Position numbers and translations under genes: made by a program. From assembly GCA_003569145.1 (NCBI GenBank), contig BGOH01000001.1, forward strand, positions 186,001 to 250,000: a DNA stretch of 64,000 nt, written 5' to 3'. The notes beneath the pieces were generated by a model that did not search any database, had not been told where the DNA came from, and saw only the letters and a list, made by a program, of their open reading frames with translations. The DNA comes from Clavibacter sp. Lineage in GTDB: Bacteria > Actinomycetota > Actinomycetes > Nanopelagicales > Nanopelagicaceae. This document shows, piece by piece, positions 1 through 64,000 of the stretch. Within the stretch, counting starts at the first letter, position 1; every line of letters begins with the position of its first letter.

Positions 1-830
1 TCGGTAGCAATCAAGGCTTGCAGTAGCGTCGGCCTAATCTCGGCTGGCTGCAGATATGAAGCTCTGATGCGCTCGATTCCATCTATTTTGGAAAGAGCTG
101 GCAGTAATTTCTCCATTGCCTTTAAATCACCAAGATCTTTTCCATAAGAGGTGGTGTTTTCGCTAACTAAGAAGAGTTCGCTGACACCATTTTCTGCCAG
201 CCATCTAGCTTCGGTAATAATCTCATCTGGGGTTCTTGAAACAAAAGATCCTCTAAATTGCGGGATAGCGCAGAAGGAACATCTGCGATCACAACCCGAA
301 GCAATTTTTAGCGGAGCCATTGGTGAGTTTGCAAGTCTCTTCCTTGCAAAGGTGCCGCCTTGCCCCATTTTTGTATTTAACTCAACCTTCATCTCCTGTC
401 TTGCCACAGGTGAGATTGGAATTAAACTTCTACGATCCTTTGGGGTGTGAGCTGGCTTTGAATTTCCAGCAAGAATATTCTGTAATCTAGTTGAGATATC
501 TGCATAATCATCAAAACTTAAAATTGCATCAGCCTCTGGCATCGCCTCTGCCAGCTCTTTGCCATATCGCTCAGCCATACAGCCCACAGCAACTACGGCC
601 CGAAGCGTTCCATCGGCCTTCATGGAGTGAGCCTCAATCAGGGCATCTACTGAGTCTTTCTTAGCTGATTCGATAAACCCGCAGGTATTTACTAGCGCAA
701 CATCAGCCGTTGCTACATCATCGACTAATTGCCAGCCATCGGCTGCAAGACGTCCTGCTAGCTCTTCAGAGTCAACATCATTTCGCGCACAGCCTAGAGT
801 TACTAGGGCAACGCTTTTAGGCTTGGACAC
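1..830 (-). CDS. rimO: Ribosomal protein S12 methylthiotransferase RimO (3' part cut by window edge)
   Basis: Radical-SAM enzyme that adds a methylthio group to the conserved aspartate of ribosomal protein S12. Reading back from a GTG at 828-830 gives an open frame that runs off the window: the first ~276 codons are present and the C-terminal TRAM domain is not. An N-terminal UPF0004 domain opens with TLGCARND (Cys14). The radical-SAM cluster motif CDRRCSFC lies at residues 180-187 (Cys180, 184, 187). The TLGCARND and later SYLQPAE wording favours RimO over the tRNA enzyme MiaB. It lies downstream of the RodZ-like gene with a 29-base gap, probably in the same transcript. The family call is firm. 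Confidence 0.93.
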
Positions 831-859
831 CGCGTTATTCTACAGAGAAGAAGTAGAAC

Positions 860-1576
860 TTATCCTTGATTAGATGCTTGCGGACCGAATTCCAGACGTA
901 AAACTTCGCCAACTGCGCCAGCAACTCCAATATCTTCACCATTTACCGTCAGGTTAATCGCGCCTGCATTTCCAATGACTAGATAGAGCAGTTGATTATC
1001 GCTAAATACTCTCTCCTCGCCCTGGCGAATTCGTCCACTAAATTGTGTGGTGCCAGTGCTATCACTTACTGCAACCCATGAAAGTCCATTCACTGCCTTA
1101 AGTCTTACCTCAACGCCATCTCTAATTGAAGCGCTAGGTTGGCTCTCATCTTTACCGTTACTTGAAGCGGTGATGCCGCTTTGCTCTGGTGAATCCTCAA
1201 TGGAAATAATTGCTGTTCCAACAAGTGCAAAGATAAATAAGCCAGCTGCTGCACCAGTTAGCGCCTTCCAAGATATCGGCTTTCTCTCTTTCTTCTGCTT
1301 TGTAACGCTATTTTCATTCAATAGATCTCTAAGCGATTTACTTAAAGGAATTGTTTGAGATTCAAATTTAATAAGCACATCACTATCGCCAACTCCACAG
1401 ATTCGCGCAATTGTTTTAATATGGCCACGAGCATAAGTTGGGCCACCTGCAGTTAGGAAATTATCTTTCTCTAAATCCTCAATCACCGATGCCGGGATAC
1501 GCGAGCGCTTGGCAAGTTGCTCGACAGTAAAACCTGCCGACTTGCGCATCTCTTTTAGCGTTGAACCAACCGACAT
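860..1576 (-). CDS. RodZ-like membrane-anchored helix-turn-helix protein
   Basis: This 238-residue protein has an N-terminal HTH_25-type helix-turn-helix (about residues 5-70, with VEQLAKRSRIPASVIEDLE), a basic stretch, one transmembrane helix near residues 106-128 and a C-terminal DUF4115-like beta domain (about 155-235). That is the RodZ layout. In rods RodZ links MreB to the envelope, and in other bacteria proteins of this shape have varied roles, so the exact job is unknown. It sits between ftsK and rimO, a common actinobacterial neighbourhood. An AGAGG sequence precedes the ATG as a possible ribosome binding site. Confidence 0.8.
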   Translation of the reverse strand: MSVGSTLKEMRKSAGFTVEQLAKRSRIPASVIEDLEKDNFLTAGGPTYARGHIKTIARICGVGDSDVLIKFESQTIPLSKSLRDLLNENSVTKQKKERKPISWKALTGAAAGLFIFALVGTAIISIEDSPEQSGITASSNGKDESQPSASIRDGVEVRLKAVNGLSWVAVSDSTGTTQFSGRIRQGEERVFSDNQLLYLVIGNAGAINLTVNGEDIGVAGAVGEVLRLEFGPQASNQG

Positions 1577-1594
1577 GAAAGCCTCTAAATCACT

Positions 1595-1630
1595 TGTGGG
1601 GAGGTCAAATTGTAGAAGCAGAAGCAGGCC
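1595..1630 (-). promoter_or_regulatory. Candidate promoter for the RodZ-like gene and rimO
   Basis: On the minus strand TTGTAT and TACAAT hexamers are separated by 18 bases, upstream of the RodZ-like ATG. The -10 is good and the -35 is weak. It was found by eye only. Confidence 0.3.
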
Positions 1631-1697
1631 AGATACAACCTAAATCTTAACGCAGTGCTCAATTGAGCAAGGGAGCTGGAATACCGCCCCTAAAAAT

Positions 1698-4031
1698 TCA
1701 CCCCTGGATTACCTCAAGGACAGAGGCCAGGTCTTCCTGCTTAACCAAAACTACTCGAGCCTTAGAACCTTCAGATGGTCCCACAATTCCTCGGCTCTCC
1801 ATCAAATCCATCAGACGTCCAGCTTTAGCAAAACCAATTCTTAACTTTCGCTGCAACATAGAAGTTGATCCAAATTGAGTGCTAACAACTAACTCGATTG
1901 CTTGGATAAGTAACTCTTTGTCATCACCAATTTCTTCATCAGAGCCTCTGGTTGCAACTACTGGTTTTAAAATATCTTCTCGATACACCGGCTTTAGCTG
2001 GGACTTAACGTGATTTACAACCGCTTCAATTTCTCGCTCTGAGACATACGCGCCTTGAATTCGCATCGGTTTGCTTGCTCCCATTGGCAAAAATAAGGCA
2101 TCGCCTTGTCCGACAAGTTTTTCAGCACCTGGAGTATCAAGAATAACCCTGGAGTCAGCAAGTGATGAAGTGGCGAAAGAAAGACGTGAAGGAACATTAG
2201 CTTTAATTAAACCTGTGACAATATCAACGCTAGGCCGTTGTGTAGCGATAACAAGATGAATGCCGGCTGCTCTTGCAAGCTGAGTAATTCTTACGATGCA
2301 ATCTTCAACGTCTCTGGCAGCAACCATCATTAGATCTGCCAACTCATCAATTACTACTAATAGATATGGATAGGGCTCAAGTGCAGCGTCGGCACCCTCT
2401 TTAGCAATAACTTTTCCAGCTCTGACTGCCTTATTAAAGTCATCGATATGCCTAAAGCCATATGTTGAAAGATCGTCGTATCGCATATCCATCTCACGCA
2501 CTACCCAAGCAAGTGCCTCTGCTGCTTTTTTAGGGTTGGTGATAATTGGCGCAATTAGATGTGGGATGCCTTCATAAGAGTTAAGTTCAACTCGTTTGGG
2601 ATCTATGAGAATTAAGCGAACATCATTCGGGGTTGCTCTCATTAAAACTGAGGTAACCAATGAATTAATCATTGATGATTTACCAGCGCCAGTTGCGCCC
2701 GCCACAAGTAGATGTGGCATTTTGGCAAGATTTGCGCAGATAAAACTACCCTCTACATCTTTACCAAGAGCTATCACCATTGGATGGTGGTCATTTCCTG
2801 CAACGCTGGAGCGAAGCACATCGCCTAGAGAGACTATCTCTCTATCGCTATTTGGAATCTCGATACCAACTGCAGATTTTCCTGGAATTGGCGAGAGGAT
2901 TCTTACATCGCTACTTGCAACTGCATATGCAATGTTCTTGCTTAAAGCTGTAATTGCCTCAACCTTAACCCCGGAGCCAAGCTCGACTTCATAGCGCGTT
3001 ACGGTAGGTCCTCGCATAAAGCCAGTTACTTCACAGTCAATTTCAAATTGAGCAAATACTTCAGTTAAAGATTGGACTATTTGATCATTTGCCTTTGTCT
3101 TTGTCTTACTAGATGGGGTAGTTCGAAGTAGATCCATAGAGGGAAGCTCATAGGAATCAGTTGAGGAGAGCAGTAATTGCACGGGCCTTGCAGGCTTTGC
3201 ACTTACCTCAGGCTTAGGAATCTCAACTGTAAATTCTTCATCAAAGCTCTCTTCATCTATTTCTTCCTCGAGATCCTCTTCTTGGGCATTACTAAAATCT
3301 TGAACTAAGGGCGTTTCAAATGGCGGCGTATCGGCAATTTCAAACTCTTCTCGCTCCAGTTTTCGCTCTCGTCTTTGATCAAGTGCGCCACTAACTTTAT
3401 TGCTTGCGCCAGAGATAAGTCTCTTAAACAAATCAATTACCTTTGAAAACGGAGTTGCTGTAATAACAAGTGCGCCAAATATTAAGGTCAGAATAAGAAT
3501 TGGAATTGCGAGCATATCGGTAAGTAGCGCAACAAGAGGCGTTGAGACCCCATAGCCAATCCATCCCCCGCCTTCGCGCATTGCAGTAGCGCCAGTATTA
3601 ATCGATGAAGGATTTAATATGTGGATTAGGCCAGTTGAACTTAGAACAAGTAGGAGTGAGCCAATTGTTATTCGACCAGTTGCGCCCTTATCTTGTGGGG
3701 TGCGAAATAGGCGAAAGGCAAAGTAGCCAAAGAGAATAGGTGTAAGTATTGCAACCCTGCCAAATCCTCCGTAGAAGAAGGCATATGCAGCTCTGCCAAA
3801 AGCATTATCTAATTGCATCCAAGAAGTTGCTGCAGCAATTAGGGCAACAATTAAAAGAATTAAACCAATACCATCGCGTCTATGCTCAGGTTCTAAATCT
3901 TTAGCCCCACGAGTAATAAACCTGATGCTTGCGCCGAGCGCTTTGGCAATAGCGCTCCAGATAAATCCCAAGCCAGTAGCGATAGCCGAGAGTAGGCCAC
4001 TTGCTTTCCTAGCGGATTTTTTCTTTGCCAC
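1698..4031 (-). CDS. ftsK: DNA translocase FtsK/SpoIIIE
   Basis: Hexameric ATP-driven pump that clears chromosome DNA through the closing division septum and supports XerCD dimer resolution. The 777-residue protein has about four N-terminal membrane helices (residues ~50-205), a short acidic linker (~235-280), the motor core with Walker A GATGAGKSS near residue 444 and Walker B LLVVIDELADL near 555, and a C-terminal winged-helix gamma domain (~705-770, LRIGFAKAGRLMDLME) that reads KOPS-type orientation sequences. The start is a GTG with no clear Shine-Dalgarno sequence. A TACGAT lies 8 bases before it, so a leaderless transcript is possible. xerC is also in this window. Confidence 0.96.
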   Translation of the reverse strand: MAKKKSARKASGLLSAIATGLGFIWSAIAKALGASIRFITRGAKDLEPEHRRDGIGLILLIVALIAAATSWMQLDNAFGRAAYAFFYGGFGRVAILTPILFGYFAFRLFRTPQDKGATGRITIGSLLLVLSSTGLIHILNPSSINTGATAMREGGGWIGYGVSTPLVALLTDMLAIPILILTLIFGALVITATPFSKVIDLFKRLISGASNKVSGALDQRRERKLEREEFEIADTPPFETPLVQDFSNAQEEDLEEEIDEESFDEEFTVEIPKPEVSAKPARPVQLLLSSTDSYELPSMDLLRTTPSSKTKTKANDQIVQSLTEVFAQFEIDCEVTGFMRGPTVTRYEVELGSGVKVEAITALSKNIAYAVASSDVRILSPIPGKSAVGIEIPNSDREIVSLGDVLRSSVAGNDHHPMVIALGKDVEGSFICANLAKMPHLLVAGATGAGKSSMINSLVTSVLMRATPNDVRLILIDPKRVELNSYEGIPHLIAPIITNPKKAAEALAWVVREMDMRYDDLSTYGFRHIDDFNKAVRAGKVIAKEGADAALEPYPYLLVVIDELADLMMVAARDVEDCIVRITQLARAAGIHLVIATQRPSVDIVTGLIKANVPSRLSFATSSLADSRVILDTPGAEKLVGQGDALFLPMGASKPMRIQGAYVSEREIEAVVNHVKSQLKPVYREDILKPVVATRGSDEEIGDDKELLIQAIELVVSTQFGSTSMLQRKLRIGFAKAGRLMDLMESRGIVGPSEGSKARVVLVKQEDLASVLEVIQG

Positions 4032-4080
4032 AACGAAAAATCGTATTCGAATTTAATTTTCTTAAAGGTCAGGCGCGCCG

Positions 4081-5763
4081 CTAAACCTCAATTACAACAG
4101 GCACAATCATCGGGCGACGGCGATGTTCTTCCCCTACCCAACTTCCCACTGTCTTTCTAACTACTTGCGAGAGTTGATGAGTTCCATTAATTCCACCAGC
4201 TACTGCTCCAGTCAGGGCTCGCTCAATACGACCCTTTACTTCATTGAAGAGCTCAAGATCTTCCGCAAAACCGCGTGCATGGATATCAGGACCAGCAACT
4301 ATTTTTCCACTCTGTGAATCGATAACTACTATGACCGAAATGAATCCTTCTTCTCCTAGAATCAAACGATCCTTTATCGATGCCTCGGTGATATCTCCAA
4401 TGCTCTGGCCATCAACATAAACATAGCCAACTGGAACTGCGCCAACTACCTTTGCTCTTCCTTCACTTAAATCGACAATGACTCCATTATCAACCACTAC
4501 TACATTGCTTGGTTTAACTCCTGTTGAGATTGCAAGCTCAGCATTTGCAGTCATATGTCGCCACTCACCGTGAACCGGCATAACGTTTTTTGGCTTGACC
4601 ACGTTATAGCAATAGAGCAACTCCCCTGCAGCTGCGTGACCTGAAACATGCACTAGCGCATTGCCTTTATGTACAACGCGAGCGCCAAATCTAGTTAATT
4701 CATTTATTACTCGATAGACCGAATTCTCATTTCCTGGAATCAGAGATGATGCAAGAATTACAGTGTCATCTCTTCCTACTCTTATTTGATGATCGCCATT
4801 TGCCATTCTTGATAAAGCTGCCAGTGGCTCACCTTGAGATCCTGTGCAAATCAATACAACTTTATCTCCAGCGCTTTCAATTTCATCAGCCTCTAGCAAA
4901 GTATTCGGTGGGATATGTAGATATCCCATCTCTGCAGCGAGCGTCATATTTCTAACCATCGAGCGTCCAACAAAGGCAACTTTTCGCCCCTTGCTATAGG
5001 CAATATCTATCACCTGTTGGATGCGATGAACATGTGATGCAAAGGAGGCGACAATTACTCTCGCCTTTGTGCCATCAATAACTCGCTCTAATACCGGCAT
5101 AATTTCTCGCTCAGATGTGGTAAATCCTGGAATATCAGCATTAGTTGAATCAACCATAAATAAATCAACGCCAGATTGGCCAAGGGATGCAAAGCGAGCT
5201 AAATCAGTGACTCTTCCATCTAGAGGAAGTTGATCCATTTTAAAATCACCAGTATGAAGCACTACCCCAGCAGGAGTCTTTATCGCAACTGCTAACGCAT
5301 CAGGAATTGAGTGGTTTACTGCAATAAATTCCAAATCAAAAGGTCCAACTTTTCTGCTCTGACCTTCTTTAACTTCAACCATAATTGGTGAGATTCGATG
5401 ATCTCTTAACTTTCCCTTTAAGAAAGCAAGAGTTAAAGCGCTGCCAATTACTTGAATGTCTTCTCGCTCACGAAGTAGGTAGCCAAGTGCGGTTATGTGA
5501 TCCTCATGGCCGTGAGTTAGAAAAACGGCCGCGATATCAGCCATTCGCTCCTTTAGATAAGAAAAATCTGGCAGGATTAAATCAACTCCTGGCTGAGTTT
5601 CACTTGGAAATAAAACGCCACAGTCAACGATTAATAACTGGCCTTCATATTCAAAAACGGTCATATTGCGACCAATTTCTCCAAGGCCACCTAAGGCAAC
5701 AATCCTTAGAGTTTTGGCGGCAAGTTTTGGCGGCAACCCTAGATCGGGATGCGGATGATTCAT
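4081..5763 (-). CDS. rnj: Ribonuclease J
   Basis: Metallo-beta-lactamase/beta-CASP ribonuclease with endo- and 5' exonuclease activity, used in mRNA decay and rRNA maturation. The 560-residue protein carries the zinc motif HGHEDH at residues 84-89, a second metal-site region around VNHSIPDALA, the beta-CASP segment, and HVSGHAAAGE and PVHGEWRH motifs, followed by the C-terminal domain. Its ATG overlaps the dapA stop by one base (TAATG), so the two are translationally coupled. The dapA-rnj-ftsK order is common in Actinobacteria. RNase E/G (rne) and PNPase are also in this window, giving a mixed decay toolkit. Confidence 0.96.
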   Translation of the reverse strand: MNHPHPDLGLPPKLAAKTLRIVALGGLGEIGRNMTVFEYEGQLLIVDCGVLFPSETQPGVDLILPDFSYLKERMADIAAVFLTHGHEDHITALGYLLREREDIQVIGSALTLAFLKGKLRDHRISPIMVEVKEGQSRKVGPFDLEFIAVNHSIPDALAVAIKTPAGVVLHTGDFKMDQLPLDGRVTDLARFASLGQSGVDLFMVDSTNADIPGFTTSEREIMPVLERVIDGTKARVIVASFASHVHRIQQVIDIAYSKGRKVAFVGRSMVRNMTLAAEMGYLHIPPNTLLEADEIESAGDKVVLICTGSQGEPLAALSRMANGDHQIRVGRDDTVILASSLIPGNENSVYRVINELTRFGARVVHKGNALVHVSGHAAAGELLYCYNVVKPKNVMPVHGEWRHMTANAELAISTGVKPSNVVVVDNGVIVDLSEGRAKVVGAVPVGYVYVDGQSIGDITEASIKDRLILGEEGFISVIVVIDSQSGKIVAGPDIHARGFAEDLELFNEVKGRIERALTGAVAGGINGTHQLSQVVRKTVGSWVGEEHRRRPMIVPVVIEV

Positions 5764-6653
5764 TACTTAACTTTCACGCCGCCAGCGCGAAGATCTTCTC
5801 GTAGTTGGTCTATCTGAGCCTTGGTTGCATCAACTAGCGGCAGGCGAACTCGTCCACCACTTAAGCCCATTAAATCAAGAGCGGCTTTAGTAAGAATTGC
5901 TCCTTGGGTTCTAAATGTTCCGGTATATACCGGCAATAATCTTTGATGAATTTCAAGAGCTTTTGCGACATCACCTGAAAAGAAAGCATTAAGCATCTGT
6001 TTCAACTCTGATCCGACGCTGTGGCCGCAGACAGAGACAAATCCAACTGCTCCAACTGAAAGTAGTGGAAGATTTAAAATGTCATCACCTGAGTAAACCG
6101 GTATAGCGCATCTCTTAATCACCCAAGAAGTTGAAGCGATATCTCCCTTTGCATCTTTAAGAGCTGCAATTTTGGGATTTGCTGCTAACTTAACAATCGT
6201 ATCTGGCTCAATTGCAACACCAGTTCTATGTGGGATGTCATAGAGCATTATTGGTAAATCAGTAGCGCCTGCCATTGCTTCAAAGTGAGCTGCAATTCCA
6301 GCCTGCGGTGGTTTGTTGTAATAAGGAGTCACCACTAAAAGTCCATCAGCTCCAGCCTTGGCTGCCTGCCTTGCCTGCTCGAGTGAGTGAGAAGTTTCGT
6401 TATTTCCAGCCCCTGCAACAATCTTTATATTTGATCCAACTACTTTGCGAACTACCTTGATTATTTCAACTTTCTCTTCATCGCTGGTAGTTGGCGCCTC
6501 CCCTGTTGTGCCATTTAGAACAATTCCATCATGACCCGTTGAAACTAAATGTGCGGCTACTTTTTCAACGCTTGCCCAATCAATTGATAGATCATCTTTA
6601 AAAGGGGTGACCATTGCGGTCAACAATCTGCCAAATGGCGCCTGAATCGACAT
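5763..6653 (-). CDS. dapA: 4-hydroxy-tetrahydrodipicolinate synthase
   Basis: Condenses pyruvate with aspartate semialdehyde, the first committed step to lysine and meso-diaminopimelate for peptidoglycan. The 296-residue TIM barrel has GTTGE near residues 48-52, the catalytic Tyr138 in LYDIPHRTG and the Schiff-base Lys166 in AALKDAKGD. The length is normal. It lies 23 bases after thyX and overlaps rnj by one base. dapB is nearby at 8713-9459 but in a different transcription unit. Confidence 0.97.
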   Translation of the reverse strand: MSIQAPFGRLLTAMVTPFKDDLSIDWASVEKVAAHLVSTGHDGIVLNGTTGEAPTTSDEEKVEIIKVVRKVVGSNIKIVAGAGNNETSHSLEQARQAAKAGADGLLVVTPYYNKPPQAGIAAHFEAMAGATDLPIMLYDIPHRTGVAIEPDTIVKLAANPKIAALKDAKGDIASTSWVIKRCAIPVYSGDDILNLPLLSVGAVGFVSVCGHSVGSELKQMLNAFFSGDVAKALEIHQRLLPVYTGTFRTQGAILTKAALDLMGLSGGRVRLPLVDATKAQIDQLREDLRAGGVKVK

Positions 6654-6676
6654 GCGCCAAGGCTACTACTTACCGG

Positions 6677-7407
6677 CTATGGCGCGACGCGCCCCGACTT
6701 TTCAAAGGCAGCATAGGTAATCGGCATCAGGCGGGCAAAGTGCTCCTCCATCTTCTCTGCCACCATCTCTATCTCCCGCTGCGGATAGCTAGGAAAGTGA
6801 GATCCTTCTCGGGCTGTTCTTAACGAGAGAAAATTCATAAGAGCTCTAGCATTCATCGTGACATACATAGATGAATAGAGCGCAACCGGAAGCACTGCTC
6901 TGGCAACTTCCTTTGCCACCCCTGCATCTAGCATCTTCTTATAATTCAAATAACAAAGTTCATAACTTTCTTTCATCGCAGCTACTGATATCTCATACTG
7001 CTCATCACTACCATCAACAAATGTGTAGGCGCCAGTCTTTCCAACTTGTACTAATTTTCTAGCTTTATTTGGAACATAGAAAACTGGAAGCAGTTCGCGA
7101 TAGCGACCACTCTCCTCGTTATATGAGGCAATGCGATGGCGCATAAACTCTCTAAATACAAATATCGGGGCGCTAATAAAAAAGTCATTGAGGTATGTTC
7201 AAAAGGAGAGCCATGGCGCTCTCTAGCCAAATAATTAATCAATCCAGTTGAGCGAGCAGGATCTGCGTTTACTTCCTCTAAAGAATTCTCACCTGCTGTT
7301 GAGACTCGCGCCGCCCAAATGACATCAGCATCACTAGCGCTAGATTTCACTAGCTCTACTGTCACATCATCTCTAAAGACAATATCTGGATGGCTTGGCT
7401 GGCTCAC
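6677..7407 (-). CDS. thyX: Flavin-dependent thymidylate synthase ThyX (one apparent frameshift)
   Basis: FAD-dependent synthesis of dTMP from dUMP with methylenetetrahydrofolate. The signature RHRIASYNEESGRY is present. The gene is split: the frame that begins VSQPSHPDIVF and runs to HGSPFEHTSMTF must shift at an A run (7178-7183, six A on the plus strand) to continue ISAPIFVFREFMRHR. One extra A restores a 243-residue ThyX, the usual length. The preferred start is GTG at 7407 with AAGG eight bases upstream; a TTG at 7437 would add ten residues but lacks that support. I take the break to be a sequencing error. No classical thyA is in this window. Confidence 0.9.
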
Positions 7408-7467
7408 GTGCGCGACCTTATCTACTCTCTGGCACAAGGCTGGGATTTTCTACGGCAGAATGAGCGC

Positions 7468-8151
7468 GTGTCATTAAATCCTCCGAGCTTTAATAGGCGC
7501 CGCGTCCTATCCGACTCGCTGGCTGTGGCAATTCCAGTGGGCACATATGGCGCAGCCTTTGGAGCAGCCTCAATCGCGGCTGGATTTTCGATTCTTCAAA
7601 CCTGTCTCTTATCACTTCTCTTATTTTCCGGCGCATCTCAATTTGCAGTTGTTGGAGTTATGGGCTCAGGTGGATCTGCAATTAGTGCAATTGCTACTGG
7701 ATCTCTTCTCGGTTTTCGAAATGGGCTCTATGGATTAAAGATGGCACCTCTTCTGAAATTAAGAGGTTTTAAGCGTTTGATTGGCGCGCAATTAACAATT
7801 GATGAATCAACAGGTGTTGCAATTAGCCAAGAGGGGCGAGGTGATGAGGCTGCGCGTTATGGCTTCTGGGCAACTGGAATTGGAGTTTATTTCTTCTGGA
7901 ATCTCTTTACTCTTCTTGGAGCCATCGGCGCTGGAGCAATTGGAGATCCTGCAGCATGGGGTCTTGATGCAGTAGTTCCGGCAGCATTTCTTGGACTCCT
8001 CTGGCCAAGACTTACTGACAATAAAACTCGAGTACTTGCCATATCTGCTGCGCTTTTGGCGCTTTTACTAGTTCCATTTGCTCCAGCTGGAGTTCCAATA
8101 ATTGCAACAGCGCTATTGGCAGTAATTTTTGGAAGCAGGGCAGCTCGATGA
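7468..8151 (+). CDS. azlC: AzlC family branched-chain amino acid exporter, large subunit
   Basis: Multi-spanning membrane protein that, with AzlD, exports branched-chain amino acids (BrnFE/AzlCD family). The sequence has VAIPVGTYGAAFGAAS near its start, several glycine/alanine-rich helices and a GSLLGFRNGLYGLKMAPLL loop. I chose the GTG at 7468 (MSLNPPSFNRR), giving 227 residues. An in-frame ATG at 7390 exists but would overlap the divergent thyX start. A CAGAAT lies six bases before the GTG, so the mRNA may be leaderless. Its last codon overlaps azlD (ATGA). Confidence 0.85.
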   Translation: MSLNPPSFNRRRVLSDSLAVAIPVGTYGAAFGAASIAAGFSILQTCLLSLLLFSGASQFAVVGVMGSGGSAISAIATGSLLGFRNGLYGLKMAPLLKLRGFKRLIGAQLTIDESTGVAISQEGRGDEAARYGFWATGIGVYFFWNLFTLLGAIGAGAIGDPAAWGLDAVVPAAFLGLLWPRLTDNKTRVLAISAALLALLLVPFAPAGVPIIATALLAVIFGSRAAR

Positions 8152-8452
8152 GTCAGATATGGATTGCAACCTTAGTTTCCTCTCTGATCTGCTTTCTATT
8201 GAAGTATCTGGGCTATCGCATCCCAGAATCTCTTCTTAATAGACCAGCGATTCAAAGGATTAATACACTTATACCTATCGCACTTCTTAGCTCATTAGTC
8301 GCTGTTCAAGCGCTAACAAATGAGCAACAGGTTGTAATTGATCACAGGCTTGTAGGACTACTGGTTGCTGCTATTGCATTAAGTTTAAAGCAAACTTTCC
8401 AATAATGATGCTGCTTGCTGCGGCAAGCTCTGCCCTCGTTTATAACCTCTAG
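8148..8452 (+). CDS. azlD: AzlD family branched-chain amino acid exporter, small subunit (one apparent frameshift)
   Basis: Small membrane partner of AzlC, overlapping it by four bases. As read, the frame stops after SLKQTFQ at 85 residues. Adding one A at the A run 8387-8389 continues it as LKANFPIMMLLAAASSALVYNL with a stop at 8450-8452. That gives 101 residues, the usual AzlD length, and supplies the final hydrophobic helix. The corrected end overlaps the convergent mycoredoxin gene by a few bases. I infer a sequencing error rather than a shortened protein. Confidence 0.8.
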
Positions 8453-8703
8453 ATAATCTTTAAAGCTTCAAGCTTTGCTTTTAGATCAATATCGGAGGGC
8501 TCAGTTAGATGGGTCCCATCAGGAAAGAGAATTACTGGGATAGAACGCTTTCCGCCGTTTATTTCAATAACTTTCTCAGAGGCTCCAGGAACTGATTCGA
8601 CATCAATGATTTCATAACTAACTTCAAGTGAATCAAGCAATCTTTTAGATCTGACGCAATCTCCACACCAATCTGCGCTATACATTGTTATTGAAGTGCT
8701 CAC
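8449..8703 (-). CDS. Mycoredoxin-type glutaredoxin
   Basis: Small thiol-disulfide oxidoreductase of 84 residues with a thioredoxin fold. The active site is WCGDC (Cys13, Cys16), the cis-proline is in RSIPVILF, and the INGGKRS and HLTEPS segments resemble actinobacterial mycoredoxin-1, which reduces mycothiol mixed disulfides. NrdH-redoxin is a less likely alternative. It follows dapB by nine bases and is probably co-transcribed with it. No mycothiol biosynthesis gene is in this window, so its partner thiol is inferred. Confidence 0.8.
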   Translation of the reverse strand: MSTSITMYSADWCGDCVRSKRLLDSLEVSYEIIDVESVPGASEKVIEINGGKRSIPVILFPDGTHLTEPSDIDLKAKLEALKII

Positions 8704-8712
8704 ATTTTCCTC

Positions 8713-9459
8713 CTAGATATCCATCAGATTCTCAAGGCCAAAGGTTAAACCAGGTCTTGTCGATACGCTTCTTATGGCAAGCAGTACCCCAGGCATAAAT
8801 CCACTTCTATCTATTGAGTCATGTCTAATCGAGAGAGTCTCGCCTTGATCGCCAAGTAGGACCTCTTGATGAGCAACTAAACCTCTTAGGCGTACTGAAT
8901 GAATTGGAACATCTCCAACCTTGGCTCCTCTTGCTCCAGCAAGTGCGCTACTAGTCTTATCAGGCATTGCACTCTTCTTGGCTTTTGCTCTGGCATCAGA
9001 GATTAACTCTGCAGTTCTAGTTGCAGTTCCAGAAGGGGCATCTGCCTTTTCGGGATGATGTAGTTCAATAATCTCAACTGATTCAAAATAAGTGGCAGCC
9101 TTTGCAGCAAACTGCATCATTAATACTGCCCCTAGGCCAAAGTTAGGCGCAATTATTGCTCCAACTTGAGGATTTTTAGCTAACAGAGCTTTGACTTCTT
9201 CGATTCTCTTGCTATCAAAACCAGTAGTTCCTACTACTACATTAATTCCACTATTGATTGCATACTCTAAATTTTTCATCACAGAATCAGGATGAGTAAA
9301 ATCTAGAACAACCTTTGCACCAGAGCTCTTTAACAAATCTAATGAATCGCCAAGATCAAGGGATGCAACAAGTTCCAAATCATCTGCAGCAGAGATAGCC
9401 TTAACGCTCTCGCTACCCATACGACCCTTGGCGCCAAGAATGGCGACTTTAATTTTCAT
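8713..9459 (-). CDS. dapB: 4-hydroxy-tetrahydrodipicolinate reductase
   Basis: NAD(P)H-dependent reductase, the second step of the diaminopimelate/lysine branch after DapA. The 248-residue protein has the nucleotide-binding GAKGRMG at residues 9-15 and the catalytic ELHHPEKADAPSGTA signature around residues 135-150. The length is typical. It is separated by 14 bases from the upstream M16 peptidase gene and followed by the mycoredoxin. pnp-M16-dapB is a recurrent actinobacterial order. Confidence 0.96.
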   Translation of the reverse strand: MKIKVAILGAKGRMGSESVKAISAADDLELVASLDLGDSLDLLKSSGAKVVLDFTHPDSVMKNLEYAINSGINVVVGTTGFDSKRIEEVKALLAKNPQVGAIIAPNFGLGAVLMMQFAAKAATYFESVEIIELHHPEKADAPSGTATRTAELISDARAKAKKSAMPDKTSSALAGARGAKVGDVPIHSVRLRGLVAHQEVLLGDQGETLSIRHDSIDRSGFMPGVLLAIRSVSTRPGLTFGLENLMDI

Positions 9460-9473
9460 CGCTTCTCCACCTT

Positions 9474-10750
9474 CTACTTCATAGCCTTTTCAAAGATTGA
9501 ACGCTTGGCAAATGGTCCCACAATCGCAAGGCTTGGCGCAGAACCCAAGACCTCAGATGCTAGCTTTGCAATGGCTGCGCTATCAACGGCTGAAATCTCT
9601 CGAAGGATCTCATCAAAGCTTAAGACTTGGCCATAGATCAGCTCGCTCTTTCCAATCCGGCTCATTCGAGAACCCGTATCTTCCTGGCCTAAAACTAGTG
9701 AGCCACTAACTGCTCCTTGAGCCTTGATTAATTCCTCACCTGTTAGTCCATTACTTGCAACATCTTCCAAAACTCCGCGCATTATCTTTATTACTTCAAC
9801 AGCCTTTGATGGAGTAGATCCGGCATAGAGGGCAAGAAAGCCACTTCCGGCAAACTGTTGAGCATATGAGTAGACGGAGTAAGCAAGACCGCGCTTTTCT
9901 CTAATTTCTTGAAATAGCCTAGAGGACATTCCCCCGCCAAGCGCGGCAGATAAAACTCCCATGGCAAAGCGTCTTTTATCGTCTCGATTTACTCCTGGCA
10001 TTCCAAGAACTATGTGGGCCTGCTCTGTCTTTCTATTTATCAGCCCAACATTTCTCTTTGGCTTTCTACTAAATTCCTGGCTTGGTCTTAGATTAAATTT
10101 CTTCTCAGCTCGATCGAGAAACTCATCCCTTGAAAGCGCTGCAATGATCTGATCTACGACCTGCTGATGCCTGATATTTCCAGCAACTGCAACCACGATA
10201 TCTTCTGGTAGATAGCGCTTTTTATAGTAGTTAAATACCGCGCTTCTTGAAAGTGACTTTATTGATTTAGTAGTGCCAAGTATTGAGCGCCCAAGTGTGG
10301 TGTCGCCATAGAAAGTCTCAGCAAATAACTCATGAACTAAATCTGCCGGATCATCATCGCGCATAGAGATCTCCTCTAGTACGACTTTTCTCTCTGCCTC
10401 CACATCACTTGATTTACCAAGAGATGAGGTAATTAGATCTGAAATAACATCAATAGCTAATGGAAGATCCTTATCAATTACCCTGGCATAAAAGCAGGTG
10501 TATTCCTTGGATGTGAAAGCATTCATTTCGCCGCCAACGGCTTCAATTGAAGATGAAATTTCAAGCGCGCTACGACGCTTTGTTCCTTGAATAAAAGATG
10601 TTCTAGAAAGTGTGATGCTCCCGCAACTTTTAGGCTCTCATCGCGGGATCCAACATTGACCCAGATTCCAAAGGCGGCTGAGCGGACTGTAGGAATTTCT
10701 TCAGTGACGATGCGTAGGCCGCTAGCAAGAACGGTCCTACGCACAGTCAT
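9474..10750 (-). CDS. M16 family zinc peptidase, processing-peptidase-like (one apparent frameshift)
   Basis: Pitrilysin/insulinase-family metallopeptidase. The inverted zinc motif HFLEH lies near residues 47-51 and the distal Glu is in the AERKVVLEE region; the C-terminal M16 domain contains GLAYSVYSY. As read, the protein breaks just after HLLFK. Adding one base at 10585-10588 gives FKGTKRRSALEISSSIEAVG, followed by GGEMNAFTSKEYTCF, and restores a 425-residue protein. It lies 10 bases after pnp. The substrate is unknown. I treat the break as a sequencing error. Confidence 0.87.
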
Positions 10751-10760
10751 TTAATTTCAC

Positions 10761-12968
10761 TTACTCTGAAGCAGTATCTGACTTCTGGCTCTCATCTAAA
10801 ACTGGAATTAGCGAGAGCTTGCCCTTTGGGTCAATCTCGCCAATTTCAACTTCCACCTTATCGCCAACATTCATAACATCTTCAAGGTTTTCAATGCGCT
10901 TTCCGCCATGCATCTTTCGAATCTGAGAGATGTGTAGCAAGCCATCTTTTCCTGGAAGGAGATTTACGAAAGCTCCGAAGGTTGCAAGCTTGACGATTGT
11001 TCCGTTATATCGCTCTCCAATTTCAGGAAGCTTTGGATCGGCAATTGAGAGAATCGCAGCTTTAGCAGCATCTGCTGCTGTGCCATTTGTGGCACCAATA
11101 AAGATTGTTCCATCATCTTCAATAGAGATTTCAGCGCCGGTCTCCTCTTGAATCTGATTGATGACTTTGCCCTTAGGTCCAATAACAGCGCCAATCTGAT
11201 CCACTGGGATCTTAATTGAGATGATTCTTGGAGCAAGAGGGTTCATATCATCTGGGCGATCAATAGCTTCATTCATCACCTTTAAGATTGCAAGACGAGC
11301 TTCTTTTGCTTGCAAAAGAGCAGCTGATAAAACGCTAGCTGGAATTCCATCTAACTTAGTATCTAGCTGAAGAGCTGTTACAAAGTCTTTTGTTCCAGCA
11401 ACTTTAAAGTCCATATCGCCGAAAGCATCTTCTGCTCCCAAAATATCTGTCAGGGCAACATATTCCACTTTGCCATCAACATCATCGGAAATTAAGCCCA
11501 TTGCAATTCCAGCAACTGGAGCCTTTAGCGGAACTCCTGCATTTAATAGCGAGAGAGTTGATGCACATACTGATCCCATTGATGTGGACCCATTTGAACC
11601 AAGTGCTTCAGATACTTGTCTGATCGCATATGGAAACTCCTGGCGCCCAGGAAGAACTGGAAGGAGGGCTCGCTCAGCAAGTGCTCCATGACCAATTTCT
11701 CGTCTCTTAGGTGATCCCACTCGACCAGTCTCACCAGTTGAGTAAGGCGGGAAGTTGTAGTTATGCATATAACGCTTATGGTCTTCAGGATTGAGCGTAT
11801 CTAGCTGTTGCTCCATCTTAAGCATATTTAAAGTTGTGATTCCCAGAATCTGGGTCTCGCCTCTTTCAAATATTGCAGAGCCATGAACTCTTGGAACTAC
11901 CTCAACTTCAGCAATCAGTGGTCTGATGTCGCGAAGTCCTCGTCCATCGATACGAATCTTTTCACGAAGCACGCGCTGGCGAACCAACTTCTTAGTTAGT
12001 GAGCGAAATGCTGCAGGAATTTCTTTCTCCCGACCAACAAAGCTCTCAGCAAGTGATTGCTTAACTTCAGTAGATAGTCTCTCAATCTCAGTTTCACGCT
12101 CTTGCTTGCCTGAAATCTTTAGCGCAGCATCAAGCTCTTTCTTTGCTGCTTTCTCAACAGCTGCAAATGCATCATCTTGATAATCAAGAAATACTGGGAA
12201 CTCAGCAGTTGGCTTTGCAGCAACTTTTGCTAGTTCGATTTGTGCTTGGCAGAGCTGACGAATAAATGGCTTGGAAGCCTCAAGACCCTGACCAACAATT
12301 TCTTCAGTTGGAGCGCTAGCCCCAGAGCCAATCAAATCAATGGTCTTAACTGTTGCTTCTGCTTCAACCATCATAATTGCAACATCATCGCCAGCAATTC
12401 TTCCAGCAACGACCATATCAAAAACAGCATTTTCTAGATCGCTATGGTTTGGGAAAGCAACCCATTGTCCATCGATAAGTGCGATACGCACGCCACCAAT
12501 TGGACCTGAGAATGGCAGTCCTGCTAATTGCGTTGACATAGATGCCGCATTAATAGCAATCACGTCATACATATGATTCTGATCAAGGGCCATAACAGTC
12601 ACTACGATCTGAACTTCATTACGCAGCCCCTTAATGAATGAAGGGCGTAGCGGACGATCAATTAAGCGGCAGGTAAGAATTGCATCCTCGGAAGGACGAC
12701 CTTCTCTGCGGAAAAATGATCCTGGAATCTTTCCAACTGCATACATACGCTCTTCCACATCAACTGTTAATGGGAAGAAGTCGAATTGATCTTTAGGTGA
12801 CTTTGAAGCAGTAGTTGCTGATAGCAACATAGTTTCATCATCTAGATAAACAACTGCAGTTCCTGCAGCTTGGCGCGCTAGGCGACCAGTTTCGAAACGA
12901 ATTTCTCGTTTTCCAAATTTTCCGTTGTCAATTGTGACAGCGGCAGACTTAACGTCTTGACCCTCCAT
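10761..12968 (-). CDS. pnp: Polyribonucleotide nucleotidyltransferase (PNPase)
   Basis: Phosphorolytic 3'-5' exoribonuclease of the RNA degradation machinery. The 735-residue protein has two RNase PH domains separated by an alpha-helical region, a KH domain (about residues 590-650, with [18 protein letters not shown]) and a C-terminal S1 domain (about 655-725, [21 protein letters not shown]). The second PH core has the [14 protein letters not shown] region. A 151-base leader separates it from rpsO and holds a candidate Actino-pnp RNA (separate entry). Confidence 0.97.
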
Positions 12969-12971
12969 GGG

Positions 12972-13112
12972 TCTCTCCTATTCTCTAACACCCGAACGCA
13001 TATTTATAGAGAATGGATCTTCGATCGAAGCCAACGGCATTCTTGTTTAAATCCGTAAGCCACCACCGAGGACCAAACCTCTAGCGATGCGCTGGGTGAT
13101 TATTTAATTGTT
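12972..13112 (-). ncRNA. Candidate Actino-pnp 5' leader RNA
   Basis: The pnp leader on the minus strand contains a GGTTTGGTCCTCGGTGGTGGC block, and then an exact 12-base palindrome CTTCGATCGAAG (13018-13029) about 50 bases from the pnp ATG. A conserved structured RNA called Actino-pnp is known upstream of pnp in Actinobacteria. The placement and the GGTCCTCGG-type text match my memory of that motif, but no covariance search was done. It may control PNPase levels after transcription. Confidence 0.5.
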
Positions 13113-13119
13113 CAGCAAA

Positions 13120-13389
13120 CTAACGGCGGATGCCGAGTTTGTCGATGATCGCGCGGTATCGCGCAATATCTGTCTTTGCAAGGTATTGCAAAATTCTTCT
13201 ACGGCGACCTACTAGAAGCAGTAGACCACGACGGTTGTGGTGATCATGCTGATTTGTCTGTAGGTGCTCAGTTACTTCTTCAATTCTCCGTGATAAAAGC
13301 GCAACCTGTGATTCAGGGCTTCCTGTGTCAGATGCAGAGGCGCCATACTTGGTAATAATTTCTTTCTTCTCGGCAGGTTTTAATGCCAT
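13120..13389 (-). CDS. rpsO: 30S ribosomal protein S15
   Basis: Early-binding 16S rRNA protein of the small-subunit platform. The 89-residue sequence carries the family signature ([22 protein letters not shown] in its central part, then [24 protein letters not shown] at the end). The length is exact. It lies between ribF and pnp, each side having a leader of more than 120 bases. It is preceded by a purine-rich GGAAGAAAAAA sequence just before the ATG. Confidence 0.98.
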
Positions 13390-13514
13390 TTTTTTTCTTC
13401 CTTTACATCTTTCACGAGGGCTCTCGGTCTAATACACGAGCGCACACTTTCTCGCTTGAGGGGCGTAAATCTACCAGCGCTACTTAAAGATCTAAAATCG
13501 AGGCGAAAATACGC
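13390..13514 (-). promoter_or_regulatory. rpsO leader with mutually exclusive short stems
   Basis: Before rpsO the minus strand holds a CGAG segment (13423-13426) that can pair either with an upstream CTCG (13437-13440) or a downstream CTCG (13415-13418). A GGCG-TATTTT-CGCC hairpin follows directly after ribF. S15 is known to bind its own mRNA leader in several bacterial groups, so an autoregulatory leader is plausible. The stems are short and the evidence is weak. Confidence 0.3.
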
Positions 13515-14423
13515 CTAAAGGGAAGTCAGTTTCCTAGCTTCATCGCAATCTATTTTCATCTGAACCAAGAGCTCATCTAGTGAGCCAAATTTGATGGTAT
13601 CTCTAAGTCTCCAACCGAATTCAACTTTTGCCTCTTGGTCATAGAGATCTAGATCATCGCGATCAAGTGCGTAGGCCTCAACTTGTCTTCCGCGCACGCC
13701 ATCAAATGTGGGATTAGTTCCAATAGAAATTGCTGCGCTCCAGCGATGAGAACCAACTGATAACCAGCCGGCATAAACCCCATCAGATGGAATTGTGGCA
13801 TAGGAATCTAGACCAATATTTGCAGTTGGATAGCCAATGGTTCTGCCACGTTTTTCGCCATGAATAACTGGGCCCACTAATTGATGGGGTCTTGTTAGCA
13901 ATTGATTAGCAATCTCAATATTTCCTGCCTTAATTGCTTCTCGAATTCGCGTAGAGGAGACTTTAATATTTCCATGGTTATAAAGTGGAATTGCCTTTAC
14001 CTTAAAAGGTGAATTAGCTTTTAAATACTCAACATTTCCAGCAGCTTTTGCTCCAAATGTGAAGTTCTCCCCCACTAAAACTAAAGCAGGATCAAATATT
14101 GGCTTTAATATTTGGTTAATAAATTGATCTGGAGTTAATTGTGAGAATTGAGAGCTAAACTTAATTACAGCAACGCTACTTGCCCCATGCATTGATAACT
14201 GGGCGATGCGATTATTTAGCGTTAGAAGCCGAGTTGGAACTCGATCTGGAGCAAATACCGATGTTGGATGAGGATCAAAGGTGAGTGCAACTACTGGCAG
14301 GTTTTCTTTAACTCCCTCTTGAAGAATTACTTGATGGCCAATGTGTACGCCGTCAAAAATTCCGATAGCAAGGGCTGAGCCTAGAAGCGGGGCACCATGC
14401 CAAGTTACTTCAGCGCTACTCAT
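13515..14423 (-). CDS. ribF: Bifunctional riboflavin kinase / FAD synthetase
   Basis: Makes FMN and then FAD from riboflavin. The N-terminal nucleotidyltransferase domain has GIFDGVHIGHQ near residues 20-30 and TFDPHP; the C-terminal flavokinase domain has the GRTIGYPTANI signature (about residues 190-200). I start at the ATG at 14423 (MSSAEVTWHG), giving 302 residues, 13 bases after the truB stop. The open frame extends upstream into truB but shows no family similarity there. The placement after truB is standard for Actinobacteria. Confidence 0.95.
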   Translation of the reverse strand: MSSAEVTWHGAPLLGSALAIGIFDGVHIGHQVILQEGVKENLPVVALTFDPHPTSVFAPDRVPTRLLTLNNRIAQLSMHGASSVAVIKFSSQFSQLTPDQFINQILKPIFDPALVLVGENFTFGAKAAGNVEYLKANSPFKVKAIPLYNHGNIKVSSTRIREAIKAGNIEIANQLLTRPHQLVGPVIHGEKRGRTIGYPTANIGLDSYATIPSDGVYAGWLSVGSHRWSAAISIGTNPTFDGVRGRQVEAYALDRDDLDLYDQEAKVEFGWRLRDTIKFGSLDELLVQMKIDCDEARKLTSL

Positions 14424-14436
14424 GGCGTTAATTCTT

Positions 14437-15293
14437 TCATGAAATAAAGACCGCCACAGGTTGTGCGCCATGTTCCCGATTTTCCAATATTGCAGCAACC
14501 TTTCCATCAGGAGCAAGGGCCACAACTGGGCCATCACTGTTTGACGCGCTCAGTGAACGACCAAAACTCAACTCTTTAACCTCAAGCAGATCTACATTTC
14601 TTACACTCATAACTTTAGATATCTCGCTAGCAAGAGGCCTTATCTCTGGTGATTCAAGGCTGCTGCAATCACTTAGCGAGAATGGAGCAACTAGGCTCCT
14701 TCGAAGAGAAATCAGATGTCCTCCGACTCCAAGTGAGCTTCCTAAATCTCTTGCAATTGATCGAATATAAGTTCCTGCAGAGCATTCAACATTAATTTCA
14801 ATATCTAGAAATTCTCCACGTTTGATTTCGATTACATCTAAGTTATAGATATCTATCTGCCGAGCAGGAATATCTACCTCTTTTCCCTCTCTGACTAAGT
14901 CATAGGCTCTCTGGCCATTGATTTTTATCGCAGAGACTTTAGTTGGAACCTGCATAATGCTTCCAATTTGAGTAGCAAGGAAATCTCTAATTTCTTGATC
15001 GCTAACATTTGAAGTATCAGAAGTTGAAGTAATTTCACCTTGCGCATCATCGCTAGAAGTTGCCTGGCCTAATCGAATCTGAGCGTGATAGGCCTTTTTT
15101 CCTTGAGTTATATATTGCAGAAACTTTGTTGCTTATTTACCCCAAGAACAAGAACTCCTGTTGCCATCGGATCTAAGGTCCCGGCATGGCCGACCTGCTT
15201 TGTTCCTAAAGTTTTTCTTAACTTTGCCACTACATCATGGCTGGTGATTCCAGCTGGCTTATCAATGATGACAAAGCCATCTTGCAAACTCAT
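14437..15293 (-). CDS. truB: tRNA pseudouridine(55) synthase TruB (one apparent frameshift)
   Basis: Isomerises U55 of the tRNA T-loop. The N-terminal part has [14 protein letters not shown] with the catalytic Asp41. As read it stops soon after VLVLGVNK. Adding one G at 15131-15132 gives [20 protein letters not shown] and joins in frame through [10 protein letters not shown] to the rest ([19 protein letters not shown]). The restored protein is 285 residues, typical for the family. Its ATG directly abuts the rbfA stop. Two thirds of the downstream sequence is intact, so I infer a base-call error. Confidence 0.9.
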
Positions 15294-15737
15294 CTATTCA
15301 CCAGAGAGATAGTTTTTTGGGCGGCTCTGGCGATAAGGATCATCCCCACTTATCGGCTCTGCGCCAGATCGAAGATTTGCAATCTCTTCATCACTTTTTC
15401 TGACCTGATCAAGTAAATCCTCAAAGTTCTTAGCGTTCTCACCTAAGGCATCTGCAAAGAAGGTAAGGGAAGGAGTAATTCTGGTGCCAAGTTCTCTACC
15501 TACTTCAGTTCTTAATAGCCCCTTGGCACTTTCTAATACTTTGGCAGTGTTTAGGCGAGCTTCATCATCGCCTAAAACGGTATAGAAGATAGAGGCTTGC
15601 TGTAGGTCGCCAGTTACTCGAACATCGGTAATTGTGACAAAACCAAGGCGCGGATCTCTCACCTTGCTCTCAAGTGCTGAGGCAACTACAACCTTGATCC
15701 GGTCAGCAACTTTTGCAGCCCGATGTGACTTTCCCAT
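15294..15737 (-). CDS. rbfA: 30S ribosome-binding factor RbfA
   Basis: Assembly factor that binds the 16S rRNA near helix 1 during late 30S maturation. The 147-residue KH-fold protein has RVADRIKVVVASALESKVRDPRLG and the family stretch LRTEVGRELGTRITPSLTF. The length is slightly long because of an acidic C-terminal tail. It lies three bases after infB and abuts truB, as in the standard infB-rbfA-truB order. Confidence 0.95.
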   Translation of the reverse strand: MGKSHRAAKVADRIKVVVASALESKVRDPRLGFVTITDVRVTGDLQQASIFYTVLGDDEARLNTAKVLESAKGLLRTEVGRELGTRITPSLTFFADALGENAKNFEDLLDQVRKSDEEIANLRSGAEPISGDDPYRQSRPKNYLSGE

Positions 15738-15740
15738 GTC

Positions 15741-18452
15741 TTATGCTCGCTTTTTCTCGCGCATCTCAAATGCTTCAAATACATCTCCGATTTGAATATC
15801 TTTGAAATTACCCACACCAATTCCGCACTCAAAGCCCTCACGAACTTCAGTTGCATCATCTTTAAATCGCTTTAAAGATTCGATAGTTAGGTTATCGCCG
15901 ATTACCACGTTATCGCGTAGCACTCTTGCCTTCGCATTTCTTCTAATCAGGCCACTTGAAACCAGAGATCCAGCGATAGTTCCAAACTTGCTGGACTTAA
16001 AGACTTCACGCACTTCAGCGCGACCCAATACTGCTTCTTCATATTCAGGCTTGAGTAGTCCCTTAAGCGCAGCTTCGATCTCCTCAATTGCTTTATAGAT
16101 AACGGAATAGAATCGAACTTCAACGCCTTCTTCATCAGCGAAGATTGCAGTATGGGCCTCTGGCTTAACATTGAAGCCAACAATTACCGCACCCGATGCT
16201 GAAGCAAGAGTGACATCGCTCTTAGTGATAGCGCCAACGCCTCTATGAATAACTCTCAAATCAACTTCACTGCCGACATCTAATTGAACCAAAGCATCTT
16301 CAAGTGCTTCAACTGATCCGCTGACATCGCCTTTAAGAATTAGATTAAGAGTTGTGACCTTGGATTGCTCAAGGAAGTCTTCTAGGGAAACTTTCTTTCT
16401 TGCCTTAGCAAGTGCGGCATGGCGCTCTCCGGCCTGACGTTTTTCCGCAATTTGTCTTGCAGTTCGATCATCAGGTGCAACGATAAAGCTATCGCCAGCA
16501 CTTGGCACCGAGGTAAATCCAAGAACTTGAACTGGCCTTGATGGACCTGCTACTTCAACTTCTTGTCCAAACTCATCCATCATCGCTCTGACTCGACCAA
16601 AAGCGCTACCAGCAACAATTGCATCTCCAACACTTAGCGTTCCGCGCTGGACTAGAACTGTTGCAACTGGACCACGGCCACGATCTAGATGAGCCTCAAT
16701 TGCTACACCTCTAGCATCATCTTCATGGATTGCTCTTAAATCAATTGCAGCATCTGCAGTTAACAAAATTGCTTCAACTAATTGATCAATACCAGTGACT
16801 TTAGCTGCGGAGACATCAACGAATAGCGTATCTCCACCATACTCTTCAGCAACCAAGTTATATTCAGTTAACTGCTGACGAATTCGCCCGGGATTTGCTC
16901 CCTCTTTATCAACCTTATTGACCGCAACAACAATTGGAACATTTGCTGCTTGAGCGTGATTTAAAGCCTCAATTGTCTGAGGCATAACTCCATCATCTGC
17001 GGCAACAACAAGAACTGCAATATCTGTCACCTTTGCTCCACGAGCACGCATAGCGGTGAAGGCTTCATGGCCTGGGGTATCAATAAATGTAATCGCGCGA
17101 TTAACTCCAGCATGCTCATGATGAATCTGATAAGCACCGATGTGTTGAGTAATGCCACCTGCTTCACCTTTTACTACTTCAGTTTGGCGAATAGCATCGA
17201 GAAGTCTTGTCTTTCCATGATCAACATGGCCCATAACTGTTACAACGGGCGGCCTGATACTTAAATCATCAGGATCGACATCAGAGAGCTCTTGATCTAG
17301 ATCGATATCAAACTGTTCTAATATCTCTTTATCTTCATCCTCTGGAGAGACAACTGTAATTTTGTAGCCAAACTCGCTACCTAATACATGCAAAGTCTCT
17401 TCATCAACTGATTGAGTTGCAGTAACCATCTCACCTAGATGAAATAGCACTGAGACCAAACCAGCTGGATCTGCGCCAATTTTTTCGGCAAAGTCAGCTA
17501 AAGATGCTCCTCTTCGCAATCTAACTGGAGTATTTCCATCACCACGAGGAACAATTGCGCCACCAAGTGTTGGGGCTTGCATATTGTCTATCTCTTCGCG
17601 ACGAGTCTTCTTTGATTTGTAATTCTTTTTCTTTCCAGCATTTTTTCCAAATGCTCCGCCAGCGCTTCCGCGTTGTCCTGGTCTTCCTGGCGCAAAACCG
17701 CCACCTGGTTTTCCAGCTCCTGGTCTTGCTGGCGCGCCCGTTGCTCCACCAGGTCTTTGTCCTTGGCCACCTTGGCTGCGATATGGAGATGAAGCATTGC
17801 GATCTTGCGGACGAGATGAACCATCAGTTCGTTGTTGTGGTCGCGCTGCAAATCCTGGACGAACAGAACCTGGACGAGGTCCTGCCATATTTCCGCCTCT
17901 TGATGGCGCACCTGGCGGTCTACTTCCAGTAGGTCTTACTTGTCCGGGACGTTGTGCTCCGCCTTGACCTTGTGGTCTTGGTGGACGAGGAGGAGCTGAT
18001 GGATTTCCAAAAGGATTATTTCCAGGCCTTGTACCGCCTTGACCTTGTGGTCTTGGTGGACGAGGAGGAGCTGATGGTGTTGCAAAAGGATTATTTCCAA
18101 CTCTGGCAGCAGGAGCAGCTGGTGGTTTAGCAGGTAGTGGAGCGGGCTTTTCTTCTACGCTCTCTTTAATTACTGGAGTAATTGGTGGAGTAATTTCATC
18201 AATCTGCTCAACGCTCTCAACTGGCGCTGCTTTCTTGGCTGCAGCTTTTTTAGCAGGGGCTTTCTTGGCAGGAGCTTTCTTAGGTGTAGCTGCAACTGCA
18301 GGAAATTTTTCTAGAAACTTTCGCACCACAGGTGCTTCAACAGTTGAAGATGCGGAGCGAACAAACTCGCCCATCTCTTGGAGTTTTGCAAGGACATCCT
18401 TGCTATCCATCCCTACATCTTTTGCTAATTCGTAAACGCGGACCTTTGCCAC
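15741..18452 (-). CDS. infB: Translation initiation factor IF-2
   Basis: GTPase that places fMet-tRNA on the 30S subunit. The 903-residue protein has an N-terminal helix-turn motif (residues 1-50), a long low-complexity region rich in Ala/Lys/Pro/Gly/Gln/Arg (~55-280), then the G domain with GHVDHGKT near 408, DTPGHEAF and NKVDK, and the C-terminal C1/C2 domains. The start is GTG with a strong AGGAGA site. The low-complexity part includes an exact-length 75-base in-frame duplication (separate entry). Confidence 0.97.
17959..18099 (-). repeat. 75-base tandem duplication inside infB
   Basis: Copies at 17959-18024 and 18034-18099 match over 66 bases with about three differences and have a 75-base period. 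They encode two 25-residue units of the form [20 protein letters not shown] in the IF-2 linker. The near identity at DNA level suggests a fairly recent duplication or ongoing homogenisation. Confidence 0.9.
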
Positions 18453-18510
18453 TTTTCTCCTTTTGTGGCTCCTCGTCTACTTTTTAAACGCGAAGCCTAA
18501 ATTGACCTAC

Positions 18511-18651
18511 TCATGACTGTGAAGTGCTCATTAGAGTGCCATTGCCTATTCGACCTAGCCTTCGCTTTGCAAATATGTGAGGGAGATCCTCACGGCGCAA
18601 CCATACCGCCGCAGTACTACTTTTAGGAAACTTCGCTCGCCTCCGAGCCAC
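18511..18651 (-). CDS. Possible shortened YlxR (DUF448) homolog
   Basis: A 46-residue frame starts at GTG 18651, overlaps the nusA 3' end by 29 bases and ends 58 bases before infB. Its core AAVWLRREDLPHIFAKRRLG followed by RIGNGTLMSTSQS resembles the C-terminal half of YlxR proteins (pattern GRGAWLHR...RRAFGRAL...LDTS). The slot between nusA and infB is the canonical ylxR position. The N-terminal CIGCR part of YlxR is absent and there is no room for it. It could be a chance open frame, but position and pattern together argue for a reduced YlxR. A GGGG upstream of the GTG may serve as the ribosome binding site. Confidence 0.42.
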   Translation of the reverse strand: MARRRAKFPKSSTAAVWLRREDLPHIFAKRRLGRIGNGTLMSTSQS

Positions 18652-19618
18652 TTGTCGCCCCATCGGAGTGAATATCAATGCGCCAGCCAGTTAGGCGAGC
18701 AGCCAGACGGGCGTTCTGCCCATCTTTTCCAATGGCAAGAGATAGTTGGTAATCAGGAACTACTACCTTGGCAGAGCGAGTATCAATATTTACTACCTCA
18801 ACGCTAGAGACTCTTGCTGGAGCTAAAGCATTACCAACATATGTTGCTGGATCATCAGACCAATCAACAATATCTATCTTCTCGCCATGTAATTCATCCA
18901 TAACAGCTCTTGCTCTTGCTCCCATTGGACCAATTAGCGCGCCCTTTGGACTAACACCTGCGCGGTGAGCTCTAACTGCAATTTTGCTTCGATGTCCTGC
19001 CTCGCGAGCTATTCCCATAATTTCAACGATGCGATCTCTAATCTCTGGAACTTCAAGTGCAAACAATTGTTTTACTAGCGCTGGATGGCTTCTAGAGAGT
19101 AGTACCTCAGGGCCCTTCTGGCCTTGTTTAACTTCAACTACAAAGCTTTTGATTCGATCGCCATGCTTATATATCTCACCGGGCACTTGTTCATGTGGTG
19201 GAATTTTTCCCTCTACTCTTCCAAGATCGATATAGACCATCTTCTGATCTCGTCCTTGTTGAATTACTCCAGAGACAATATCGCCAACAGTTGCGCTAAA
19301 TTCACCAACAATTTCTAGGTCTTTTGATTCTCGCATCTTCTCTTTAATAATCTTGCGCGCAGTAGATGATGCGATGCGACTAAAGCCTTCAGGCTCATCG
19401 CTAATCTCATCTATTTTCTCGCCATCTGGGCCAAATACTGGGATAAGAATCTTTATCTCCCCTGTGACTAAATCTAATTTGGCATGAGCAAATGGCTTTG
19501 CTCCCTCCATCTCGTTATAAGCGCTCTTAACTGCAATCTCAATTGCAGTGATCAAGCGATCAAGTGGAATATCACGTTCAATGGTTAGAGCTTCTAAGAC
19601 TTTCATATCAACATTCAT
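18623..19618 (-). CDS. nusA: Transcription termination/antitermination protein NusA
   Basis: RNA polymerase-associated factor controlling pausing, termination and antitermination. The 331-residue protein has the N-terminal polymerase-binding domain, an S1 domain (around VGDIVSGVIQQGRDQKMVYIDLG in its first strands) and two KH domains ending with SLAIGKDGQNARLAARLTGW. There are no C-terminal acidic repeats, as is normal for Actinobacteria. Its ATG overlaps the rimP stop by four bases. Confidence 0.96.
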   Translation of the reverse strand: MNVDMKVLEALTIERDIPLDRLITAIEIAVKSAYNEMEGAKPFAHAKLDLVTGEIKILIPVFGPDGEKIDEISDEPEGFSRIASSTARKIIKEKMRESKDLEIVGEFSATVGDIVSGVIQQGRDQKMVYIDLGRVEGKIPPHEQVPGEIYKHGDRIKSFVVEVKQGQKGPEVLLSRSHPALVKQLFALEVPEIRDRIVEIMGIAREAGHRSKIAVRAHRAGVSPKGALIGPMGARARAVMDELHGEKIDIVDWSDDPATYVGNALAPARVSSVEVVNIDTRSAKVVVPDYQLSLAIGKDGQNARLAARLTGWRIDIHSDGATSGSEASEVS

Positions 19619-20085
19619 CGCTTATCACCATCTTTGCGATTGAATTCAATCTCAACAGTTGCTCGCTTGATTTCGCTAAATAAAATACTTACCTCTCCGC
19701 TTTTAACCTCAAGTAATGCTGAATCTAAATCAAGGCTTTTAAGGCGGCCAATTAGCTTTTCGCCATCGACTTTGACTATGGAAATTAGTCGACCAAGATT
19801 TTTCTTCCATTGATGCGCCTTTACCAGCGGGCGATCAACACCAGGGGATGTGACTTCAAGGGTAAATGGATTATCACCAAGCTGGCTATAGTTTTCTAGA
19901 ATTTCAGATATCGCTCTTGAACTTGCAGCAACCTCATCAAGATTTAGATTTCTCTCTTCGTGATCAACTATTACTGAGATGATCCGAGAGCGTCCAACTG
20001 GAATCACTTTAATCTCTTCAAGTAAGAGCCCAGATGCTTTTACTACTGGAGCGAGAAGCTCATTTAAGTTATCTACTAAAGCCAT
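19615..20085 (-). CDS. rimP: Ribosome maturation factor RimP
   Basis: Assists 30S assembly. The 156-residue two-domain protein has the family segments EVTSPGVDRPL and a C-terminal Sm-like domain (GRLISIVKVDGEKLIGRL). It is the first gene of the rimP-nusA-infB-rbfA-truB-ribF run. It overlaps nusA by ATGA and is preceded by GGAAG seven to twelve bases before the ATG. Confidence 0.94.
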   Translation of the reverse strand: MALVDNLNELLAPVVKASGLLLEEIKVIPVGRSRIISVIVDHEERNLNLDEVAASSRAISEILENYSQLGDNPFTLEVTSPGVDRPLVKAHQWKKNLGRLISIVKVDGEKLIGRLKSLDLDSALLEVKSGEVSILFSEIKRATVEIEFNRKDGDKR

Positions 20086-20102
20086 TTTAATTTCTTCCTA
20101 CT

Positions 20103-20131
20103 TATTTAGTTGTTGTTAAGTTGTAGGGCAA
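20103..20131 (-). promoter_or_regulatory. Candidate promoter for the rimP-nusA-infB operon
   Basis: On the minus strand TTGCCC and TAAATA are separated by exactly 17 bases, and the -10 ends 17 bases before the rimP ATG. A start 6-7 bases downstream would cut into the Shine-Dalgarno-like AGGAAG, which weakens the call. Confidence 0.3.
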
Positions 20132-20146
20132 AGTCTAGCCCAGATC

Positions 20147-20922
20147 TCAGCCCCGCAGAAATGTGTCATAGATCAGACGGATGATCAGCGCGGTGGTAAC
20201 GGCTAGAAACGCCCGACGAATCAAAACTGAGCCGCCTCTTATGCCAACTTTAGCTCCAATAAATCCTCCAGCTATATTTCCTGCCGCCATCGTTAATCCC
20301 AGCGCCCAGATGATTTGAGAGTTAAAGCCAAAAACTAAAATCGCTCCAAGATTTGTCGCAAGATTAACAAGCTTTGCAGTAACTGATGCTTCAAGAAATG
20401 CAAAGCCAAGAACTGCAACTAGTGCAAGCATTAGAAATGATCCGGTCCCAGGACCAAAGATTCCATCATAAAACCCGATTACAGCCCCAACAGCTGCGCC
20501 GATTAATAGTCGATTTCTTCCAGCAAATTTTGCAGAAGAAACCTGTCCTAAGTCTTTTCTTAGATAGGTATAGATTGCAACAACAATTAGAAGAAATAAA
20601 ATTATTGGCTTAAAAGCATCTCTTGGAATCTTAGTTGCCACACTTGCGCCCATAGCTGAGCCAATAAATGCAGGAATACCCATCACCGCTGCTAACTTAA
20701 AATCTGGCTTTATCTTTCTTAAATATGAGGCAGTAGCTCCTAAGGTGCCAAGAAAAGAGGGGACTTTATTTGTTCCAAGAATCACCGAAGGCGAGGTATC
20801 AGGAAGTGAAACTAGAAGAGCTGGCAGTTGAATTAGCCCCCGCCTCCAGCGAGTGAATCAACAAGTCCTGCAAAGGTGGCTGCAAGGATGAGAAATAGAA
20901 TTACTTCAACTGAGATATCCAC
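20147..20922 (-). CDS. TauE/SafE family sulfite/anion exporter-like permease (one apparent frameshift)
   Basis: Integral membrane protein of about eight helices; characterised members move sulfite, sulfoacetate or related organic anions, but the substrate here is unknown. The N-terminal helix starts at GTG 20922 and reads into GLVDSLAGGGG, the family signature, where the frame breaks. Adding one G at the C5 run 20837-20841 (plus strand) continues GLIQLPALLVSLPDTSPSVI, then LGTNKVPSFLGT. The corrected length is 258 residues. It lies 14 bases after proS. The GTG start has no clear ribosome binding site. Confidence 0.85.
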
Positions 20923-20936
20923 GAGAAACTAGTTAA

Positions 20937-22661
20937 TCAACCTAGCAATTTAACTAAGTAAGATGTGATCTCACCAAGTGCAATCTCTGACTTCTCACCA
21001 CTTCGTCTAATACGGAATTCGACTTGACCTTGGGCCAGACTCTTACCAAATATCAAGATATAAGGATTGCCAATTAGCTCTGCATCTTTGAATTTAACTC
21101 CAGGGCTTGCCTCACGTCTATCATCAATCATCACGCTAATACCTTTTGCCTCTAACTCTTTTCCAATTCTCTCCGCTTGAATAAATGGCTCATCATCCCT
21201 GCCAGTTGCCACAATATGAACTTTTGCTGGCGCAATTTCATCAGGCCAGATAATGCCGATTTCATCATGGCTCTGCTCAGCAATTGCAGCTAGAGCTCTA
21301 GTAACACCAATGCCATATGAGCCCATAGTGACAACCTGTGATTTTCCTTGGCTATCAAGAACTGTTAAATCAAGTGCTTGGGCATACTTTCTGCCCAACT
21401 GGAAAATATGACCAATTTCAATTGCGCGATCAATAATTATTGGGCTATCACAGCTTGGACATGGATCGCCTTGGTTAATTTCAACTGCTTCAATAAATCC
21501 ATCAACGCTAAAGTCGCGACCATGGGTGACATAGCGCATATGTTTATTCTTGGTATTAGCACCTGTTATCCAGTGTGAGCCAACTACAACTGATGGATCG
21601 GCATAGAGCTTAATTCCTAATTTCTTAGCATCTTGCGGGCCAACATATCCTTTTACCAGAGCAGGATTTTTTGCAAAGTCTGCATCCTCAAACAAGCGAA
21701 GCTCTTTAACTCCAGCAAGATTTGCTTCAACTCTCTTGAGATCAACCTGGCGATCACCTGGAATTAGTATTGAAATTACCTGCCCATCTGCCACAAGCAA
21801 GATGTTCTTTAAAGTATCCGATGCGCTTATATTTGCCTGATACTTCTGATTCATAACCGCAACAAGGCTTTCAATAGTTGGAGTATCTGGAGTATCAAGA
21901 AGCTCCATCTCAGGTGCTTTTGCTATCTCTTTTTTACTCACCTTACTAACCATGGCTTCAACATTTGCTGCATACCCACATTTAGGACAGAGCACATAAG
22001 TATCCTCACCTGTTGAGCATGGAGCTAAGAACTCTTCAGATTTTGACCCGCCCATAGCGCCAGAGACAGCAGAGACGATATTGAATTTAAGTCCTAGGCG
22101 ATTAAAGGTTTCAATATAGGCAGCCCGATGCTTCTGATATGAAACTTCAAGGCCAGCATCATCTAAATCAAATGAATAAGAATCTTTCATAATAAATTCG
22201 CGCCCGCGAATAATTCCACTTCTAGGACGGGCTTCATCGCGATATTTGGTTTGGATTTGATAGATTGAAAGAGGAAGATCTTTATATGAGGAGTATTCGC
22301 TCTTCACCATCAGAGTAAACATCTCTTCATGGGTTGGCCCTAGTAGATAGTCGCTACCTTTTCGATCCTGGAGCCTAAATAAGGCAGGTCCATACTCTTC
22401 CCAGCGATTACTTTTCTCATAAGGATCTTTAGGAAGAAGCGCTGGAAAGTGAACTTCTTGAAAGCCCGCCTTATCCATCTCATCTCTTATAACTCTTTCA
22501 ACATTTCTAAGAGCAATTACCCCTAGTGGCAACCAAGAAAATATTCCTGCAGCAATTGGGCGGATATATCCCGCTCTAACTAGGAGCTTATGGCTTGCAA
22601 CTGAAGCATCTGATGGGTCATCTCTAAGCGTGCGCAGAAAGAGAGATGACATCTTTAACAT
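20937..22661 (-). CDS. proS: Prolyl-tRNA synthetase
   Basis: Class II synthetase charging tRNA-Pro. The 574-residue bacterial-type protein has motif 2 (KYRDEARPRSGIIRGREFIMKD in its core), an editing insertion (~225-385) between motifs 2 and 3, motif 3 (GSYGIGVTR) and a C-terminal anticodon-binding domain. The methionine at codon 4 is an alternative start. It lies 18 bases after ispG, in a run ordered dxr-M50 protease-ispG-proS that is typical of Actinobacteria. Confidence 0.97.
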   Translation of the reverse strand: MLKMSSLFLRTLRDDPSDASVASHKLLVRAGYIRPIAAGIFSWLPLGVIALRNVERVIRDEMDKAGFQEVHFPALLPKDPYEKSNRWEEYGPALFRLQDRKGSDYLLGPTHEEMFTLMVKSEYSSYKDLPLSIYQIQTKYRDEARPRSGIIRGREFIMKDSYSFDLDDAGLEVSYQKHRAAYIETFNRLGLKFNIVSAVSGAMGGSKSEEFLAPCSTGEDTYVLCPKCGYAANVEAMVSKVSKKEIAKAPEMELLDTPDTPTIESLVAVMNQKYQANISASDTLKNILLVADGQVISILIPGDRQVDLKRVEANLAGVKELRLFEDADFAKNPALVKGYVGPQDAKKLGIKLYADPSVVVGSHWITGANTKNKHMRYVTHGRDFSVDGFIEAVEINQGDPCPSCDSPIIIDRAIEIGHIFQLGRKYAQALDLTVLDSQGKSQVVTMGSYGIGVTRALAAIAEQSHDEIGIIWPDEIAPAKVHIVATGRDDEPFIQAERIGKELEAKGISVMIDDRREASPGVKFKDAELIGNPYILIFGKSLAQGQVEFRIRRSGEKSEIALGEITSYLVKLLG

Positions 22662-22679
22662 AGCGCTAAGCCTAGCGAA

Positions 22680-23831
22680 TTACTTTACGTTTACTGTTGG
22701 TTCTCCCGATGCGACACCAGCAGCTTCCATCTCCTCTGCAAGGCGCATCGCCTCTTCTATCAAAGTTTCAACAATCTGCGCCTCAGGAACTGTTTTTATT
22801 ACTTCACCTTTAACAAATATCTGACCTTTGCCATTACCTGATGCAACGCCAAGATCTGCCTCTCGCGCCTCCCCTGGTCCATTAACAACGCAGCCCATCA
22901 CTGCAACGCGAAGTGGAACTGTCATTCCTTCAAGGCCTGCTTGTACTTTCTCTGCAAGTGAATAGACATCTACTTGAGCGCGGCCACAAGATGGGCAAGA
23001 GACAATTTCTAATTTTCGCTGTCTTAAATTAAGAGATTCAAGAATAGAAATACCAACTTTAACTTCCTCAACTGGAGGGGCAGAGAGTGAAACTCGAATT
23101 GTGTCGCCGATTCCCTCTGCAAGTAATACCGCAAATGCCGTTGCAGACTTTATAGTTCCTTGGAATAGCGGACCAGCCTCAGTTACTCCTAAGTGAAGTG
23201 GATAATCACACTTTGCAGCAAGGAGCCGGTATGCCTTAATCATCGTTACTGGATCATGATGCTTAACCGAGATTTTGATATCTCTAAAGCCATGCTCTTC
23301 AAATAATCCAGCTTCCCAGAGCGCTGATTCAACTAGCGCCTCAGGAGTTGCTTTTCCATACTTTGATAAAAGTCTTGGATCAAGTGAGCCAGCGTTAACT
23401 CCAATGCGAATTGGAATTCCAGCATCTCCTGCAGCTTTAGCAACTTCCTTTACCTTGTCATCAAATTGTTTAATATTTCCAGGATTTACTCTAACCGCGG
23501 CGCATCCTGCATCAATTGCTGCAAAGATATATTTTGGTTGAAAGTGAATATCTGCGATAACAGGGATTTGGGATTTTCTGGCAATATCTTTTAGCGCATC
23601 AGCATCATCTTGGCTAGGAACAGCAACTCTTACTATCTGACATCCTGAAGCAGTTAACTCAGCAATCTGTTGCAAAGTTGAGTTCACATCAGCGGTAAGT
23701 GTGGTGCACATCGATTGAACTGATACTGGCGCATCTCCCCCAACTAAAACGCTTCCTACTTTTAACTGGCGAGATTTACGGCGCGGGGCAAGAACTGGCG
23801 GCGGCGCAGATGGAATTCCCAGATCAACCAT
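22680..23831 (-). CDS. ispG: 4-hydroxy-3-methylbut-2-en-1-yl diphosphate synthase (flavodoxin/ferredoxin)
   Basis: Iron-sulfur enzyme of the MEP isoprenoid pathway that converts MEcPP to HMBPP. The 383-residue protein has an N-terminal TIM barrel ([14 protein letters not shown]) and a C-terminal reductase-like domain with the cluster cysteines in CPSCGR and [10 protein letters not shown]. dxr, an earlier step of the same pathway, lies two genes upstream. Confidence 0.97.
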
Positions 23832-23845
23832 GGCCCTATTCTCTC

Positions 23846-25027
23846 CTAAAGATTGAGGTTAATTGGATTGAAAATATCAGCAATAAGCAAAATCACAGTC
23901 AGAACTAGAAGAACGGCAAAGACCACCAAGGTAATCGGGGTGAGCTTTTCCACATCGACCGGCCCAGGATCGGCCTTTCCTCTCATAGCTGCAATTCTTC
24001 GCCTGATCGCCTCATAGCTAGCAACTGCCATATGGCCACCATCGAGCGGAAGAATTGGTAGCAGATTAAAGATTCCAACAAAGATATTAAGTGAAGCCAC
24101 AATAAGAATAAAGGTTGCAACTTTCTCGCCAGTACTTAAATTTCCACTAGAAACAGTCTCGCCGCTTGCTCTTGCAACTCCAACGATTCCAACTAAACCT
24201 TGCGAATTTCTCTCCTGCCCAAAAAATGTCTGGCCAATTAAAGAGGGAATCTGCGAAGGAAGTGAAATCAGAGCCTTAATTGAGCCTTCAAAGATTGCTC
24301 CAGTTGCTCTTACACTTGAAGCAGCAGCCTTTATCGGATTTTGTCTTACTAAACCAAATTCATTAATAATTCCAAGAAAACCCCTGGAATCTCCTTCAAC
24401 AACTCTGGTTGCTGGAGTGATGGCAATGTTTATTACCTGCCCATCTCTTTTAATTAGTAATGTTATTTCTCGCTCTGCAGAGGCTCGAAGTATCTCTGCT
24501 GATTCTTTCCAGGCAAGCTCCTGACCATTTACTCCGAGGATTTCATCTCCTGGCATTAAACCTGAGCGCTTAGCTGGAGAAATTGGATCACCGGCCTTAC
24601 AGGTACTCTCTTTAGGAACGCAAGGAAGCACTTGAGAAATCGTTGGGAGAACTTGTGATGTCCCAATTCCTGCAAAGAGAGTAAAGAGGAGAAAGAGCGC
24701 TAGAACAAAATGTAGAAAAGATCCTGCTCCAAGAACTACTAACTTCTTAGGAGCAGATGCTAGATAAAAAGCTCTTGGTTTAAATTCATCAGCTAACTCC
24801 TCATTTGGCGACATTCCAGAGATCTTGCAATAACCACCAGCAGGTATCGCCTTTATTCCAAACTCTGTCTCACCGCGCTGGGTTGACCATAGGCGCTTTC
24901 CAAAACCTACAAAGAATTCAGTGACTCTCATTCCATATCGTTTAGCAGTTATGTAATGACCATATTCATGGATCATCACTGAAATAAGCAGAGCCAGAAT
25001 AAAGGCAATTACTCCAAGAAATCCCAT
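23846..25027 (-). CDS. rseP: RIP metalloprotease (site-2 protease, M50 family)
   Basis: Intramembrane zinc protease that releases anti-sigma factors or clears membrane peptides. The 393-residue protein has HEYGH at residues 20-24 in the first helix, a PDZ domain in the middle ([17 protein letters not shown]), and the second zinc ligand in [11 protein letters not shown]. The signal it transduces here is unknown. It lies between dxr and ispG with gaps of 13-14 bases. In mycobacteria the equivalent protein is called Rip1. Confidence 0.92.
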
Positions 25028-25040
25028 AACCCCTTCTCTC

Positions 25041-26177
25041 CTAGCCTTTCTTCAATACTTCTTTTGCATACATCCGCGCATCCTTCTCAATAGCGCTGAC
25101 ATCTGAGATATCTCTAATTCTAGAAGGTGCACTAACTGATAACTTATCCACAACCTTTTCAATAGTATCCACTATTGCTGTGAAAGCGATCTCATCCTTC
25201 ATAAATGCAGCAACTGCCACCTCATTTGCTGCGTTATAAATTGCAGCAACAGAAGATCCTAGAGCGCCAGCTCTTCTTGCAAGTTGCACTGCCGGAAATC
25301 TCTTCTCATCTATTGGCTCAAAATCCCAACTCTGCTTGGCGCTCCAATTAATTGGCGCCATAGCCCCAGCGACCCTATTTGGATAAGCAAGCGCATATGC
25401 AATCGGCCCCTTCATATCAGGAGGTGATGCTTGAGCAAGAGTTGAGCCATCTTTAAATTCCACAAGTGAGTGAACGATTGATTGTGGGTGAATCACTGCT
25501 TCGATTTTTGAGTAGGCAATATCAAAGAGATAGTGCGCCTCAATAATCTCAAGACCTTTATTTACTAGCGTTGCAGAGTTGATAGTAACAACTGGCCCCA
25601 TAGACCAGGTGGGATGGGCAAGTGCATCTGCTAATTTCACCCTAGATAAATCTTGTCGATCTCTAAAAGGGCCGCCGCTTGCGGTAAGAATTAATTTAGA
25701 AACATCACTTGCGCGTCCTGCGCTCATCGCTTGAAAGAGAGCAGAGTGCTCGGAATCAACTGGAATTATCTTCTCGCTTCCATATGCCATCACTAAATCT
25801 CCACCAGCAACTAGAGATTCTTTATTGGCAAGGGCTACTTTATTTCCTGAAGCTAGAGCTGCAAGAGTTGGACCAAGGCCAATAGATCCGGTGATTGCAT
25901 TTAGAACTAAATCGCAAGTAAGAGATGCAATCTGCTCTGAGGCTTGGGTTCCATCTATAACTTTGACTCCAGATAGTGCGCTCTTTAATTCTTGCGCTCC
26001 GCTACTAACTCCAACTATAGGGACGTTAAAATCTCTAACCTGCTTGGCCAATAACGTTAAGTTATTTCCCCCTGCGCTAAGGCCAACTACTCTAAAAAGT
26101 TCAGGGTTTGCAGCGATAACCTCTAAGGCTTGAACCCCTATAGAGCCAGTGGAGCCTAAAATCACAATATCGCGCAC
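25041..26177 (-). CDS. dxr: 1-deoxy-D-xylulose-5-phosphate reductoisomerase
   Basis: NADPH-dependent, first committed step of the MEP isoprenoid pathway. The 378-residue protein has the NADPH motif LGSTGSIG at residues 7-14, the metal-binding PVDSEHSALFQ segment and the LTASGGPF loop. The length is normal. It heads the dxr-rseP-ispG-proS-permease run and is divergent from gabT across 53 bases. Confidence 0.97.
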   Translation of the reverse strand: MRDIVILGSTGSIGVQALEVIAANPELFRVVGLSAGGNNLTLLAKQVRDFNVPIVGVSSGAQELKSALSGVKVIDGTQASEQIASLTCDLVLNAITGSIGLGPTLAALASGNKVALANKESLVAGGDLVMAYGSEKIIPVDSEHSALFQAMSAGRASDVSKLILTASGGPFRDRQDLSRVKLADALAHPTWSMGPVVTINSATLVNKGLEIIEAHYLFDIAYSKIEAVIHPQSIVHSLVEFKDGSTLAQASPPDMKGPIAYALAYPNRVAGAMAPINWSAKQSWDFEPIDEKRFPAVQLARRAGALGSSVAAIYNAANEVAVAAFMKDEIAFTAIVDTIEKVVDKLSVSAPSRIRDISDVSAIEKDARMYAKEVLKKG

Positions 26178-26218
26178 GGGTCCATCTTCTCAGAAATAGG
26201 TTAAATAGATGGAAAAGA

Positions 26219-26224
26219 TAGAAT
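26219..26224 (+). promoter_or_regulatory. Candidate -10 box for a leaderless gabT transcript
   Basis: TAGAAT ends six bases before the gabT ATG (26231) and no Shine-Dalgarno sequence lies between them. That spacing puts the transcript start at the ATG. No convincing -35 is visible. Confidence 0.4.
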
Positions 26225-26230
26225 AAGCAG

Positions 26231-27571
26231 ATGAGTTCAGGGCCACATCTCGAGCAGGTTAGAAAACTTCTCACCCCAATTCCAGGACCAAAATCCCAAG
26301 AACTAATTAAGCGCAGAGCAGAGGCAGTCTCGGCCTCACTTGGCATGGCAATTCCTGTTGTAGTTGAAAAAGCTGGCGGCGGGGTAATTGTTGATGTTGA
26401 TGGAAACTCCATTATCGATATGGGAGCAGGAATTGCAGTTGTAAATGTTGGAAACTCAGCTGATCGAGTTGTTAAAAATGTGAAGGAGCAGGTAGAGGCA
26501 TTTACCCACACCTGCTTCATGATCGCCCCATATATGGGATATATCCAGGTCTGTGAAGCGCTCAATCGTTTGACTCCAGGAGATCATAAAAAGAAATCAG
26601 CTCTCTTTAATTCAGGTGCTGAAGCGGTTGAAAACGCAGTCAAGATTGCTCGTAATTTCACCAAACGCCAAGCAGTTGTTGTCTTTGAACATGGCTATCA
26701 CGGCAGAACTAATCTAACAATGGCAATGACAGCTAAGAACATGCCATATAAAGATGGTTTTGGACCATTTACTCCTGAGGTTTATCGCATGCCAATGTCT
26801 TATCCATATCGCTGCGATTCCTGTTCTGGATCCTGCCAAGAATCAGTTTTAGATACTGTGCTTCATAAGATTGAGAAAGAAATTGGTGCAAAAAATGTTG
26901 CCTGCATCGTTATCGAACCAATCCTTGGCGAAGGCGGCTTTATCGTTCCTTGCAAGGGATTTCTTCCAGGCCTTAGTAAGTTCTGCAAAGAAAATGGAAT
27001 TCTCTTTATTGCAGATGAGGTGCAGACTGGCTTTGCAAGAACTGGTCAGATGTTTGCCTGCGAGGATGAATCAATCGTTCCAGATCTAATCACTACAGCT
27101 AAAGGAATTGCCGGCGGTCTTCCACTTGCAGCAGTTACAGGAAGAGCTGATGTAATGGACTCTATCCATGCCAGCGGTCTTGGTGGAACATTTGGTGGAT
27201 CACCTATCGCCTGCGCAGCAGCCCTTGGCGCTATTGCAACAATTGAGGAAGAAAACTTAGTCAAGCGAGCAAATGAGCTTGGATTAATTATGCGAAATAG
27301 CCTTGAGGCTATGAAGAAGAAGTATCCAATTATTGGTGATGTTAGAGGGCGCGGAGCAATGCAGGCTATTGAACTAGTAATTCCTGGATCTAAAGATCCA
27401 AATCCAAGCGCTCTGACATCAATTATTAAGTACTGCCAGCAAAATGGCGTTCTAATTCTCTCTGCTGGCACTTATAGCAATGTAATTAGGCTCTTGCCAC
27501 CACTTGTTATGCCAGAGCACCTTCTTAAAGAGGCGCTGGAAGTTCTTGAAGCAGGTCTTGCTCAGGCTTAA
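26231..27571 (+). CDS. gabT: 4-aminobutyrate aminotransferase (class III)
   Basis: PLP enzyme that moves the amino group of GABA (or a related omega-amine) to 2-oxoglutarate, giving succinate semialdehyde. The 446-residue protein has NSGAEAVENAVKIAR, the cofactor Asp in FIADEVQTGFARTGQ and the PLP lysine Lys291 in TTAKGIAGGLPL. It ends convergent with the ureohydrolase gene, overlapping by four bases, and faces the polyamine operon. GABA would be the product of the adjacent dehydrogenase. Use of putrescine as an alternative amine donor cannot be excluded from sequence. Confidence 0.88.
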   Translation: MSSGPHLEQVRKLLTPIPGPKSQELIKRRAEAVSASLGMAIPVVVEKAGGGVIVDVDGNSIIDMGAGIAVVNVGNSADRVVKNVKEQVEAFTHTCFMIAPYMGYIQVCEALNRLTPGDHKKKSALFNSGAEAVENAVKIARNFTKRQAVVVFEHGYHGRTNLTMAMTAKNMPYKDGFGPFTPEVYRMPMSYPYRCDSCSGSCQESVLDTVLHKIEKEIGAKNVACIVIEPILGEGGFIVPCKGFLPGLSKFCKENGILFIADEVQTGFARTGQMFACEDESIVPDLITTAKGIAGGLPLAAVTGRADVMDSIHASGLGGTFGGSPIACAAALGAIATIEEENLVKRANELGLIMRNSLEAMKKKYPIIGDVRGRGAMQAIELVIPGSKDPNPSALTSIIKYCQQNGVLILSAGTYSNVIRLLPPLVMPEHLLKEALEVLEAGLAQA

Positions 27572-28566
27572 CGATCAAGTAAGTTCTGAGTTGGCAAGTA
27601 ACTATCGCCTCTTTTGCGCTTTGCAATAGCGCTAACTGCCTCAAGAACTACTCGGTTTGCAAGAATTGCTGTGATATCGGCTGAATCAAATGGCGGTGAT
27701 ACTTCAACAACATCAATGCCAACTACTGGAAGTTCTAGACAGATTCTTCTTACCGCCTCTAGTAGCTCTCTTGAAGTCATTCCGCCTGGCTCTGGAGTTC
27801 CAGTTCCTGGCGCCATTCCCGGATCAACAACATCAATATCAACAGATAAAAATACGCCATCACAATCTTTTGTAAGAGTTGCAAATGATTCATCAAGAAC
27901 TTTAGTTAGCCCGCGATGATGAATCTCTGTCATCTCATAGGAGCGCATTCCCTTATCTTTCATCCAATTTAGAGTTACATCATCAGGCCAATATCCACGA
28001 AGGCCAAGTTGTAAGAATCTATCGCCGCGAACATATCCAGAATCAATAAGTCTTCTCATTGGAGTTCCATGGCCAACTAAGGCTCCGAATTGAAGATCTC
28101 CAGTATCAGCGTGGGCATCAAAGTGGATCATTGAAACTTTGCCTTTGCCTAAATGCTCTGCAATTCCTGCAACATCTGCTGATGCAATTGAGTGATCTCC
28201 CCCAAGAACTACTGGAATTGCTCCAGCCCTTGAGATCTTCTCTGTTGCTTTCTTTAGAACTAGTAGCGCCTCTTCAAGATTTCCTGGAGGCATTAAGAGA
28301 TCTCCGGCATCAAATATCTTTAGCTCTTTTAGCCCATCAATTCTTAAAGCAAGATGTGGTCGCTCTCCATCATGAGGCAGGTAATCGCCCATACGAATTG
28401 CTTGTGGACCAAACTTTGCGCCAGATCTATGAGAGGTTCCACTATCTATCGGAGCTCCAACGATGATTACATCAGCACCTTTGTAGCTCTCAGGCTTATC
28501 TAAATCACAGGCAGGAATTCCAAGAAAGGTAAAATTCGGGCCATACATATTTCCAATGTTGGTCAT
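27568..28566 (-). CDS. speB: Ureohydrolase (agmatinase / guanidinobutyrase family)
   Basis: Binuclear manganese hydrolase that releases urea from a guanidino compound. The 332-residue protein has the metal motifs GGDHS, HFDAHADTGD and SVDIDVVDPGMAPGTGTPEPGG. Agmatinase (agmatine to putrescine) is the default call; guanidinobutyrase (4-guanidinobutyrate to GABA) is a real alternative because the neighbours handle putrescine, aminobutyraldehyde and GABA. It overlaps potC by four bases and is the last gene of the operon. No urease is in this window. Confidence 0.8.
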   Translation of the reverse strand: MTNIGNMYGPNFTFLGIPACDLDKPESYKGADVIIVGAPIDSGTSHRSGAKFGPQAIRMGDYLPHDGERPHLALRIDGLKELKIFDAGDLLMPPGNLEEALLVLKKATEKISRAGAIPVVLGGDHSIASADVAGIAEHLGKGKVSMIHFDAHADTGDLQFGALVGHGTPMRRLIDSGYVRGDRFLQLGLRGYWPDDVTLNWMKDKGMRSYEMTEIHHRGLTKVLDESFATLTKDCDGVFLSVDIDVVDPGMAPGTGTPEPGGMTSRELLEAVRRICLELPVVGIDVVEVSPPFDSADITAILANRVVLEAVSAIAKRKRGDSYLPTQNLLDR

Positions 28567-29390
28567 GATTTCTTTCTCTGTCGGCTTACAACTTGTCCAA
28601 CAATAACAATGATTAGGGCAATGAAGAACATCGCGCTACCAATCACATTTGCTTGTGCTGGGATTCCTCTAGCTGCTGAGACATAGACAAACTTAGGAAA
28701 TGTGGACTCGATACCTGAGTTGAAATTGGTGATGATGAAGTCATCAAATGAGAGCGAAAACGCTAGAAGCGCAGCTCCTGCTATTCCTGGCATAACTAGC
28801 GGAAGAGTGACATATCTAAATGTCTCACGCTCATTGGCGTAGAGATCCATCGCAGCCTGCTCAAGTCTTGGATCAAGTGAGGCAACCCTTGCTTTAACAG
28901 TTACCACCACAAAGGAGATGCAGAACATCACGTGAGCAATCACTATGGTCCAAAATCCAGGATTAATTCTCAAATTAAGGAACATGGCAAGAAGGGAGGC
29001 TCCAAGAACTACCTCTGGAGTTGCCATTGGAAGAAAGATAAGAAGATTAGTGGTTTTACGCCCTCTAAAACTGTGTCTACTAATTGCAAAGGCAATCATC
29101 GTTCCTAGGATGGTTGCCACCACTGTTGAAATAACTCCGATTTGAAGTGAGTTTGCCACGCTTTTACATACTTGAGGAGCTCCGCAAGGATTCTTCCAAT
29201 TATCTAGCGTAAATCCTTTCCAGATCAGATTACTTTTACCTGAGTCATTAAAGGAAAAAGCAAAGGTATAGGCCACTGGAATGAAGAGATATACAAAGGC
29301 TAAAGCCGCATAAATCCTGATTAGATTACGAGAAAACCACCTTGAGCTGCGATGCGAAAAAGAAGGTCTTGGAATCACTTGTGTACTCAT
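28563..29390 (-). CDS. potC: Spermidine/putrescine ABC transporter permease PotC
   Basis: Inner-membrane permease, 275 residues with about six helices and the EAA loop (EQAAMDLYANERETFRYVTL) that contacts the ATPase. It overlaps potB by four bases on one side and speB by four on the other. Paralogous to PotB; the order D-A-B-C in the operon supports the PotC label. Confidence 0.9.
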   Translation of the reverse strand: MSTQVIPRPSFSHRSSRWFSRNLIRIYAALAFVYLFIPVAYTFAFSFNDSGKSNLIWKGFTLDNWKNPCGAPQVCKSVANSLQIGVISTVVATILGTMIAFAISRHSFRGRKTTNLLIFLPMATPEVVLGASLLAMFLNLRINPGFWTIVIAHVMFCISFVVVTVKARVASLDPRLEQAAMDLYANERETFRYVTLPLVMPGIAGAALLAFSLSFDDFIITNFNSGIESTFPKFVYVSAARGIPAQANVIGSAMFFIALIIVIVGQVVSRQRKKS

Positions 29391-30289
29391 ACCAGCTCAT
29401 CCGTTCCAGATTTACGGATATAAAGAGTAACTAGAATCAAAATTGTTGCCATTAAAGTAAATGAGAGAGCTGCAGCAGTTGGATAATCAACGACAGCAAA
29501 GAACCTTGATTCAATTACATTTCCAATCATCTTGGTGCTGGGATTTCCAAGAAGAGCAGCATTTACATAATCACCTGCTGCTGGAATAAAGGTAAGAAGA
29601 GTTCCTGCTACAACTCCAGGCATTGAAAGTGGAACTGTTACCTTCCTAAAGGTAGTAAAACCACTTGCATAAAGATCACCTGATGCTTCCAAAGTTCTTG
29701 GATCAATTCGCTCCAGGCTTGCATATAGTGGCAGAGTCATAAATGGCAAGAAGTTATAAGTAAGCCCTGAGACCACAGCAAAGGGCGTTGCTGTTAATCG
29801 AATTGAATCATCAAAAAATGGTAGAAGCTTTAGCGTTGTTACAACCGGCCCTTCATCTCCCAGAATCTGGCTCCAGGCCACAGTTCTTAATAGAAATGAT
29901 GTAAAGAAAGGAGCAACCACTAAAACCAGCAAGATGTTGCGATATTTACCAGCCTTAAAGGCAATCATGTATGCAAGAGGATATGAGATTGCAAGAGCTA
30001 AAATCGTTGCGATTCCTGCATAGAGAAATGACCTTACATATTGCTCCTGATTTGCAAGGAATGCATCAACGTAATTAGCAAAGCGCAGCTCTTGCACATA
30101 GGTGCCGATTTGAGCCCCTTGCGGGCGAACCATCGTTGAAGTACTAGCTAGGGAAAATATTGGAATAACGAAGAAGGTAATTAGCCAGATCAAGCCTGGA
30201 GCAAGTAGCAGATATGGCGTAAGTGAACGCTTCTTTAGCGCGCTTCCTCCACCGCTTTTGCTCTTGGTTGCTCCATGCAGAAACGCCAT
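29387..30289 (-). CDS. potB: Spermidine/putrescine ABC transporter permease PotB
   Basis: Inner-membrane permease of 300 residues. It has a short cytoplasmic N-terminus, about six helices and the EAA loop (TLEASGDLYASGFTTFRKVT). It is coupled to potC by a four-base overlap and follows potA by three bases. Together with PotC it forms the channel for polyamine import. Confidence 0.9.
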   Translation of the reverse strand: MAFLHGATKSKSGGGSALKKRSLTPYLLLAPGLIWLITFFVIPIFSLASTSTMVRPQGAQIGTYVQELRFANYVDAFLANQEQYVRSFLYAGIATILALAISYPLAYMIAFKAGKYRNILLVLVVAPFFTSFLLRTVAWSQILGDEGPVVTTLKLLPFFDDSIRLTATPFAVVSGLTYNFLPFMTLPLYASLERIDPRTLEASGDLYASGFTTFRKVTVPLSMPGVVAGTLLTFIPAAGDYVNAALLGNPSTKMIGNVIESRFFAVVDYPTAAALSFTLMATILILVTLYIRKSGTDELV

Positions 30290-30292
30290 TAC

Positions 30293-31423
30293 TTACTCGT
30301 CATCATCAAGATCAGCGCCAGCATTAACATCTTGGGCGCCATCTAAACCAAAGGTGTGTTCACTATCCCATTCAAGTGAGACTTTATCTCCAACTCGTAA
30401 ATCATGAAGTCCCTCATCGTTTTGTTCAAAGACCACAAGCTCTAGATCCCAAGGGGTTCTAACTAAATATTGCGTTGAAGTTCCTACAAAGGAGCGGTCG
30501 GTAACAACACACTCTTTAATGGAGTTAACGCCCTTATCATCAAGGCGAAGTTTTTCAGGACGGACTCCAAGAAGGAGAGCATCATTGCTACTTGAAACTC
30601 TTGACTCTGGGATTTCAAAGGTATGGCCCTTAGCGCTGACTACCACTTTTCCGCCCGAGCGGGATTGAACTTTAACTTTAATTAGATTGCACTGACCTAA
30701 GAAGTTTGCCACAAATGCTGTCTTTGGAGCTTCATAGAGTTCTGTAGCAGAGCCCATCTGTTCAATCTTGCCTTGATTCATAACCGCAATCGTGTCAGCC
30801 ATTGTCATTGCTTCTTCTTGATCATGTGTGACATGGATAAACGTAATTCCAACTTCCAATTGAATTCGCTTCAATTCAATCTGCATCTGACGCCTCAGTT
30901 TTAGATCAAGTGCACCTAGCGGTTCATCAAGCAGTAATACCTCTGGTCGATTAACAATCGCTCTTGCCACAGCGATTCTCTGTTGCTGTCCGCCTGAGAG
31001 TTGAGCAGGTTTGCGCTCAGATAGGTGGCCTAGCTCAACAAGATTGAGCGCCTTTTCAACTTCATCTTTAACATCTTTAATGCCACGTCTTCTAAGACCA
31101 AAGGCGATATTTTCAAAGATGCTTAAGTGAGGAAAGAGAGCATAGTTTTGAAAAACGGTATTTACATTGCGCCGATAGGACTTCTGCGTAGTGATATCAG
31201 TATCACCAATAGAGATAGTGCCGGCAGTTGGCTCTTCAAGCCCTGCAATCATTCGAAGCGTTGTGGTTTTGCCACAACCTGATGGTCCAAGGAGTGCAAA
31301 GAATGAACCATCAGGAATGGTCAATGAGAGATCATCGACTGCGCAAAAATCTCCATAATATTTGGAGATGCGATTTAGTACTAAGTCGCCAGTGTCCTGT
31401 GAGACTTTGGTCTTCGCCATCAC
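30293..31423 (-). CDS. potA: Spermidine/putrescine ABC transporter ATP-binding protein PotA
   Basis: ATPase of the polyamine importer, 376 residues. Walker A GPSGCGKTT (about 48-56), signature LSGGQQQRIAVARA, Walker B VLLLDEPLGALD and the H-loop HVTHDQEEA are all present. The C-terminal TOBE domain (about 255-360) is typical of the MalK/PotA/FbpC group. The acidic tail is unusual but not disruptive. It lies 18 bases after potD. Confidence 0.93.
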   Translation of the reverse strand: MMAKTKVSQDTGDLVLNRISKYYGDFCAVDDLSLTIPDGSFFALLGPSGCGKTTTLRMIAGLEEPTAGTISIGDTDITTQKSYRRNVNTVFQNYALFPHLSIFENIAFGLRRRGIKDVKDEVEKALNLVELGHLSERKPAQLSGGQQQRIAVARAIVNRPEVLLLDEPLGALDLKLRRQMQIELKRIQLEVGITFIHVTHDQEEAMTMADTIAVMNQGKIEQMGSATELYEAPKTAFVANFLGQCNLIKVKVQSRSGGKVVVSAKGHTFEIPESRVSSSNDALLLGVRPEKLRLDDKGVNSIKECVVTDRSFVGTSTQYLVRTPWDLELVVFEQNDEGLHDLRVGDKVSLEWDSEHTFGLDGAQDVNAGADLDDDE

Positions 31424-31441
31424 CGGCTAGCTACCAAGCCC

Positions 31442-32644
31442 CTAGTTGCCGACAGCTTCGTCAAAGGCTGCTTGGAAATTCGTGCTCTCATCAGCATCGA
31501 GAGAACGGAAAACCTTAACCTTTGCCAAAGTGGCTTCATCAGGGAAAATAAATGGGCTAGCTGCTAGATCTGGATCAATTTTTTCCAGTTCGCTCTGAGC
31601 AGCTTCAACTGGGCAGATGTAATTTACATATGCAGCAACTTCAGCAGCGATTGCTGGATCATAATAATGATTCATTAGAAGCTCAGCATTCTTCTTATGA
31701 GTTGAAGTTGAAGGAACCAGCATGTTATCGCTCCAGAGCATTCCACCTGATTCAGGGATTGCAAAGTCAAACTTGCCATCATTTTCTGACTTGAGGATAA
31801 ACATATCTCCAGACCAACCAATGACTGCTACTGCATCGCCATTTACTAAATCTTCAGAGTATGAATTACCACGAACTTTTCTAATAAATCCGTCAGCAAC
31901 TTTGCCCTTTAGGAAATCAATTGCATTCATATATTGATCTTCAGTGAAATCACTTGAAGGATCGACGCCTTGATATTGCAGAATAATTCCAATTGTGTCG
32001 CGTAGCTCTGATAGAACAACAATTCTTCCCTTATTGGCCGGGGCAAATAGATCTTCAATAGTTCTAACGCCTTTAGGAATCTTCTGAGTATTCCAGCCAA
32101 ATCCAGCAAAACCTGACTGCCAGGTTAGTGAGTAATTTCTGCCTGGATCAAAGCCCACATTGGCAAGAACCTCGCGAATATTTGATTTATTTGGAATATT
32201 GGCCGCATCTAATTTCTGTGCATATCCCAATTCGATCCAGCGAGCTGCCATCCAATCTGTTGGAGTAACAACGTCATAACCAATATCTGAACCAATTCCT
32301 AATTGACCTTGAACTTTTCCATAGAAGGTGTTGTTATCGTCAATATCTTCGGTGTAGGTAGCACTAATTCCGGTAGCTGCTTCAAATGCTTTAAGCGTTG
32401 GATACTCCTGGGTATCCTCGTTGTAATCAAGGTAAAGTGGCCAGTTAGCCCAACGAACAATCTTTTCGCTATCACTAACATCAACAATGCCTTCTGCACC
32501 GCTATCAGTTGATCCTGTGCCGCATGCAGCAAGGGTGCTGGCACCTGCAATTGCTCCTGCGCCAACTAGTAGTGAGCGGCGAGTGACTTGGGCGCGGATG
32601 ATAGAGCGCGCCTCTTGTGATAATTTATCAAAATCTTTTCTCAT
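31442..32644 (-). CDS. potD: Spermidine/putrescine-binding lipoprotein PotD
   Basis: Extracytoplasmic polyamine-binding protein of the ABC importer, 400 residues. The N-terminus has twin arginines (TRRSLLVGAGAIAG) and a lipobox LAAC, indicating Tat export and lipid anchoring. The mature part has the periplasmic-binding fold with IVRWANWPLYLD and DVVTPTDWMAARW segments of the PotD family. It follows the dehydrogenase gene by 48 bases and precedes potA. Exact polyamine preference cannot be read from the sequence. Confidence 0.92.
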   Translation of the reverse strand: MRKDFDKLSQEARSIIRAQVTRRSLLVGAGAIAGASTLAACGTGSTDSGAEGIVDVSDSEKIVRWANWPLYLDYNEDTQEYPTLKAFEAATGISATYTEDIDDNNTFYGKVQGQLGIGSDIGYDVVTPTDWMAARWIELGYAQKLDAANIPNKSNIREVLANVGFDPGRNYSLTWQSGFAGFGWNTQKIPKGVRTIEDLFAPANKGRIVVLSELRDTIGIILQYQGVDPSSDFTEDQYMNAIDFLKGKVADGFIRKVRGNSYSEDLVNGDAVAVIGWSGDMFILKSENDGKFDFAIPESGGMLWSDNMLVPSTSTHKKNAELLMNHYYDPAIAAEVAAYVNYICPVEAAQSELEKIDPDLAASPFIFPDEATLAKVKVFRSLDADESTNFQAAFDEAVGN

Positions 32645-32692
32645 CTCTTCACTTTCTCTAGTTGGGGCTATTTTTAATTCGGGCGAAATCTA

Positions 32693-34137
32693 TCAGGCGT
32701 TGAGATTTGTCATCACGTGTTTGATGCGCGTGTATTCCTCAAATCCATAACCTGAGAGGTCTTTGCCATGTCCTGAATGCTTAAATCCGCCATGAGGCAT
32801 CTCAGCAACCATTGGGATATGAGTGTTGATCCAGACGCAACCGAAAGTCAAAGGCCTTGGCCATTCTCATCGCACGGCCATGATCTTTGGTCCAAACACT
32901 TGAAGCAAGTCCATATTTCACGCCATTGGCATAACGAACTGCCTCTGCTTCATCAGTGAATTTTTGCACTGTAATAACTGGTGCAAAGATTTCACTCTGA
33001 ATCATTTCATCATCTTGTCTTAAATCAGCAACAACAGTTGGGTTCCAGAAATATCCCGGGCGATCAATAGCGCTTCCACCAGCTGTGATTCTGGCATGTG
33101 CTGGAGCGCGATCAATAAAGCCCTTAACTCTTGCTAGCTGGCCAGCGTTATTAACAGGTCCTACCAAGACATCTTCATCTGGCATACCTACTTTAATCAC
33201 GTTTTTAGCCTGCTCACTTAGCAGCGCGACTACATCTTCATAGGCGCTTGCTTCAACTAGGACTCTGGTAGCTGCGGTGCAATCTTGTCCAGCATTAAAA
33301 TATCCAGCAACTGCAATCCACTCACAAGCTGCCTCAATATTTGCATCATCAAAGATAACAACTGGAGCCTTACCGCCAAGTTCTAGATGGATTCGCTTTA
33401 GATCCTTAGCTGCGCTTGCTGCAACTTCCATACCTGCTCTTAACCGAGCCGGTGATAGAGACAAATTGCGGAATCTCATGTTCTACTAAATGTCTTCCAG
33501 TCTCTCGATCTCCAACTACAACATTTATTACACCCTCAGGTAGAAACTCTTGCATGAGCTCTGCCATCCAAAGCGTTGAAACTGGGGTGGTATCACTTGG
33601 TTTTAGAACAACAGTATTTCCAGCAGCAATTGCTGGGGCCCACTTCCATACTGCCATCATCATTGGATAATTCCATGGCGTTACTTGAGCGCAGACGCCA
33701 ATTGGCTCACGGCGAATAAAAGATGTGTGTCCCTTGGAGTATTCAGCAGCAGATCTTCCCTCAAGATGACGGGCAGCTCCGGCAAAGAATCTAATCTGAT
33801 CAAGCATTGGACCAATTTCTTCAGCGCGAGTAACTGCTATCGGCTTTCCTGTGTTCTCACTTTCTATTCCGATTAGCTCCTCTGAGCGAGCTTCAATCGC
33901 ATCAGCAATCTTATTGATCGCTTTCTGGCGCTCACCTGGTGTGCTCTCTTTCCAAATCTCAAATGCGCTCTCGGCAGATTTCATCGCCTTATCTATATCA
34001 GCAGCGTTTGAAACTGGAGCTTTAGCAAAGACTTGGCCCGTTGAGGGATTAATCAAGTCTTGAGTCTTATCTGAGGAAGATGGAACTGATTTACCGTTGA
34101 TAAAGTTTTGTAGCGTCTTCAAGGAAAAACCTTTCAT
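32693..34137 (-). CDS. patD: Gamma-aminobutyraldehyde dehydrogenase (two apparent frameshifts)
   Basis: NAD-dependent oxidation of 4-aminobutanal to GABA in putrescine breakdown. It has the motifs AAGNTVVLKPSDTTP, LELGGKAPVV (general-base Glu) and NAGQDCTA (nucleophilic Cys). EGHTS-like and PMMMAVWKWAP segments match the E. coli PatD/YdcW type. Removing one base at 33440-33441 restores SITGSVRAGMEV, and removing the extra base at 32843 restores AFDFGCVWINTHIP through to DLSGYGFEEYTRIKHVMTN and the stop at 32693. The result is about 480 residues. A TTG at 34122 preceded by AAAGG may be the true start (475 residues). First gene of the polyamine operon. Confidence 0.86.
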
Positions 34138-34154
34138 AGTTGGTCAGGCGTGAG

Positions 34155-34184
34155 AGTTTAGTTAATTACTGCCCCCGCTATCAA
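34155..34184 (-). promoter_or_regulatory. Candidate promoter of the patD-potDABC-speB operon
   Basis: On the minus strand TTGATA and TAAACT are separated by 18 bases, with the -10 ending 18 bases before the annotated ATG (34137). Both hexamers are close to the sigma70-type consensus. No operator for a polyamine regulator was recognised. Confidence 0.5.
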
Positions 34185-34205
34185 GAGAGAGAAAAGTAGC
34201 GTCTT

Positions 34206-35312
34206 TTAAGGCTTACTAGCTGCTGCCAATTGGCCGCAGGCTCCATCAATCTCGCGCCCTCTGGTATCACGAACTGTTACCGGAACCCCATACTTCTCTA
34301 AGGTTTTAACGAAGGCTATTTCATCTTCCTTTCTAGATGCGGTCCACTTAGAGCCTGGGGTGGGATTTAGTGGAATTAGATTGACATGGGCATGGCGATT
34401 TTTTAATAGCCTGCCTAGAAGATCTGCCCGCCACTTCTGGTCATTGATATCTCTAATTAGGGCATATTCAATTGAATATCTCCGACCCGTCATAGCTACA
34501 TATTTATCTGCCGCGCTTAATACCTCTTTAACTTTCCATCTGGAATTAACTGGAACTAAAGTGTCACGAAGTTCATCATCTGGAGTGTGAAGTGAGACAG
34601 CGAGGGTGATCTGTAGATCTTCGCTAGTTAATTTCTCAATTCCTGGAACTAGACCTACTGTTGAAACAGTTACTGATCTTGCTCCAATTCCTAAACCATC
34701 TGGCTGCGGAGTAATAATGTTTCTAACGCTCTTCATCACCGAGTTGTAATTAGCAAGCGGCTCCCCCATTCCCATAAAGACCACATTTGATAAGCGGGTT
34801 GGACCACCTGGCAACTCTCCACTAGCGCAAGCTCTGGCCGCAGCAACAACTTGAGATGTAATCTCACCTGCCGTTAGATTTCTAGTTAAGCCTGCTTGTC
34901 CAGTTGCACAGAAAGGACAGTTCATTCCGCAGCCTGCTTGCGATGAAATACAAACTGTAGTTCTATCTTTATAACGCATCAAAACAGTTTCAACTAAGAC
35001 GCCATCGTGTAAGCGCCAGAGATCTTTTCTTGTCTTTCCTTTATCGCACTCAACTTGGCGAATGGGAGTTAGAAGTTTTGGTAGAAAGTGCTCAGCAACT
35101 AGTGGGCGCATTGCAGCTGGAATATCACTCCAGGAATCAGGCTCCTCGTTGTAATGTGTGAAGTAGTGGGTCGCTATCTGATTAGCCCTAAAGGCTGGAA
35201 GGCCTAAAGACTCTGCCTTTGCGCGCCGCTCAGCAATAGTTAAATCAGCTAGATGTTCAGGGGCCTTCTTCTTTGGCTTAACCTCATCAAATACAAGTTT
35301 TATCTCGCTCAT
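34206..35312 (-). CDS. rlmN: 23S rRNA (adenine2503-C2) / tRNA methyltransferase RlmN
   Basis: Radical-SAM enzyme methylating A2503 of 23S rRNA and A37 of some tRNAs. The 368-residue protein has the cluster motif [12 protein letters not shown] (near residues 128-139), GMGEPLANY and the C-terminal cysteine in [11 protein letters not shown]. It overlaps cdsA by four bases (ATGA), continuing the rpsB-to-rlmN block. Confidence 0.95.
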
Positions 35313-36154
35313 GAAAAGCGCTTCAAAATCTCAAGAACACACCAGAGCAGAGGCGCTGTAATTAACACCGCATCTAGGCGATCTAGCATCCCGCCATGTC
35401 CTGGAAGAATTGTTCCCATATCTTTAATTGATAGATCTCGCTTAATGCCACTTTCTAATAGGTCGCCAACAGTTGCAGTAAGTGCTCCGGCGCATCCTGC
35501 CAAAGCTCCAATAACTGGGTGATAATCGAGGAGATAGTAAAAAGCAAGAGCGCTTCCAATTGCGCTAAATATCAACCCGCCAAAGAAACCTTCCCAGGTC
35601 TTCTTTGGTGAAATCTTTGGAGCAAGCGGGTGTTTTCCAAGCAAGACTCCAAAGGCCCAAGCAAATGTGTCGTTACAACCAACCATTATTACTAGCGTTG
35701 CAATATAGGAAAATCCCTCACCAGATCTGGCAAGCAGAAGAATAAAACCTGCCACAAAGCCTGGATATAAAAGTGCAAAGGCTGATGCGGTAGCTCTACT
35801 TACAAAGCCCTCTACTCCGCCTCGAAGAACAAGGAGTAAGTTAAAAATTAAAGAAACTACCATCGAAACAGTTAAGCCTGGAAGCCCGCCGATCCAAGTA
35901 CTTCCAAGAATTAAGGCAGTTGAAAGAGCAAGCCCTAGATAATTTGAAGTAATGCCCCGAGCTCTAAATGCTGCAGTTAACTCTTTTAAAGCAATCAATA
36001 CCGCAACAGTCACAAATGCTGCAAAGGCAATTGGAGCATAAGACATGGTGGAGAAAACTATTGCCAGAAGTAATAGACCTACCAAAATGGATGGGAAGAG
36101 CTTTCGCCCCGCCTTCTTATTTATCGCCTCATTAATTGAGTGAAGGTCGCTCAT
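35309..36154 (-). CDS. cdsA: Phosphatidate cytidylyltransferase
   Basis: Makes CDP-diacylglycerol, the branch point for phospholipids. The 281-residue membrane protein has about seven or eight helices and the family segments [13 protein letters not shown] and [18 protein letters not shown] with the catalytic acidic and Lys residues. It follows frr by 15 bases, the usual order. Confidence 0.93.
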
Positions 36155-36169
36155 AGTTTTACCTCAAAG

Positions 36170-36729
36170 TTAGACTTCGAGAAGTTCGGCTTCCTTATGC
36201 TTTAACATCTCATCGATTTTTGCCACATGATCAGAGGTGACTTTTTCAAGCTCTTTCTCGCCTCGAGAGAGATCATCTTTACCAATCTGGCCATCTTTCT
36301 CTAGCTTCTCCATGGCCTCTTTAGCAGCTCTTCTTATGCTTCGAATCGAGATCTTAGAATCCTCAGCCTTGGTTTTTGCCACCTTAATAAACTCTTTACG
36401 TCTCTCCTCAGTTAGCTGTGGGAAATTAACACGAATTACTGTGCCATCTCCCCAGGATTAACTCCAAGATCTGATTCTCTAATTGACTTCTCTATTGAGG
36501 TGATTGCTCCCTTATCAAATGGAGTAATCATCGCAGTTCTTGCCTCTGGAACTTGAATTGTTGCGAGTTGCGAAAGCGGGGTGAGAGTTCCGTAATACTC
36601 AACCATAATCTTGGCAAACATTGATGGATGAGCTCTTCCAGTTCTAATCGCTGCCATATCTTCCTTAGCAACGTCAACAGCCTTATTCATCTTGGTATTG
36701 GTATCGGCAATTACTGTTTGAATACTCAT
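36170..36729 (-). CDS. frr: Ribosome recycling factor (one apparent frameshift)
   Basis: Splits post-termination ribosomes together with EF-G. The N-terminal part MSIQTVIADTNTKMNKAVDV continues to ESDLGVNPG, where the frame breaks. One extra base in the C4 run 36450-36453 restores NPGGDGTVIRVNFPQLTEER and joins RRKEFIKVAKTKAEDSKISI. The corrected length, 186 residues, is exactly typical. RRF is essential and single-copy, so a base-call error is much likelier than a real mutation. Confidence 0.93.
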
Positions 36730-36738
36730 CTATTCCCC

Positions 36739-37460
36739 TTAATTAACTAACGTTCCGATTGCCTCGCCACGAACAGCGCGAGCAATATTGCCATTTTCAA
36801 GAAGGTTAAATACCACGATAGGCAATTTATTCTCGCGGCAGAGGCTAAATGCTGCAGCATCGGCTACAGCAAGTGATTTCGATAAAACTTCATCATAGGT
36901 AATTACGTCATAGCGTTTTGCATCTTTATCTTTTCTAGGATCTGCTGAATAGACCCCATCAACTCCGCTCTTTGCAAGAAGAAGAGCATCTACTCCGATT
37001 TCAAGAGCTCTCTGAGCTGCAACGGTATCGGTTGTGAAAAATGGCATTCCCGCACCTGCGCCAAATATAACTACTCGCCCTTTTTCTAGATGGCGAATTG
37101 ATCTACGTGGAATATATGGCTCTGCAACTTGACCCATAGCAATAGCAGTTTGAACTCTGGTTTCAATTCCTTCTTTTTCTAGAAAATCTTGTAGCGCTAG
37201 GCAGTTCATAACAGTTCCTAGCATTCCCATATAGTCAGCTCTAGCTCGATCCATACCGCGCTCTTGAAGTTCTGCGCCTCTAAAGTAATTTCCGCCGCCA
37301 ACAACAATTGCTACTTGAGTTCCGGAGCGAACTACCTCTGCAATTTGCTCGGCAACGCCGTGGACGACATCTGGATCTACTCCAACGCCTTGCTTCCGCC
37401 AAAGACTTCACCAGATAATTTAAGGAGTACTCGCTTATAGGCCTTTCGCTTATCTGCCAT
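36739..37460 (-). CDS. pyrH: UMP kinase (one apparent frameshift)
   Basis: Phosphorylates UMP to UDP, an essential pyrimidine step. From ATG 37460 the frame reads [20 protein letters not shown] and breaks just after GGSK. Adding one base at the CC of 37388-37389 restores [20 protein letters not shown], then [18 protein letters not shown] and the intact remainder ([24 protein letters not shown]). The restored length is 240 residues. It is nine bases from frr and 42 bases after tsf, the usual order. Confidence 0.93.
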
Positions 37461-37502
37461 ATCGCCACTCCTTAAAATATCTAGAGATCTACGGAAATAA
37501 CT

Positions 37503-38330
37503 TTACTGTCCTACTCGGAATCGATAGAAGGCTGACACGGAATTTTGCGCCTCAGTAAGGATCGCTGCAACGCTCTTCTTCTGATCTTTAGCAAAGGCCT
37601 GCTCAAGGAGAGCAACCTCTTTGATAAAGCCAGTCACGCGCCCCTCAGTAATCTTGGCGATAGCTGCCTCAGGCTTACCCTCATTCTTAGCGGTCTCTTC
37701 AGCAACTTTGCGCTCATGCTCTAAGACATCAGCAGGCACTGAAGCTCGATCTAAGTACTGCGGGGCAAATGCTGCAATGTGCTGAGCAATATCTTTGCCA
37801 ACTACTGCATCATCTTTAGCAAGTGCTACCAATACTCCAACTTGTGGTGGCAAATCTGGGCTAGTGCGATGTAGATATTGAGCATTTGCAGAGCCTTGAA
37901 TTACTGCAAGACGTCTTAACTCAACTTTCTCACCCATAGTTGCATTAGCTTCATCGATAACCTCTTGCACAGCTTTACCTGTTGCAAGCTTTGAAGTTAG
38001 AAATGCTGCAAGATCGCTCTGCTTTGAAGAAAATAGGTGCTCAAGAAGTTCATTAGCAACTGCTTGAAACCTCTCTCCCTTAGCTACGAAATCTGTTTCG
38101 CAATTAAGTTCAAGCATTACCGAAGTGTTGCCCTCTGATTTGGCAGCGATAAGTCCATTTGAAGTGGCTCTACCTTCACGCTTGGTAACACCTTTAAGGC
38201 CTTTAACTCGGATAATTTCTACTGCCTTATCAAAGTCGCCTTCTGCTTCATCTAAAGCTTTTTTGCAATCGACCATGCCGGCTGCAGTTGCTTCGCGAAG
38301 TCTCTTTACATCAGCTGCTGAATATGACAC
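37503..38330 (-). CDS. tsf: Elongation factor Ts
   Basis: Guanine-nucleotide exchange factor for EF-Tu. The 275-residue protein has the N-terminal UBA-like domain with LREATAAGMVDCKKAL, the core with LNCETDFVAK, and a C-terminal coiled region. It abuts rpsB, whose stop codon (38331-38333) lies directly before the tsf ATG. Length and motifs are normal. Confidence 0.97.
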   Translation of the reverse strand: MSYSAADVKRLREATAAGMVDCKKALDEAEGDFDKAVEIIRVKGLKGVTKREGRATSNGLIAAKSEGNTSVMLELNCETDFVAKGERFQAVANELLEHLFSSKQSDLAAFLTSKLATGKAVQEVIDEANATMGEKVELRRLAVIQGSANAQYLHRTSPDLPPQVGVLVALAKDDAVVGKDIAQHIAAFAPQYLDRASVPADVLEHERKVAEETAKNEGKPEAAIAKITEGRVTGFIKEVALLEQAFAKDQKKSVAAILTEAQNSVSAFYRFRVGQ

Positions 38331-39152
38331 TTATGCTCCTTGGTTCTCAGTTGGTGCTTCAGGAGATCCTGCAAGTAGCTCCTTCTCCCAATCTGCAAGA
38401 GGCTCACCGGCAGCAACGCTTCCTTCAGCGCTCTTTGCAGCATCCATTGCTTCTTTAGCAACATTTGCCGAGCGCGCTTGAAGTCCTGCTGCAACAGCAT
38501 CTGCAATAACGCGAGTTAGAAGCGCTACTGAGCGAATTGCATCATCATTTCCAGGAATCTTGAAATCAACTTCATCTGGATCGCAGTTTGTATCAAGGAT
38601 TGCAATAACTGGAATTCCAAGCTTATGAGCCTCAGCAACTGCTAGATGCTCTTTCTTGGTATCAACCACCCAAACTGCTGATGGCAATTTGGTCATGTTA
38701 CGAATTCCATCAAGGTTCTTATGAAGCTTCTCGCGCTCACGACGGAGCAAGAGAAGTTCTTTCTTGGTTAAAACTTGATCATTAGATGCCTCAAGAGCCT
38801 CTAGCTCTTTTAAACGTTGGATGCGCTTATATACAGTTGGGAAGTTGGTAAGCATTCCACCGAGCCAACGCTCAGTGACATAAGGCATTCCAACTCGAGC
38901 GGCTTGAGACTTAATTGGCTCTTGAGCCTGCTTCTTTGTTCCTACAAATAATAGGTGTCCACCCTTTGCAACTGTGTCTTTGACAAAGTCATAGGTCTTA
39001 TCGATTAGCGCAAGTGATTGCTGAATATCGATGATGTAGATTCCGTTGCGCTCTGTGAAGATAAAGCGCTTCATCTTTGGATTCCAACGACGAGTCTGAT
39101 GTCCGAAGTGAACACCGCTGTCGAGGAGTTCTCGCATTGTTACAACCGCCAT
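38331..39152 (-). CDS. rpsB: 30S ribosomal protein S2
   Basis: Small-subunit ribosomal protein, 273 residues. The opening [20 protein letters not shown] and the [12 protein letters not shown] and [14 protein letters not shown] segments are diagnostic. The C-terminal tail is Ala/Glu-rich. A strong AAGGAG lies 10-15 bases before the ATG, with a 7-bp hairpin directly upstream of it (separate entry). First gene of the rpsB-tsf-pyrH-frr-cdsA-rlmN block. Confidence 0.97.
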
Positions 39153-39170
39153 GGCGGCACGCTCCTTAAG

Positions 39171-39189
39171 TGCGAACTTTTCGTTCGCA
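39171..39189 (-). promoter_or_regulatory. Hairpin immediately upstream of the rpsB ribosome binding site
   Basis: TGCGAAC and GTTCGCA form a perfect 7-bp stem around a 5-base loop, three bases before the AAGGAG of rpsB. S2 autoregulation by leader RNA is known in other bacteria with different structures. A regulatory role here is inferred. Confidence 0.4.
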
Positions 39190-39246
39190 TCGGTTAATGA
39201 ACCAACTATTTGTTAGTTCTCTAGCGTCTAGGCACCGACTAACTCA

Positions 39247-39276
39247 TTTAGAGTCAGACCGAAATGGTTTCCTCAA
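39247..39276 (-). promoter_or_regulatory. Candidate rpsB promoter
   Basis: On the minus strand TTGAGG and TCTAAA are separated by 18 bases, about 95 bases before the rpsB ATG. The hexamers are moderate matches. This would give a leader of roughly 85 bases containing the hairpin at 39171-39189. Confidence 0.35.
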
Positions 39277-39435
39277 GTAATTACAGCGTGTGTAATTAAT
39301 TGAAGTAGACGCGTGAAGTCACAGAGTTTTACCTCTGTGCGGGCCAAATCCTACCCGACCCACAACCCCACTTTTTCCACCAATATCGCCCATAACTGCC
39401 CTAGATCGATAAGGGTGCAAGGCAGATTTGCCTCT
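39277..39435. other. Noncoding stretch between the rpsB promoter region and the small ORF before glpX
   Basis: With the rpsB leader this makes about 280 bases without a convincing gene. A GTG-initiated extension of the small ORF at 39436 covers part of it but has no family features. No tRNA or terminator was recognised. Confidence 0.5.
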
Positions 39436-39558
39436 ATGAAAGCCGCTGCTCTTCTCACCGCCTTTCTTATTGGCCTGGTTGCAGGGATTACATTTTCTGA
39501 TCCACTAAATATTGAAATATCTTCAAGCAGCTTAAAGAAGATATTCGCAGGGGTATAG
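39436..39558 (+). CDS. Possible 40-residue single-span membrane peptide upstream of glpX
   Basis: An ATG at 39436 opens [20 protein letters not shown] followed by [20 protein letters not shown]. It is a short basic start, one hydrophobic helix (residues ~3-20) and a polar tail. It ends 10 bases before glpX on the same strand. A longer in-frame GTG start at 39313 would give 81 residues, but the added part looks noncoding. No family is recognised and the ribosome binding site is poor. It could be a real small membrane protein or a chance frame. Confidence 0.3.
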
Positions 39559-39568
39559 ATTAAGAACT

Positions 39569-40528
39569 ATGGCATTTACCCAACCCTCACGAAATCTAGC
39601 TCTTGAGCTAGTGCGAGTTACTGAGACTGCAGCGATTGCAGCATCTCGCTGGGTTGGACGAGGGGCAAAAAATGATGCTGATCAAGTAGCAGTCGATGGC
39701 ATGAGAAAGATGATCAATACCGTCTCCATGAATGGAGTAATTGTCATTGGTGAGGGCGAGAAAGATCAAGCTCCGATGCTATTTAATGGCGAGCAGGTTG
39801 GCGATGGAAATGGGCCATCAGTTGATGTTGCAGTAGATCCAATCGATGGAACAACGCTTACTGCTAAGGGAATGAATAATGCAATTAGCGTAATTGCACT
39901 TGCCGAACGTGGAACGATGTTTGATCCAACAACTGTCTTTTATATGAAGAAGTTAGTAGTTGGCCCAGAAGCAGCTGACGTTGTTGATATCACCGCTCCG
40001 GTTAAAGAGAACTTAAGACGGATCGCAAAAGCAAAACGCCGTGATATTGAATCACTAACGGTTGTTCTCCTTGATAGGCCAAGACATGATCAATTAGTCA
40101 AAGAGATCAGGGAGACTGGAGCAAGAATTAAATTCATCACCGATGGCGATGTGGCAGGAGCAGTTGAGGCAGCCCGCGATGAGACAGGAATTGATGCTCT
40201 TATGGGAATTGGTGGAACTCCGGAGGGAATTATTGCTGCTTGCGCGATGAAGTGTTTAGGCGGGGTAATTCAAGCAATCCTGCATCCAAGAGATGAGGCA
40301 GAGCGAGAGAAAGCAATAGCAAATGGCATGGATCTTGAGAAGGTATTAACTACCAATGATTTAGTTTCAGGCGAGAATGTCTTCTTTGCCGCTACTGGAA
40401 TAACTGATGGTGAGCTATTAAAAGGAATTCGCTTCACAGATCGATATATCCAATCAAACTCGCTTGTAATGCGCTCTCGTTCAAAGACAATACGATTTAT
40501 TTCTAGCGAGCACCCGCTGCAAGATTAA
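39569..40528 (+). CDS. glpX: Fructose-1,6-bisphosphatase, class II
   Basis: Gluconeogenic phosphatase converting fructose 1,6-bisphosphate to fructose 6-phosphate. The 319-residue protein has the metal/phosphate motifs [12 protein letters not shown] and [12 protein letters not shown], plus [12 protein letters not shown] and GIGGTPEGI. This is the usual FBPase of Actinobacteria. It ends next to the convergent xerC, overlapping it by four bases. A TAGATT lies seven bases before the ATG, so the start may be leaderless. Confidence 0.95.
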
Positions 40529-41442
40529 ATCTCACGCCCTGGGTGAGCCTGCTCATATGCTTTTTTGATTCTCTCTTGAGAGACATGGGTATATATCTGA
40601 GTAGTTGCAAGGGATGAGTGGCCGAGAATCTCTTGAACAGTTCTTAAATCAGCGCCACCTTCAAGTAAATGAGTTGCTGCGCTATGTCTAAGAGTATGTG
40701 GCCCTAATTTCTTATCGCTACCAATTGCCTCCATCGCTTGATAAACAACGCTTCTAGCAACTCTTTGATCAATTCTCTTGCCACGAGAACCAATAAATAG
40801 CGCGCTACCACTTGCTTCACTTACTAGCTCTGCTCTTCCCTTATTTATCCAATTATCAACAGCAGTTAGCGCTGGTTGGCCAAGAGGAACAACTCTCTCT
40901 TTACTTCCTTTACCCATCACTTTAATTGTTGATCTCTGCCTATCAATATCACCAAGATCTAGACCAACAAGCTCTGAGATACGAATGCCTGAGCCATATA
41001 AGACTTCAACTAACGCTAGATCTCTAAGCGAGCTGGCACTTTCCTCTTCCTGCGCTCTTACCTCAAGTGCTTTTATTGTTAGCGCTGCACTTTCGATATC
41101 TAAAACATCAGGCAGGCTTCTCTCAGGCTTTGGAGCAATTAAATCTTTACCAATATCTCTTGAAAGCCAGCCACTTCTTGCCCCCCAATAGGTAAAGGCT
41201 CGAATTGAAACTACTCGGCGGGTAATTGATGATCTCGCTGCTCCCTTGGTTGAAAGGTTTGCAAGCCAAGAGCGAATGTGGTTGAGCTCTAGCTGGGCAA
41301 ACTCTGAGACTCCCAATTTATTTATATGAAGTAGGAGCGACTCTAAATCAGCAAGGTATGCCCTTATTGAGTTCTCTGAGAGATTTCGCTCAGAGATTAG
41401 ATGGCTGCGATAAGCCTTTGCCAACTCACTATCTAGCGCCAT
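40525..41442 (-). CDS. xerC: Tyrosine recombinase XerC
   Basis: Site-specific recombinase that resolves chromosome dimers at dif with XerD under FtsK control. The 305-residue protein has the N-terminal SAM-like core-binding domain and the catalytic residues of the integrase family: Arg in [38 protein letters not shown] with the nucleophilic Tyr. XerD is the alternative label, but XerC typically lies near rpsB in Actinobacteria. There are no mobile-element features around it, so it is a housekeeping recombinase. Confidence 0.88.
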
Positions 41443-41484
41443 AAACCCTAGGTTATCTAGGAATCACCTCTAAGAACGATAGAC

Positions 41485-41543
41485 ACAGCGTTGCTTCTAA
41501 GCAACACTTAATCCACGCTGTTTCAGATGCGCAAAGTGTGGAT
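41485..41543. other. Structured intergenic region between xerC and the orphan small gene
   Basis: It contains a perfect 7-bp hairpin (GTTGCTT 41490-41496 with AAGCAAC 41499-41505), an enclosing ACAGC/GCTGT stem (41485-41489 with 41517-41521) and a crossing ATCCAC/GTGGAT stem (41511-41516 with 41538-41543). The crossing stems would make a pseudoknot or alternative folds. Function and strand are unknown. Confidence 0.4.
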
Positions 41544-41589
41544 CTTCTTCGGTGGTTTGTCAGAGGTAAGTGAATCACTTAGCTACTAA

Positions 41590-41844
41590 ATGGCGAAGGG
41601 GCAGCAATTGAAAATTCTCTTAGTAATAAGTGATACTGCCCTTGAGCCAAGCCTTACAAATACTGCAACTGAAATAAGGGTCACCATTGGAATAAATGAT
41701 GACTTTGATCAGATTTTAGATGTTACATCCGGGATATTAGATACTGAGCAGATAGCTCACCTGCATCGCCTCTGGGCAGATGATGCTTTTCCTAGAGACT
41801 TTAATCGAACCGGAGATGAGCTAATCATCACTGCAAGAGAGTGA
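41590..41844 (+). CDS. Hypothetical protein, 78-84 residues
   Basis: I do not recognise a family. The ATG frame begins MAKGQQLKILLVISDTALEP; an in-frame TTG at 41608 preceded by GAAGGGG six bases upstream would start at MKILLVISDTALEP and give 78 residues. The protein is soluble and acidic with a beta-strand-like KILLVISD start, an ITIG-type strand and a C-terminal helix (DTEQIAHLHRLWADDAF). Its stop abuts the stop of the convergent XRE gene. It lies downstream of the structured region at 41485-41543. Confidence 0.55.
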   Translation: MAKGQQLKILLVISDTALEPSLTNTATEIRVTIGINDDFDQILDVTSGILDTEQIAHLHRLWADDAFPRDFNRTGDELIITARE

Positions 41845-42108
41845 TTAGCTGCGCTTCTTATCTATTGCGCCAAGTGCGATAAGCAGAGTCTCTGGCGAGA
41901 CTTCAAGTGCTTGAGCAAGAGGGGCAATGACATCAATTTTTGGGGTGCGCTCTTGGCGAAAATAGCGAGAGATTGAGCCCTTATCGATTCCTGTTTTTAA
42001 GTGGAGTTCTTCAAGCCCTGAAATCTTTAACTGTTCCATTCTTGCTCTTAGCCACTCTGATGATTCGCTAGGAGTTAATTTCACTCCCCTTTTTAAAACC
42101 GTGCGCAT
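41845..42108 (-). CDS. Small XRE-family helix-turn-helix protein
   Basis: The 87-residue protein consists almost only of a Cro/C1-type HTH: LEELHLKTGIDKGSISRYFR is the turn and recognition helix (about 32-51), followed by TPKIDVIAPLAQALEVSPETL. There is no extra sensor domain. It lies 33 bases after cimA on the same strand, so it is probably the last gene of the ilv operon. A role in controlling that operon is a guess; no operator was identified. Confidence 0.75.
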   Translation of the reverse strand: MRTVLKRGVKLTPSESSEWLRARMEQLKISGLEELHLKTGIDKGSISRYFRQERTPKIDVIAPLAQALEVSPETLLIALGAIDKKRS

Positions 42109-42141
42109 AGCTAAATTCTTTTCTCTCCTTACTTAAAACAC

Positions 42142-43731
42142 TTACTCAGGTTTCTTTCCTGCTCTTATTAGCCCATAAGTTAGCGCATCTTCTAGCGCCA
42201 TGGCAGAGGCGGCAATAACATTTTCATGAACTCCAATTGTGCTCCATTCGCCATGACCATCGCTGCTCTCAACTAATACTCTTGTAATAGCCCCAGTTCC
42301 TAGGCGACCTTCCAAGATACGAACTTTGTAATCAGTTAGCTCAAGCTCAGCTAGTTCTGGATATAACTTCTCAAGACCATTTCGTAGCGCTCTATCGATA
42401 GCGTTAACTGGACCATTTCCACTACCAGAGGATGAAATTAACTCTCCCTTTGCCTTAATACTCACTTCAGCTCTTGAAGTTACTGAGCCATCTGCGCCTT
42501 GATCAACGCTAGTTTTCCAACTCTCAATAGTGAAAAATGAGGGTTTCTTTCCAGCAAGCTCTTCTCGTAATAACAGCTCAAAGCTGGCATCTGCTGCCTC
42601 AAATGTGTAACCACCAGATTCCAATTCTTTTACTCGCTCAACTAAGCGAGCGACAACCTCTTTTTCTTTACTTAAGTCAAAACCAAGTTGAGAGGATTTA
42701 ATTTCAATTGATGCCCTTCCTGCCATTTCAGAAACGAGCATTCTCATATCGTTACCAACGCTTTCAGGGTTTTCATGTTGATAGAGCGCTGGATCAACTT
42801 TAATTGCCGATGCATGAAGACCGGCTTTATGTGCAAAGGCAGAGATACCAACATATGGCTGTCTGGCACTTGGTGAGACATTGGTAACTTCAGCAACAGC
42901 GTGAGCGATTCTAAATGCTTCCTCTAGCGCTCCAGCCGGAAGTACTTCTTGCTTCTTCTTTAGCTGCAGGTTGGCAATGATTGAAATTAGATCTGCATTT
43001 CCAGTTCTCTCGCCATAGCCATTTAAAGTTCCTTGAACATGGCTAGCACCAGCTGCAACAGCAGCAAGTGAGTTAGCGATAGCGCATCCTGTGTCATTAT
43101 GGCAATGGATTCCAATGCGAGCTGCGCTATCTAAAATTACTTTTGCAACTACATCTGATAGTTCATCAGGCAGCATCCCGCCATTGGTATCGCAGAGAGC
43201 AATTACATCTGCTCCAGCCTCTGCTGCAACTCTTACTACCTCAAGTGCGTATGCTGGATTTGCTCGATAACCATCAAAGAAATGTTCTGCATCAAGAAAT
43301 ACTCTCTGGCCGCCTTGCCTTAAAAACTTAATTGAATCCTTAATCATCGCTAGGTTTTCTTGTAAATCTGTTTTTAAAGCTAGCTCAACGTGGCGATCAT
43401 GTGATTTTGCAACAAGAGTTACAACTGGCGCTCCAGATTCAGCCAGCGCTCTAAGAAGTACGTCATCTGCTGCTTTGGTATTGGCCCGCCTAGTAGCGCC
43501 AAATGCGACAAAAGTGGCATTCTTTAACTTCAACTCTTTAGCAGCTAATTTGAAGAATTCAGTATCTTTTGGATTGGCTCCAGGCCATCCCCCTTCAATA
43601 AAGCCCACTCCAAGATCATCAAGATGTCTAGCAATAGTTAATTTGTCATGGACTGAGAGATTAAGACCCTCTTGCTGCGCGCCATCTCTTAGTGTGGTGT
43701 CATAGATATGAAATGAATCAGAGATTGCCAC
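42142..43731 (-). CDS. cimA: (R)-citramalate synthase
   Basis: Condenses pyruvate and acetyl-CoA to citramalate, a threonine-independent entry to isoleucine. The 529-residue protein has a DRE-TIM barrel (DTTLRDGAQQEGLNLS; HCHNDTGCAIANSLAAVAAG) and a C-terminal LeuA-type allosteric domain (VRILEGRLGTGAITRVLVES). The DTTLRDGAQ opening and overall length fit CimA rather than 2-isopropylmalate synthase. It abuts ilvE (stop/start at 43731) and lies downstream of ilvBNC, serA and leuB. Substrate choice is inferred from the family. Confidence 0.88.
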   Translation of the reverse strand: MAISDSFHIYDTTLRDGAQQEGLNLSVHDKLTIARHLDDLGVGFIEGGWPGANPKDTEFFKLAAKELKLKNATFVAFGATRRANTKAADDVLLRALAESGAPVVTLVAKSHDRHVELALKTDLQENLAMIKDSIKFLRQGGQRVFLDAEHFFDGYRANPAYALEVVRVAAEAGADVIALCDTNGGMLPDELSDVVAKVILDSAARIGIHCHNDTGCAIANSLAAVAAGASHVQGTLNGYGERTGNADLISIIANLQLKKKQEVLPAGALEEAFRIAHAVAEVTNVSPSARQPYVGISAFAHKAGLHASAIKVDPALYQHENPESVGNDMRMLVSEMAGRASIEIKSSQLGFDLSKEKEVVARLVERVKELESGGYTFEAADASFELLLREELAGKKPSFFTIESWKTSVDQGADGSVTSRAEVSIKAKGELISSSGSGNGPVNAIDRALRNGLEKLYPELAELELTDYKVRILEGRLGTGAITRVLVESSDGHGEWSTIGVHENVIAASAMALEDALTYGLIRAGKKPE

Positions 43732-44816
43732 TAGATGACTCGCTTCATCCAGCCATGTTTATCTGGGATAGTGCCATGTTGAATGCCGAGTAAGTGATTA
43801 CGAATTTCCATAGTTATCGGCCCAGGATTGCCATCACCGGTTACCCAGGTTCCATACTTACTCTTTGCAGAACCAACAGGTGCAATAACTGCTGCTGTTC
43901 CGCAGGCAAAGATTTCAGAAATCTCTCCACTTGCAACGCCATCTCGCCATTGATCAATAGAGATCATTCCCTCTTCGACTTTATATCCCAAATCTTTAGC
44001 AACGCTTAAAATTGAATCTCTTGTGATGCCATGAAGCAGAGTTCCAGTTAATTTTGGAGTGAAGATAGTTGCATCTTTTCCTCTGCCCTTAACAAAGTAG
44101 AGATTCATTCCGCCCATCTCTTCAACCCAGAATCGCTCCTTGGCATCAAGCCAGACAACTTGATCACAACCTTCTTTTGCTGCCTCCTGCTGAGCAAGAA
44201 GAGAGGCGGCATAATTTCCACCACATTTTGCCTCGCCAGTTCCACCAAGTACTGCTCTGACATACTCTAAAGAGATCCAAACCGTTACAGCTTTAGCAGA
44301 ATTAAAGTAAGCAGCTGCAGGGGTGGCAATTACTGCAAATAAAGCTTTATTAGATGGCCTTACTCCAAGACCAACTTCAGTTGCAATCATAAATGGCCTC
44401 AAATAAAGAGACTCGCCAACTTTCTTTGGAACCCAGCCAGCATCTTGCTTTACTAAAGCTTCAACGGCGCTAACAAAGTCTTCAACTGGAAGCTCTGGAA
44501 GAGTGATTCGCGCTGCGCTCTTTGCAAAACGAAGAGCGTTCGCATCAGGGCGAAAGAGCGCGATAGATCCATCTGGTTGGTAGTAAGCCTTCATTCCTTC
44601 AAAGATTTCTTGCCCATAATGAAAAACCATTGCAGCAGGATCTAAATTGAGCGGTCCATAGGCAGAAATTGTTAGATCAGACCAACCACTCGACTGATTC
44701 CATTCAGCAACTGCCATGTGATCTGTGAAATATTTTCCAAATCCAGGCGCCTCTAAATACTGATCTCTCTGCGTTGGCGAGATTGGATTTGATGAAGGGA
44801 TGACTGTAATTTTCAT
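43731..44816 (-). CDS. ilvE: Branched-chain amino acid aminotransferase
   Basis: PLP enzyme that makes Val, Leu and Ile from their keto acids. The 361-residue group-II type protein has FEGMKAYYQPDGSIALFRPD and the cofactor segment EAKCGGNYAASLLAQ. It overlaps its neighbours leuB and cimA by one base each and shares the operon with the enzymes that make its substrates. Confidence 0.95.
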   Translation of the reverse strand: MKITVIPSSNPISPTQRDQYLEAPGFGKYFTDHMAVAEWNQSSGWSDLTISAYGPLNLDPAAMVFHYGQEIFEGMKAYYQPDGSIALFRPDANALRFAKSAARITLPELPVEDFVSAVEALVKQDAGWVPKKVGESLYLRPFMIATEVGLGVRPSNKALFAVIATPAAAYFNSAKAVTVWISLEYVRAVLGGTGEAKCGGNYAASLLAQQEAAKEGCDQVVWLDAKERFWVEEMGGMNLYFVKGRGKDATIFTPKLTGTLLHGITRDSILSVAKDLGYKVEEGMISIDQWRDGVASGEISEIFACGTAAVIAPVGSAKSKYGTWVTGDGNPGPITMEIRNHLLGIQHGTIPDKHGWMKRVI

Positions 44817-45852
44817 TAGCTAAGAGCCTTTGCTAGGTCATCGCCTATTTCACTAGTGCTTCGCTTCTTATCTGCTCTTGTAAGCAAGTCAGCCTCAACT
44901 GCTTTCTCAACATCTCTTGCAGCATCACTAAGCCCTAAGTGATTAAGTAGCATCGCAACAGACATAATTGTTGCAGTTGGATCAGCAATTCCTTTTCCTG
45001 CAATATCAGGGGCTGAGCCATGTACTGGTTCAAACATTGAAGGAAACTCACCACTTGGATTGATATTGCCAGAGGCAGCAAGGCCAATTCCGCCGCAGAT
45101 AGCAGCAGCGATATCAGTCAAAATATCTCCAAAGAGATTATCAGTTACCACGACATCAAAGCGCTCCGGATTTGTTACAAAGAACATCGAGGCTGCATCA
45201 ACATGGAGATAATCAGTACTTACTTGAGGAAACTCCTTTGCAACTTCTTCAAAGTTCTAGTCCAAAGGCTTCCCGCTCTTGTTAAAACATTATTCTTATG
45301 AACTAAAGTTAATTTCTTTCTAGGTCTTGCCATAGCTCTATTAAATGCATCTCTTATAACTCGCTCTGCGCCTCGTCTGGTATTGAGGCTCTCCTCTGTT
45401 GCAATTTCACTTGAAGTGCCAAAGCCAAGAACTCCGCCAGCTCCAACATAAGGTCCTTCGGTTCCCTCTCTAACTACAATGAAATCAATTGGCGCACTTG
45501 TCTTTAGCGGACCAACTACTCCCTGGATATAGGCGTGCCGGGCGCAGGTTGATGTAGTGATCAAAGGCAAAACGAAGTTTTAGAAGTAACCCGCGCTCAA
45601 GGACTCCACTTGGAACACTTGGATCACCTACTGCGCCAAGAAGGATTACATCAAAGCTTTTTAGTTCTTCCAGCGTTTTATCTGGCAGAACTTCACCGGT
45701 TTTATGCCAGAAGGCAGCCCCTAATTCAAATGCTTTCTTGCTATAGGTAAAGCCATGCTTCTTGCCCGCTGCATCAAGAATTTTCAAACCCTCATTAACA
45801 ACCTCAGGTCCGATTCCATCGCCTGCGATTACTGCAAGATTAAAGTTCTTAC

Positions 45853-45856
<4 letters not shown>
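44816..45856 (-). CDS. leuB: 3-isopropylmalate dehydrogenase (two apparent frameshifts)
   Basis: Oxidative decarboxylation step in leucine synthesis; the family can also act on methylmalate in the citramalate route. The start [20 protein letters not shown] is normal. The extra base in the CCC run 45521-45523 breaks the frame after ARLYPG; removing it restores [20 protein letters not shown] missing base at 45250-45253 breaks it again after SLWTRT; adding it restores [20 protein letters not shown]. The two indels compensate, so the end [18 protein letters not shown] is intact and the length is 346 residues. I infer sequencing errors. Confidence 0.9.
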
Positions 45857-48490
<2,634 letters not shown>

Positions 48491-48585
48491 TTAGTTTTGG
48501 TAGTCCTCGGTCTGGCTATGCGTCGATGAAGAAGCTAGTCCAGTTTCTTGCAAAGTTCTTTCAGCCAAAGTCGCATCGCCATTTT

Positions 48586-49049
48586 CTAGCGCATAAGACC
48601 TGATTGAACTAACTCTTTGATGCCAAAGCTTGATAGTTCACCTAGCAGCGCTGCAATCTCAGCGCTACTTCCTATCGCCTCAATGGTAAGGCTGGAGGAA
48701 GCCTGGCTAACAATTGAGGCTCGATATTTGCCTACAACTGCCTCAATCTTTGAGCGATTATCTCCAGTGCTATTTACTTTAACCATTAATAGCTCTCTTT
48801 GATGAGAGTTCTTATCTTCCATCTCTTGAATTCCGATCACGTTACTAATTTAAATAGCTGGGCGCTGACCTGATCTAATGCATGGCCCTCAAGATTTAAA
48901 ACAATAGTAATTCGCGAAATCTCAGGACTCTCTGTTGGTCCCACAGCGAGTGAATCAATGTTGTATCCCCGGCGAGAAAATAAGGATGCAACCCTGGCTA
49001 GAACACCAGGGCTATTTTCAACAAGAACAGAGAGTGTGTGTTGGGCCAT
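48586..49049 (-). CDS. ilvN: Acetolactate synthase small (regulatory) subunit IlvN (one apparent frameshift)
   Basis: Valine-sensing subunit of acetohydroxyacid synthase. The N-terminal ACT domain [20 protein letters not shown] runs to SAQLFKLV, where the frame breaks. One extra base at the TT of 48842-48843 gives [20 protein letters not shown] and continues to the stop at 48586. The restored length, 154 residues, is usual for Actinobacteria. It follows ilvB by two bases. Confidence 0.92.
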
Positions 49050-49051
49050 GG

Positions 49052-50791
49052 CTATAACTCCTGTGAATCCCAGTCAGGTGCCATTTCTTTGGCAATCAAA
49101 ATATCATCATTAGAAGTTCCAGCAGCCACCATTGGCCAGACCATCGCATCTCTATGAACGCTAAAGTCCACTACAACTGGCGCATCATTGATTGCATTTG
49201 CCTCTTTAATGATTTTATCGACATCACCTTTTGACTCACAGCGAAGACCAACACAGCCCATCGCTTCTGCAAGTTTTGCAAAATCAGGAATTCTCTTGGA
49301 GTGCAGATCAGTATTTGAGTAACGCTCTTTGTAAAAGAGAGTCTGCCACTGACGAACCATTCCAAGGCTCTCATTATTGATAACAGCAACTTTGATTGGA
49401 ATATTGTTTAGGGCGCAGGTTACTAATTCCTGATTTGTCATCTGGAAGCAACCATCACCATCAATTGCCCAAACTGGAGTATCAGGCGCGCCAACTTTTG
49501 CACCCATTGCTGCTGGAACTGCATAACCCATAGTTCCAAGGCCACCAGAATTTAGCCAGGTTCTTGGTTTTTCATACTTAACAAATTGTGATGCCCACAT
49601 CTGATGTTGCCCAACACCTGCAACATAGATTCCATCAGGGCCGGTAATTGCTCCGATTCGCTCAATTACATATTGTGGCGATAGCGATCCATCACTTGGT
49701 TCGTTATATCCAAGGGGATATTTCTGGCGTAGCGAATTCATCTGCTTCCACCACGAAGTGATATCAGCCTTATTCTTAGCAAACTCAGCTTTAACAGCGG
49801 GAATTAGCGCTCTAATAATTGGGCCAAGGTCGCCAATAATTGGCACATCGGCATAGCGATTCTTACCAATTTCTGCCGGGTCAATATCGGCGTGAATTAT
49901 CTTGGCATTTGGGGCAAATGTAGAGAGTTTTCCAGTTACTCGATCATCAAATCGAGCGCCTAAAGTAATAAGTAAATCTGCTTTCTGCAGGCCAGTAACA
50001 GCAGCAACTGTTCCATGCATTCCTGGCATGCCAAGATGCTGGCTATGGCTATCAGGAAAGGCTCCTCTTGCCATCAAGGTTGTTACAACTGGAGCTCCAA
50101 CTAGCTCTGCTAACACAAGAAGTTCTTTTGCAGCATTGGCCTTTATTACTCCGCCGCCGATATAGAAGATTGGTTTACTTGATTGAGCAATAAGTGATGC
50201 AGCATCTCGAATTGCCTCTGAGTTAGGTTCAATCTGCGGGTTATAACCTAGAAGGTTTAACTTCTTTGGATAGTTATAGCTAGTCATCTTCTGTAGCGCA
50301 TCTTTAGCGATATCAACTAGAACTGGTCCTGGCCTTCCAGATGATGCAATATAAAAAGCTTCAGCAATTGCCCGAGGAATTTGAGCAGGATCTGTTATCA
50401 AGTAATTATGTTTTGTTACCGGCATCGTGATTCCGCGGATATCAGCTTCTTGGAAAGCATCGGTTCCAATAGCAGCTGATGGAACTTGACCAGTGATAGC
50501 AACAATTGGAACTGAATCCATCTGCGCATCAGCAATTGGTGTAACTAAATTTGTTGCTCCTGGCCCTGAAGTTGCAATGCATACCCCAACGCGGCCGGTA
50601 ACTTGGGCATATCCAGTTGCAGCATGACCTGCTCCCTGTTCATGGCGAACTAAGATGTGGCGAATCTTTGAATCAAAGATTGGATCATAGGCAGGAAGAA
50701 TTGCGCCACCAGGAATACCAAACATGACATCAACGCCAGAATCTTCTAGCGCGTTAACGAGGGCTTGAGCCCCTGTTATCTCACTTGCCAT
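49052..50791 (-). CDS. ilvB: Acetolactate synthase large (catalytic) subunit
   Basis: ThDP-dependent enzyme for the first shared step of Val/Leu/Ile synthesis. The 579-residue protein has the catalytic Glu in [12 protein letters not shown] (about residue 51), the central FAD-type domain, and the ThDP-binding segment [15 protein letters not shown] good AAAGGAG lies 11-17 bases before the ATG. It is the first enzyme gene of the operon and is preceded by the leader peptide and attenuator described separately. Confidence 0.97.
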
Positions 50792-50840
50792 CTTGGTTCA
50801 CTCCTTTCTTCCAATTCTTTTTAGGCCCACTAATGCAAAA

Positions 50841-50860
50841 ACCCTCAGTTTCCTGAGGGT
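50841..50860 (-). terminator. Intrinsic terminator/attenuator in the ilvB leader
   Basis: ACCCTCAG and CTGAGGGT form a perfect 8-bp stem with a 4-base loop, followed on the minus strand by a run of five T (50837-50841). It sits between the leader peptide and ilvB, as expected for a transcription attenuator. Confidence 0.8.
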
Positions 50861-50889
50861 GCGCGTGAACTTTTATCTAGTTCACGCGC
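50861..50889 (-). promoter_or_regulatory. Second leader hairpin overlapping the ilv leader-peptide stop
   Basis: GCGCGTGAAC and GTTCACGCGC make a perfect 10-bp stem with a 9-base loop, directly before the terminator hairpin. Its 5' arm lies in the last codons and stop of the leader peptide, so a ribosome at the end of the peptide would mask it. That is the geometry of an attenuation switch. Confidence 0.6.
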
Positions 50890-50941
50890 AGCGAATCACC
50901 ACTGAAACAAGTGCGATTACAGAAGTTGATTTCGCTGACAT
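50882..50941 (-). CDS. ilv leader peptide (Val/Ile/Leu-rich, 19 residues)
   Basis: Starting at ATG 50941 the frame reads MSAKSTSVIALVSVVIRCA and stops at 50882. Seven of eleven residues from position 8 to 18 are Val, Ile or Leu. It lies 90 bases before ilvB and is followed by a stem-loop and an intrinsic terminator. Ribosome stalling at these codons when branched-chain aminoacyl-tRNAs run short would favour read-through into ilvBNC. This is the classic leader-peptide attenuation logic, also known for ilvBNC in Corynebacterium. The ATG lies seven bases after the -10 box, so the mRNA probably has no 5' untranslated region. Confidence 0.8.
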   Translation of the reverse strand: MSAKSTSVIALVSVVIRCA

Positions 50942-50948
50942 GTGGATA

Positions 50949-50977
50949 AGTATCCCCTGATAAAAAGTATGAGTCAA
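50949..50977 (-). promoter_or_regulatory. Promoter of the ilvBNC-serA-leuB-ilvE-cimA operon
   Basis: On the minus strand TTGACT and GATACT are separated by exactly 17 bases. The -10 ends seven bases before the leader-peptide ATG, which puts the transcript start at or next to that ATG. Confidence 0.7.
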
Positions 50978-51007
50978 CCCTTAAGACGGCCATCTCACAA
51001 TATGAAC

Positions 51008-51021
51008 GGGGATTAATCCCC
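51008..51021. repeat. Perfect palindrome after ilvD
   Basis: GGGGATTAATCCCC is a 14-base perfect palindrome starting three bases after the ilvD stop. There is no T run on either side, so it is not a classical intrinsic terminator. It could block 3' exonucleases or bind a dimeric regulator of the ilvB promoter about 30 bases away. Confidence 0.5.
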
Positions 51022-51023
51022 TC

Positions 51024-52700
51024 TTAGTCGCAGACCGCGCCCTTTGATGCTGATCCCACAAGCTTTACATACTTACCCAATACCCCAGAGGTATACCTAC
51101 TTGGTAGCGGTTTAAAGCTCTCTCTTCTCTTTGCTAACTCACTTTCATCAACTAATAAATCTAGCGTTCTTGCATTGATATCAATCCGAATTCGATCGCC
51201 ATCTTTAACAAGTGCAATTGCTCCACCATCACTTGCCTCTGGTGCAACATGTCCCACGCATAGCCCGGTTGTGCCACCGGAGAATCTGCCATCGGTAATT
51301 AAGAGAACAGATTTTCCAAGACCCGCGCCTTTAATTGCTCCAGTAATCATTAACATCTCGCGCATTCCAGGACCACCCTTTGGCCCTTCATAGCGAATCA
51401 CTACAACATCACCTGCTGTAATAGTTCCATCTTCTAGCGCTTGCATCGCAGCTTGCTCTCTATCAAAGACTCTGGCAGGTCCTTCGAAGGAGTCAACTCC
51501 AACTCCAGCAACCTTTGTCACTGCGCCATCTTTAGCAAGTGAGCCACTTAAAATTGTGATTCCGCCACTTACACCCATCGGACTTTTTACCGCTCTTAAG
51601 ATTTCGCCATCAGGATCTGGTGGATTGATATCAGCTAAATTCTCAGCCATAGTTTTTCCAGTAACTGTTAAACAATCTCCATGAAGTAGGCCGGCATCAA
51701 GTAGGGCCTTTAATATCACCGGAATTCCTCCGACTTTATCGACATCGCTCATAACAAATCTGCCAAATGGTTTTAAGTCGCCAAGTAGTGGGACCTTTGA
51801 GCCAATGCGATGGAAATCATTTAAGGTTAAATCAACCTTTGCTTCATGGGCAATTGCTAGTAAGTGAAGAACAGCATTAGTTGATCCGCCGAGGGCCATA
51901 AGGGCAGTAATGGCATTTTCAAATGCTTGCTTACTTAAAATATCTCTTGTCGTTATTCCTGCTCTTATGAGCTCAACAACTGCTGCTCCTGACTTAACAG
52001 CATAGCTATCACGCCTGCGATCAACTGCTGGCGGAGCAGCAGAGCCAGGAAGTGATAGACCGATGGCTTCACCAATAGTTGCCATTGTGTTTGCGGTATA
52101 CATCCCGCCGCAGGCACCTTCACCTGGACAGATAGCGCGCTCAATTTTATCGACCTGCTCTTGAGAAATTAAGCCTCTGGCGCATGCTCCAACTGCTTCG
52201 AAGGCATCAATGATGGTGACATCTTTTCCATCGACTTGTCCTGGAAGAGTAGAGCCGGCATAAACAAAGACGCTAGCAACATCAAGTCGCGCTGCTGCCA
52301 TCATCATTCCTGGAAGAGACTTGTCACAACCAGCAAATGTGACCATGCCATCAAATCTCTCTGCCTGCATAACTGTTTCAACAGAGTCTGCAATAACTTC
52401 TCTTGAAACTAATGAGAAGTGCATTCCCTCATGGCCCATTGATATGCCATCAGAGACTGAGATGGTGCCAAACTGCATTGGAAATCCGCCTGCATCAAGG
52501 ACTCCTTGCTTTGATGCTTTTGCTAAACGATCTAACGAGAGATTACATGGCGTGATTTCATTCCAAGATGATGCAATTCCAATTTGTGGCTTAACCCAAT
52601 CTTCATCTTTCATTCCTACCGCTCTAAGCATTCCGCGAGCAGGAGCGCGCTCAAGACCATCTGTTACAAGTCCAGAACGCGGCTTCATTGGATTTGTCAT
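51024..52700 (-). CDS. ilvD: Dihydroxy-acid dehydratase
   Basis: Iron-sulfur dehydratase giving the keto-acid precursors of Val/Leu and Ile. The 558-residue protein has the three conserved cluster cysteines at Cys52 (TPCNLSLD), Cys125 (AGCDKSLPG) and Cys197 ([14 protein letters not shown]). It follows gatB by 13 bases and lies just upstream of the ilvB promoter, so it is transcribed separately from ilvBNC. Confidence 0.96.
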
Positions 52701-52713
52701 GAGTTAATCCTAC

Positions 52714-54216
52714 CTATCCCTGACCTAAATGCTTTAGAAGAAGATCGCGGACCTTTGCTGCATCAGCTTGACCCTTTGATTCTTTCATTACTGCGCCAAT
52801 TAAAGCTCCTGAGGCTGGGATATTTCCCCCTCTAACCTTTTCCGCAACATCTGGAGCAGCTGCGATTGCTCGCTCAATTGCTGCCATTAGAGATGAATCA
52901 TCGGAGACAACTTTGATACCACGAGTTTCAATTATTTTTGCCACGCTACCCTCGCCATTAATTAGCGCCTCAACAACCTGGCGAGCTAATTTATCGGTTA
53001 GCTCACCCTTAACAATTAGGGCGATAACTTCAGCAACGTCTGCAGCGCTGATAGCTAAATCTGCGGCAGCAACCGCCTTCTCATTAGCAATTCTGGCAAT
53101 TTCGCCTAACCACCAAGAGCGAGCGCGAGTTGGATCTGCCCCTAATTTCACAGTTGCTTCAACCAAATCTAGAACATCAGCATTGATCATCGCTGCCATT
53201 TCTTTATCTGGCACCTGCCAAGCCTCTTGTAATTTCTTTCTTCTAACTGAGGGTTTTTCTGGAAGGGTCGCAGCAATCTTTGCAATCAACTCTTTACTTG
53301 GAGCAATGGGAACCAAATCTGGCTCTGGAAAATATCGGTAATCCTCGGCTTGCTCCTTTGAGCGCCCAGAAGTTGTTAGACCAGTATCTTCATGGAAATG
53401 TCTAGTCTCCTGTATTACTCGCTGATTGGAATTTAGAAGTTCAGCATGGCGAATCATCTCTGACCTAATTGCGCGCTCTACTGACTTAAGTGAGTTGACA
53501 TTCTTAGTCTCACTTCTTGTTCCAAGTTTCTCAGAACCAATTGGACGAAGTGAGACGTTAGCATCGCAGCGCAGTGATCCCTGCTCCATCTTCACATCAC
53601 TTACCCCAAGGCCGCGCAAAATATCTCGAAGTTCTGAGACATATGCTCTGGCAACTTCTGGTGCGTATTTGCCGCAGCCATTAACAACTTTTGTAACTAT
53701 CTCAACTAAAGGAATTCCGGCTCGGTTGTAATCAAGAAGTGAGTAATCAGCGCCATGAATTCGACCAGTTGCCCCTCCCATATGAAGTGACTTTCCAGTG
53801 TCCTCTTCCATATGGACGCGTTCAATTTCAATTCTAAAGTCCTTGCTACCTTCATCGGTATCAATTGTGATATCTAAATATCCATTGGTGCAGATTGGCT
53901 CGTCATATTGTGAAGTTTGAAAATTCTTTGGCATATCAGGATAGAAGTAATTCTTTCTAGCAAAGCGACTATATGGCGCAATAGAGCAATTAAGAGCTAG
54001 TCCTATTGCAATTGTGTATTCAATGGCTTTGCCATTAACTACAGGAAGTGCGCCTGGAAGGCCTAAGCAGACCGGGCAGGTTTGAGTATTGGCAGCTGCT
54101 CCAAAGACTGTATTGCAGCCACAGAACATCTTTGATGCTGTGCCCAGTTCAACGTGAACCTCAAGACCAAGTGCTGGCTCATATTTTGCGATTACATCTT
54201 CATACTTAAGAGCCAT
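52714..54216 (-). CDS. gatB: Asp-tRNA(Asn)/Glu-tRNA(Gln) amidotransferase subunit B
   Basis: tRNA-binding and kinase subunit of the transamidosome that makes Gln-tRNA or Asn-tRNA. The 500-residue protein has the cradle domain with [31 protein letters not shown] and the [15 protein letters not shown] signature, and a C-terminal YqeY/tail domain. One-base overlap (TAATG) with gatA. Confidence 0.96.
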
Positions 54217-55703
54217 TATTTAGCTCCTAGCTTTGGAGCAGAATTTAGAATTGGTCCCTGCCACTTAGTATTTAGCTCGGCTTCAAGGGCAGCGCCGACT
54301 TTATACATCAAATCATCTTTCATGGCTGGGGCCATTATTTGAAAACCAGCTGGTAGCCCATCTTCAGCAGCTAGCCCTGATGGCAGAGACATACCACCAA
54401 TGCCGGCAAGGTTAGTTGGAATTGTTGCAATGTCATTTAAATACATCGCAATTGGATCATTGGACTTCTCGCCAATCTTAAATGCAGTCGTTGGCGCTGT
54501 CGGTGAAACTAAGACATCAGCTAATTTAAAAGCGCTTTCAAAATCGCGTGAGATTAGAGTTCTAACCTTCTGTGCGCTTCCATAGTAGGCATCGTAATAA
54601 CCACTTGAGAGTGCATATGTTCCAAGGATAATTCTGCGCTTAACTTCCCTGCCAAAACCAATCTGTCTTGTGGCGTTCATGACCTCTTCAGCAGAGCCCT
54701 GACCTTTTCTAATTCCATAACGCATCGCATCAAAGCGAGCAAGATTTGAAGAGCACTCACTTGGTGCAATTAAGTAATAAGCTGCTAGAGCATAATCAAA
54801 GTATTTACAAGAGACTTCTACAATCTCAGCGCCAAGTGATGCCAGAATCTCTAGTGATTCATTAAATAACTTTAATACTCCAGCTTGATAACCATCTCCT
54901 TGCAGTTCCTTGATAACGCCAATCTTCATTCCCTTTATATTTCCATCCTTAGCAGCGGCAACAACTGCTGGAACTGGGGCGTTAATAGAAGTTGAATCTA
55001 GAGGGTCATGACCGGCAATTGCTTCATGAAGATATGCCGCATCAAGAACAGTTCTAGCGCACGGTCCTGCTTGATCAAGAGATGATGAGAAGGCAACTAA
55101 GCCATATCTTGAAACTCCGCCATAAGTTGGCTTAACCCCAACAGTTCCTGTTACTGCAGCTGGCTGACGAATTGATCCTCCAGTATCAGTTCCAATTGCA
55201 AGAGGTGCTTGAAATGATGCTAGAGAAGCAGATGAGCCGCCGCCTGATCCGCCAGGGATGCGAGTTAAGTCCCAAGGATTTCGGCTTGGACCATAAGCTG
55301 AATTTTCAGTTGATGAGCCCATAGCAAACTCATCCATATTGGTTTTACCTAAAATAACTATGCCGTTTTCTTTTAACTTTCTAACAACCGTTGAATCATA
55401 TGGAGGGCGCCATCCCTCTAACATCTTTGAGCCACAGGTGGTGGGAATTCCTTTTTGAACTAGAACATCTTTAAGAGCTAGTGGAACTCCAGCTAAAGCA
55501 GGAAGTTTTTCGCCAGCACTTCTCTTTGCATCTACTTGGCTTGCCTGATCCAAAGCTCCCTGCGTATCAACATGAAGAAAAGCATGAACCTGTCCATCAA
55601 CTTCACCAATCTGCTTTAGATGCGCCTTAGTTAGTTCAACGCTTGTGATTTCGCCCTTGTTTAACGCCTCTGCCATCTCAACTGCGCTCTTATTAATCAT
55701 CAC
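54216..55703 (-). CDS. gatA: Asp-tRNA(Asn)/Glu-tRNA(Gln) amidotransferase subunit A
   Basis: Amidase subunit supplying ammonia from glutamine. The 495-residue amidase-signature protein has the catalytic Lys in [12 protein letters not shown] and the Ser-rich [14 protein letters not shown] with the cis-Ser/Ser pair ([11 protein letters not shown]). It overlaps gatC by four bases and gatB by one. Confidence 0.96.
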
Positions 55704-56005
55704 TCTTCACCCAAAATCTGCGGAACTTTAAATCTCTGCTCCTCTTGCTCTGGAGCACCAGAGAGAGCTTCCTGTGGAGTAAGACTTGGACGGACTACAT
55801 CTTCACGAAAGACATTAACTAATGGAAGTGGATGAGAAGTCGGTGGAACATCTTCGCCTGCAACCTCTTGAACTCGAGCAACGGCGTCAAGAATTACGGA
55901 AAGCTCTTTAGCAAGACCAGCCAATTCATCCTCTGATAAATCAATGCGAGCTAACTTGGCTAGATTTGCCACATCATCGCGCGAGATATTGGACATATAG
56001 GTCAC
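55700..56005 (-). CDS. gatC: Asp-tRNA(Asn)/Glu-tRNA(Gln) amidotransferase subunit C
   Basis: Small stabilising subunit of the GatCAB complex, 101 residues. [20 protein letters not shown] is the family opening and the C-terminus has LREDVVRPS-type text ([17 protein letters not shown]). A methionine at codon 4 is an alternative start. It lies 29 bases after proA and starts the gatCAB-ilvD run. Confidence 0.94.
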
Positions 56006-56034
56006 CTTACCGAAGAGCTATCGCTGCCAGCGAA

Positions 56035-57303
56035 TTACTTTCGGATCTGGCCATCTCCTCTCACAATCCATGTGGTGGTAGTCATCTGTTCAAGCCCCAT
56101 TGGACCTCGAGCATGAAGCTTCTGATTTGAAATTCCAATCTCTGCTCCAAATCCCATTTCTTGGCCATCAGTAAATCTAGTAGAGGCATTGACCATAACT
56201 GCGGCGCAATCAGCAAGAGCAATAAATCTCTCTGCGCTCTCATTGGATTCAGTGACAATTGCCTCTGTGTGATTGGTTCCATACTTCAAAATATGAGCAG
56301 CAGCGCTATCTAAATCAGGCACAACAGCAACATTCATCTCCAATACGCCGTATTCCGTAGACCAATTCTCTTCAGTGGCAAGGGATGCTGGAATTGAAAG
56401 TGAGTTAGCAACCTCAAGGCTTACTTGATCGCAATGCAGAATTACCCCCGCCTGATGGAGTTCTTTAAGAGCTAGCGGTAGAAAGTCTTTGGCTATCTCT
56501 TGATGAATCAGAAGAGTCTCTGCAGCATTACAAACACTAGGTCTATGAGTCTTTGAGTTAATTACGATTGGAAGAGCTTTGGAAAAGTCAGCGCTCTTAT
56601 CAATATAAACATGACAGACTCCAGCTCCAGTTTCAATAGTCGGCACAGTTGAATCATCAACAACCATGCGGATTAATTCTGCGCTTCCTCTAGGAATAAC
56701 TAAATCCACTTTGCCTCGAGCATGAAGAAGGGCCCTAGTAGTATCACGATCACTTGAAGGAATTAATTGAATTACCTCACTTGAAATATCTCCTTTTTCA
56801 AGTGCGCCTCTCATTACTTTAACCAAGACCTCATTACTTGCTTTAGCAGATGATGAACCACGAAGTAGCGCTGCATTTCCTGACATCAGAAGAATTACTG
56901 CAGCATCAACAGTTACATTTGGACGAGCCTCATAAACCATTCCAATAACCCCAAATGGCACAGTTACTTGAGTGAGTTTCAAACCACTACTTAGCGTTCG
57001 CTGCCTTAAAACGATTCCAAGTGGGTCATCAAGTGCTGCTACTTGGCGCGCCCCTGAGGCAATGTCTTTGATTCGCTCTGGGCTTAGAGCTAGGCGATCT
57101 AGAAGGGATGAATTGAGGCCACTAGCTTTTCCGCGTTCCATATCTAACTTATTGGCTTCAAGAATCTCACCCATATTGGCCTCAAGTGCATCTGCAATTG
57201 CAAGAAGTGCACCTTGTCTCTTGCTATAGCCAGCAGTGATTAAAGTCTTTGATGCTTTTCTTGCCTTATCTGCTAAATCTGCAACTAATTGATCATTGCT
57301 CAT
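56035..57303 (-). CDS. proA: Glutamate-5-semialdehyde dehydrogenase (gamma-glutamyl phosphate reductase)
   Basis: Second step of proline synthesis, reducing glutamyl-5-phosphate. The 422-residue ALDH-fold protein has VTVPFGVIGMVYEARPNVT and the nucleophilic Cys in THRPSVCNAAETLL. It overlaps proB by four bases, so the two are translated together. Confidence 0.96.
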   Translation of the reverse strand: MSNDQLVADLADKARKASKTLITAGYSKRQGALLAIADALEANMGEILEANKLDMERGKASGLNSSLLDRLALSPERIKDIASGARQVAALDDPLGIVLRQRTLSSGLKLTQVTVPFGVIGMVYEARPNVTVDAAVILLMSGNAALLRGSSSAKASNEVLVKVMRGALEKGDISSEVIQLIPSSDRDTTRALLHARGKVDLVIPRGSAELIRMVVDDSTVPTIETGAGVCHVYIDKSADFSKALPIVINSKTHRPSVCNAAETLLIHQEIAKDFLPLALKELHQAGVILHCDQVSLEVANSLSIPASLATEENWSTEYGVLEMNVAVVPDLDSAAAHILKYGTNHTEAIVTESNESAERFIALADCAAVMVNASTRFTDGQEMGFGAEIGISNQKLHARGPMGLEQMTTTTWIVRGDGQIRK

Positions 57304-58412
57304 AACAGCACCATGTCATCGCGGTGGACCAACTCTCGCTCATATTCAGGCCCTAATTCTTTCGCAAGATCTTTAGTGGAGCGTCCAAGCATTGCTGGAA
57401 TTTCTGAAGAATCAAAGGCAACTAATCCGCGGGCAATGGCGCTGCCATCTTCGGCCGTTATCTCAACGGTATCTCCTGAGCTAAATTCCCCTTCAACAGC
57501 TTTTACTCCAGCAGGAAGAAGTGAGGTGCCACGCTCACGCAGCGCGCTAACAGCGCCAGCATCGATAATTAATCTTCCACTGCTACTTGCCGCGTGCGCT
57601 AACCAGAGCAGACGAGAAGACTTCTTATCTGTTGATGCAACAAAGTATGTTCCAAGTTCGGCTCCAGCCAATACTTTGGAAACATCAGCAAGGCAGGTTA
57701 ATAACATTGGAATTCCAGCTTGGGTTGAAATTCGCGCAGCTTCAATCTTTGTAACCATACCGCCACTGCCAACTTTAGATCCAGCTCCCCCAATTTGGGC
57801 ATCTGCCAACTCGGCAAGGGAATCAACTTGAGAGATTTTCTTAGCTCCAGCCTCTTTTGGATTAGCATCATAGAGAGCATCAACATCGCTAACTAGCACC
57901 AATAAATCTGCTCCAATTAGGTGAGAAACTAAAGCAGCGATTCGATCGTTATCACCAAATCTAATCTCTTGTGTTCCAACTGAATCATTCTCATTAATAA
58001 TTGGAACAACACCGAGCGCAAGTAATTTAAAGAGGGTGCGCTGCGCATTTTGATAATGAGATCTACGGACAATGTCTTCAATAGTTAATAGCACTTGCGA
58101 AGCAATGATTTTGTGTTTTCTTAACGCTTCGGTATAGCTATGAATTAATAGCCCCTGGCCAACAGATGCTGCTGCTTGTTGCGTTGCAAGATCGGCAGGT
58201 CTTTTGCCTAGCCCAAGAGGGGCAAGACCTGCAGCAATTGCTCCTGATGAGACAACAACAACTTCTCTACCCTGCTCTTTTAATTCAGCAACTGCTGCTG
58301 CCAATTTAGTGACGGCAGCGCTATCAAGGCCAGCGCCATCTGCTCCAGTAAGAGTTGAGGAGCCGATCTTGATAACTATTCGCTTAGCTTTAATAACTGC
58401 ATCGCGATTCAT
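57300..58412 (-). CDS. proB: Glutamate 5-kinase
   Basis: First step of proline synthesis and the usual feedback target. The 370-residue protein has the amino-acid kinase domain ([33 protein letters not shown]) and a C-terminal PUA domain (about 285-365). I start at ATG 58412, which overlaps the obgE stop (ATGA); an open frame continues upstream but lies within obgE. Confidence 0.95.
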
Positions 58413-59887
58413 TTCTGCTCCTCCATTTCTACTCCTGGATCTGTTGGATCTTCCACCTTGTACTCCCATTGCTGGGCTAATTCTTCATCATCTAATTGAT
58501 CAATTGCCTCTTCATCAAACTTCTCCCATCCGCGCGGGATACGCATGTCATCGCCGCGAGGTCCTGATAGAAGTTCTGCGCCTGCCTCAATAGTTGGCTC
58601 CCAATCAAAGATCACTGCGTCATCACCTAGACCAATACGTACTTCATCGCCTTGTTTGGCCCCTAATTTAAAGAGTTCTTTTTCTACACCCAAACTTGCT
58701 AGGCGATCTGCAAGATATCCGACAGCTTCAGCATTACTAAAGTTTGTTTGATGAACCCATCTCTCAGGGCGTGAACCAATAACGGTAAACGAGCCATCAT
58801 CATTAGCCATAGTTTTAAAGCCGACATCATCGATTGGAGTTGGGCGAAGCACAATCTTTACCTTCTCTTGTGCGCTCTCCTGCTTTCTATGTTCTGCAAC
58901 TAACTTAGCCATGGCATATAGAAGTTGTTCAAGTCCAATTCTTGATGCAGCTGAGATCTGAAAAACCTCATATCCCATCTTTTTTAACGTTGGCTCGACC
59001 ATATCTGCCATTGCTTTAGCATCAGGAAGATCAACTTTATTAAGAGCAATGATTCTAGGTCTGGTGCTTAAGTCTTCTGCATACTTCTTTAATTCATCTT
59101 CAATTACTTCAAAATCTCTCACTGGATCGCGCTCGGTCTCTAGCGTTCCACAATCGAGAACATGTACTAAAGCTGCGCAGCGCTCAACATGGCGAAGAAA
59201 TTGCAAGCCAAGACCTTTTCCTTGCGAAGCCCCTGGTATCAAACCTGGAACATCTGCAACAGTAAATCTCGCCTCTCCTGCCTGAACAACTCCAAGATTT
59301 GGGGCAAGTGTTGTAAATGGATAATCAGCAATCTTTGGTCTTGCAGCAGAAATAGCTGCAACTAAAGATGATTTACCAGCGCTTGGATAACCAATTAGAC
59401 CAATATCTGCAACAGATTTAAGTTCTAAAATTAAAGTTCGTTTTTCGCCAGGTTCACCAAGGAGAGCAAAACCTGGAGCTCTGCGCCGGTTTGAGGCAAG
59501 TGCATTATTGCCAAGACCACCTAAGCCACCTTTAGCAGCAATAAATCTTGTTCCATTACCGACTAGATCTGCCAAGATGCGGCCTTCTTTATTCATCACA
59601 ACTGTTCCATTAGGAACACCAAGAATTAAATCTTCGCCATCAGGGCCATTTTTAAGCGCACCATATCCCTGTCGTCCCGAGCTAGCGCTGCGATGTGGTG
59701 AATGATGAAAATCAAGCAAGGTAGTAACACTTGGATCGACAACCAAAATAATGTCGCCGCCCCTACCACCGCTTCCGCCATCTGGACCACCAAGTGGAAC
59801 AAATTTTTCACGGTGAACAGAGACACAACCATCTCCACCTTTTCCTGCTGCGGCATGAAGAGTCACTCGATCAACGAAGGTTGTCAT
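58409..59887 (-). CDS. obgE: GTPase Obg/CgtA
   Basis: Ribosome-assembly and stress GTPase. The 492-residue protein has the glycine-rich Obg fold (1-158), the G domain with [25 protein letters not shown] and NKVDLPD, and the C-terminal OCT domain characteristic of Actinobacteria and Firmicutes (about 345-425) with an acidic tail. A terminator separates it from rpmA upstream. Confidence 0.96.
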
Positions 59888-59928
59888 CTGACTCTTGCCT
59901 TTCTATAAATTAGGTGGATAAGTAAAAA

Positions 59929-59952
59929 GCGGGCCCGTATGCACGGACCCGC
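59929..59952 (-). terminator. Intrinsic terminator between rpmA and obgE
   Basis: A GC-rich 10-bp stem with one wobble pair and a 4-base loop (arms GCGGGTCCGT and ACGGGCCCGC on the minus strand) is followed by TTTTT. The mismatched position is a G-U pair only on the minus-strand RNA, which favours termination of rplU-rpmA. A T run on the plus side makes it nominally bidirectional. Confidence 0.85.
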
Positions 59953-59972
59953 AATTTTTTAAAGTCCGTTGC

Positions 59973-60227
59973 TTAGGAAACCGGGACGATATTTACAACG
60001 CGACGACCACGAGCACTGCCAAACTCCACTGAACCTGAAGCTAGTGCAAATAACGTGTCATCTTTTCCGATTCCTACATTCTTACCTGGGTGGAACTTGG
60101 TGCCACGCTGGCGAACGAGAATCTCGCCGCTGTTAACTACCTGACCACCAAATCTTTTGATTCCAAGAAATTGTGCATTGGAATCGCGACCATTTCGGGT
60201 TGAGGAGACGCCTTTTTTCGATGCCAT
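59973..60227 (-). CDS. rpmA: 50S ribosomal protein L27
   Basis: Large-subunit protein whose N-terminus reaches the peptidyl-transferase centre. The 84-residue sequence begins [20 protein letters not shown] and contains [15 protein letters not shown]-type text ([19 protein letters not shown]). It follows rplU by 14 bases. Confidence 0.98.
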
Positions 60228-60241
60228 TTATGCCAACCCCT

Positions 60242-60556
60242 TTACTTCACACCATTAATCGCAGTGATTTTCACGCGAGTGTTTTTAGAACGAAAACCCT
60301 GACGACGGCGATAGCCGGTCTTATTCTTAAAGCGCAAGATGTGAATCTTTGGACCCTTAACCTCGGAAATAACTTCTCCAGTTACTTTAACTCCAGAGAG
60401 CAGCTTTGGATCACTTGTTACTGCTGATCCATCGACAACTAATACGGCAGGAAATGAAACGGTGGAACCGGCAGCTGCATCAATACGATCAACAAAGAGA
60501 GTATCGCCTACAGCGACCTTCTCCTGGCGACCGCCAGCTTTAACTATTGCGTACAC
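60242..60556 (-). CDS. rplU: 50S ribosomal protein L21
   Basis: Large-subunit protein of 104 residues, beginning [20 protein letters not shown] and ending with the basic [19 protein letters not shown] segment. The start codon appears to be GTG. First gene of rplU-rpmA, with its own candidate promoter upstream. Confidence 0.97.
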
Positions 60557-60615
60557 AATGGTCCTTCCATTTCTTTTTCTACTCTTGCCAAAGACCCTTA
60601 TCGGGGCAGGGGCAT

Positions 60616-60645
60616 AGGTTACGGATTGAGCCTATCTAGGGTCAA
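60616..60645 (-). promoter_or_regulatory. Candidate promoter for rplU-rpmA
   Basis: On the minus strand TTGACC and TAACCT are separated by 18 bases, starting just after the rne stop codon. It would give a leader of about 50 bases. Confidence 0.5.
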
Positions 60646-60651
60646 ACTGAG

Positions 60652-62751
60652 TTAGGCCGTTACAACTCCAGAGCTGGCAGCCCTGCGTTTACGCCTACCA
60701 AAGCCTTTCTTTTGGCCAGAATCTCCATCTTTTTTGGCCGGAGTCAGATCTTCATCCAGGCTTTCTTTCTCATCACTTTCTGAATCATCAGATGAGAGGT
60801 TCTCCTCTTTATTGACCTTTGCTGGAACAAATTCACGATCAAGGCTCTTCTTATTAACTGGCTCCATGTGAACATGAATGCCTCGACCACCACAACTATC
60901 ACATGTTGTAGAGAAGGCTTCAATTAGCCCTTGGCCAACTCTCTTTCGAGTCATTTGAACTAAACCAAGTGATGTTACTTCAGCTACTTGATGCTTAGTT
61001 CTATCTCTTCCTAAACACTCAACTAATCTGCGTAGTACCTGCTCGCGATTTGATTCTAAAATCATATCGATAAAGTCGATAACGATAATTCCACCCAAAT
61101 CTCGAAGCCTTAATTGACGAGCAATTTCCTCTGCTGCTTCAAGGTTATTTTTAGTAACAGTCTCTTCTAGATTGCCACCCTTACCGATGAACTTTCCAGT
61201 ATTGACATCAATAACCACCATAGCCTCAGTGCGATCAATAACTAATGAACCACCAGATGGCAGATAGACCTTACGGTCAAGTGCCTTAGCTAACTGCTCA
61301 TCAATTCTATTTTCAACAAAGAGATCATTGCCTTGGCTGTATTTTTCAATCTTTGTTAAAAGCTCAGGGGCGATATGTCCAAGATAATTATTAATATCAT
61401 CCCAGGCATCGCTTCCTTGCACTGTGAGCTTGCGGAAATCTTCATTGAAGATATCTCTAATTACTCGAACCGTTAGATCAGGCTCACCATAGAGAAGTGA
61501 TGGGGCTGAAGTGCTGGTGTTTTCAGACTTTGCCTTAATGTCATCCCATTGCGCCTTTAGGCGAATTACATCGCGAGTAAGCTCTTCATCGCTTGCTCCC
61601 TCTGCAGCAGTTCTAACAATTACGCCCTCTTCATCGGTGATTAGACCTTTAAGAATTTCTTTTAAGCGTGAGCGCTCAGTATCTGCAAGTCGTCTTGAGA
61701 TTCCGCTCATTCCTCCACCTGGTACATAAACCAAATAGCGCCCAGGAAGTGAGATCTGACTAGTTAAACGAGCACCCTTTTGGCCAATAGGGTCTTTAGT
61801 TACTTGAACTAATACTGATTGACCAGTTTTTAGAACTTTCTCAATCTTTCGCTCTTGATTATCAGCAAGACCTGCTGCGTCCCAATTAACTTCGCCAGCA
61901 TATAAAACTGCATTTCGTCCCTTGCCGATATCAACGAAGGCAGCTTCCATTGAAGGTAAAACGTTCTGAACTTTTCCAAGATATACGTTTCCAACATAGG
62001 AGATATTGCTATTGCGATTGACGTAGTGCTCAACCAAAACCTTGTCTTCCAAAATTGCAATCTGAGTTCTATCGCCTTGCTGGCGAACTAACATCTCACG
62101 ATCTACAGATTCACGTCTTGCAAGAAATTCAGCATCGGTAAGGATTGTGCCGCGACGACGATTTTCACGATAATCGTTATATCTAGGTTTATCTCGTCCT
62201 CTATCTCTATCGCGATCTTTAAAGCGACGAGGTGGGCGATCAAAGCTCTTCTTCTCTCTAACCGGCTTTTCCTGAACCGGACGAGGCTCGCGTACTTTAA
62301 CTACAGTTAATACGCCATCTTCTTCAATCTTTTCACCTGGAGCTACACCTTCAGCCCCTGAGCGACGACGGCGACGGCGTTTCTTAAATCCAACGCTGCC
62401 TTCAGAATCACTACTTGGGCCCTGGCTTAACTCTGAACTAGTTGTAGGGCTTTCATCTTTTTCTAACCTGCGACGAGAACGGCCTCCTCTGCGACGACGG
62501 CGTCGGCGATTTTCTCTCTCCGCCTCACTCTCGCCAGAGACTTCAGCTGAGCTCTTTGCAGCAGGTTTTGTTGCTGCTGGCTTTGCCTTTGGGGCGGCAG
62601 CAACGGGAGCTGCTTGAAATATTGGAGCTGGGATTACCCCGGCTTTTGATTTCTTCTCTTTAGCAGCAGGAGCGCTCTCGCTCTGCTCTACTGCTTTACT
62701 CGCACTCTTCTTTACAGCGCGCTTACGCACTTTTTTTGGCTCTTCGGCCAT
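60652..62751 (-). CDS. rne: Ribonuclease E/G
   Basis: Endoribonuclease for rRNA maturation and mRNA decay. The 699-residue protein has a basic, Arg-rich N-terminal extension (about 1-200), the S1 domain (SYVGNVYLGKVQNVLPSMEA opens it near residue 235), the DNase I-like catalytic core with VVIDVNTGKFIG, the zinc-link CDSCGGRG and an acidic tail. The long extension before the S1 domain is typical of Actinobacteria, where degradosome contacts differ from E. coli. Confidence 0.94.
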   Translation of the reverse strand: MAEEPKKVRKRAVKKSASKAVEQSESAPAAKEKKSKAGVIPAPIFQAAPVAAAPKAKPAATKPAAKSSAEVSGESEAERENRRRRRRRGGRSRRRLEKDESPTTSSELSQGPSSDSEGSVGFKKRRRRRRSGAEGVAPGEKIEEDGVLTVVKVREPRPVQEKPVREKKSFDRPPRRFKDRDRDRGRDKPRYNDYRENRRRGTILTDAEFLARRESVDREMLVRQQGDRTQIAILEDKVLVEHYVNRNSNISYVGNVYLGKVQNVLPSMEAAFVDIGKGRNAVLYAGEVNWDAAGLADNQERKIEKVLKTGQSVLVQVTKDPIGQKGARLTSQISLPGRYLVYVPGGGMSGISRRLADTERSRLKEILKGLITDEEGVIVRTAAEGASDEELTRDVIRLKAQWDDIKAKSENTSTSAPSLLYGEPDLTVRVIRDIFNEDFRKLTVQGSDAWDDINNYLGHIAPELLTKIEKYSQGNDLFVENRIDEQLAKALDRKVYLPSGGSLVIDRTEAMVVIDVNTGKFIGKGGNLEETVTKNNLEAAEEIARQLRLRDLGGIIVIDFIDMILESNREQVLRRLVECLGRDRTKHQVAEVTSLGLVQMTRKRVGQGLIEAFSTTCDSCGGRGIHVHMEPVNKKSLDREFVPAKVNKEENLSSDDSESDEKESLDEDLTPAKKDGDSGQKKGFGRRKRRAASSGVVTA

Positions 62752-62956
62752 ACGATCAAATCCTTCTTATAAGTTTTCATAAACGCTTTTGTTAAAAGCA
62801 TTTGCTAAAAAATCTGTGGTGGCGCCTTTTTTTCCGGATCTGCCGACCGCACCTAAAGAGCGGTCTTGGCGACCTCAAGAACGTGAGGCGACTTCGAACT
62901 GGGCAAGTATGGCAGATAGTTAAAGCCTTCGCCTAATTAGGCGCAAAAAGCAGCTC
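62752..62956 (-). promoter_or_regulatory. rne leader region
   Basis: About 205 bases without a gene. On the minus strand it holds a GCGCCTAATTAGGCG-type palindrome near 62930-62944, a GACCGC/GCGGTC hairpin (62847-62867 region) and an A-rich stretch with GAAGGA before the rne ATG. RNase E autoregulates through its leader in enteric bacteria; whether this leader does so is unknown. No firm promoter was found. Confidence 0.35.
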
Positions 62957-64000
62957 TTATCGCGTCCTTTGATAGACGTTTTGCAATAGGCCAATAGCGA
63001 TCAAATTGGCAAACATTGCAGAGCCCCCATAAGACAGGAATAAGAGTGGAACCCCGGTCATTGGCATGAGCCCCATTGTCATTCCAATATTTTCAAAGAT
63101 TTGAAATGAGAACCAAGCAACAACACCGATACAGACCATTTTGCCAAAGAGATCTGTGGTGGCTCTTGCGATAGCAAAGGCCCGCATCAACACTATGAAA
63201 TAAAGTAGCAAAATAAATGAAGAACCAAGAAAACCTAACTCCTCCCCCGCTACTGTAAAAATAAAATCTGTATGTTGCTCTGGAACAAATCGTCCATTGG
63301 TCTGCGGTCCATCAAACAAACCTTTACCAAGTAAGCCGCCTGAACCAATAGTGATGCGAGCCTGTCTTAATTGATACCCACTTGCCTGCGGATCTGCTGA
63401 AGGATCAACAAAAGATTTTAGGCGATTTAATTGATACTCACTTACCTCACCGCTAGCAATTGCAATATAGACACCAACAACTCCCGCAATCAAAAGTCCA
63501 ATCACCCAATAAAGAGATGCGCCGGAGAGTGCAATCATTGTTATCACCGCTGCAGAGATAATCAGCACAGTTCCTAAATCTGGCTGAGCCACAATCAAAT
63601 TATTGGAAGCGCTGCAACTCCTAGCGCTTGCAAGACCTGCCTATCACTTGGTCGAGCCTCTCCTGCCATGCGCTCTGAGAGAATAAGAGCCATTCCAACA
63701 ATAATTGAAATCTTTGCTAGCTCTGCTGGCTGAAATTGCAAGCCCCCTGGAAATGAAATCCAAGAGCGAGCGCCATTAACTGTTGAACCAAGTCCAGGAA
63801 TTAATACTGCAATAAGACCTAATACGCCAAAGCCCCAGAGAAATGGTGTGTAGGCCCGAAGAAGGCGGTAATCAACAAGAGTTGTGCCATAGGCCAGGGC
63901 AATACCAATAATGACATTAACTATCTGGCGCTTTAGGTAGTACTCAGGATCTAGTCCATTAGCAGCGAACCAATCTCTAGTCGCTGCATAAACCAAGACA
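62957..64000 (-). CDS. rodA: Rod-shape-determining SEDS glycosyltransferase RodA (5' end cut by window edge; one apparent frameshift)
   Basis: Polytopic peptidoglycan polymerase of the elongasome. From the window edge the frame reads VYAATRDWFAANGLDPEYYL and includes NGARSWISFPGGLQFQPAE, then breaks after GVAALPII. Adding one base to the A run 63597-63599 (plus strand) gives ALPIILIVAQPDLGTVLII and continues to the stop at 62957 through GGLLGKGLF and the C-terminal GGSAMFANLIAIGL. RodA rather than FtsW is favoured by the rne/rplU neighbourhood. The first codons lie beyond the window. Confidence 0.88.

Follow-up and report, generated by a model that had tools for sequence, protein, structure and literature searches.

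The interval between ilvD, which ends at 51024, and ilvB, whose ATG lies at 50791, raised the question of whether the genes downstream are governed by a ribosome-mediated transcription attenuator and, if so, how a ribosome on a leaderless leader peptide would control the terminator in front of ilvB. The locus belongs to a 1.08-Mb genome bin of the family Nanopelagicaceae, the acI-type freshwater actinobacteria, and the window, that is, the whole stretch of DNA that was analyzed, comprised 64,000 nucleotides. Actinobacteria of the acI type have small genomes and are among the most abundant bacteria of fresh water. A preliminary description of the locus had proposed a promoter directing transcription to the ATG of a small open reading frame (ORF) rich in branched-chain residues, followed by two stems and then by ilvB. 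All of these parts were found at the claimed places, and every part of the leader and the operon lay on the minus strand (Table 1).

Table 1. Positions within the window of the leader elements, the operon genes, and ilvD
Feature	Coordinates	Strand	Basis or comment
cimA, citramalate synthase	42142..43731	-	TIGR00977
ilvE, branched-chain aminotransferase	43731..44816	-	NCBIfam NF009897
leuB, 3-isopropylmalate dehydrogenase	44816..45856	-	Homology; broken by single-base indels near 45523 and 45254
serA, phosphoglycerate dehydrogenase	45853..47472	-	TIGR01327
ilvC, ketol-acid reductoisomerase	47438..48472	-	NCBIfam NF004017
ilvN, acetolactate synthase small subunit	48490..49049 (lower end approximate)	-	Homology; 1-nt deletions at 48843 and 48592
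ilvB, acetolactate synthase large subunit	49052..50791	-	NCBIfam NF005860
P2, intrinsic terminator, ACCCTCAG-GAAA-CTGAGGGT plus T-tract	50837..50860	-	8-bp stem 50860-50841, T-tract to 50837
P1 hairpin, GCGCGTGAACT/AGTTCACGCGC	50861..50889	-	Perfect 11-bp stem, 7-nt loop; proposed antiterminator
Leaderless leader-peptide ORF (ilvL), MSAKSTSVIALVSVVIRCA plus TGA	50882..50941	-	19 codons; ATG 7 nt after the -10 hexamer
-10 hexamer GATACT	50949..50954	-	Sequence; spacer here 17 nt
-35 hexamer TTGACT	50972..50977	-	Sequence; TTGAC conserved across relatives
Operator-like inverted repeat TGAGATGGCCGTCTTA	50982..50997	-	2 mismatches to TGAGAT-N4-ATCTCA; 4 bp upstream of the -35 hexamer
ilvD	51024-52700	-	NCBIfam; just upstream of the leader, same direction

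The promoter match taken alone was not above chance, since the region contained 7 promoter-like sites against 7.3 expected from shuffled sequences. The leader region folded better than its shuffles, however (z = -4.4, with 0 of 200 shuffles as good), and this fold, together with the conservation among relatives, which settled the matter, led us to judge the element genuine despite the chance-level promoter. The choice of the leader ORF required a -35 as well as a -10 element; a 38-codon ORF in the window, which had been picked on its -10 score alone, was dropped once the -35 element was required. When a pattern was used to look for other leaderless starts in the source genome, its matches were no more numerous than those of the control.

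Regions upstream of ilvB were gathered from 80 genome-contig loci and from about 90 further loci of the family. Family statistics were calculated on 73 distinct Nanopelagicaceae leaders, and 40 leaders from other Actinobacteria formed the comparison set. Relatives that lacked the small ORF or the stems had been named in advance as evidence that would speak against the element; the check was run and the element survived it, with 113 of the 116 usable Nanopelagicaceae leaders keeping both, and with the promoter, a short ORF rich in branched-chain codons, and the terminator together in the same number. Two of the three exceptions look like broken assemblies, L084 being interrupted by an assembly gap and L141 by an apparent assembly deletion, and the third, L026, has GTGACA as its -35 element and keeps the rest. 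Taken by itself, the terminator P2 was present in nearly all relatives. Outside the family, the same geometry recurred in Streptomyces, Nocardioides, Kribbella, and others, whose leaders encode peptides such as MRTRILVLGKRVG, and a search of phage records returned no match.

The arrangement of promoter and ORF was nearly invariant. The spacer between the -35 and -10 hexamers was 17 to 18 nt in 71 of the 73 distinct family leaders, and in 72 of the 73 the start codon lay 6 to 7 nt past the -10 box, which would fit a leaderless geometry; here the distance from the -10 box to the ATG at 50941 is 7 nt, and transcription is predicted to begin at the ATG or one base before it. The regulatory codons of ilvL are GTA ATC, CTT GTT, and GTG GTG ATT, and its TGA, at 50884-50882, falls within the 5' arm of P1. 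Across the 73 distinct leaders, codons for Val, Ile, and Leu made up 42% of those in frame, compared with 14% and 20% in the other two frames. The leader ORF was mostly 9 to 30 codons long across the family, the run of branched-chain codons ended 1 to 7 nt before P1 in 63 of the 73 leaders, and the stop codon varied in position, lying inside P1 at one extreme and 4 nt ahead of it at the other.

Conservation at the level of codons, combined with a variable ORF length, argues against a ligand-binding riboswitch or some other structured RNA standing in place of a translated leader. Precedents for such an RNA exist, since some ilvB genes are preceded by ppGpp riboswitches and the ilvB-II RNA was first suspected of being one; ilvB-II, however, proved unresponsive to ppGpp (PMC10272879). 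In addition, the leader had no relevant match in Rfam, ilvB-OMG and the ppGpp riboswitch included, at gathering or relaxed thresholds, and the P1 loop showed no conservation of sequence, so that a riboswitch appears extremely improbable. The sole Rfam match in the window was an Actino-pnp RNA (RF01688) at 13013-13077 on the minus strand, with 62 bits.

The stem overlapping the stop codon was perfect, as had been described, although it has 11 bp instead of the 10 first counted; P1 has a fold energy of -18.0 kcal/mol and is separated from P2 by 0 nt. The covariation of stems that had been proposed as a check was seen for P1, in which 6 of the 10 pairs counted had both partners changed in some relative; the covariation score of the whole structure was 0.219, compared with 0.138 for shuffles, none of 500 of which reached it. 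Furthermore, when the 85 nt preceding P2 were searched for their strongest stem with the spacing left free, it ended between -4 and +3 nt from P2 in 88% of the family leaders and in 95% of the leaders from other Actinobacteria, whereas the same abutment occurred in 14% and 10% of the respective shuffles. A gap of -3 to +3 nt was counted in 64 of the 73 family leaders and in 38 of the 40 others. Because the positions of the codon run relative to P1 and of P1 relative to P2 are fixed while the stop codon varies, it is these two distances that are kept constant. Retention of the ORF and both stems in relatives, the start codon 6 to 7 nt from the -10 box, the covariation of P1, and a conserved operon all supported the attenuation reading, and we assign a probability of about 0.86 to the locus being a ribosome-mediated transcription attenuator whose leader peptide is leaderless and which governs a seven-gene operon for branched-chain amino acids and serine.

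In such an attenuator, transcription would begin at or beside the ATG, and a ribosome would load straight onto the 5' end of the RNA. With charged Val, Ile, and Leu tRNAs, the ribosome would reach the stop codon and cover the 5' arm of P1; P1 would then be blocked, the terminator P2 would form, and transcription would halt ahead of ilvB. With these tRNAs uncharged, the ribosome would stall in the codon run that immediately precedes P1, leaving P1 free to fold; abutting P2, this hairpin would stop the P2 stem from closing at its base, next to the U-tract, and would let RNA polymerase read on. About half of the relatives would also allow P1 to borrow outer bases of P2, since in 37 of 72 family leaders P1 can take one or more P2 bases into its own pairing; in the other 35 it can take none, which suggests that base sharing between the two hairpins may not always be needed.

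Ribosome positions that permit P1, and those that do not, were modeled by constrained folding in which the nucleotides beneath the ribosome were held unpaired. The modeled probability of P1 averaged 0.82 with the ribosome waiting on the run's first codon and fell to 0.0 with the ribosome at the stop codon. P2, in contrast, was formed in every ribosome state at equilibrium, with its outer pairs at 0.91 to 0.97, and equilibrium folding with ribosome masks was accordingly rejected as an explanation of the switch, because P1 responds and P2 does not. A classical antiterminator helix, in which the leader or the P1 loop pairs with either arm of P2, gave family mean z values of 0.29 and 0.02 against shuffles, and an H1-like anti-antiterminator pairing the ORF with the 5' arm of P1 gave a mean z of 0.3, none of these values being above chance. 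With P2 stable in all states and no classical helix detected, switching must rest on kinetics, on steric effects, or on shared bases, and in the simplest interpretation P1 is itself the antiterminator and works at the point where it joins P2. Confidence in the attenuator as such is higher than in this role of P1, whether exercised by adjacency or by overlap.

P1 sits directly ahead of the terminator, a position that would also suit a mere pause hairpin synchronizing ribosome and polymerase, with a short or nonconserved antiterminator doing the switching in the classical three-hairpin style; the model published for the Corynebacterium glutamicum leader has three hairpins, and one of them pauses the polymerase (PMC11857589). 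We consider this arrangement unlikely, given that neither a helix between the leader and a P2 arm nor one between the ORF and the 5' arm of P1 beat shuffled sequences, that only 25 nt lie between the ATG and P1 in some family leaders, and that the position of the ribosome governed P1 in the model.

A second regulatory input was suggested by the inverted repeat. The motif TGAGAT-N4-ATCTCA with at most 2 mismatches was present in 63 of the 73 distinct family leaders, with a position 4 to 5 bp upstream of the -35 element in as many, while only 1 of 365 shuffles reached 2 mismatches. Five of 12 complete relatives carried exactly one perfect copy per genome, each time at ilvB. Copies with a single mismatch were 2 to 8 times commoner than the reversed-pattern control in five complete relatives, an excess implying that the presumed regulator may have other targets. 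The repeat is a candidate operator and probably the binding site of some regulator protein, so that a protein and the attenuator may both control the operon.

If regulation were left to such a protein, P2 could be a constitutive intrinsic terminator and the ORF vestigial or unused. The strong conservation of a repeat so close to the -35 element is consistent with this scheme, as are the folding of P2 in all modeled states and an account, as cited in PMC1262725, that altering the regulatory ilvB codons of Streptomyces coelicolor reportedly had no effect. It would nevertheless be hard pressed to explain the frame-specific enrichment of branched-chain codons, the fixed distance from the codon run to P1, and the covariation of P1; in addition, changing LVVI to AAAA in the leader of Mycobacterium tuberculosis ilvB1NC abolished induction (PMC13236596). 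We therefore regard a purely constitutive terminator as quite improbable. For the attenuator itself, we tentatively advance, as a possible though doubtful mode of action, antitermination by abutment, in which P1 would sterically block closure of the P2 base at the polymerase exit channel with neither shared bases nor a classical helix, combined with a second, protein input at TGAGAT-N4-ATCTCA.

The extent of the operon was borne out by homology, which placed seven genes from ilvB to cimA as originally proposed, although in the assembly two 1-nt indels interrupt ilvN and another two interrupt leuB. These four single-base indels lie within about 3.6 kb, both genes are open in close relatives, and the breaks are probably assembly or read errors rather than marks of pseudogenes. 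All 10 relatives examined showed the gene order gatB-ilvD-(leader)-ilvB-ilvN-ilvC-serA-leuB-ilvE-cimA, save that gatB, identified by NCBIfam upstream of the operon, was not seen in the stretch examined of one of them. Since the genes downstream of ilvC overlap or touch, ilvB to cimA are likely to be carried on one transcript. Through attenuation of this transcript, the entry of serine and citramalate would be coupled to the charging of branched-chain tRNAs. Read-through from ilvD would place the leader ORF in the interior of an RNA, without a ribosome binding site, a context in which attenuation may work differently.

A regulatory device has thus been retained throughout a family of acI-type actinobacteria, and its 110-odd divergent leaders form a natural data set on how the actinobacterial ilvB switch operates when it has no separate antiterminator helix. 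The novelty at first attached to the leaderless leader and to serA in the operon was less than claimed. Leaderless ilvB leaders were already known, and candidate ilvB leader peptides and terminators had been reported for Corynebacterium, Mycobacterium, and Streptomyces, including an ilvBserA1 operon (Seliverstov 2005, PMC1262725). The attenuator type is therefore an established one in actinobacteria, found here in another lineage and over a longer operon; within a limited coverage of the literature, no paper describing an ilvB attenuator in acI-type bacteria was found.

The leader most resembles three known systems. With C. glutamicum ilvBNC, or ilvB-II (Narunsky 2023, PMC10272879), it shares a short ORF rich in branched-chain codons about one nt from the transcript start, which in the acI leader is a predicted start, adjacent hairpins, and a place upstream of ilvB, as well as the lack of a ribosome binding site, a feature of the C. 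glutamicum leader peptide for which PMC10272879 and PMC11857589 cite Morbach 2000. The terminator and antiterminator bases of C. glutamicum are adjacent and overlap at a trinucleotide, and both hairpins have been tested by mutants (Ryabchenko 2025, PMC11857589), whereas in about half of the acI leaders the two hairpins have no base in common. The acI peptide also differs, the operon is larger, and an upstream anti-antiterminator hairpin is not detectable.

Streptomyces ilvL-ilvBHC offers a leaderless peptide (MRTRILVLGKRVG), a P1 that abuts the terminator, the order ilvB-ilvN-ilvC, and often serA nearby, and a leaderless IlvL has been described in Streptomyces lividans (PMC8079986). Its peptide core is ILVL, in contrast to VVI or VVVI in acI, its stems are G+C-rich, and the TGAGAT-N4-ATCTCA repeat is not clearly present. 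The M. tuberculosis ilvB1NC operon has only three genes, a different peptide, and a leader described as 166 nt. It nevertheless shares with the acI locus an upstream ORF with LVVI regulatory codons, translated in M. tuberculosis, a terminator with an antiterminator, the latter a proposed one in acI, and the masking of the antiterminator by a ribosome at the stop codon (PMC13236596), the behavior that was modeled here for P1.
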